A stretch of DNA of 34,490 nucleotides from Blastocatellia bacterium (GTDB lineage: Bacteria > Acidobacteriota > Blastocatellia > HR10), in the NCBI GenBank assembly GCA_035573895.1, contig DATLZR010000131.1:1-34490 (forward strand), read 5' to 3'. The notes beneath the pieces are model-generated. The model was not told where the DNA came from and ran no database searches. It was given only the letters and a program-made list of their open reading frames with translations. Shown here piece after piece: positions 1 to 34,490 of the stretch. The position numbers and the translations under genes are program-made. How positions within the stretch are numbered: the first letter of the stretch is position 1; the number at the start of each line of letters is the position of its first letter.

Positions 1-594
1 ACTGATTTTATGCGTGCAGATGATGTCGCGCACTCGTTTGGCAAAAATTTCGGCCCCCCCGCCGGGAACAGAATCCAGGCCGGCGTCCTTCAGTATCTCA
101 ATCGTTTCGTGGAGGGATTTGCCGGCGAGTTTCGCCAGATAGTCAATCTCCACACAGGTGAACGCTTTTAAATGAACCCCCGGAAAGTGATATTTGAGCG
201 CCCGTAGCAGATCAACATAATACTGGAACGGAAGGTACGGATGGAGTCCGCCGACAATGTGAAATTCTTTCACCGCGTCGGTATACCCCCTGGCCGCTGT
301 CTGAACCACCTCTTCGATGCTCATCGTCCAGCCACCGTCCTCTCCCACTTTGCGGGCAAAGGCGCACAACTGGCAGTCAACAAAGCACACGTTCGTGGGA
401 TTGATATGGCGGTTGATGATATAGTAGGCAGCATTGCCGTTTTTCTTCTCCCGCACGTAGTTGGCCAGATAGCCAAGTGTGAGAAGGTCGTTAGAGCGAT
501 AAAGAGCGACTCCATCGTCAAATGACAACCGCTCCCCCGCCATCACCTTTTCGACTATAGCAGCGAGCGGTGACGTGTAAAGATACTCTTCCAT
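1..594 (-). CDS. mqnE: Aminofutalosine synthase MqnE, radical SAM (3' end outside window)
   Basis: The 198 visible codons are the N-terminal half of a radical SAM enzyme of the futalosine menaquinone pathway. MqnE joins the MqnA product to the adenosyl moiety of SAM to make aminofutalosine in the cytoplasm. The 4Fe-4S/SAM motif CFVDCQLC (CX3CX2C) lies at residues 70-77, preceded by INPTNV, which is typical of the MqnE/MqnC/CofH group; AYYIINRHINPTN favours MqnE over MqnC. The frame is open to the left edge, so the C-terminal half is missing here. The start ATG at 594 has a full AGGAGG (603-608) eight bases upstream. The gene follows the ubiA-like gene by 30 bases on the same strand, so it is the third gene of a menaquinone operon. 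MqnC or another aminofutalosine-type enzyme cannot be wholly excluded from half a protein. Confidence 0.9.
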   Translation of the reverse strand, partial: MEEYLYTSPLAAIVEKVMAGERLSFDDGVALYRSNDLLTLGYLANYVREKKNGNAAYYIINRHINPTNVCFVDCQLCAFARKVGEDGGWTMSIEEVVQTAARGYTDAVKEFHIVGGLHPYLPFQYYVDLLRALKYHFPGVHLKAFTCVEIDYLAKLAGKSLHETIEILKDAGLDSVPGGGAEIFAKRVRDIICTHKIS

Positions 595-624
595 CCCCTG
601 CGCCTCCTGAAGAGCTTTATCTGA

Positions 625-1578
625 TTACCGGAGAAGGACATCGCCTCCCATCAAGATGAGCAAGATCACGCTCAACCACGCATTAGTGGTGAAAAAGGCT
701 TCATTTACGCGGGACAGGTCGTTGGGTGCCACGAGCCTATGCTGACGGACGAGCAAGGCTGCGGTCACAGCCAGTCCCAGAAAACCGAGGACACGGAGAC
801 GGGCCAGAAGAAAGACGGCGACGAGGCTCAGAAAGGTGACCAGGTGGAGCCCGCGAGCCATCCAAAGAGCAGGGCCTATTCCCCATCGCGCGGGAAGGGA
901 ATAGAGTCCCACCTTGCGATCGAAGTCGACGTCCTGGCAGGCGTAGATAATGTCGAACCCTGCCACCCAGGTGAGGACCGCAAGACTCAAGAGGTAAGGG
1001 ATAGGGTCGGACAGTGAGCCGCGCACGGCAATCCAGGCGGCGCTCGGCGCAATGCCCAGGCACCAGCCGAGAACCAGGTGAGACCACGTCGTGAATCGTT
1101 TGGTGTAGGAGTAGAACAAAACGCAGCCCAAGGCTACCGGCGATAGTTGCAGTGTCAACCGATTCAGTTGACTGGCGGCGAGAAAGAACAGCGCGGAAGC
1201 ACCAGTGATAAAGAATCGGACAAATCTCAAACTGACGAGCCCCGCCGGGATCGCGCGTCGGCTCGTGCGGGGATTCCGTGCGTCGTAATCGCGATCAACG
1301 AGGCGATTGAATGCCATGGCGGCGCTCCGAGCCCCCACCATGGCCACGATGATCCAGAAAATCACCCGTGCCGGGGGAAGTCCGTCGGCCGCCAGGACCG
1401 CTCCCAGAAGCGCAAACGGCAACGCAAACAGCGTATGCTCGAATTTGATCATTTCCAGCGTCGTTCGCGTGCTCTCGAGCAGTCCTGCCATTAGCGACCG
1501 TCGTCCCCTTTCTCCGTCTGACGTGGGATCGCCCGCGATAAACCAGTGGCTCATTTGGGAGCGCATCTCTTGTTCCAC
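625..1578 (-). CDS. mqnP: UbiA-family prenyltransferase, menaquinone type (MqnP)
   Basis: A membrane aromatic prenyltransferase of the UbiA family that would attach the polyprenyl tail in menaquinone synthesis. The two Mg-diphosphate motifs are visible: [15 protein letters not shown] near residues 91-105 and DVDFDRK near 217-223, separated by hydrophobic helices as in UbiA. Context decides between MqnP and 4-hydroxybenzoate prenyltransferase: it lies between a UbiX-like gene and mqnE, so the futalosine pathway is the better reading. The start is uncertain. The GTG at 1578 lies three bases after the upstream stop (coupling) and an ATG follows at 1566, but homology-like sequence begins at the ATG at 1491 ([19 protein letters not shown]), which would give a normal 288-residue protein. 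The first 29 residues look unstructured. Confidence 0.88.
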
Positions 1579-1581
1579 TCG

Positions 1582-2238
1582 TCAACTCTTTGCGATGGGA
1601 TGGGGAAAGACGTCTTGACGGGCGGTTCCCTGCCACACCGTTTCTTGAGAATGAGAAAGGCCAAGATGATCGAGAACCCGATACACGAAATGCTTGACGA
1701 GATCGTCAATCGTCTCCGGACGATGATAAAAGGCAGGCATCGCTGGAAGGATAATGGCTCCCAGCCGGGCCAGTTTCAACATATTCTCCAGATGGATGGC
1801 GCTCAGCGGCGCTTCCCGGACGACGAGGATTAGCCGGCGATTCTCTTTGAGCGTGACTTCCGCAGCTCGATGAATGAGATTGACGGCGATTCCATTGGCA
1901 ACGGCCGCGAGCGTCCCGCCACTGCAGGGAATGATGACCATTGCGTCCACCGGATAGGAGCCACTCGCGATAGCCGCGCCGATATCGTCAATGGGGAAGG
2001 TGCGGACTTTCGTGGGAGAGAGTCCGAATGCGTGCACGAGGTCATCACTGAGCTGCGATGATCTAGCGATTCCAAGCTCCTCGGCGATGACTTGCCTCCC
2101 GCTCTCGCTCACGACGAGGTTAATTCGTTCGACCTCCGAGCACGCATCGAGTAATTGAAGGAGGCGAAGGGCGTAAATGGCGCCACTCGCACCCGTGATG
2201 GCAACAGTTATCGCCCGAGCACCCTCTTTTTGAGTCAC
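1582..2238 (-). CDS. ubiX: Flavin prenyltransferase UbiX-like (MqnM role)
   Basis: A flavoprotein-type prenyltransferase that makes prenylated FMN, the cofactor for UbiD-type decarboxylases. The FMN-binding N-terminus is TVAITGASGAIYALRLL, and the family motif around APLSAIHLENMLKLARLGA precedes ILPAMPAFYHRP. Length with the GTG start at 2238 is 218 residues, slightly above the usual 190-200. The open frame runs up to 2331, but a good promoter (2247-2276) would begin transcription near 2240. That rules out the longer form and leaves the GTG almost at the mRNA 5' end. No Shine-Dalgarno is visible. In futalosine organisms the UbiX-like MqnM works with the UbiD-like MqnL; no UbiD-like gene is in this window. 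First gene of the operon leading to mqnP and mqnE. Confidence 0.88.
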   Translation of the reverse strand: MTQKEGARAITVAITGASGAIYALRLLQLLDACSEVERINLVVSESGRQVIAEELGIARSSQLSDDLVHAFGLSPTKVRTFPIDDIGAAIASGSYPVDAMVIIPCSGGTLAAVANGIAVNLIHRAAEVTLKENRRLILVVREAPLSAIHLENMLKLARLGAIILPAMPAFYHRPETIDDLVKHFVYRVLDHLGLSHSQETVWQGTARQDVFPHPIAKS

Positions 2239-2246
2239 GGCCCAAA

Positions 2247-2276
2247 ATACTAGTGGTAGCTGAAGCGGTCTGTCAA
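2247..2276 (-). promoter_or_regulatory. Promoter of the mqn operon, predicted leaderless
   Basis: Reading the minus strand, a perfect -35 TTGACA (2276-2271), an 18-base spacer and a -10 TAGTAT (2252-2247) are followed after eight bases by the GTG start of the ubiX-like gene. Transcription would start about two bases before, or at, the start codon. Confidence 0.55.
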
Positions 2277-2381
2277 GGAAGCGACAAACCGGCGGCACGA
2301 CGCCAGTTGATCCTGCTCGTGCGAAGCTCACACCTATTGCTCAAGATGGCGTCTTTTTTCTGACGTCAAGTGAAAAAGTTG

Positions 2382-2410
2382 TTGCTCGTAGCGGTCATTT
2401 CTGCTACTAT
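2382..2410 (+). promoter_or_regulatory. Promoter of the zinc-ribbon/RDD gene
   Basis: TTGCTC (2382-2387), a 17-base spacer and TACTAT (2405-2410), with an extended -10 TGC directly before the hexamer. The start codon is 44 bases downstream. The -35 is weak, so this rests mainly on the extended -10 and the position. It is divergent from the mqn promoter. Confidence 0.4.
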
Positions 2411-2454
2411 CAAAACGACAATTTGCAGAAAGTTCGAGTTCGGGATCGTGCTCT

Positions 2455-3744
2455 ATGAAATGTCCACGTTGCGGCTTCGTGCAATCAGCAGCTCAGCAGA
2501 CATGCCGATATTGCGGATCAAAGCTCTCTCCTTCGGTGCTCATCCCCTTCCCCAAAGTGCGTGGTGGTGCAGTGACGGAACAGGCTCCTACCCCCGCCGT
2601 ACCGGAGTGGCGGGTGGAACTCCGTGAGCGTGTGCGAGCCATCCGGGCCCGTAAGGGATTACAGGTAAACCCTTCATCCGTTGAGCCGGGTCCAGCCCCA
2701 TCGGTCCAAGCCCCTTCATCAGCGAAGAGGGAGCACGCCGATTCGGCTGTGCCTCAAAATCACCGGCCCGCTGATGGAAAAGAGCGTGGGCTCGCCGCCA
2801 GAGAGCAGGTTCCTGCGACGCCCAAAAGGTCGCTTATCGGAGATTCTCGAGAAGGGATTTCTCCGAGCAGACCGGTGCGCTCTTCCCCCGCACCCTCGCC
2901 CGAAACACTGACGGAACGACACCTGGATCGGGCGGAGGGATCGGCTTTGCTTGGGAGTATTCCCGCTTCAGTCAGGGCAGAGCCGACGTATGAACCTGGT
3001 AGCGCTCGGAGCGAAAGAGATTTGGCAGCACCCGCCACCATCTCAACGAAGGGAACACCACCCGGCCCGTTTGCGCCTGATACACAATCTATCCCTTCGG
3101 CCTCAGTACCTCCTATTGAGGTACGCACTCTGGCGGATGAAGATTGGCTGGAGGACGTCGCACTGGAACTCCCTGCAAGTCCTGAAGCTGATGCTGCCAG
3201 TTCTCCGGTAGCTGAGAGGGGTGCTCACGTCAAGGAGGAGGTACCGGCAGTTTCCCGGGAGATTGCTGATCCCGTCGGTCCAGCCGGTTTCTTTCGGCGC
3301 CTTTATGCCGGGCTTGTGGATGCGGGGGTCATTGCATTCGCCTGCCTGCCCTTTGTCTCTTGTGTTGAGCTGGCGCAAGGAAATCTGACTGATTGGAGGG
3401 TCCTCGCTCTTCTCGGGATCGTAGCAGCACTGGTGGGATTCATTTATCTCAGCTTGCTGCTGACGATGGGGGGACGTACCGTCGGGATGGCTGTGGCCGG
3501 ACTGCTGGTCCTTGATGCCCGTACGATGGATCTCCCCTCATTCTTTCAAGTAGTGCTTCGCATGGTGGGATTACTTCTGGGGATCGCTTCGTTCGGTATC
3601 GGGCTGTTGTGGGCGATTGTTGATCGTGAGCGACGGACGTTTTCCGATCTCTTCTCTCGAACGGTCGTTCGACGCGTTTCAGAATCCGTCTATGACAGTC
3701 AACAGGTCCGTGCTCCCTGGCTCTATCGGCCGGGACGGCGATGA
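2455..3744 (+). CDS. Zinc-ribbon protein with C-terminal RDD membrane domain
   Basis: A 429-residue protein in three parts. Residues 1-21 form a short zinc ribbon with Cys 3, 6, 17 and 20 (CPRC and CRYC). Residues about 25-280 are low-complexity, rich in Pro, Ser and Ala, and probably disordered. The last 150 residues are an RDD domain: FFRRLYAGLVDAGVIAF carries the R and D of the first helix, three or four hydrophobic helices follow, and it ends in a VDRERRTFSDLFSRT segment. RDD proteins are small membrane proteins of poorly known function, and some act in ion transport. The ribbon would face the cytoplasm. The start ATG gives the ribbon at the very N-terminus, as expected. It stands alone between divergent and convergent neighbours; its own promoter is proposed at 2382-2410. 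Confidence 0.85.
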   Translation: MKCPRCGFVQSAAQQTCRYCGSKLSPSVLIPFPKVRGGAVTEQAPTPAVPEWRVELRERVRAIRARKGLQVNPSSVEPGPAPSVQAPSSAKREHADSAVPQNHRPADGKERGLAAREQVPATPKRSLIGDSREGISPSRPVRSSPAPSPETLTERHLDRAEGSALLGSIPASVRAEPTYEPGSARSERDLAAPATISTKGTPPGPFAPDTQSIPSASVPPIEVRTLADEDWLEDVALELPASPEADAASSPVAERGAHVKEEVPAVSREIADPVGPAGFFRRLYAGLVDAGVIAFACLPFVSCVELAQGNLTDWRVLALLGIVAALVGFIYLSLLLTMGGRTVGMAVAGLLVLDARTMDLPSFFQVVLRMVGLLLGIASFGIGLLWAIVDRERRTFSDLFSRTVVRRVSESVYDSQQVRAPWLYRPGRR

Positions 3745-4090
3745 CCTTCGGACGGACTACCGGTTGTAATACCGACGATTGAAGGTGACATGTCGCGGGA
3801 GGGTTCGTTGGGGTAATGACACCAATTGCGGATTGTGGAGGGGTGGATTTTGGATCTACAGGTTCCGATCCCGTAACCAGTAATGGGCAATTCATGAGGG
3901 TTTTTTAAAAGCCCGTTGGTATGGCATCCCCCGCTAATGGGCGAGCGAACCGTCATCCCTGGGCTCCCTGAAGGTCCCGTTAGTTTTACCCCTCTGACAC
4001 CCAGGGGAGAGAGTATTTCCCCTGCTCGCTCAGGTCACGGATTGAAAGAGTCTGGGGCGGATGGACCCATCATAGGTCCATCCCCCCTGT
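3745..4090. other. Convergent intergenic gap, no gene seen
   Basis: 346 bases between the 3' ends of the RDD gene and the PDZ gene. Open frames crossing it are short or are shadows of the PDZ gene. Visible structure is a run GGGTTTTTTAAAAGCCC near 3899-3915 and the stem-loop at 4059-4083. No tRNA or recognised RNA family was seen. Confidence 0.5.
4059..4083 (-). terminator. Stem-loop just after the PDZ gene
   Basis: A perfect 9-base-pair stem (GGATGGACC 4059-4067, GGTCCATCC 4075-4083) with a 7-base loop lies eight bases beyond the PDZ gene stop at 4091. No U-tract follows in the minus direction, so it is an end-protecting or U-tract-less terminator candidate, not a classical intrinsic terminator. 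Confidence 0.4.
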
Positions 4091-5140
4091 TCAGAGAATT
4101 GTGCCACTTCCAGGCTGACGAAGGATGGGTCTCCAGCGACCGGGGCTGTAATAGAATTCTTGCTGCCATCGCATTTGATCCTGAAGCAGGTCGAGCTCTC
4201 GCCGGAATTCGTCCCGAAGCCGATCCATCTGTTCCCGATACTCACGCATCCACTGCCAGTACGATCGGAGCGCATCTTCGGCGAAGGTACCATGCCGTTC
4301 GGGAGGGAACCGAAACGTGTAGATTTCTTCTTCGGTTGCCGGAGATCGCGGGCGTGAGCTCGAGCGCCTTTCCAGGCGCACAGTGACGCTCTGTTGCTGC
4401 TTATTCCGGACGATCGTGAGCGTAACCTCTCCCTCACGCTGGGAGAGTTCGCGCGTCAGAGTGTACGGAGACGTGATCTCCTTCCCATCGAGGGCAGTAA
4501 TTACGTCTCCCGCTTTGAGACCGGCCCGCTCCGCTGGGCTGTCGGGTGCCACGTAGGTGATGAGGACGCCACGACCATCGGGCACTCCGAAATACTCCCC
4601 GAGTTGTCTCGTCAAGCTCTGGACGGAAACGCCGAGACGCGCGTAGCTGCTCACGCGGAGTTCAATCCGTGGAATTCGGATTTCCGGCAGGGTGAGCGAG
4701 AAATCCGGGCCTTCCACGCGGAAAGGGAGGAAACGCAAAGCGGACTCCTGAGAGCCGATCGTTGCTTTGACATCCTGGCGCTTGCCGTCTCTAACGATGC
4801 GCAATGTCACCGTGCGTCCGGGAGGGGTCTCCCGCACGAGACGATTGAACTGAAGCGTTCCTTCCACCCGGATTCCGTTATACTCAATGATGACGTCGTT
4901 TTCTTTGAGCCCCGCCTTCGCTGCCGGGCTCTCAGGTTCGACGCGAGAAATGATGACCCCATATTCGCCAGGAAGATTGAACTCTTTTGCTTTCTCCGCC
5001 GTCACTTCATCAATATAAACACCGAGAAAGCCCGTCCGTCTGGATTCGCGACTTTGCGCCGGGTGCGACTGAGTCAGGGTTACCAGTGCGCCGGTGACGA
5101 GCAAGACACTGGCGCCTGTGATCAGCAAGGCTTTCCTCAT
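4091..5140 (-). CDS. Exported protein with two PDZ domains
   Basis: A 349-residue protein with an N-terminal signal or anchor (about residues 3-24, MRKALLITGASVLLVTGAL) and two PDZ domains. The first covers about residues 36-130 (GFLGVYIDEV, ESPAAKAGLKENDVIIEYNG) and the second about 165-255 (LGVSVQSLT, DSPAERAGLKAGDVITALDG). The linker carries an amphipathic LPEIRIPRIELRV stretch. The C-terminal 90 residues are highly charged and helical (MREYREQMDRLRDEFRREL), probably a coiled coil. There is no serine-protease domain, so this is not a DegP/HtrA protease; it may be a periplasmic scaffold or adaptor. The start ATG at 5140 has GGAGG nine bases upstream. It is monocistronic, and a stem-loop follows the stop. 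Confidence 0.85.
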   Translation of the reverse strand: MRKALLITGASVLLVTGALVTLTQSHPAQSRESRRTGFLGVYIDEVTAEKAKEFNLPGEYGVIISRVEPESPAAKAGLKENDVIIEYNGIRVEGTLQFNRLVRETPPGRTVTLRIVRDGKRQDVKATIGSQESALRFLPFRVEGPDFSLTLPEIRIPRIELRVSSYARLGVSVQSLTRQLGEYFGVPDGRGVLITYVAPDSPAERAGLKAGDVITALDGKEITSPYTLTRELSQREGEVTLTIVRNKQQQSVTVRLERRSSSRPRSPATEEEIYTFRFPPERHGTFAEDALRSYWQWMREYREQMDRLRDEFRRELDLLQDQMRWQQEFYYSPGRWRPILRQPGSGTIL

Positions 5141-5361
5141 TGTTTTTCCCTCCGCTCAACTGATTTCCATCCCCATACACGCCGACCTGATCGGTGGGTT
5201 CCAAAAACTCAAGCGGTCAATCCCAGGGATGAAGGGAATGCCGGCGCGAAGACTGGGGCCGGGGAATTCACCGGCAGCTTCTGGCAGTTGCCCGTCTTGT
5301 GCAAGATCGCTTATGGGTTCACTGGATCACTCAGAAAAAGATGAGGGGTCGTAACCCTCCG

Positions 5362-6453
5362 TCAATTCTCCGTACTCGCATGCTGAGTCCAGATGCCGGG
5401 AACCACGCGCCGACACCGGGGACAGCGGGAGCCATCGAGAGTCACCCGGAGAACGTGAAAACCGTACCGCTCCACAAGAAGCGTATTGCAGTCGGGGCAA
5501 TAGGTATTCTCGAACGAGCTTACCTGCCCGGGGATATTTCCGGCATAGACGAAATGGAGCCCTTCACCGTAGCCGATTTCCGCGGCCCGAATGAGCGTGC
5601 TCGGCGGTGTATCGCTTGGATCGGTCATCTTGTAGTCCTTGTGGAAGGCCGTCACGTGCCAGGGGATGTCAGGCGACAAGGACCGGATGAATCGTGCAAT
5701 GTCACGCAGCTCCCTATCACTATCGTTGAATCCGGGTACGATCAGCGTGACTATTTCCATCCAGAATCCGCGTTCGTAAACCATGCGACAGGTCTCGAGC
5801 ACGCTTTGCAGGGTCCCACCCAGAGAACGATAGTTTCGATCACTGAAGGTCTTGAGGTCAATCTTGTACAGATCGGTCCAGGGACGTATGTAATCGAGGA
5901 CTTCAGCCGTCGCATTCCCGTTGGACACATAACCGGTGAGAAAATTCTCCTTCTTTGCCTGTTTAAAGACCATGACGGCCCACTCGGAGGTGATGAGTGG
6001 TTCGTTGTAGCTACTGATGATGGATGCAGCTCGGTAACGTCGGCTCAGGGCAACGATCTCCTCGGCCGTTATCGGTTCGGGCATCGTGCCCGCCACTGGA
6101 TCGCGGAGCGCCTGGGATGTCAACCAGTTCTGACAATAGGAGCAGTGGAGATCACACCCGAGCATTCCGAAGGTCATCGCGCGGCTGCCCGGCAGGACGT
6201 GAAAGAAAGGTTTTTTCTCGATGGGATCACAGTTGAGGGCGGCAACGTAGTTTGCCGGGACATAGAGTTTTCCTCCCTCGTTGTAGCGGACTTTGCAGAT
6301 CCCCTCCAGTCCGGGCAGAATCAGACAGCGATGCCCGCAGGCGTAGCAGCGGACTTTCCCATCGGGCAATTTTTCATACAGCTCCCCTTCGACGGCGTAT
6401 CTTTTCAGGACGCTCTCGAGGGTAACGATTTGAACGGGCTTTTGTCGCGCCAT
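5362..6453 (-). CDS. amrS: AmmeMemoRadiSam-system radical SAM enzyme
   Basis: A 363-residue radical SAM protein of the AmrS family, related to pyruvate-formate-lyase activases. The motif CDLHCSYC (Cys 100, 104, 107) follows FGMLG. N-terminal Cys residues (CYACGHRC about 36-43 and GIC about 51-53) and a C-terminal CPDC/CPRC pair suggest extra metal-binding knuckles. The family usually occurs with AMMECR1 and MEMO1-like proteins; its reaction is not established to my knowledge. Neither partner is in this window. The ATG at 6453 was chosen over the open frame to 6603 because AAGGAGG lies six to seven bases upstream and the preceding 50 residues look non-coding. The gene is divergent from the unknown gene at 6578. 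Confidence 0.88.
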   Translation of the reverse strand: MARQKPVQIVTLESVLKRYAVEGELYEKLPDGKVRCYACGHRCLILPGLEGICKVRYNEGGKLYVPANYVAALNCDPIEKKPFFHVLPGSRAMTFGMLGCDLHCSYCQNWLTSQALRDPVAGTMPEPITAEEIVALSRRYRAASIISSYNEPLITSEWAVMVFKQAKKENFLTGYVSNGNATAEVLDYIRPWTDLYKIDLKTFSDRNYRSLGGTLQSVLETCRMVYERGFWMEIVTLIVPGFNDSDRELRDIARFIRSLSPDIPWHVTAFHKDYKMTDPSDTPPSTLIRAAEIGYGEGLHFVYAGNIPGQVSSFENTYCPDCNTLLVERYGFHVLRVTLDGSRCPRCRRVVPGIWTQHASTEN

Positions 6454-6540
6454 TACTGCCTCCTTGTTCTCTATTATGGCATACTGGTCTGCCCGCCCAA
6501 AATGGATCGGGCGGCAAAGGCACAGGCCCGGCAACCTGTA

Positions 6541-6570
6541 TTGACAGTCTCTGATCAAGGGGACTAGGAT
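6541..6570 (+). promoter_or_regulatory. Promoter of the 6578 gene, predicted leaderless
   Basis: Perfect -35 TTGACA (6541-6546), 18-base spacer, -10 TAGGAT (6565-6570). Only seven bases (TGGGGGC) separate the -10 from the GTG at 6578, so transcription should begin at or next to the start codon. Confidence 0.6.
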
Positions 6571-6577
6571 TGGGGGC

Positions 6578-7084
6578 GTGAGCCGACGAGGAGCGGAACG
6601 CAAAGACGGAGATGCCGTTGTTCAACGCATTCGGGAGGCACTGGGGCAAGAGTGGATTCCTGCGTTGTATGAACGGGAGATCCTGACGCGGCGCACGCGG
6701 CGATATGTTTTGAATGCCCCGGGTCCGGGCAGTCGGGTCGAGATCACGCATACACTTCTGGGGATTGAACTGAAGATCGGGCGGCGGCGGATTCTGGTTC
6801 CCGATCTGGCCACGGCCCGGTATCTCGCTGTGTTCGCCCGAATCGGGATTGGCGCAGTCGCCATCCCCTATGACATCACGGTGATCTCCTCCCTGGCTGA
6901 CCGGCTGGAAAGTTCGTTTCAACGCACGATGCTTCTGGCCGATCACTTCAGTGCTGGAGGCAGTCGTCACCGCGCCGCCCGGTTGAAATCGCGTCTGCTC
7001 TCCGACATCCGGGCTGCCCTGGCGCGGTTGGGGGCAGGTGCTCGCTATCCCACATTTGACTTGATTGCGACGCGACGACCTTAA
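6578..7084 (+). CDS. Conserved-looking protein of unknown function
   Basis: I do not recognise this 168-residue protein. It is rich in Arg and Ala, has no signal peptide or clear membrane helix, and has a mixed alpha/beta look. RRYVLNAPGPGSRVEITHTLLGIELKIGRRR (in parts) suggests a small beta-sheet, followed by two helical segments around residues 95-155. Evidence that it is real: a strong promoter places the transcription start at its GTG, and the next gene (GT9) starts three bases after its stop, so the two are probably translated in a coupled way. A role in envelope sugar metabolism is only a guess from that neighbour. The long minus-strand frame covering it lacks any start signal and is treated as a shadow. 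Confidence 0.65.
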   Translation: MSRRGAERKDGDAVVQRIREALGQEWIPALYEREILTRRTRRYVLNAPGPGSRVEITHTLLGIELKIGRRRILVPDLATARYLAVFARIGIGAVAIPYDITVISSLADRLESSFQRTMLLADHFSAGGSRHRAARLKSRLLSDIRAALARLGAGARYPTFDLIATRRP

Positions 7085-7087
7085 CCT

Positions 7088-8104
7088 ATGTACAGCGGAG
7101 GGAACGTAGCAGCCCCTGCGCGGATTCTCGTGTTGAATCTCGGGCCGCTCAGTCACGCTGTCTTCATGCTCCCGGCGTTGAAAGCTCTGCGCGAGCGGTT
7201 TCCTGCGGCGGAGGTGACGGTAGCAGCCACCAGGATGAGCTGCGAACTTTTGGCCCTGACACCGTTCCCTTCGAACATGGTGGCCATTGAACGATGGGAG
7301 CCGGGAAAGCTTTATCTCCCCTGGATGGCCTATCGCGCGGTGAAGTTTGTTCACGAGATCGGGAGCCGGAGCTACGACGCGATTATTGATTTCCACGTGA
7401 GTCTAGGAAGGAGTTTTGTACTGTGGTGGCTGGCAAACCGGCAGCGGTTCCCGATAGGGCCTCCCTCGGGCCTGTGGGAGATCTTGATCCGTCAGTTGCG
7501 GGAAAAGCCGAACCCTCACAAGCATTTCGTTGATCGGTTTCTTGACCAGCTCAAGCCGCTTGGCATCAAAGCAACTGATCGTGTTCCGCGCTTGAGCACA
7601 GATCCTTCAAGTGACGTCCGCGCCGGCGAGATTCTCAAGAGTAAGCGCGTTGAGCGGGGTGAAATCCTCATCGGTCTCGACCCTTTCCCGGAAGCAGGAG
7701 CACCGTTTCGGCCGAGCGATTTTTACGCCGACCTAGCCCGGCGACTGGTGAATACCTTTGAAGTGAGGCCCCTGCTTGTGGGGACGAGGAGAACTCTGTC
7801 AGCCGTGCTATCGCGTTTCCCTCGACAGACTCTCGCGCTCAGACTGAACGCTCTCAGCGAGATCGTGTCGGTCCTGGCACGGCTCACGCTCATGATTTCG
7901 GAAGATTCGGCGTACGGGCATATCGCCGCTGCGTTGGGAGTTCCCACGATCATGATCGGCTGCCCGATCACCCGGAAGCCACTTGGTGAGCAGCACCAGT
8001 TCATCAATCCGTTTGGCTCGCCAACGGTCACCGTCGGGGACATCTTCTCAATGGCCGTGGAAATGCTCCGACACATGCGTACGACTGCACTGTTTGAACG
8101 GTAG
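7088..8104 (+). CDS. Glycosyltransferase family 9 (heptosyltransferase-like)
   Basis: A 338-residue GT-B fold protein resembling ADP-heptose:LPS heptosyltransferases. The N-terminus ILVLNLGPLSHAVFMLPAL matches the family's first strand and glycine loop, where typical members have GDxxxxxP. EVTVAATRMSCELL and AIIDFHVSLGRSF follow as in GT9. The C-terminal donor-binding region contains LMISEDSAYGHIAAALGVP, equivalent to the family's DSG-H-A-LG-P motif, with Ala in place of Gly after SED. It probably adds a heptose or other sugar to an envelope glycolipid at the inner face of the inner membrane. Start ATG 7088 has no Shine-Dalgarno and follows the upstream stop by three bases, consistent with coupling. 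The exact sugar cannot be inferred. Confidence 0.8.
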   Translation: MYSGGNVAAPARILVLNLGPLSHAVFMLPALKALRERFPAAEVTVAATRMSCELLALTPFPSNMVAIERWEPGKLYLPWMAYRAVKFVHEIGSRSYDAIIDFHVSLGRSFVLWWLANRQRFPIGPPSGLWEILIRQLREKPNPHKHFVDRFLDQLKPLGIKATDRVPRLSTDPSSDVRAGEILKSKRVERGEILIGLDPFPEAGAPFRPSDFYADLARRLVNTFEVRPLLVGTRRTLSAVLSRFPRQTLALRLNALSEIVSVLARLTLMISEDSAYGHIAAALGVPTIMIGCPITRKPLGEQHQFINPFGSPTVTVGDIFSMAVEMLRHMRTTALFER

Positions 8105-8109
8105 GTAAG

Positions 8110-8139
8110 TTGTTCTCCCTGTAGCGACTTTGCTATGCT
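8110..8139 (+). promoter_or_regulatory. Possible promoter of the UshA-like selenoprotein gene
   Basis: TTGTTC (8110-8115), 18-base spacer, TATGCT (8134-8139) with an extended -10 TGC immediately before. The start codon with its AGGAGG (8211-8216) lies 85 bases further on. The -35 is poor, so confidence is modest. Confidence 0.35.
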
Positions 8140-8223
8140 TGAGGCCGTCGTGAGAGAAAAGGAGCGCGGTTTCTCGCGTCCAGGCTGGAAGGCCTGTGAC
8201 ACAGTGTGTGAGGAGGAGACATC

Positions 8224-9786
8224 ATGAGTCGAATGTTTGTTCTCGGGCTTGTTTTGTTCGCAGTTGGCGGGATTGCCATCGGGTTGATCCACCGATCCTC
8301 TTCCTCGTCCAAACCATCTGTTCACATGGAGTCCGACTCGTCTCAGCAGCCGCCGGTGTCTCAAACCCAGCAACCGCCCAGGGACATCTTCGAACTGGAA
8401 CGCGCCCGAAATGCGCCGTTGCCGGGACTGGAGGCGCGGCTGGGGACGGACGACGGTTTTGTGGCCGCGATCTTTTACGGGGGCGATACCCTGGGCAGTC
8501 TGGAAGTTTGCGGCTGACCGAAAAATCCGTTGGGCGGCGTGGCACGTCGCCAGGGATACATTGTGCATTTCAAGAACCGCTTTCGTGGCGCTGCCATAGC
8601 GCATCTTGATACGGGCTACTTCTTCAGCGATCGTCTTGATTTCAATACCCGAAAGTTAGCTCGAGACGCTGCTGTCGGAAACGAGTGGGTCATTCGTGCG
8701 TATGATCATATCGGTGTGGATGCCGTCAATGTGTCATATCATGATTTACCTCAGATGGCAAACTGTTTCTCATCGGCGGAATTTAAACGACACGCCTCGA
8801 CGACGCCGGTAGTTCAGCGCTTCGTCTCAGCCAACGTTCGAGCCAGAAGTGGCCGGCACCAGAGTCCGCGTCCCTTCCTCATCAAAGAGCTTGTCGGGGA
8901 GCGCCTTGGGGCTCGGCCCCTGCGCCTCGGCATCGTGGGATTGACGGAGAAGGGGAATGCCTCTGACCCGACGTTTGTGATTGACGATCCGCTCCAGGCT
9001 GCGCGTCGCGTGATTCCTCAAGTGCGACCGCGGGTTGATCTCGTGGTGGTGATGGCCTACATGCAGCCTGAGGCCATCGAACAGCTCGTCCGGGAGAATC
9101 CTCAAATTGATATCGTCATTGCTGATCTGGGACGGCCTCAGGTTTACCCTCCCCGGACGATAGGAAAGACGTTTATCGCCTACACCTATTACCAGACAAA
9201 GTTACTCGGGGAACTGCGCCTGTACCGCGACGGACAAACGGGTAAAATCCGATTCAGCCATCGGGCCGTCGAACTTGATCGCGTGATTCCCGATGATCCC
9301 TCCACCGAACAACTCCGGGTGGAGGCCCGAAAGGAAATTGCTGCCATGCAGGAGCTAATTGTCCGGCAACTCCTCAGCGAACGACGGCGGGACAGGAGTT
9401 CGACGCGGGATGCTGTTGGCCCGACCTACGTGGGATCACAAACTTGTCAGCCCTGTCATGAAGCAGCTCACCGGGTGTGGGCACGATCCGGGCACGCCCG
9501 GGCCTACGCCACACTGCAAAAAGTCAAGCGGGAAAATGATCCGCAGTGCGTCATCTGTCACGTCACGGGGTGGGGTGAGCCGTCGGGATTTGTCAGTCTG
9601 GCCTCCACACCACTGCTGAAAGATGTTCATTGTGAGTCCTGCCATGGACCGGGATCGGAACATGTGGCTCGTCCGGCGCGCGGGTATGGTCATACGGTCA
9701 TGCCTGCTGGGTGCGTCTCCTGTCACACGCGAGAAAATAGCCCCGATTTCGAGCTTGTCAGCTACTGGGCGAGGATCAAGCATTGA
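8224..9786 (+). CDS. UshA-like tetraheme cytochrome, candidate selenoprotein (in-frame TGA, codon 98)
   Basis: Read through TGA at 8515-8517, this is one 520-residue protein. Residues 5-22 are a signal or anchor and 25-55 a Ser/Gln/Pro linker. Residues about 70-375 resemble the UshA/5'-nucleotidase-like metallophosphatase group: FYGGDTLGSLEVCG-U-PKNPLGGVARR, then HLDTGYFFSD, VNVSYHD and IVIADLGRP. Residues 400-505 carry four CXXCH heme sites (CQPCH 408, CVICH 442, CESCH 470, CVSCH 497), like cytochrome c554-type domains. So it should be exported and redox active. TGA sits where relatives, as I recall them, have Cys in a CGC motif; both halves are intact and in the same frame, and the downstream half has no Shine-Dalgarno. 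Several metal-ligand motifs of true UshA look degenerate, so phosphatase activity is uncertain. Start: ATG 8224, AGGAGG seven bases upstream. Alternative: nonsense mutation or base-call error (TGC/TGT to TGA). Confidence 0.72.
8515..8551 (+). promoter_or_regulatory. UGA codon plus bacterial SECIS-like hairpin
   Basis: After TGA (8515-8517, followed by C) comes an 8-base-pair stem, GGCGGCGT (8533-8540) with ACGTCGCC (8544-8551), one pair being G-U, and the loop GGC (8541-8543). The loop starts after 23 bases, within the 16-37 base window usual for bacterial selenocysteine elements, and it opens with GG as SelB-binding loops do. A lower TCC/GGA stem (8526-8528 with 8554-8556) is also possible. 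Confidence 0.6.
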
Positions 9787-9873
9787 TCAGAACACGGGTT
9801 CCCTTTCGTCGGGCTACGCCGAGGGGAGGGACTCATCGAGAACGAAGAGGAACGAAAGGCCTCCAGCTCGCTC

Positions 9874-10329
9874 ATGGAAGAAATTCTCGATCTGCTGCCT
9901 ACAATCCTGCGACAGATAGGCTATCAGGAAGCGGTCTGCGAGAAAGCCGTATGTGCCGCCTGGAACCGAATCGTTGGGGATGTGGTGTCGGCCAATGCCG
10001 TGCCCTTCCGGCTTTATGAGGGACGTCTCATCGTTTTGACAAGCGATGCCACGTGGAAGAAACAGCTCGAGGCAATATCGCCGGAAATTCTTTACAAAAT
10101 GAATCGGTTGCTCGGGGCCGATATCGTCAAATTCATCGAATATCGGATTGATCCCTACTACACTCGAGGTCAACGACACCAGGAGTTGGAGATTCGATTC
10201 CGTCGTCTGGACGAGATCATCCGCGACCTCGAACCCCTCGTCCGGGACCTTGCCGATGCGGAGCTTCGGGCGGCCTTCCTTCGCGCGGCTAGTAAGTGCA
10301 TTGAGAGAATCGAAGGGGAGTCCGAATGA
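9874..10329 (+). CDS. dciA: DciA-like (DUF721) protein
   Basis: A 151-residue protein whose first 90 residues match the DUF721/DciA type: AAWNRIVGDVVSANAVPFRLYEG, read in parts, gives the conserved W and the VG..A.P pattern, and VLTSDATWKKQLEAISPEIL gives the conserved W-QL. DciA helps load the replicative helicase DnaB in bacteria lacking DnaC or DnaI. The C-terminal 50 residues form a charged helix (RRLDEIIRDLEPLVRDLADAE). The start ATG at 9874 has only a weak ribosome site. It lies 87 bases after the cytochrome gene on the same strand, possibly in the same transcript. Many DUF721 proteins are uncharacterised, so the helicase-loader role is by family only. Confidence 0.75.
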   Translation: MEEILDLLPTILRQIGYQEAVCEKAVCAAWNRIVGDVVSANAVPFRLYEGRLIVLTSDATWKKQLEAISPEILYKMNRLLGADIVKFIEYRIDPYYTRGQRHQELEIRFRRLDEIIRDLEPLVRDLADAELRAAFLRAASKCIERIEGESE

Positions 10330-10550
10330 ATCACTATCTTCTGGTTCTTCGGTGTGGGCTTCACGGTACACGGATGTTTCGATTTTTTGTGGGTGATGCG
10401 GTCACTCCACGAAAAGTTCGCCGAAGAGTCCCCGCTGATGTGCACGGAGGGACAATGCTCCCCTCGTTCCTCTCGGTCCGTTGCGGCGAGATTTCTCATG
10501 CTCTCAGGGCATCCTCCCGCTCTATACGAAAGGAGGAACGGACGCCTCAA

Positions 10551-10575
10551 CCCATCGAGATTCGCTCACGATGGG
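10551..10575 (-). terminator. Stem-loop spanning the cinA-like stop codon
   Basis: CCCATCG (10551-10557) pairs with CGATGGG (10569-10575), seven pairs with an 11-base loop that contains the TGA stop (10566-10568) of the minus-strand gene. No U-tract follows. It is a candidate 3'-end structure only. Confidence 0.25.
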
Positions 10576-11375
10576 GAATAACCAATCCCCGCCTGAGAGA
10601 GCAGTTCGATCAGACGAGCCATTGCATCGTCCAGCCGCGCTTCGACGCTGGGAACATCTGGTCCCGTCGTGGACAGTGTGATGCGGAAGCGAACATCTGG
10701 TCCGAATTCGCGGGCGCGCGACTTGATGTACACGTCGGGGAAGGCTGAAGTCGCATTCCGGAGAACCGGTGCAAGGATCGTCTCGTCCCGGCATAGGGCG
10801 TAAATCTCGCGTTGGCGAAAAACCTGGCGAAAGAGCTGGTGCCAGAGCGGCTGGAGAGGTCCGGTCACAATACCTTTCATCTCCGCGGGAACACCGGGGA
10901 GATTGATCAAAATCGTCTGGTCCGTTCGCGTAATGACAGCAGGGGCTGCACCCACAGGGTTCTCGACAGGTTCGCTCCCTTGGGGCAGGCAGGCCATCTT
11001 GATCCGGCTGTCAGTCAGGGCGGCGTCGGCGACGTATCCCGCTTCGGCCAGGGCCGTATATTTCCTCCGCACCAGGTCCCGTGCGGCATCGTTGATGACA
11101 AGGGGCCTCTGGAGTGCCTCGGACACCGCTTCGAGAGTGAGATCGTCGTCTGTCGGACCGAGCCCTCCCGTCGTGAGGATCAGGTCGGGTTTCCGTTCGA
11201 GTGCCTGGCGAAGTTCCCGTGCGATCACCTGTCGGTCGTCGGGCAGAAGGACGGCCCGCTCGACGCGTCCTCCGGAACCGGTGACGAACTGGCACAGCCA
11301 CTGCGTGTTGGTGTCTAACGTATCACCCAGAAGAAGCTCGTTTCCGATGGCCATGATCTCAACTCTGACCGTCAT
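10566..11375 (-). CDS. CinA-like MoCF-domain protein (no C-terminal deamidase domain)
   Basis: A 269-residue protein of the COG1058/CinA N-terminal type. VEIMAIGNELLLGDTLDTNT and LILTTGGLGPTDDDLT are the hallmark MoCF (molybdopterin-binding fold) motifs, and ENPVGAAPAV and INLPGVPAEMKGI follow as in CinA. Full CinA proteins are about 400 residues with a C-terminal nicotinamide-nucleotide amidohydrolase domain; that domain is absent. N-terminal CinA domains hydrolyse ADP-ribose or NAD-related nucleotides in some bacteria, which is the best functional guess. The ATG at 11375 lies five bases after the stop of the eIF2B-like gene, so the two are an operon. The open frame continues upstream to 11525 but overlaps the neighbour. 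Confidence 0.83.
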   Translation of the reverse strand: MTVRVEIMAIGNELLLGDTLDTNTQWLCQFVTGSGGRVERAVLLPDDRQVIARELRQALERKPDLILTTGGLGPTDDDLTLEAVSEALQRPLVINDAARDLVRRKYTALAEAGYVADAALTDSRIKMACLPQGSEPVENPVGAAPAVITRTDQTILINLPGVPAEMKGIVTGPLQPLWHQLFRQVFRQREIYALCRDETILAPVLRNATSAFPDVYIKSRAREFGPDVRFRITLSTTGPDVPSVEARLDDAMARLIELLSQAGIGYSPS

Positions 11376-11380
11376 TGCGC

Positions 11381-12277
11381 TTACTCCCCGTAGCGGTGAA
11401 GATTTTCGATTACTTCGGTTGGGGTCATCCCACCAGATTCCGTGATCACGGTGGTTACAAGGCAAAGGGGTGTCAATTCGAAATACTGATTCCACACACG
11501 TAGTCCCACAGGGGCATCGGCCCACACCTCAGCGGGCGGCCGCTCATGGTTGAGGTCAAGCGCCGGGAGATTCGAGGGACGGAATTTAGAGCTGTCAGCG
11601 AGGACGACTACCGAAACGCCCATTTCCTGCGCTGCGAGCGCGATCATTCGTGTGCCGATCTTATTGACGACTCCGCTTTCGCACACCGTATCTGCCCCGA
11701 CGAGGACAAGATCAGCCGTTGGTATCCATCGCGCAGCCGCTGCATCCACAATCAGTGTCGTGGGGATACCAGTGCGGTGGAGGTGAGCAGCGAGGGTTCG
11801 TCCTTCGAGTTGGGGACGCGACTCGGTAGCGATAACCGAAAGGCTCCTGCCGGACGCTTGGGCCCGGAGCAGTGCCGTCAAGACGGTTTCACTGAAGGAA
11901 TGTGTGAGAATGGTCGCGGCCTGCGGAATCGCGGCGACAAAGTGGCTGGCGATCTGTCCGGGGCTCTCTCGAAGGTGACTGACGAAGTCGTCCAGTGCGC
12001 GCAGCGCATTCTTTTGCGCCGCCTCGATGGAGACGCCGGATTGGATGGCGCGGGTGACGCTCCTGACGAGATGGAAGAGGGGAGTCATACTGGGCTGCGA
12101 CTGAATGATTTTCGATCCCCACTGTGTGAGATCCTTGACGAAATCATCTAGAGTCAAAGCAACAGAGCGAGTGATTACGTCCCTGAGTAACTCCGCGGCA
12201 CGACGGCTAATCTCCGTCGCACCCGATGTAGTGTCTCGAGCTAGACCCTCCAGTCTTTGTTCGGGGGAAAGTTCCAT
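11381..12277 (-). CDS. eIF2B alpha/beta/delta-like protein (ribose-1,5-bisphosphate isomerase type)
   Basis: A 298-residue member of the IF-2B family (PF01008), a Rossmann-like fold found in eIF2B regulatory subunits, methylthioribose-1-phosphate isomerase and ribose-1,5-bisphosphate isomerase. Visible motifs: an N-terminal helical half (residues 1-120), TILTHSFSETVLTAL, VIATESRPQLEGRTLA, then the substrate-site motif LVGADTVCESGVVNKIGT and VVVLADSSKF. The GAD and NKIGT blocks are shared by isomerases and eIF2B alpha. In bacteria, which have no eIF2, a sugar-phosphate isomerase acting in nucleotide salvage is the natural reading, and the adjacent CinA-like nucleotide enzyme fits that. The substrate is not determined. 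The ATG at 12277 has no strong ribosome site; the CBS gene lies 58 bases upstream on the same strand. Confidence 0.82.
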   Translation of the reverse strand: MELSPEQRLEGLARDTTSGATEISRRAAELLRDVITRSVALTLDDFVKDLTQWGSKIIQSQPSMTPLFHLVRSVTRAIQSGVSIEAAQKNALRALDDFVSHLRESPGQIASHFVAAIPQAATILTHSFSETVLTALLRAQASGRSLSVIATESRPQLEGRTLAAHLHRTGIPTTLIVDAAAARWIPTADLVLVGADTVCESGVVNKIGTRMIALAAQEMGVSVVVLADSSKFRPSNLPALDLNHERPPAEVWADAPVGLRVWNQYFELTPLCLVTTVITESGGMTPTEVIENLHRYGE

Positions 12278-12335
12278 AGGTCGAACCTGCCCGGGCTCGG
12301 TCTTTCGTCAGGAGGCGAGCAGTTCGGCATCGGGC

Positions 12336-12767
12336 TCAATACATCTGGAAGAGCTTCTCGTAATACTCGATGATTTCCGATTGCTCCTTCCGATCCACTT
12401 TCAGGAGGTCTCCGATGGCGATAAGACCCTTGACCTCTCCCTCATCAGTAACGACGACGAGATGCTGGATGTCATTGGCGAGCATCGTCCCCAGGCATTC
12501 GGCATAGGTGTCGTCGGGGGAAGCTGTCATCGGGTCGGGCGTCATAATTTCAGCGACCGTCGTCGTCTCTGGATCGCGGCCTTCAGCGACAACCTTTGTC
12601 ATGATGTCCCACTGCGAGAGTATGCCCGCCAGTTTATCTCCGTCGAGAACGGTGATGGCGCGGACATCGCGACGGGTCATTTCCTGTGCGGCGCGGCGTA
12701 CCGAATCGCCCGCCTGTACCGAGTAGATTTCGGTTCTCGATTCTATGAGGTCACGAATCCGCTTCAT
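12336..12767 (-). CDS. CBS-domain pair protein
   Basis: A 143-residue protein made of two CBS motifs (about residues 8-65 and 72-130): IYSVQAGDSVRRAAQEMTRR with ITVLDGDKLAGILSQWDIM, then PDPMTASPDDTYAECLGTML with HLVVVTDEGEVKGLIAIGDLL. The pair forms a Bateman module that senses adenine nucleotides or SAM in many proteins. No catalytic domain is attached, so it is probably a stand-alone regulator. The ATG at 12767 was chosen over the open frame to 12887 because AGGAGG lies close upstream (12773-12778). First gene of a presumed operon with the eIF2B-like and CinA-like genes. A nucleotide-sensing role next to two nucleotide-linked enzymes is plausible but inferred. Confidence 0.85.
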   Translation of the reverse strand: MKRIRDLIESRTEIYSVQAGDSVRRAAQEMTRRDVRAITVLDGDKLAGILSQWDIMTKVVAEGRDPETTTVAEIMTPDPMTASPDDTYAECLGTMLANDIQHLVVVTDEGEVKGLIAIGDLLKVDRKEQSEIIEYYEKLFQMY

Positions 12768-13096
12768 GGTCCCCTCCTGGCTCATCATTTGGCAAAGATA
12801 CGTTAAATCAGGCCATAGGGAGAGCAGATCGGCCGGGATACCAAGCTCAAAAAGAGTGACCTGGGGTCCCAGGACATGACCTGGCAATTCAACCGGTGGA
12901 CAATGCGTACATTTGTGTGGCGTGAGTATGACGATGCTTCGTTGACCTTCTCAATCCGTATGGTCTCACCCAAGATCAAAGGAGATTTCTCAAAATGAAG
13001 GCGACTGTGGATTTTTGGTGAGAGCCAAGCTGTCTCCACCTATCTTCTCCTTTGCCCGCTGGGATTTCACCGCAAAACTAATCAAGCAAGGAGGAA

Positions 13097-13216
13097 ATGT
13101 CAACTGCTCTGGCGATGAGTCAAAAATCCCCATCTTTCAAAAAACCAGAGCCTTCCACAAGGCTTTCTGAGGGCAAATCCAAAATTAAGGGAATGCATAA
13201 AGTGTTTTCCTCGTGA
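13097..13216 (+). CDS. Possible small Lys/Ser-rich protein (39 aa)
   Basis: Starts MSTALAMSQKSPSFKKP and ends with a basic KSKIKGMHKVFSS tail. An AGGAGG (13089-13094) lies upstream, but only two bases from this ATG, which is too close, and 20 from the next in-frame ATG (13115). No family is recognised. Listed because it is the only short frame in the gap with a Shine-Dalgarno nearby. Confidence 0.18.
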   Translation: MSTALAMSQKSPSFKKPEPSTRLSEGKSKIKGMHKVFSS

Positions 13217-13508
13217 GGTGGTTGACTTGCGTGCTTTTCGCTTAAACAACCGGGACCTGATGCCCGGCACTGGGGAGTCCCGCCGCCCCAAGCGGGCGAC
13301 CGCTGTGGAACGCTCAGTTTCCTCAAAAAGATGCAGGTCATACTCTATGTCGGTGGGGTGAACCTAACCCTCGCCGGTAGGATCACTACAGACTACGATA
13401 TGCTACCTAAGCCTCAGTCGTTGAACCATTTGAATGCTGGTCTCGCTTTTTCCAATTGGGCATTTGGGTTAGGCGATCTATGGTTTATCAGCCGTTTGGG
13501 AGCCCTTC

Positions 13509-13538
13509 TTGACGGAGTACAGCCATTTTTGCTAAAGT
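13509..13538 (+). promoter_or_regulatory. Promoter of the TPR gene
   Basis: TTGACG (13509-13514), 18-base spacer, TAAAGT (13533-13538) with an extended -10 TGC directly before. The start codon is 58 bases downstream, leaving a leader of about 50 bases. Confidence 0.5.
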
Positions 13539-13596
13539 TACCGCGTCAAGAAAGTTAGCTGTTGAGTCGTAGAGCGCAACGGGAAAGGAAAGCCAC

Positions 13597-14343
13597 GTGA
13601 GAAAGGCCCAGAAAAGAGAGAATCACCCGAAGGCTAAACGATTAAAAGCCAAAGGCTTAGTGTCGAAGACGAAAACGTCCCGAACTGAGCGGAAGCCAGG
13701 TAAGCCAGGCTCAACAGCAAAGCGTCGCCCTCAGGCCCTAAGAGGGGTAGCCAGGAAAGCATCGCCCCAGACGTCTTCGGGGAAGTTTCATGTCCCACTC
13801 GCAAAAACCAGGCCGGCCAGGCAAGCTGTGGAGCCTGTTGTCCTCGTTCGTCCGAAGGCCACGCGGGCAATTCGCGCCTTCGAGCAGGCGATCAAGATTT
13901 TCAATCGGCATGACTTTGAGAAAGCGCGGGAGGCTTTTGAGAGTGTCATTGAACGATTCCCCGAGGAGCCTGAAGTCCTTGCGCGGGCGCGCGCTTATTT
14001 GACCATATGTGAGCAGCGTCTCAGTCACTCGCCGGCCACCCCGCGAACGGCAGAGGCTTTGTACGACCGTGGTGTAATAGAGTTGAACCGCGGCCAGATA
14101 GGGCAGGCCATCCTCCTCTTTGAGAAGGCTCTTCGCCTGGAGCCCGATGCTGACCATATCGTCTATGCCCTCGCCTCTGCCTATGCAAAGGGTGGGAATA
14201 TTGAGCGCGCCCTCGAAACCCTGAAGCAGTGCATCCGAAAGGATGAAACCTACCGAATCCACGCGCGACGGGATCCTGACTTCCGGAGCCTCTATACCTG
14301 TGAGGAGTTCCAAAAGCTCGTTGGAATGGAAGTAGTAGAATAA
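13597..14343 (+). CDS. TPR protein with basic disordered N-terminus
   Basis: A 248-residue protein. Residues 1-75 are extremely rich in Lys, Arg, Pro and Ser (KRENHPKAKRLKAKG) and probably disordered. Residues about 88-215 hold tetratricopeptide repeats: AIRAFEQAIKIFNRHDFEKA, AREAFESVIERFPEEPE, ALYDRGVIELNRGQIGQA, LFEKALRLEPDADHIVYAL and ALETLKQCIRKDETY. No signal peptide, so cytoplasmic. The basic tail could bind nucleic acid or ribosomes and the TPR could bind a partner protein; neither is shown. The start is a GTG at 13597 with AAGGAAA a short way upstream and a good promoter. Monocistronic. Confidence 0.8.
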   Translation: MRKAQKRENHPKAKRLKAKGLVSKTKTSRTERKPGKPGSTAKRRPQALRGVARKASPQTSSGKFHVPLAKTRPARQAVEPVVLVRPKATRAIRAFEQAIKIFNRHDFEKAREAFESVIERFPEEPEVLARARAYLTICEQRLSHSPATPRTAEALYDRGVIELNRGQIGQAILLFEKALRLEPDADHIVYALASAYAKGGNIERALETLKQCIRKDETYRIHARRDPDFRSLYTCEEFQKLVGMEVVE

Positions 14344-14657
14344 CGAGGCAACCGGTCTTAGAGGGTCCTCTTGCGAAGCCTCCTTCGATTGGTATTCGTT
14401 GAGAAAGTCTGCCCCCTTCACTCCACGAGCGACAGATACACCGTCCCCACCCCAAGAGAAAGCATTCCCCTCAAGGATGAATCGCGGGCTATTCTAACCT
14501 GATTCTCACGTGGAAAACCCGGCGATCCTGCCCCCTCGCTTAGCTGCAGCAAATCAAGATTTTTTTAATGGAGCGAAACGCTCCTGGCTCGTGGCAAAAG
14601 TCCCGTTGCAGCTACAAGCACCTGCTCGAACCGTAGCGACAGGTGGCCATTTAGCCG
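14344..14657. other. Convergent intergenic gap with stem-loops
   Basis: 314 bases between the TPR and Hfq-like 3' ends. It has the stem-loop at 14345-14382, a small perfect hairpin GGAGCG-AAA-CGCTCC (14570-14584) preceded by seven T, and the left half of the stem-loop at 14636-14672. No open frame with coding features was found. Confidence 0.5.
14345..14382 (+). terminator. Stem-loop after the TPR gene
   Basis: GAGGC (14345-14349) pairs with GCCTC (14378-14382), enclosing an inner AGAG-GGTC-CTCT hairpin. It begins one base after the TAA stop. No U-tract follows, so it is a weak terminator candidate. Confidence 0.3.
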
Positions 14658-14672
14658 CTATGCTTCTGTCGC
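14636..14672 (-). terminator. Stem-loop spanning the hfq-like stop codon
   Basis: GCGACAG (14636-14642) pairs with CTGTCGC (14666-14672), seven perfect pairs, with a short inner stem. The TAG stop of the Hfq-like gene (14658-14660) lies in the loop. No U-tract follows in the minus direction. Confidence 0.3.
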
Positions 14673-15050
14673 TTCACCCTCCTCTTCCGCTTCCGTTTCA
14701 ACCGATTGTGGTTCAGCCGAGCTATTGGGCTTTTCGTCTTTGTAGATGTACTTAATGCTTCGCTTGAAGATCAAGAGATTAGGCTCCCCGTTTCGGTGAA
14801 GCTTGATGCATGTTTTGTCGTACCATTCGATGGTCCCCCGCACCACCTCACCATCGTGGAAGACGACCACCATTGGGGTCTTCGCTTCCATCTGCTTCTT
14901 GTAGTAATAGTTCTCGGCATGGGTTTGCTCAGGTGGTACACGTTTGCGCTGCTGCGTGGGAACCGTTTGCGTACGAGCAAGAGCATTGGGATCATAAAGA
15001 CCGCTTGTGGTAATAGTTGGGTATGGTGTTCTTACATTCTTTTTCGTCAC
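14658..15050 (-). CDS. hfq: Hfq-like RNA chaperone with N- and C-terminal extensions
   Basis: A 130-residue protein with an Sm/Hfq core at about residues 48-110. [15 protein letters not shown] is the N-terminal helix; [19 protein letters not shown] is Sm1 with the conserved [16 protein letters not shown] is Sm2, where the usual YKHAIS motif has become FKRSIK. E. coli Hfq is 102 residues with the core near its N-terminus; here about 45 unstructured residues precede it and an acidic Glu-rich tail (residues 112-130) follows. Hfq forms hexamers that pair small RNAs with mRNAs. The start was set at GTG 15050, with GGAGG ten bases upstream; the open frame continues to 15227 but that part has no Hfq likeness. 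Divergent from argS. Whether it still binds RNA as Hfq does is inferred. Confidence 0.78.
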
Positions 15051-15217
15051 TCCGACAAATCCTCCGATTCGATTTTTGAACCCGCTTTTTCCATCGGGGA
15101 GAGCAGGAACAGGTGTAATGGTACAGGATGAGGGTCGAATGCGCAAGGGGTCCTTCTGATTTTTCATTGCTGTTGTGCAAAGTGAAGTTCGGAGGTGGTG
15201 GTGGAGTGCATGTGAGT

Positions 15218-15246
15218 TTGACTTCATCAGAGACGAATGCTATAGA
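15218..15246 (+). promoter_or_regulatory. Promoter of argS
   Basis: TTGACT (15218-15223), 17-base spacer, TATAGA (15241-15246), with an extended -10 TGC. The predicted transcription start near 15253 excludes ArgS start codons further upstream. Confidence 0.6.
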
Positions 15247-15289
15247 TTTGGTTTTGCGCATGAGTGAACAAGGATCGTCGAGGTACTCC

Positions 15290-17275
15290 ATGCTGGAGAG
15301 GATTCTCAGTATTATTCGACAGAGAGTAAGAGAAAGCGCTCTGGAGCTGTGGGGGATAACTCCGGGTGATGTCGTGGTGAACGTTCCCCCACAGCTTTCG
15401 TTTGGAGACCTTGCGCTTCCTGTTGCTTTTGACCTGGCTAAAAGACTGTCAGCCGAGCGACATGAGAAGCGAACGCCACGACAATTGGCCGAAGCGCTTG
15501 CCGAGCGACTCCGGGATATTGAAGGTGTCGCCCGCGTGGAAGTGGCGGGAGGAGGGTACATTAATCTATTTCTCAAACGGGCACAATTTCTCCGCCATCT
15601 AATGACCGCTGGGGAAGAGGTCACACAGTCGCCGGAAAAGATCATCGTCGAGCATACAAGCATCAATCCCAACAAGGCCGCGCACATCGGTCATCTTCGA
15701 AACGCTGTGCTCGGCGACACCCTGGTCCGGTTATTGCGCTCAATCGGACGGCGGGTCGAGGTCCACAACTACATTGACAACACCGGTGTCCAGGTTGCCG
15801 ATATTGTTGTCGGGTTTCTTTACCTCGAGCGCAAGACGCGTGAAGAGATCGAACAGATTCCCGTGAAATTCGACCATTATTGTTGGGATCTCTACGCCCA
15901 AGTGACAGCTTGGTACGAAAGAGAGCCTCAAGCCCTCGAGCTTCGCCGCAGGACACTGGCTGAGATCGAGGCGGGGAACAATCCGACGGCGGAGCTGGCC
16001 GAGTATCTCTCGATGCGGGTTCTCAACTGTCAGCTTGATACGCTGGACCGGTTGAATATCCGTTATGACCTCTTGCCCCGGGAAGGGGAGATCCTTCATT
16101 TAAAGTTTTGGGATCGGGCTTTTGAGATGCTGAAGTCCGCCGGGTTGGTCGTTTATGAAACGACAGGGAAAAATAAGGGCTGCTGGGTCATGCGCGGGCA
16201 AAGACCCACGGGCGATGAGACGACGGCTGAGGAAGAAGCCGCCAAAATCCTTGTTCGCTCCGATGGAACGGTCCTCTATACAGCCAAAGACATTGCCTAT
16301 CACTTGTGGAAGCTCGGTCGGCTGGGCGTGGATTTCAATTACCGACCGTTTCGGACCTACCAGGATGGTCATGTGACCTGGATCACCACGCGGGAGGGCG
16401 AGGAAACCCAACGTCACACCCGTCCGATGTTCGGACATGGGACGGCCTACCTGAGCGTCATCGGGTCCGAGCAGAGTTACCTTCAGGCTTTTGTAAAACA
16501 AGCGATACAGGCCCTTGTGCCGGATGACGATCAGGTGCGTCAGAGTGCTCATATTGGCTACGAGAAGGTATCCCTGACCCCCCAGGCCTGTCTGGAGTTA
16601 GGCATTGAGTTGAGTCCCGAGGAACAGACGCGGAGACAGATAAGCATGTCGGGGCGTCGAGGACTGGGGGTGAAGGCGGATGACCTCATTGACAAGCTGG
16701 AGGAAAAGGCGATAGCCGAAGTGCATCAGCGGCATCCGGAGCTAGATACGGAAGCATGCCGGGCAATCGGTCAGTCAATCGCTCGGGCTGCACTCCGATA
16801 TTTCCTCGTCAAATATAGCCGTACAACACCCATCGCCTTCGATTTTGCCGAGGCCCTCGCGTTTGAAGGCGAGACCGGGCCTTACGCCCAATATGCTGTC
16901 GTTCGTGCCAACAGCATCTTCCAAAAACTGCGGGACGCGGGGATGACGCCGCAGGGACTCGAGGCACTGGAGGAAGGGAATCTCGAACAAATGCTGACGG
17001 GTACGGAAGGAGACGATTTGTGGTCGCTCATTTATCTTGCCGGCCGGCTGTCGGAGGTTGTTCGACAGGCCTGTGCCAGCTATGAGCCCGCTTTGGTCGC
17101 AAAATACGTCTTTCAACTCGCCCAGCGGTTTAACGCTTTCTATCACACCTACCACATCCTGAGCGAGAGTGAGAGTGCCCGGCGGGAACTCTATATCGCT
17201 ATTGCCGATCTCGTACGGCGGCAGTTGCAACGGGCTCTCAATCTGTTAGGAATCGAAGTCCCCGACCTGATGTGA
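15290..17275 (+). CDS. argS: Arginyl-tRNA synthetase
   Basis: A 661-residue class I aminoacyl-tRNA synthetase that charges tRNA-Arg. The N-terminal additional domain (residues 1-110) is followed by the catalytic domain with INPNKAAHIGHLRNAVLGD, the HIGH motif being at 132-135. The KMSKS-equivalent region is ISMSGRRGLGVKADDLIDKL, with MSGRRG in place of MSTRKG, a common ArgRS variant. The C-terminal helical anticodon-binding domain contains GETGPYAQYAVVRANSI and FNAFYHTYHIL. At 661 residues it is longer than E. coli ArgRS (577), as in several deep-branching groups. The ATG at 15290 is preceded by GAGG; 15260 is an alternative, while the open frame to 15128 lies upstream of the predicted transcription start. 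It converges on the permease gene with only six bases between stops. Confidence 0.95.
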   Translation: MLERILSIIRQRVRESALELWGITPGDVVVNVPPQLSFGDLALPVAFDLAKRLSAERHEKRTPRQLAEALAERLRDIEGVARVEVAGGGYINLFLKRAQFLRHLMTAGEEVTQSPEKIIVEHTSINPNKAAHIGHLRNAVLGDTLVRLLRSIGRRVEVHNYIDNTGVQVADIVVGFLYLERKTREEIEQIPVKFDHYCWDLYAQVTAWYEREPQALELRRRTLAEIEAGNNPTAELAEYLSMRVLNCQLDTLDRLNIRYDLLPREGEILHLKFWDRAFEMLKSAGLVVYETTGKNKGCWVMRGQRPTGDETTAEEEAAKILVRSDGTVLYTAKDIAYHLWKLGRLGVDFNYRPFRTYQDGHVTWITTREGEETQRHTRPMFGHGTAYLSVIGSEQSYLQAFVKQAIQALVPDDDQVRQSAHIGYEKVSLTPQACLELGIELSPEEQTRRQISMSGRRGLGVKADDLIDKLEEKAIAEVHQRHPELDTEACRAIGQSIARAALRYFLVKYSRTTPIAFDFAEALAFEGETGPYAQYAVVRANSIFQKLRDAGMTPQGLEALEEGNLEQMLTGTEGDDLWSLIYLAGRLSEVVRQACASYEPALVAKYVFQLAQRFNAFYHTYHILSESESARRELYIAIADLVRRQLQRALNLLGIEVPDLM

Positions 17276-17281
17276 CATTCC

Positions 17282-18562
17282 CTATCGCTTCCGAACCCAG
17301 GCCCAGTTGGCCAGGGCGAAAAGAGCCGTCACCCCGAAGACGTGGATTTCCGACCATCCCATCTGGGTGATCACGGTCAGTGAGAATCCCAGGCCAATAA
17401 GGGCGACAATCTGCCCTCCGGGGAGACGAAAGCGGGGCTGCTCAGAACTTTTTCGCCGCAGGACGATCAGTGCGGCGCATGTTGCTCCGTACGTGAAGAG
17501 GCGGGCTATGGCCGAAAGCGATACGTTCCAGGCAAATGTTCCTCCGATGGCCACGATCCAGATACAGAGCGCAGAGGCGATGATGGCTCGATAGGGTGTG
17601 CGAAACTGTTGGTGGATCGCGGCGAAACTTCGGGGGAAGTCGCCTCGTTCGGCGAGTGCGAAGGGAAGCCGAGGCGTGTTGAGCATCATGGAACTGAGGT
17701 ATCCGTAGACGGAGATCATTGCGCCCAAGCTGATCCCTGCGGCCCCCACAGGGCCCAAGAATTCTCGGGCGGCTGCGGCCAGAGGGCGCGAGGTCGGCTC
17801 GGATGGCGGAAGGGTGGAGACGACGACCAGTTGGACCAGGGTGTAGACCGTAGCCACAACAGCGAGGCCGACAAAAAGGGCGAAGGGAGCATCACGACGC
17901 GGGTGCTTGGCCTCGCCCATGGGCAGGAGTGCTGCCTCGAACCCACCATAGGCGAAGATCAGCAACAGCAGTGCGCGCAGCCAATCATGCTCAGTTGGTG
18001 GGGACGTTCCGTCCCAGGGAATTGGGTGAGAGCGAGTCAGGATGAGCCCGAAGATGATGAATAACCCCAGGGGAATGAGTTTCGCCACAGTGAAGACGTT
18101 GCTGACTTGTGCGCCTGCCCGAACTCCTCGGTAGTTGATCAGCCCGAGAAATCCGATAAGCAGAGTGAGGATGAGGAATCTTGGCAGGGGCTTCACGGCG
18201 GGAGACCAGAACTCGGCCAGATAGTTGACGAAAAGATTGGCATTGGCTCCCGCTGCTGTAATTCGCACGAGCCAGGCCAGCCACGCGATCTGCAGCCCGA
18301 TGAAACGACCGAAAGCATCACGGGCATATAAATACGGTCCCCCGGCATCAGCATACCGTGAAGCAACCTCAGCAAAACAAGCGACGATGGAACCTATTCC
18401 GAGTGCAGCGACAAGGTACGCCAATGGACTGGAGGGACCCAAGAGTCTCGCCACTTCCGAAGGAAGTCCGAAAATTCCGCTGCCAATAATGGAGTTGATG
18501 ACAAGAGCTGTCAGGCTCCACCGGCCGATCGCGCGGATGAGATGGGGTGAAGAATTTGTCAT
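17282..18562 (-). CDS. APC-family amino-acid permease
   Basis: A 426-residue integral membrane protein with about 12 hydrophobic segments. TM1 carries the APC signature NSIIGSGIFGLPSEVA, whose broken helix binds the amino-acid backbone. AEVASRYADAGGPYLYARDAFG is the conserved TM2-TM3 loop (read in parts). FAYGGFEAALLPMGEAKHPRRD is typical of TM6 and after. It imports an amino acid or polyamine across the inner membrane, driven by the ion gradient; the substrate cannot be told. The ATG at 18562 has only a weak ribosome site. It lies 37 bases after the oxidoreductase gene on the same strand with a perfect hairpin between, so expression may be partly uncoupled. Confidence 0.88.
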   Translation of the reverse strand: MTNSSPHLIRAIGRWSLTALVINSIIGSGIFGLPSEVARLLGPSSPLAYLVAALGIGSIVACFAEVASRYADAGGPYLYARDAFGRFIGLQIAWLAWLVRITAAGANANLFVNYLAEFWSPAVKPLPRFLILTLLIGFLGLINYRGVRAGAQVSNVFTVAKLIPLGLFIIFGLILTRSHPIPWDGTSPPTEHDWLRALLLLIFAYGGFEAALLPMGEAKHPRRDAPFALFVGLAVVATVYTLVQLVVVSTLPPSEPTSRPLAAAAREFLGPVGAAGISLGAMISVYGYLSSMMLNTPRLPFALAERGDFPRSFAAIHQQFRTPYRAIIASALCIWIVAIGGTFAWNVSLSAIARLFTYGATCAALIVLRRKSSEQPRFRLPGGQIVALIGLGFSLTVITQMGWSEIHVFGVTALFALANWAWVRKR

Positions 18563-18579
18563 CGAAGATGAAAGTTTCC

Positions 18580-18596
18580 CTGACCGAGACGGTCAG
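18580..18596 (-). terminator. Hairpin between oxidoreductase and permease genes
   Basis: CTGACCG-AGA-CGGTCAG is a perfect 7-base-pair stem with a 3-base loop, three bases after the oxidoreductase stop and 17 bases before the permease ATG. No U-tract. It could be an attenuator, an mRNA-stability element or a protein-binding palindrome. Confidence 0.35.
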
Positions 18597-18599
18597 AGC

Positions 18600-20201
18600 T
18601 CACGCCCGTCTTCTCCTCCAATCCCGGAGAATTTCCCGAGCCGCGTTGAGCCCGGGCACGCCCATGACTCCGCCACCGGGGTGCGTTCCCGCACCGCACA
18701 GGTAGAGGTTCCTGATCGGGGTGCGGTACTGGGCCCATCCTCCCACGGGCCGGAGGGAGAAAAGCTGGTCCAGTGTCATGTCGCCGTGGAAAATATTCCC
18801 TCCCGTCAGGCCGAATACCTCTTCAAGGTCAAGGGGGGAAAGAACCTGTCGGTGAATGACGCGGTCCTTGAAACCGGGGGCATACTCCTCGATCAGGTCC
18901 ATTACCCGGTCGGCGTATTCCTCTTTGAGCTGGTCCCAGGTCCCTTCCGCCAAACGGTAGGGGGTGTACTGGAGAAATACACCCATGATGTGCTTCCCTT
19001 CAGGCGCCAGCGTTTTGTCGTAGGTTGTGGGAAATGTAATCTCCAGCAACGGTCGCCGTGATGGTTGCCCGTATTTGGCATCGTCCCAGGCTCGTTCGAG
19101 GTCTTCCAGACCAGGACAGATGTGGATAGTCGTCTTATGATGGGGTTGAAGATCCGAGCCGGGTGCGGCGCGAAAGCTCGGCAATGCATCGAGAGCAAAA
19201 TTGATCTTCATGGAACAGCCGGTCATGCGGATGCGCCGGACATCTTCGGCAAAGTCCGGGTCAAAATGTTGGTCGCCGATCAGCGACAGGAAGGTTCGTT
19301 TCGGATCGGCATTGGACACAATGATCCGGCCAGGGATCTCTTCTCCGGTGGTCAAAACGACAGCCGTGGCTCGGCCATCCCGGACGACGATGCGCTGGAC
19401 TTCGGCGTTCGTTCGGATGGTCGCCCCGGCTGAGCGGGCTGCCGAGGCGATGGCGTGCGCAAGGGCCCCCATACCCCCGCGGACAAATCCCCAGAGGCCG
19501 CGATGTCCGTTGACCTTGCCCATCACATGATGGAGTAAGACGTAGGCTGTTCCCGGAGTCCTTGGCCCACCACTTGTTCCGATCACACCATCAGTGGCCA
19601 GCGTGACCTTCAGCGCATCCGATTCAAACCAGGGATCGAGAAAGTCGGCTGCGCTCTGTGTGAAAATCCGGATCAGCTCAAGGCGTGTTCTCTCACCAGT
19701 CCGCGACACCACCCAGCCGAATTTCCCCAGTCTGAGGAGGTCGGGAAGTCCTGTCCGCACAACGTTCGGTGGGGTCATGAGGAGAATTTGTTCGATGGCC
19801 TCGGCGAGCCGTTCGATATGTTCTTCGTAGCGAGGATAGGCGTCAGCATCTTTACGGGAAAATCGGGCGATCTCCTGGCACGTTTGTCTTTGATCCTGCC
19901 AGATAGTGAGTGACCGGCCATCGGGGAAGGGAGTCCAGAATGCGGGATCTTTAGGAAACACGAAATATCCGTGACGGGGGAGGTCGAGGTCCCGGATGAT
20001 ACGAGGATGCAGAAGGCTGCACAGGTAGGCGGCAGTGGAGACCTTGAAGCCGGGGAAGACCTCTTCCGTTACACAAGCTCCTCCGATGAGGGAGCGCCGC
20101 TCAAGGACAATCACCCTCAAGCCGGCGCGTGCGAGGTAGGCTGCCGTCACAAGGCCATTGTGACCTCCGCCCACAATGACTACATCCCACGTCTGAGTCA
20201 T
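18600..20201 (-). CDS. Phytoene-dehydrogenase-like FAD oxidoreductase (PYROXD2 type)
   Basis: A 533-residue FAD-dependent oxidoreductase of the carotenoid desaturase/PYROXD2 group. The N-terminal dinucleotide fold VVIVGGGHNGLVTAAYLAR is followed by LERRSLIGGACVTEE. The C-terminal FAD motif is LCGAGTHPGGGVMGVPGLNA, characteristic of this family. GRIIVSNADPKRTFLSLIG is another family block. The substrate is unknown: members include carotenoid desaturases and isomerases as well as the uncharacterised PYROXD2 branch, which this resembles more closely (NGL, GGACVTEE). No carotenoid genes are nearby. The ATG at 20201 lacks a clear ribosome site. It follows the CoA-binding protein gene by 68 bases on the same strand. 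Confidence 0.88.
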   Translation of the reverse strand: MTQTWDVVIVGGGHNGLVTAAYLARAGLRVIVLERRSLIGGACVTEEVFPGFKVSTAAYLCSLLHPRIIRDLDLPRHGYFVFPKDPAFWTPFPDGRSLTIWQDQRQTCQEIARFSRKDADAYPRYEEHIERLAEAIEQILLMTPPNVVRTGLPDLLRLGKFGWVVSRTGERTRLELIRIFTQSAADFLDPWFESDALKVTLATDGVIGTSGGPRTPGTAYVLLHHVMGKVNGHRGLWGFVRGGMGALAHAIASAARSAGATIRTNAEVQRIVVRDGRATAVVLTTGEEIPGRIIVSNADPKRTFLSLIGDQHFDPDFAEDVRRIRMTGCSMKINFALDALPSFRAAPGSDLQPHHKTTIHICPGLEDLERAWDDAKYGQPSRRPLLEITFPTTYDKTLAPEGKHIMGVFLQYTPYRLAEGTWDQLKEEYADRVMDLIEEYAPGFKDRVIHRQVLSPLDLEEVFGLTGGNIFHGDMTLDQLFSLRPVGGWAQYRTPIRNLYLCGAGTHPGGGVMGVPGLNAAREILRDWRRRRA

Positions 20202-20269
20202 GTTCTACCGGTGCCGTGCGCTGCTCTTCGTAACAGCAGGCCCTTGCCATAGGTCGGAGGAGCACTCAT

Positions 20270-20716
20270 CTAGCGTGCGAGCCCCTCAGCTCCACTACGG
20301 GCGCAGGCAAACAACTTGCAGTGCTCCTTGAGCATGCATCTGTTGACCACGACCATCAGTCCGGCTGTGAGGGCTCGGTGGGCTGCCTGCTCATCGAGGA
20401 CGCCCTCCTGCATCCAGATTGCTGGAATCCCCAAACGAATGGCTTCCTCGACGATGGGAGCAACGTGTTCCGAGCGGCGAAAGATAGTGACGACGTCTAT
20501 CTTTTCAGGGACGTCGCTCAGTCGAGCATATGCGCGTTCGCCGAGGACTTCAACCTCGAAGGGATTGACCGGGATTATCCGATATCCCTGGGACTGAAGG
20601 TACTCGGCTACGCCATGACTCGGACGGGTCGGCTTTGAGGATAGTCCCACGACGGCGATGACCTTACTGGACAGGAGAATCTTCCGAATGACGTTCGGAT
20701 CGTTAATCCGCATCAT
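20270..20716 (-). CDS. CoA-binding domain protein (YccU-like)
   Basis: A roughly 148-residue single-domain protein with a Rossmann-type CoA-binding fold: VIAVVGLSSKPTRPSHGVAEY, YRIIPVNPFEVEVLGERAY, VVTIFRRSEHVAPIVEEAI and AIWMQEGVLDEQAA, ending VVNRCMLKEHCKLF. This matches the small YccU/CoA-binding family (PF13380), related to the N-terminal part of succinyl-CoA synthetase alpha; the function of the single-domain form is not well defined. The start is uncertain: the ATGs at 20716 and 20713 give the usual length, and a GTG at 20761 is possible. A weak promoter (TTGCAT 20780-20775, TACTCA 20757-20752) would favour the shorter form. It is first in a minus-strand row with the oxidoreductase and permease. 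Confidence 0.85.
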   Translation of the reverse strand: MMRINDPNVIRKILLSSKVIAVVGLSSKPTRPSHGVAEYLQSQGYRIIPVNPFEVEVLGERAYARLSDVPEKIDVVTIFRRSEHVAPIVEEAIRLGIPAIWMQEGVLDEQAAHRALTAGLMVVVNRCMLKEHCKLFACARSGAEGLAR

Positions 20717-20890
20717 TCTCGCTCGTCGCCGCTGATTCTGTGTAGCCAATATGAGTAGCACACTTACGGGGGAAATGCAAAATCGGGCCGGAGTGTTCGA
20801 CTCAAACCGAAGCCTGAGCTGATGGGCCGGAGGATTCTCGCATCCGCACAGCTCTGACCGCCGGCGCTGTATTCAATCTGTCGCTTCTCG

Positions 20891-20917
20891 TTCGCAGAGT
20901 CACAGATGTGATAAAAT
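20891..20917 (+). promoter_or_regulatory. Extended -10 promoter of glutamate dehydrogenase gene
   Basis: TAAAAT (20912-20917) preceded by TGA gives an extended -10. The best -35 is TTCGCA (20891-20896) at a short 15-base spacing. Because the -10 overlaps the ATG at 20916, it argues that translation begins at 20970 instead. Confidence 0.38.
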
Positions 20918-20969
20918 GGCACTTCTTGTGAGACAACAACTGCGGGGATACCAGGAGGAACGGCGCACT

Positions 20970-22247
20970 ATGTATCGGAGCTTTGATCGGTTGGAAGATG
21001 TCAATGAGGATAATCCGCTCGATTCTATGATCTATCATTTTGACCGCGCGGCCCGGCTGATTAATCTGGAGCGCGATCTCTACAACTTCATGCGGTATCC
21101 GAGCCGTGAGATCACCGTCTATATCCCTGTGATGATGGATGACGGCCATCTGGAAGTTTTTGTCGGCTATCGCGTGCAGCATAACTTCGCCCGAGGTCCG
21201 GCCAAAGGGGGCATTCGCTACGCTCCCGATGTGACGCTCGATGAGATTCGAGCGTTGGCTGCCTGGATGACATGGAAGTGTGCCGTCGTTAACATTCCTT
21301 TCGGCGGAGCAAAGGGAGGGGTGGTGTGTGACCCGTCGAAGTTGTCGCGGGGAGAACTGGAGCGACTGACGCGGCGCTACACGGCTCAGTTGCTCGATGT
21401 GATCGGTCCTGAGCGCGACGTCCCGGCACCGGACCTCAACACCGATGAGCAGATCATGGCGTGGATCATGGACACATACTCGATGCATGCTCGCCATGCG
21501 GTGACGGCGGTGGTCACCGGCAAGCCGGTGGAACTGGGTGGGTCGGCCGGTCGCCGACAGGCAACTGGACGTGGTTTGCTCATCGTCGCGCGTGAGGCGT
21601 GTCGCCAGTGCGGCATTTCCCCAGAGGGGGCCCGAGTCGTTATTCAGGGAGCAGGAAACGTCGGAGGGGTGGCGGCCGAGCTTCTCCATCAGGCCGGATT
21701 CCGCGTCATCGCTATAGCTGATGCGCTCGGCGGAGTCTATAATCCGCATGGGCTCAACATCCCGGAGCTTATGCACTATCATCGGTCGAATAAAACCTTT
21801 CACGGGTATCCGGAAGGGGAGGACATCAGCAATCGAGATCTTCTGGAACTTGAGTGTGAGTTGCTCATCCCGGCGGCCGTGGAAAATCAAATAACATCCC
21901 GAAATGCTGACCGTATTCGCTGTAAGATCCTCTGCGAAGGTGCCAACGGACCGACAACGGCCATTGCTGATGAGATCCTTGACAAACGTGGGATTTTTGT
22001 CGTGCCGGATATTCTGGCTAATGCCGGTGGGGTCACTGTGAGCTATTTTGAATGGGTGCAGGATCGAATGGGTTACTTCTGGAGTGAACAGGAAGTTGTT
22101 GAGAAACTCGAAGCCGTTATGGTAAAAAGCTTTCGCGACGTCCTCGGTTACGCCGAGCGGTTCGGCGTAACGATGCGTACGGCAGCCTATATGCTGGCGA
22201 TTGATCGTGTGGCGTACGATACGAGGATACGTGGCATTTATGCCTGA
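20970..22247 (+). CDS. gdhA: Glu/Leu/Phe/Val dehydrogenase, probably glutamate dehydrogenase
   Basis: A 425-residue hexameric-type amino-acid dehydrogenase. The dimerisation-domain motif [21 protein letters not shown] and the catalytic-lysine motif [16 protein letters not shown] are both intact. [21 protein letters not shown] follows, then the NAD(P) fold [17 protein letters not shown]. These match glutamate dehydrogenase, interconverting glutamate with 2-oxoglutarate and ammonia. The start at 20970 has AGGAGG (20953-20958) eleven bases upstream; the longer frame from 20916 has no ribosome site and overlaps the proposed -10 box. The propeller gene starts 16 bases after the stop, so the two are probably co-transcribed. 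Cofactor preference cannot be read with confidence, although the residues after GAGNVG ([11 protein letters not shown]) fit NAD. Confidence 0.93.
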
Positions 22248-22263
22248 GTGGAGGAAGAGGTCA

Positions 22264-24315
22264 ATGTGGCGGCGAATTCTCAGCAGCTTACTTGTGGTGA
22301 TAGTGACTGCTTTAGCTTCTCCTCTTTCGTTGGGAAGCTCTTTTCCTGAAAGCGATTCACCTCCGTTGTGGCAGTGGACGCTCACAGGCCCCTTTGGCGG
22401 GGATGCCCGCCGGTTGGCTGCTCACCCCAGGCTACCGAACCGCGTGTTTGTGGGAACTAATGACGGGCAATTATTTCGTTCGGAAGACGGGGGACGACGC
22501 TGGGTGCTGGTCACGGGATTTAATCGGCCAGGCTTTTGCGTGAGCGAGATTCTCATTGATATCGAGAACCCTGACACGCTGTATGTGGCGGGGTGGTTGC
22601 TTTTCCATGAAAACGGCGGGGGGATTTACCGGAGCCGGGACGGAGGTGTCACATGGGAGCTTGTGCTACACAGTCAATCGGTTCGGGCACTGGCCCAGTC
22701 CCCCACACGCCCCGATGTCCTGGTGGCGGGAACGCTCGATGGCGTGTTGATGAGTCGTGATCGGGGAAGCACATGGCAGAGGATCTCCCCCGAAGGTCAC
22801 CCGGAAATACGTAATATCGAATCGCTGGCGGTTGATCCTCGTTCGGAACAAATAATCTACGTGGGCACATGGCATCTGCCCTGGAAGACGGTTGACGGGG
22901 GAAGGACCTGGTTCCGAACCGGAGGCCGAGACACTGGAATCGTGGATGATTCGGATGTCTTCAGCATCGTCATTGACGGTTCCAACCCGGACGTTGTTTA
23001 CCTGACAGCATGCACGGGAATTTACAAGTCAGTGACAGCCGGCAGAAGGTGGTCGCGCGTGAGCGGAGTTCCGTCGCGGAGCCGACGGACGCTGACGCTG
23101 GCGCAGGATGAGGGAGACCGGAGGGTTGTATATGCAGGGACGACCGAAGGGCTTTGGAGGACAACGGACGGAGGAGCGACTTGGAGTCTGATAACATCTG
23201 ATCGGTTAATCGTCCAGGATATCGCGTTGATCCGGGACCCGGGTGACGCAGGCGCAACAGTTCTCATTGCTACCGAAAATGCTGGCATTCTGGCGCTCCG
23301 TCCCGGCCGCGACCGTTTTGAGACGTCCAACGAAGGGTTCTCAAATCGAACGGTTTCTGTAGTTGTGGCAGATCGAGAAATCCGTGGGCGGATTTACTGC
23401 GGCCTGTTGCGCCGGGGATTGTCGAGTCCGTTGTTTCTCAGTGAGGATGGTGGCTACACGTGGTCAGAGGTGACATCGGCACGAGAGCTCCTGGAGATTT
23501 TATCGCTGTTTCAATCCCGAAAGAGAGGAGACGTCTACTATGCCCTGACTCCACGCGGAATCTTTCGCTCGGAAAACCGGGGTCTAACATGGAGTCGGAT
23601 GCCGTCGGTGGAGTCAGAGGCTGTCAAGGGAAAGGAGGCGGAAAGCATCGTCGAAGTGGCCGAGACGTCGAAGGGAGATCTGCTGGCCCTCACCCGGAGG
23701 GCGCTTTACCTCTTCGATCAAACAAATCAATCGTGGCGGCGGATTACTGTTGCGTGGAGTGGAGTTCGCTTCACTTCGCTGCACGCAAGTGAAACGGACG
23801 CTCTCTTTGTGGGAACGGATAGCGCGATCCTTCTTGAGAGTCGGGATCGAGGTCAGCTATGGAAGCGATTGCATATTCCGCCTGCCGCCGGGGCCATCCA
23901 GGCGATATTCGCTCATCCCGCCGACGAGGGACTCCTCTTTATCGGGACTCCTGTTGGGTTATTCCGTTCTCATACGGGAGGAAAACACTGGGAGAGGTGC
24001 AGCGACGGGTTGCCGGTAGCCGATATTGTTTCGATCCGGGTGCGGCCTGATCAACCAGATGAGATGGTGGTTTGCGACTATCGGCGGGGAGCAATTTACT
24101 ATTCCCGGGATCGAGGTCGCACATGGGAGCGGATTGATGCCGTGACGGCCAAGTCAAGAGCCTGGATGGCGAGTTTCGATCCGTTTGATACGGACCGCGT
24201 GCTCGTGGCCTCAAGTGGTGCGGGCGTATATGTTGGGATCCGTCAGGCGCGCAGGGAGGCAATTTCGTCTTCACTCGCCTTCGTAAGATTGCGCCTCTTG
24301 ACTAGTCCTCAGTGA
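22264..24315 (+). CDS. Exported Asp-box (BNR) beta-propeller protein
   Basis: A 683-residue protein with a signal peptide (residues 1-25, MWRRILSSLLVVIVTALA) and at least ten Asp-box (SxDxGxTW) turns: SEDGGRRW, SRDGGVTW, SRDRGSTW, TVDGGRTW, TTDGGATW, SEDGGYTW, SENRGLTW, SRDRGQLW, SHTGGKHW, SRDRGRTW, plus the degenerate SVTAGRRW. Such repeats build the beta-propellers of sialidases, sortilin/Vps10 and photosystem assembly factor Ycf48. Catalytic sialidase residues are not evident. Blade count suggests a double propeller. It is presumably periplasmic or outer-surface and may bind a ligand or assist assembly. The ATG at 22264 has GAGGAAGAGG upstream; 22240 is an alternative. It is 16 bases downstream of gdhA. 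Confidence 0.83.
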   Translation: MWRRILSSLLVVIVTALASPLSLGSSFPESDSPPLWQWTLTGPFGGDARRLAAHPRLPNRVFVGTNDGQLFRSEDGGRRWVLVTGFNRPGFCVSEILIDIENPDTLYVAGWLLFHENGGGIYRSRDGGVTWELVLHSQSVRALAQSPTRPDVLVAGTLDGVLMSRDRGSTWQRISPEGHPEIRNIESLAVDPRSEQIIYVGTWHLPWKTVDGGRTWFRTGGRDTGIVDDSDVFSIVIDGSNPDVVYLTACTGIYKSVTAGRRWSRVSGVPSRSRRTLTLAQDEGDRRVVYAGTTEGLWRTTDGGATWSLITSDRLIVQDIALIRDPGDAGATVLIATENAGILALRPGRDRFETSNEGFSNRTVSVVVADREIRGRIYCGLLRRGLSSPLFLSEDGGYTWSEVTSARELLEILSLFQSRKRGDVYYALTPRGIFRSENRGLTWSRMPSVESEAVKGKEAESIVEVAETSKGDLLALTRRALYLFDQTNQSWRRITVAWSGVRFTSLHASETDALFVGTDSAILLESRDRGQLWKRLHIPPAAGAIQAIFAHPADEGLLFIGTPVGLFRSHTGGKHWERCSDGLPVADIVSIRVRPDQPDEMVVCDYRRGAIYYSRDRGRTWERIDAVTAKSRAWMASFDPFDTDRVLVASSGAGVYVGIRQARREAISSSLAFVRLRLLTSPQ

Positions 24316-24422
24316 GATAGACATCCCCCATCACGTATTTCCTTAACGTGTTGAGGGACAGCTCCTGCCCTCGGAGTACATCAGCGGAGGAAAGTTGAAG
24401 AAAAGGGTGAAGAAATTAGTTC

Positions 24423-24450
24423 TTGACTTTTCCTGGTGCTTTCGTACTAT
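24423..24450 (+). promoter_or_regulatory. Promoter of the ASPM/SPD-2/Hydin-like gene
   Basis: TTGACT (24423-24428), 16-base spacer, TACTAT (24445-24450). The leader to the ATG at 24547 is about 90 bases. Confidence 0.5.
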
Positions 24451-24546
24451 AGCGTGCCATGATGTTGCGCGAAGAGATAGTACGGCAAGTCCGAGATCGG
24501 GTTGAGCGCGTGCTCGTATCGCTAAAACCAATCGGGAGTGGATGCG

Positions 24547-25629
24547 ATGAGACGACAGTTCCAGTTCATGATCGTGGCTGCAACAGTTATTCTTGCCGCC
24601 GGGGTTTACGTCTCTCTCGGTTCCTGGAAAACGTGGATCCTGCTTTCTCCCCTGAAAGTATCGGTCATCTGGGCTGACGTTGCTCCGACCTCTTCGACGA
24701 GCGAAGCGGAGGCTCGGAGGAAAGTAGATCCGACGGATCGGAGTGTTGTGATATCCCGTACCGAGGCGGATTTTGGTGTGGTCCCGGTAGGGGAAACGAG
24801 TCGGGAGATCCCCTTCACCGTCACCAATGGAGGTAGTGTTCCGTTGGAGTTGAGAGGGATTCACAGTCGAACGGGAGCTTTTGTCGTGGCACGGGGACCA
24901 AACCTCCCAGCTCGAATTGGATCGGGAGTTCGCGTAACGGTTTCGCTTATTTTTTCGCCTCGTGAACTGGGCCCCGTGAACGACGTGGTTGAAATCTCTA
25001 CGAATGCAAGCAACGGACCCGTCACCATCCCGGTTCGAGGGCAGGGCATCGCCTCGATAGCACCTGTTCATTTAGTGGGAAAGCCGAGGGTTCAAGAGCG
25101 GGAAGCCGGACACATGGCGAGAAAGTTAACGCAGAAAGAAGAAGGCGACAAAGGGCATGTGGAGGTGCCTGCGCGGGATCCGGAGAGTTCAAAGCCCAGC
25201 GGTATTATTACCATCGGGGTCTCACCGATGCCAGGCACGATTGCAACTGGGACCGTCGCAACGAACATGCCGTTACCTTCCTGGCTGGACTCGGAGCCAT
25301 TCCGCAAAAGTGTGCCGTATGTCAGACTCGCGGTGCAAAGGCTGAGGGAGACCCGCAACCAGATCATCCGGTGCGAATGGGAAGTTGTGAATCCAACCGG
25401 TCGGCCTCTGAGCTACTCGCTCTATTACGAACGGGAGGGTGAACGAGTCCTGCTCATGTCGGGCCTCAGCGGGCAGAGCACTGATCTTGACCTGGCCAGT
25501 CTAGCCGGTGGTCGAATTATCGTTCAGGCCACGGACGGGAGCTTCACGTCCGAGGATTCCATCAGCTTGGCTTCGAGCGAGACTCACGGCGGCGGCAGTA
25601 CGACTCTCGATCCGCGCCTCAGGCACTAA
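24547..25629 (+). CDS. Membrane-anchored protein with ASPM/SPD-2/Hydin-type Ig domain
   Basis: A 360-residue protein. Residues 5-25 are a signal anchor (FMIVAATVILAAGVYVSL). Residues about 70-165 form a choice-of-anchor-D/ASH-type immunoglobulin fold: FGVVPVGETSREIPFTVTNGG, PLELRGIHS, VTVSLIFSPRELGPVNDVVEI and VTIPVRGQG. A Lys/Glu-rich linker follows. The C-terminal 110 residues look like a second beta-domain (IRCEWEVVNPTGRPLSYSLY, VLLMSGLSGQS, IIVQATDGSFTSEDSI), resembling Ig or fibronectin-like folds in subtilisin-associated proteins. No catalytic motif. Probably an envelope adhesion or scaffold protein. The ATG at 24547 was preferred to a GTG at 24538 nine bases upstream. It has its own promoter, so it need not be part of the gdhA unit. 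Confidence 0.78.
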   Translation: MRRQFQFMIVAATVILAAGVYVSLGSWKTWILLSPLKVSVIWADVAPTSSTSEAEARRKVDPTDRSVVISRTEADFGVVPVGETSREIPFTVTNGGSVPLELRGIHSRTGAFVVARGPNLPARIGSGVRVTVSLIFSPRELGPVNDVVEISTNASNGPVTIPVRGQGIASIAPVHLVGKPRVQEREAGHMARKLTQKEEGDKGHVEVPARDPESSKPSGIITIGVSPMPGTIATGTVATNMPLPSWLDSEPFRKSVPYVRLAVQRLRETRNQIIRCEWEVVNPTGRPLSYSLYYEREGERVLLMSGLSGQSTDLDLASLAGGRIIVQATDGSFTSEDSISLASSETHGGGSTTLDPRLRH

Positions 25630-25880
25630 GGGAAGGCCATTGGCGCGGTCATCGAGCGTTCAGGCGAGGTCTGAAAGAATTCACTTCATCGTGGTTTCTT
25701 CTCAAGCAGCTCCTCAACCTATCTATCCGGACAGTTAACCTAGCGGAAGGCCTGGTCCACTTGATGAGGTAACGCCTCAGAGGAGAGTATCACCTTAGGG
25801 TCGTTCCAGTGTGAGCCATGCCTTAAGGTATTTTCTCTATAACAGTCCTTCAGGTTTTCCTCTCACCGTATGATCTTGAA

Positions 25881-26297
25881 CTAGAATGGAACATCATCGT
25901 CAGTTACTGCATCGCCCGGTGGTGGCGGAACGAGTGGTTCTTCCTCTGTTTCTTCCGCGGGTTCAGGGGCCCGTCGGTCAAGAAAGCGCATGTCGGTTGC
26001 CTGGACTTCAAGCGACGAACGTATGGTTCCATCGCGAGCTGTAAACTCGTTCAGGCTCAAACGTCCCTCGATGTAGACCAGGCTCCCCTTTTTGAGGTAC
26101 TGGTGAGCGAGTTCCGCGAGCCTTCGCCATGTGGTCACGCGGAACCAGGTCGTCTTATCCTGAAATTCCCCAGCAGCGTCTCTTCGACGCTCATTAGTGG
26201 CCACGGAAAAACTGCACACGGGGATTCCCTGAGGGGTGTAGCGGAGTTCGGGATCACGTCCCAGGTTACCGACAATTATGATTTTGTTGAACGACAT
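25881..26297 (-). CDS. ssb: Single-stranded DNA-binding protein
   Basis: A 138-residue SSB with an OB fold in residues 1-108: MSFNKIIIVGNLGRDPELRY, VCSFSVATNERRRD, TTWFRVTTWRRLAE and KKGSLVYIEGRLSLNEF. An acidic Pro-rich linker leads to the classic C-terminal tip DDDVPF, which recruits replication and repair partners. It coats single-stranded DNA as a tetramer in the cytoplasm. The ATG at 26297 has a full AGGAGG (26303-26308) five bases upstream. It lies 68 bases after cpoB on the same strand and may be read from the tol operon or a promoter within that gap. Confidence 0.95.
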   Translation of the reverse strand: MSFNKIIIVGNLGRDPELRYTPQGIPVCSFSVATNERRRDAAGEFQDKTTWFRVTTWRRLAELAHQYLKKGSLVYIEGRLSLNEFTARDGTIRSSLEVQATDMRFLDRRAPEPAEETEEEPLVPPPPGDAVTDDDVPF

Positions 26298-26365
26298 AGG
26301 GACCTCCTCTTTGCAAAGGAATTAAGGAGCTGAAACCCTCAGTGCCTCGGGCGCATCATGGAAGC

Positions 26366-27235
26366 TCATGGTCTTCTCCTCGGTCGAGTTTGGCGGGGTC
26401 GGGCTTGAGGCTCCTCGACCGGTACGCCCATCTGTTCCAGGCGCTGTCGGGCGGCGAGGGTCTCGGGTTGGTTGGTTCCTCCTTTAGCCAGGATTCTGAG
26501 TTCAGCGATGGCTTCGGCCTCACGCTTGAGTTCGAGTAGGGCGAGGGCTTTTTTCAATCGGGCTGCCGCAAGTTTGTTGCTCTGCGGGAAACTTCCGATG
26601 AGGCGATCGAACTCGATGATGGCTTGGTCGTAGCGGCCCTGTCCGTAGTGACATTCGCCGATCCAGTACTGGGCGTCGTCGGTCGTCTCCAAAGACGGGA
26701 AGCGCTCGATGAACTGTTGAAACTGAGCGATGGCAAGCTCGTAATGACCCCGGAGGTAGTCTCCGTAGGCGGCGCTGAAAAGCTGAACGGGATCGGTGGG
26801 ATCTATTCGAGTCGGTGACTGGCGCTGCCACTCGGCGATCGTTTCTCTCAACCCCGCGATCTGGTCGCTCACCTGGGCGATTTTTTCCGTAGCAGACCGG
26901 AGGTTCGTCTCCAGAGCGAGGAACTGTGAGTTGACCGTGTTGAAGTTTCCCGTCACTTTAGCCTGGGTATCGCTGAGCGATTGTTGAACAGTGCCGAGGG
27001 TGTGATTAAGGACAGCAACCGTATCATTGATCTGGCTGATAAGGGCCAGGAGTTGTCCATTGCTCCGATCAACCGATGTCTGGAGATCGCGAATATGGCG
27101 TTGCAGGACGATGACTTCCGCCTGGAGTTTTTCGATCGCCTCGATCTCCTTTTTACCAACGGGTGACGGGCTGGCCACCGCACCCACAGAGATCAAGGCC
27201 AGTGCCAACCAGAAGCCAAGAGTTCTCGTGTTCAT
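26366..27235 (-). CDS. cpoB: Tol-Pal system periplasmic protein CpoB/YbgF-like
   Basis: A 289-residue exported protein. Signal peptide MNTRTLGFWLALALISVGAVAS, then a coiled coil (residues about 30-130, EAIEKLQAEVIVLQRHIRD and many Gln/Asn-rich heptads), then three TPR-type repeats (about 145-260: LFSAAYGDYLRGHYELAIAQ, DAQYWIGECHYGQGRYDQAI, LKKALALLELKREAEAIAEL). That architecture is that of CpoB, which links Tol-Pal constriction with peptidoglycan synthesis at division. The C-terminal tail is basic (RPRQTRPRRRP). The ATG at 27235 starts the signal peptide directly. It is last of the tol genes, separated from pal by 279 bases containing a large stem-loop, unlike the tight spacing elsewhere in the block. 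Confidence 0.88.
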   Translation of the reverse strand: MNTRTLGFWLALALISVGAVASPSPVGKKEIEAIEKLQAEVIVLQRHIRDLQTSVDRSNGQLLALISQINDTVAVLNHTLGTVQQSLSDTQAKVTGNFNTVNSQFLALETNLRSATEKIAQVSDQIAGLRETIAEWQRQSPTRIDPTDPVQLFSAAYGDYLRGHYELAIAQFQQFIERFPSLETTDDAQYWIGECHYGQGRYDQAIIEFDRLIGSFPQSNKLAAARLKKALALLELKREAEAIAELRILAKGGTNQPETLAARQRLEQMGVPVEEPQARPRQTRPRRRP

Positions 27236-27415
27236 ATCTCTTCGTCCCTCCACGGCGGCGAGGTCGGGGATCACGCTCATGGCGTGTAACTCCCCTCCTT
27301 GGGGCGCATTAATGTGTGAATCAGCGCCCTCGGCTCCTCCGCCTTCTCTTCTTCGTCAACTCTAGCGGAACAAGCGGGACCTTGACAAGCGGTTTCATCG
27401 CTCGACCGCGAGCAC

Positions 27416-27454
27416 GCCGGAGAGGCTCCCATCCCCGATGGCGAGCCTCCCGGC
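27416..27454. terminator. Large stem-loop between pal and cpoB
   Basis: GCCGG, GAGGCTC and CCATC (27416-27433) pair with GATGG, GAGCCTC and CCGGC (27437-27454): 17 pairs, with one bulged base on each side (A27421, C27442) and a CCC loop. A second hairpin, GCTCG-ACCG-CGAGC (27400-27413), lies beside it. No U-tract in the minus direction; a weak TTTGTCCTT follows on the plus side. It may cause partial termination or processing that lowers cpoB relative to pal. Confidence 0.5.
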
Positions 27455-27514
27455 TTTGTCCTTACGCTATGCGGTGGCTACAGGCGATCCCGTCCGCGAG
27501 CCAGGTCCGATTGA

Positions 27515-28462
27515 TCATCGCCGTGGAGTTCTCTCACCCCCTTCTATGTAGATGAACTCCGCCCGTCGGTTCAATGCCCAGGCTCGCTCGTCGTGGCCGG
27601 GATCCGCCGGTCGAGTTTCGCCGAAGCTGATCGTCTGAATCCGTTCGGCGGCGATTCCCAGGCTCATGAGGAACTCCTTGACGGCGTTAGCACGTCGGTC
27701 GCCCAGGGCCAGATTATATTCTTCCGTCCCGCGTTCGTCGCAGTGTCCTTCTATTCGGAAAATTATTGTTCTGTTCTCCGACCGGGAGAGCCAATCGGCG
27801 GCCCGGCGGAGTCGGGCCTGTGCTTCTTCATCAAGTTCCGCGCTATCGAAGGCGAAGTAGACGACGTGGACGGCAGCGGCGAACTCCTCCGGGATGTTGC
27901 GTGGGGGTGGAGGCGGCGGCGGAGGTGGCGGGGGCGGAGGAGGTTCGGTGACAGTCAGCCGTGCGCTGGCCGATGCCTCCCCGCCGGGTCCTCGTGCGAT
28001 GGCCGAATACGTCGTTGACTGAGAGGGCGAGACACTCCGACTCCCACTGACTTCGACCGGGCCGATCCCGGAAATTTCGACGGAGTTAGCGTGTTCGCTC
28101 TGCCAGCGGAGTGTTGCGCTTCGGCCTCGTTCGATGACCGAGGGCTCCACTGACAATGTGATCGTTGGACGGGGTGGCGGAGGGATCACCTCGACGCGGG
28201 CCGTTGCTCTCGCTTCGCGCGAGCCGCGCTTGCCCACGAGTTCAAAAGTTGTCGTTTCGCGTGGAGCGACCCGCGTTGATCCCGACTTTGCAACGGGTTG
28301 GTTGTTCAGGGTGACCGTTCGCGCATGCTTTGATGTCCAGGTTAATTCGACCTCCTCACCCTGATTGATTCGTTCCTTTGACGCGGTCAATGAGACTTGG
28401 GGACGGCACGCTGACCCCAGAATGGCAACGGCAGCAAGGCACAACAAGACGCTCTTTTTCAT
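27515..28462 (-). CDS. pal: Peptidoglycan-associated lipoprotein Pal, extended
   Basis: A 315-residue lipoprotein. The signal MKKSVLLCLAAVAILGSAC has a lipobox (LGSAC) with Cys 19 as acylation site. Two Ig-like domains follow (residues about 22-95 and 98-180: VSLTASKERINQGEEVELTW and ITLSVEPSVIERGRSATLRW), then 14 consecutive prolines. The C-terminal OmpA-like domain (about 200-305) has VYFAFDSAELDEEA, IEGHCDERGTEEYNLALGDR and ISFGETRPADPG, which bind diaminopimelate peptidoglycan. Typical Pal is about 170 residues, so the Ig part is extra and lengthens the reach from outer membrane to cell wall. The ATG at 28462 is 19 bases after the tolB stop. Confidence 0.92.
   Translation of the reverse strand: MKKSVLLCLAAVAILGSACRPQVSLTASKERINQGEEVELTWTSKHARTVTLNNQPVAKSGSTRVAPRETTTFELVGKRGSREARATARVEVIPPPPRPTITLSVEPSVIERGRSATLRWQSEHANSVEISGIGPVEVSGSRSVSPSQSTTYSAIARGPGGEASASARLTVTEPPPPPPPPPPPPPPRNIPEEFAAAVHVVYFAFDSAELDEEAQARLRRAADWLSRSENRTIIFRIEGHCDERGTEEYNLALGDRRANAVKEFLMSLGIAAERIQTISFGETRPADPGHDERAWALNRRAEFIYIEGGERTPRR
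27902..27943 (-). repeat. Poly-proline codon tract in pal (14 Pro)
   Basis: Forty-two bases of CCN codons encode 14 consecutive prolines between the Ig-like and OmpA-like domains of Pal. Codons vary (CCT, CCG, CCC, CCA), so it is a selected protein linker and not a simple DNA microsatellite. Such runs normally require EF-P for translation. Confidence 0.8.
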
Positions 28463-28481
28463 GATGTCCCCCCAGGAAAGG

Positions 28482-29822
28482 TTATGGTGACCATGCCGGT
28501 AGTCGTCCACCGGAGGTCGTGATTTGTTTTATGCCCGTTCCGTCAATGTGCATGATGTAGATCTCGGACCGACCTGTCCGGTCTGATTGAAAAGCGAGGT
28601 GGCGACCATCGGGAGACCAGGTCGGACTCTCGTTGTTCCCAACGCCATCGGTGAGCTGGAGGATCTCACGGGTCGCCACATCGAGAAGAAAGATGTCGAA
28701 TGTCGCCGCCTCCGGCGGACGCCAGGCGAAAGCGATATAGCGTCCATCCGGGGACCAGGCGGGAGAATCTGCCGAACCTCCGCGATCCAGGAGTCGGCGG
28801 AGGTTGGTTCCATCGGCGTCAATGACGTAAATCTGTGGAGTCCCGCTACGATTTGAGATGAAGGCGATTTCCCGACCGGTTCGAGGATTCCAGCGGGGCG
28901 ACGAGTGAATCACTGACGGCTCATCGGTGAGCTGGCGGATCGTCTTTCCATCGCTGGATGCAACATAGAGCTGCGTGCTGTTACTGTCTTTGCTCGAACA
29001 AAAGGCGATCCACCGTCCATCGGGAGAAAAGACGGGTGACAGGGTCGTGCCCTGACTGAAGTGAGGGAAGGGGATAAGGGATCCATCCCTGACCGAACGA
29101 ATGCGAATGTTGGGTACCCCGGTGGCAAAGGAGACATAGGCGATCTTCTGCCCATCCGGAGACCATGCGGGCAACAAGGCGAGCGATCCTTCCTGTGTCA
29201 ATGGGCGAATCGAGGCTCCGTCATAGTCCATGAGGTAAATTTCACTGCGCCGGCCGGATCCTGAGACAAAGGCAATCTGGCTGGTGGCGATGCCTGGTCT
29301 GCCGGTGAGGGCCTTGACGATTTCGTCAGCCACGCGATGAGCGATCCGCCGGGCTTGATCGCGTGACCCCCGATGCTGAACAGAAAGGATCTTGGTGCGG
29401 GCCGGCACGTCGTAGAGATAAGCCTCGACGATAAGCTCTTGGGGATCGGCGGCAACGTTGCCGAAAACCAGATAATCAGCCCGTGTGGGATCGCTGCTCC
29501 AGCGAGCGAAATCCACCTGTGAAGGGTCGGCCGGTTTCTGATTGGGATAGAGGCTCCGACCGACGACGTGGGCGACGGCAGCAAATGTAAGATCGTCAAA
29601 CAAGACCTGACTGATCGTTGCCGCCGCCGATTCTGCTCTCTCGGTTCGCGGAGCAAAATCGGCGACCGCCAGGGACGGCCCGCTTCCGGGTGTGACGATG
29701 ATTTTGCCAATTTCCTGCTTCAGCGGTTGCTGCCCCACGCCTTGGGATGGCGGGATCAGCGCAGCCATACCGAGCAGCGCGATGCCAACCTGTCGTCGTT
29801 CAAAGCGGAATCCCCACATCAT
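28482..29822 (-). CDS. tolB: Tol-Pal system protein TolB
   Basis: A 446-residue periplasmic protein: signal peptide (residues about 8-30, VGIALLGMAALIPPSQG), an N-terminal alpha/beta domain (about 35-180, VADFAPRTERAES, DYLVFGNVAADPQELIVEAY) and a six-bladed beta-propeller (about 185-445) with repeats of SPDGRxIAF type: SPDGQKIAYVS, SPDGRWIAFCSS, REIAFISNRSG, SPDGRYIAFAW, SPDGRHLAFQSDRTG. TolB binds Pal and TolA. The ATG at 29822 overlaps the tolA-like TGA by one base (TGATG), showing translational coupling. The next gene, pal, begins 19 bases after the stop. Confidence 0.94.
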   Translation of the reverse strand: MMWGFRFERRQVGIALLGMAALIPPSQGVGQQPLKQEIGKIIVTPGSGPSLAVADFAPRTERAESAAATISQVLFDDLTFAAVAHVVGRSLYPNQKPADPSQVDFARWSSDPTRADYLVFGNVAADPQELIVEAYLYDVPARTKILSVQHRGSRDQARRIAHRVADEIVKALTGRPGIATSQIAFVSGSGRRSEIYLMDYDGASIRPLTQEGSLALLPAWSPDGQKIAYVSFATGVPNIRIRSVRDGSLIPFPHFSQGTTLSPVFSPDGRWIAFCSSKDSNSTQLYVASSDGKTIRQLTDEPSVIHSSPRWNPRTGREIAFISNRSGTPQIYVIDADGTNLRRLLDRGGSADSPAWSPDGRYIAFAWRPPEAATFDIFLLDVATREILQLTDGVGNNESPTWSPDGRHLAFQSDRTGRSEIYIMHIDGTGIKQITTSGGRLPAWSP

Positions 29823-30622
29823 CAGTACTGGAAATATATCTCGGCGAAAGCTTCACGAATTCCCGGAAGGAAATCCCCGGGAAAGGGAATGGGATTTCGG
29901 TTTAACTCGAGCAAGGCAGCTTCGACACGGGCATCGATCACGGGATTGCCGCTCCGGGTGACGAACGCCAGGGGGTCGAGACGACCATTCACGATCGAAA
30001 GAACCCTGCCCGTCCGATCAAATCTCACGCGCACGACGACAAACCGTGAGTTCCCGGAGTGAGAAGGTGCATAGCGATAATAGCTCATAAGCGCTTGTTG
30101 CAAACGACGGCCGTAATCGGATCCACCGGGAATCCCCTGGCTGCCGAATCCTTCTCCGATTCCAATCCCTCCTCGCAGCCCAAAAGGGGCCGTCGGGGAG
30201 CCACCCGTTGCGGCAGATGGTGTCCCAATCCGAGGCGGAGAGAAGAGTCGCGGAGCCGGTGCAACAGGTTTTTCGGTTGGTTGTGAGACAGGTGAGCGCG
30301 GGGGCGTCTCGAGAGCGATGTCCTCTTTTCCTGCGCTCGGCCCCCCACTCTGGTGCATTAACTGCTTACGAGCCTCAAGTGCCGCTTCGGACGGTGCAAC
30401 CGAGGGAACCTCTGAGGGGGAGACGATACCGATGGCCACAGCTCCTCCCGTGGTTCCCTCTCCGGCAACAGCTATGAAGGTCTCGTTGCGCGGAGATCGC
30501 CAGCGCGAGATACCCACCAGCAGACAGAGCAAAAGCGCATGAGCGAGCACCGAGATGAGGAGCGACCGACCGTAGATGTCGTTGATGTGAAGTTGCGATG
30601 GGCCGGCGATCCTCATGATCAC
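29822..30622 (-). CDS. tolA: TolA/TonB-like protein
   Basis: A 266-residue inner-membrane protein in the tolA position of the operon. One TM segment near residues 22-40 (LLISVLAHALLLCLLVG), a Pro/Ser/Gly-rich periplasmic linker (about 50-170) and a TonB C-terminal-like domain (about 180-262: FVVVRVRFDRTGRVLSI, NPVIDARVEAALLELN). It lacks the long Ala/Lys helix of enterobacterial TolA, so it is better called TolA/TonB-like. It would connect the TolQR motor with TolB and Pal. The GTG at 30622 overlaps the tolR stop by four bases (GTGA); an in-frame ATG at 30616 is also possible. The stop overlaps the tolB start. Confidence 0.85.
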   Translation of the reverse strand: MIMRIAGPSQLHINDIYGRSLLISVLAHALLLCLLVGISRWRSPRNETFIAVAGEGTTGGAVAIGIVSPSEVPSVAPSEAALEARKQLMHQSGGPSAGKEDIALETPPRSPVSQPTEKPVAPAPRLFSPPRIGTPSAATGGSPTAPFGLRGGIGIGEGFGSQGIPGGSDYGRRLQQALMSYYRYAPSHSGNSRFVVVRVRFDRTGRVLSIVNGRLDPLAFVTRSGNPVIDARVEAALLELNRNPIPFPGDFLPGIREAFAEIYFQY

Positions 30623-31056
30623 TTGAGTGGCTCGGTCACGAGATTGACGCTGGCTCCCGCCGATCGGCAGAGACTCAGGACGTAGGCGATAATACGGTAG
30701 GGGGTTTCTCCATCACCCCGAATGAAAACACGCTTGTCGCTGGATTGAGAGAGGCGCTCGGTGAGCCGGGCCGGTAGATCATCAACGGGTATGGCATCAT
30801 GTCCCATTCTTCCGGCTGTGCCGAGATAGATGTTCCCCTGCTGATCAATGGTGATGATGATGGCGCGGCTGGGTGGGGGCTGAGCTTCGACCGTCTTTGT
30901 TTTGGGAAGTGTCACGCGAATTCCCGTCTGCAAGAGCGGCGCCGTAATCATGAAGATGACCAGCAATACGAGCATGACGTCAACGAGGGGCGTCACATTG
31001 ATCTCGGAGAGGGTTGTGAGGCCCCGGTTATGATGATGAAGATCGGATAAGGCCAT
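30619..31056 (-). CDS. tolR: TolR/ExbD-family protein
   Basis: A 145-residue ExbD/TolR protein. The single TM segment carries [18 protein letters not shown], including the conserved Asp needed for proton-driven motor function. The periplasmic part contains [33 protein letters not shown] and a final [13 protein letters not shown], the usual TolR dimerisation domain. With TolQ it makes the inner-membrane motor energising Tol-Pal. The ATG at 31056 overlaps tolQ by 29 bases; the open frame reaches 31095 but the extra residues are not family-like. Position between tolQ and a tolA-like gene supports TolR over ExbD. Confidence 0.9.
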
Positions 31057-31738
31057 AGGGCATGGGAGACCGCTCGGCGCGGGCCAGGAGTTCAAGCATG
31101 AATTGCTCCGTCAGCGCCGAAAGTGAGCGAAGCCGGGCGACGAAATAGTTGTGGGCGAAATAAGCGGGCACGGCGGCAAATAGTCCCAGAGCAGTGGCCG
31201 CCAGCGCCTCAGCGATCGCGGGGGCAACGGTTTCGATCGAGGGTTGGACGCTCGACGAGAGTCCCTCGAAGGCCATGATGATCCCGACAACAGTTCCGAA
31301 AAGTCCAATGAAAGGGGCAGTCGTTCCGATGGAAGCGAGCCAGGGAATACCCGCTTCGAGCTGACTTACGGAGGCTAGTGCTGTCTTTCTCAGCGTGCGT
31401 TCTAGGACTGTGGCCCGAGCTACAGCCTCACCCTCTGGAAGTTCCTCCGACCGTGACAGCTCAGTATGACTAGCCAGATAAAGAGCAGCCAGGGGACTAC
31501 GAGGAAAGCGGCGGGATGCTCGAAGTGCTTCGCGGGTGTTAGAAAGGTCGGCGACGGCGGTGAGAAACTCGTGAGATTCGCGCAGAGCGTGTCGGATCAT
31601 CTGATATTTGCTGATGATGATGGCCCAGGAGACGATCGAGAGTGCAAGAAGAAGACCCATGATGACGAGGGAGGGCAGCGATGCATGAGCGATCAGACGA
31701 ACGAGATGTTCCGTTGAGCTTTGAATAATGACTGTCAT
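31028..31738 (-). CDS. tolQ: TolQ/ExbB/MotA-family proton channel protein
   Basis: A 236-residue protein with three TM segments: about residues 18-40 ([20 protein letters not shown]), 135-160 ([20 protein letters not shown]) and 175-200 ([20 protein letters not shown]). The [16 protein letters not shown] and GI.EAL.ATA.GL..A.PA.. patterns are those of TolQ/ExbB. It forms the pentameric stator with TolR. The ATG at 31738 has GGAG close upstream and a near-consensus promoter. First gene of the tol operon. Confidence 0.92.
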
Positions 31739-31783
31739 CTTTGGTCTCCGCTGCGACCGCTCAACTTCTTGACTCAGAGGGTC

Positions 31784-31812
31784 ATTTTAGCGGTGCCACT
31801 GGGGTGTGTCAA
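31784..31812 (-). promoter_or_regulatory. Promoter of the tol-pal operon
   Basis: On the minus strand: TTGACA (31812-31807), exactly 17 bases, TAAAAT (31789-31784). The -10 ends 45 bases before the tolQ start. This is the most consensus-like sigma-70 promoter in the window. Confidence 0.7.
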
Positions 31813-31891
31813 TCATCTCCGTCCGCCTGGGGTAGACGTTCACCTCACAATGTTCGTAAGGATCGGTGATTGGCGGAAGTGAAAAAGACGG

Positions 31892-31920
31892 ATGACAGGC
31901 TCAGGGGTTTGTGATACACT
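31892..31920 (+). promoter_or_regulatory. Promoter of recN, predicted leaderless
   Basis: ATGACA (31892-31897), 17-base spacer, TACACT (31915-31920) with an extended -10 TGA. Eight bases (TGGGGGCG) separate it from the recN ATG, so the transcript should start at or within about two bases of the start codon. Confidence 0.5.
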
Positions 31921-31928
31921 TGGGGGCG

Positions 31929-33593
31929 ATGCTGAAGTTCCTGAAGATCTCGAACCTGGCGGTGATCCGAAACCTCGACCTGGAGTTCGAGGGGGGACTA
32001 AACCTCCTGACCGGAGAAACGGGTTCGGGCAAGTCAATCATCGTTGATGCCGTTTCTCTCCTATTTGGTGATCGCTCAAGTTCCGACCTAGTGCGCAGTG
32101 GAGAGGAACGAGCGACTATCGAGGGGCTATTTATCATTGAAGCGAGCGGGGTGGAGGAAATCTGCCGCGCCGCCGGTTTGGAGCTCCCGGGAGGAGAGAT
32201 CATCATTCGGCGAGAGATTTATGCGTCGGGCAGGAGTCGGGCTTTTGTGAACGAGCGACTCGTTTCGCTCGCGTTCTTGAAGGAGATTCGGCCCCGACTG
32301 GTTGACATTCACGGGCAGGGGGAGTCGCAGACGTTACTCGTTCCCCGCACACAGGCTGCTCTTCTGGATGCCTATGCTGGGGTGGAAGCCTTGAGCGAGC
32401 ACGTGCGCGATCTGGCCGAGCGGTACTGGCAGCTGCGCTCGGAGCTGGATCGGTTGCGCACCAGCGAGGCCGAAAGGCTGCGGATGCTGGATGTTTATGA
32501 CTTTCAGATTGCGGAGATCGAGAAGGCGAAACCTCGGGCTGGTGAGGATGAAGAGTTACAGAAGGAGCGACGACTGCTCGTGAATGCGGAAAGGGTCTAT
32601 CAGCTCACCTCGGATTCTTATGCCGCTCTGTATGAGAGCGATGAGTCGGTTCTCCGGCGGCTCGGGCGCGTGAAGAAATGGCTCCAGCAGGTAGCCGAGG
32701 TAGATGCTCAATTCCGTCAGGTGGAACAGGAATTGGAACGAGTTCAGGCTGTTGTTGAGGACGTCGCCTACTTCATCCGGGAGTATATTGGGTCGCTTGA
32801 CTTTGCTGCGGGCCGGCTGGATGAAGTGGAGGCTCGACTGGCGGAACTCGAACGACTGAAGAGGAAGTATGGTCCTACGCTGGAGGATGTTCTGTCATCC
32901 CTGGAAGCGATGAAGCGCGAGCGTGAACGACTCCTGTTGAGCGACGTACAGAAGGAGGAGCTGGAGAGGGAAGTCGAGAAGATTGAGCGCGACTATTTGA
33001 GGGCGGCTGAGCAACTGCGTGAGGCGCGCCATCGCGCCGCCCGCCAGTTGGAGCGGGCGATTCGATCGGAGGTGCGCCAGTTGGCGATGGAGCAGATTCG
33101 GTTTGATGTTGCCTTTCATCCGGTGGAAGTGATTCCCTCGGTCGAGGGGCTGGAGAGGGTCGAGTTTCTCGTCGCAACAAATGTCGGGGAATCGCTCAAG
33201 CCTTTGGGGAGAGTGGTCTCGGGGGGAGAGCTGTCTCGTTTGATGTTAGCGCTGAAAGTCATTGGGGGGCGGATGGTTGGACCACGTACGCTGATCTTCG
33301 ATGAGATTGATGCGGGTATTGGCGGGCGCGTGGCTGAGTTAGTGGGTCAGCGTCTGAAGCAGTTGGCGGCGACGCATCAAGTCTTTTGCGTCACGCATCT
33401 TCCGCAGATTGCGAAGTTTGCCGATGTCCATTACCGTGTCCGGAAGGAAGTGGATCCGAAGCGCGGGACGGAGGTCCAGGTAGACCGATTGAGTCAGGAG
33501 GAGCGGGTGACGGAACTGGCCCGGATGCTGGCGGGCGAGCGGGTGACGGAGATCACGCGCCGCCATGCGCGCGAACTGCTCAGGACGGTCTGA
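31929..33593 (+). CDS. recN: DNA repair protein RecN
   Basis: A 554-residue SMC-like ATPase acting in double-strand-break repair and cohesion. Walker A GETGSGKS is at residues 29-36. A central coiled coil follows (residues about 150-380, with long heptad stretches such as LERVQAVVEDVAYF and KREREREL-like runs). The ABC signature VSGGELSRLMLALK, Walker B TLIFDEIDAGIGG and the HQVFCVTHLPQIAKFAD switch region are all intact. Length matches the family (about 550). The ATG at 31929 is preferred; the open frame extends to 31911 but the proposed -10 box lies inside that extension. miaB follows 56 bases downstream on the same strand. No LexA-type operator was recognised. Confidence 0.95.
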   Translation: MLKFLKISNLAVIRNLDLEFEGGLNLLTGETGSGKSIIVDAVSLLFGDRSSSDLVRSGEERATIEGLFIIEASGVEEICRAAGLELPGGEIIIRREIYASGRSRAFVNERLVSLAFLKEIRPRLVDIHGQGESQTLLVPRTQAALLDAYAGVEALSEHVRDLAERYWQLRSELDRLRTSEAERLRMLDVYDFQIAEIEKAKPRAGEDEELQKERRLLVNAERVYQLTSDSYAALYESDESVLRRLGRVKKWLQQVAEVDAQFRQVEQELERVQAVVEDVAYFIREYIGSLDFAAGRLDEVEARLAELERLKRKYGPTLEDVLSSLEAMKRERERLLLSDVQKEELEREVEKIERDYLRAAEQLREARHRAARQLERAIRSEVRQLAMEQIRFDVAFHPVEVIPSVEGLERVEFLVATNVGESLKPLGRVVSGGELSRLMLALKVIGGRMVGPRTLIFDEIDAGIGGRVAELVGQRLKQLAATHQVFCVTHLPQIAKFADVHYRVRKEVDPKRGTEVQVDRLSQEERVTELARMLAGERVTEITRRHARELLRTV

Positions 33594-33626
33594 GGGTTCC
33601 AATAAGTTTATGATTTCATGGGTATT

Positions 33627-33652
33627 AGGAGGAATGTCGGCGAGCCGACATG
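33627..33652 (+). promoter_or_regulatory. Shine-Dalgarno and hairpin at the miaB start
   Basis: AGGAGG (33627-33632) lies 17 bases before the miaB ATG, too far for a linear site. TGTCGG (33635-33640) and CCGACA (33645-33650) form a six-pair stem with loop CGAG between them; folded, it brings the site next to the ATG, whose A is the last paired base. A second ATG at 33634 opens only a 12-codon frame. Confidence 0.4.
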
Positions 33653-34490
33653 AGCAAAAAATTCTACATTGAAACCTACGGCTGCCAGATGAACGCTCTC
33701 GATTCGGAGGCTGCTGCGGCGCTTTTGCGACGGCTGGGCCTGGAACCGACGGATGATCTGGGAGAGGCTGATATCGTCCTTATTAACACCTGCATGGTCC
33801 GGGAGAAGCCCGAGGAAAAGGTTTATACTCGGGTGCACCAGATCCGGCGCGCTAAGAAAGAGGCTGTTGTGGGGATCATGGGGTGTATGGCTCAAGCACA
33901 TGGTGGGGCGTTGCTCGAACGACTTCCTGGAGTGCGGCTCGTCGTCGGCACGCAGAAGCTCAAGGTTCTTCCGGAGATGGTACTTTCAGTTGACGGCGAG
34001 CCACGCGCGGACGTCAAGACCGAAAACATCCCGGAGTTTGTCGAAATCGCTCCCTGGGAGCGGACGCGTCGCCACAGTGCGTTTGTGACGATCATGGAGG
34101 GCTGCGACAAGTTCTGTTCGTTTTGTATCGTTCCCTTTACCAGAGGACGCGAACGGAGTCGCTCTCCGGAAAAGATTCTTGGTGAGCTTCGGGCCTTGCG
34201 GGATATGGGCTATAAGGAGGTGTGCCTGCTCGGGCAGAATGTAAACAGCTATGGACTGAGTCGCCGGCGGGAGGACGGGGAGCGAATGACTTTTGCTGAA
34301 CTTCTCCGCATGCTGGCTGAGAAGTCCGGACTGCCCCGAATCAAATTCACAACGTCTCATCCCAAGGACTTCAACCGGGAGATCGTGCAAGCCATTGAAG
34401 ACTACCCGAACCTGTGTAACTGGGTGCACCTGCCGCCGCAATCGGGGTCGGATCGAATTCTCGGCATGATGAATAGGGGTTATCGGCGGG
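33650..34490 (+). CDS. miaB: tRNA-2-methylthio-N6-dimethylallyladenosine synthase MiaB (3' end outside window)
   Basis: The 280 visible codons cover the N-terminal methylthiotransferase domain and most of the radical SAM domain. Cys 12 (YGCQMN), Cys 48 (NTCMVREK) and Cys 79 (MGCMAQ) bind the auxiliary 4Fe-4S cluster; CDKFCSFC at 152-159 is the radical SAM CX3CX2C motif, followed by IVPFTRGRERSRS as in MiaB. LLGQNVNSYG further supports MiaB over RimO or MtaB. The enzyme adds a methylthio group at A37 of tRNAs reading UNN codons. The TRAM domain lies beyond the edge. The ATG is the only possible start, since an in-frame TAG precedes it at 33626-33628. The upstream ribosome site is odd and is described separately. 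Confidence 0.93.
   Translation, partial: MSKKFYIETYGCQMNALDSEAAAALLRRLGLEPTDDLGEADIVLINTCMVREKPEEKVYTRVHQIRRAKKEAVVGIMGCMAQAHGGALLERLPGVRLVVGTQKLKVLPEMVLSVDGEPRADVKTENIPEFVEIAPWERTRRHSAFVTIMEGCDKFCSFCIVPFTRGRERSRSPEKILGELRALRDMGYKEVCLLGQNVNSYGLSRRREDGERMTFAELLRMLAEKSGLPRIKFTTSHPKDFNREIVQAIEDYPNLCNWVHLPPQSGSDRILGMMNRGYRR

Follow-up and report, generated by a model that had tools for sequence, protein, structure and literature searches.

The gene at 8224-9786 on the forward strand of the window (the whole stretch of DNA analysed, 34,490 nt in length) is, with a probability of roughly 0.96, a member of the known UshA-like CxU selenoprotein family, its product most likely an exported, membrane-anchored redox protein. 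The TGA at 8515-8517 almost certainly encodes selenocysteine (Sec), and comparative analysis strongly supports the predicted insertion of Sec at residue 98. The original prediction had read the locus as a selenoprotein gene, and that reading is borne out by the residue-98 column of the homologues, the Sec machinery of the genome and a SECIS-type hairpin. The features of the locus are:

8210-8218, forward strand: putative purine-rich ribosome-binding site ahead of the ATG at 8224, read directly as GAGGAGGAG ACATC ATG
8224-9786, forward strand: full predicted selenoprotein gene, UshA-like domain fused to a tetrahaem cytochrome domain, 520 residues with Sec98
8224-8298, forward strand: N-terminal hydrophobic segment (signal or membrane anchor), identified by inspection only, MSRMFVLGLVLFAVGGIAIGLIHRS
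8437-9276, forward strand: 5'-nucleotidase/UshA-like fold domain, approximately residues 72-351, metal-site motifs mostly lost
8515-8517, forward strand: in-frame TGA, predicted Sec codon, residue 98, motif C-G-U-P; Cys/TGA column in all compared homologues, Sec machinery genes in the genome
8533-8551, forward strand: putative bacterial SECIS hairpin, 8 bp stem (8533-8540/8544-8551), loop GGC (8541-8543), TGA-loop spacing of 23 nt
9436-9753, forward strand: C-terminal multihaem domain, four CXXCH motifs starting at residues 408, 442, 470 and 497, Pfam Cytochrome_C554 E value 2e-16

Translation of 8224-9789 gave one reading frame, 8224-9786, closed by a terminal TGA at 9784-9786. As originally claimed, this frame is split by TGA alone: the sole internal TGA is that at 8515-8517, codon 98 of 520, with 97 codons ahead of it and 422 behind, making 520 residues including Sec98. 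The downstream frame had been described as 418 intact codons; intact it is, with no other lesion, but the true count is 422, and 418 is the length of a mechanically listed ORF that begins at TTG 8530. Identity to the sister-genus ortholog L036 at codon positions 1, 2 and 3 was 0.57, 0.62 and 0.37 upstream of the TGA, and 0.69, 0.75 and 0.38 downstream. Because positions 1 and 2 are far more conserved than position 3, the region evolves as protein-coding sequence on both sides of the TGA. Together with relatives that match across the TGA, this codon pattern makes a chance origin of the interrupted frame very unlikely.

Homologues were sought in 98 related genomes by whole-genome search, from which all of the relatives derive; short-peptide-pattern scans of genome and viral contigs and tblastn of plasmids yielded none. 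Among the 98 genomes, near full-length relatives with 56-58% identity were found in a sister genus of the same family, the match spanning the TGA. Two other families of the order contained relatives with 45% (genome G007) and 44% identity, and those elsewhere in the class had approximately 34-41% identity. The original prediction held that TGA had replaced a conserved Cys codon, and proposed homologue alignment as the check. At residue 98, every one of the 30 homologous loci, the window gene included, has either TGA (13) or Cys (17), and nothing else. A motif-based set of 44 sequences contained 24 TGA and 20 Cys genes, but this motif search itself demanded U or C at residue 98, so the 30-locus count is the unbiased one. 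C96, G97, position 98, P99 and the four CXXCH motifs were invariant in 21 aligned sequences. The in-frame TGA thus aligns with the Cys of homologues within a frame conserved on both sides, which is the pattern used to recognize bacterial selenoproteins, and TGA recurs at this codon in distantly related genomes from several families, where the frame likewise continues. The matches in genomes G008 and G009 contained three and four TGAs, respectively. These counts probably reflect read-through past the gene end, since in the G008 match (L057), on which this judgement is based, each TGA that follows the Sec codon is located where the homologous region ends or farther on.

The source genome, a draft of 184 contigs (3.90 Mb, 97% complete), was searched for selA, selB, selD and the selC tRNA, the genes that the original prediction had singled out, and all were found. 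SelA (596.6 bits), SelB (356.8 bits) and SelD (369.2 bits) scored above their cut-offs, and a tRNA-Sec (73.8 bits) was given the anticodon TCA by ARAGORN, so that the SelA, SelB, SelD and tRNA-Sec(UCA) expected of a genome with bacterial selenoproteins are all encoded. SelD is often itself a selenoprotein at the GAG-U-ACK site. The selD gene of this genome (G000:C126:7770-8696, minus strand) carries an in-frame TGA in the context SHGAGUACKLS, and its product is probably also a selenoprotein; the genome therefore appears to have at least two, UshA-like and SelD. Among the related genomes compared, the presence of SelA and tRNA-Sec did not separate Sec genomes from Cys genomes, as nearly all have both. 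Separately, two long tRNAs matched the tRNA-Sec model with an ARAGORN anticodon of GCA (Cys): L084, near 1464 (G025:C7:10964), and L085, near 1481 (G036:C85:25781). Both resemble tRNA-Sec-like tRNA-Cys genes. ARAGORN made no call for two comparable Rfam matches, in G017:C5 and G040:C29.

A bacterial SECIS element has been modelled as a stem of 4-16 bp with a loop of 3-9 nt and a G in the first two loop positions, located 16-37 nt from the TGA, with a minimum free energy of at most -7.5 kcal/mol (PMC13188914). The window hairpin agrees with this model in its GGC loop, 8 bp stem and 23 nt spacing, and the 52 nt after the TGA fold at -17.7 kcal/mol, within the energy limit. Rfam, at the gathering threshold, gave no match in the window. 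Taken alone, the hairpin is weak evidence for Sec, because a stem as long as this one arose in 205 of 5000 synonymous resamplings (4%) and the fold was no more stable than dinucleotide shuffles (z -0.37). As the single-sequence folding z-score was uninformative, we relied on the comparison of Sec and Cys genes and on covariation. A stem of 7 to 11 bp whose loop (GGC or GTC) lay at +23 or +28 was present in all 24 TGA genes, versus three of the 20 Cys genes (L035 and L037, both of the sister genus, and L059), counts that come from related sequences. The +23 register was found in two of the TGA genes and the +28 register in 22. Across 21 distinct sequences of the +28 register the stem was 100% paired, every pair in every sequence, and sliding the stem partner by 1 to 3 columns lowered pairing to 19-48%. 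In the same 21 sequences, 14 cells were changed on both sides, versus a shuffled mean of 3.8, with such changes in three pairs; this covariation covers the +28 register only, the window's own +23 register having just two TGA genes. Across the family, these comparisons argue strongly for a SECIS-type hairpin.

The best-placed alternative is that the TGA is a real stop, the product of a recent nonsense mutation or pseudogene formation at the Cys codon. In its favour, residue 98 is encoded by an intact Cys codon in the closest sister genus, and TGA is one base away from TGC or TGT. We nevertheless regard a real stop as very improbable, given the same-codon TGA, followed by a continuing frame, in remote genomes belonging to several families, the complete set of Sec-insertion genes and the 422 downstream codons free of any other lesion. 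Slightly less probable again is a one-base sequencing or assembly error in the Cys codon: the window comes from a single draft assembly, but the TGA occurs independently in many other genomes, including G007, where the hairpin sequence downstream of the TGA is nearly identical to that of the window. Least credible of all is a pair of separate genes, the second starting internally at TTG 8530, for although the mechanical ORF listing shows exactly that split, as the original prediction expected of automatic annotation, its further claim that the second half lacks a start signal also held on inspection (no ribosome-binding-type motif lies upstream of TTG 8530, and the purine-rich GAGGAGGAG immediately precedes ATG 8224), the homologues are one continuous protein over the split point, and the split falls within the conserved CG[UC]PxxPxGG motif. 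Standard gene calling cuts the predicted selenoprotein gene in two, and the join is lost.

With the TGA read as a Sec codon, the phylogeny suggests a recent switch. In a midpoint-rooted tree with long branches, the window gene and the four sister-genus Cys genes formed one group (support 95/95), with the long-branched Sec gene of G007 outside it (99/97). The most economical interpretation is a recent Sec-to-Cys replacement in the sister genus, suggested by the Cys of that genus and by the hairpin still present in two of its genes. Of the three sister-genus Cys genes that were scored, L035 and L037, but not L036, retained the +23 hairpin and its GGC loop, as a leftover of Sec ancestry would be. 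The fourth gene, L038, was missed by the motif search and hence unscored, and its minimum-energy fold does not show the hairpin. The Sec system has not been lost from the sister genus, as SelA is present and tRNA-Sec was found in four of five genomes. The locus offers a clean, naturally occurring comparison of the Sec form with the Cys form inside one taxonomic family.

An AlphaFold2 model of the protein was confident over most of residues 70-380, with low confidence in most of the haem region, and its best PDB matches by Foldseek were 5'-nucleotidases (E values of about 1e-13 to 4e-15). Profile alignment placed the DTHAHLE of a Thermus 5'-nucleotidase over the segment DIHGSLE just ahead of CGC, and the rest of the domain was covered by alignment to YfkN. 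Active UshA/5'-nucleotidases have a two-metal site built from DxH, GNHE, H and GHxH, motifs that the window protein has mostly lost. The D of DxH is retained and the His, present in many relatives, is Leu; GNHE and GHxH are not retained in the alignment. Canonical nucleotidase activity is therefore unlikely on these motifs. The C-terminal domain is a c-type cytochrome domain by Pfam Cytochrome_C554 (61.1 bits, cut-off 20.8), with the Cys and His of all four CXXCH motifs invariant among 21 aligned relatives.

From the computed frame, Cys/Sec exchange, machinery genes, hairpin and domains, we infer that Sec is actually inserted, that the protein is exported and has a redox role, and that electrons pass between CGU and the haems. 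The ribosome would read the UGA at 8515-8517 as Sec via SelB, Sec-tRNA(UCA) and the hairpin that closely follows the codon. The product, most likely exported and membrane-anchored, would carry a Cys96-Gly-Sec98 redox pair in a loop of the nucleotidase-fold domain, which would swap electrons with the C-terminal tetrahaem domain. The most plausible role for CGU is a redox one, coupled to the haems. We give even odds to a broader proposal, that the protein comes from a branch whose phosphoesterase fold no longer has its metal chemistry and has turned into a CxU/CxC redox module wired to a tetrahaem cytochrome, forming an extracytoplasmic seleno-oxidoreductase.

A 2008 study of ocean metagenomes described UshA-like CxU selenoproteins, in a table entry 'COG0737, UshA-like, CxU', and, among families whose Cys-based redox motifs are conserved, it named UshA-like, SelD and FdhA as exceptions (PMC2398784). 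The family is also listed in PMC9312934 and PMC13188914, and these three reports bear out the statement in the original prediction that Sec-containing UshA-like proteins have been described. The window gene is a sound new instance of a family catalogued since 2008, and no new kind; what still makes it of interest is its fusion to a cytochrome, its eroded metal site and the switch between Sec and Cys. In the selenoprotein literature searched, no report of a biochemical role of the catalogued family was found, and a search for the motif name PCGU gave no match.

The window protein shares with the UshA-like CxU family (COG0737; NF041198, UshA_like_PCGU) the UshA-like domain, the C-x-U motif and the occurrence of both Cys and Sec forms. 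NF041198 was the best NCBIfam match (2.7e-71, 240.7 bits over two stretches), short of the curated cut-off of 275, and we call the protein a divergent relative rather than a formal member of the model. Two sister-genus Cys orthologs also scored below 275 (242.2 and 243.1 bits), so the whole branch is probably divergent. The CxU/CxC motif is at the expected place (VCGU, residues 95-98) and the C-terminal region aligns through to the model end, whereas VCGU differs from the PCGU of the model name and the DxH His is Leu. UshA-like (seleno)protein family 2 (NF049981) weakly matched the N-terminal part of the UshA-like domain (25.9 bits, well short of the cut-off, 140), and the motif reported for that family is CxxU, unlike the CxU of the window protein. 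The 5'-nucleotidase/UshA, YfkN and CD73 metallophosphoesterases share the fold before the haem region and remote sequence similarity, but the window protein is without GNHE- and GHxH-type motifs and has a C-terminal cytochrome domain. Cytochrome c554 (1bvb) has a similar multihaem CXXCH domain (E value 7.5e-17 from the family profile), which in the window protein is instead a C-terminal domain joined to the UshA-like domain.

The same genome encodes a second, more canonical UshA/SoxB-related protein (L019, G000:C21:40132-40977), with no TGA in the matched stretch. In the window, the selenoprotein gene is followed by a DciA/DUF721 gene at 9874-10329. The L035 ortholog, too, has a reading frame of this kind after it, so this gene order may be conserved in the family. 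Elsewhere in the window, the minus-strand region 27515-31738 looks, by inspection of translations, like a Tol-Pal cluster with Pal-like, TolB-like, TonB/TolA-like, ExbD/TolR-like and ExbB/TolQ-like members.
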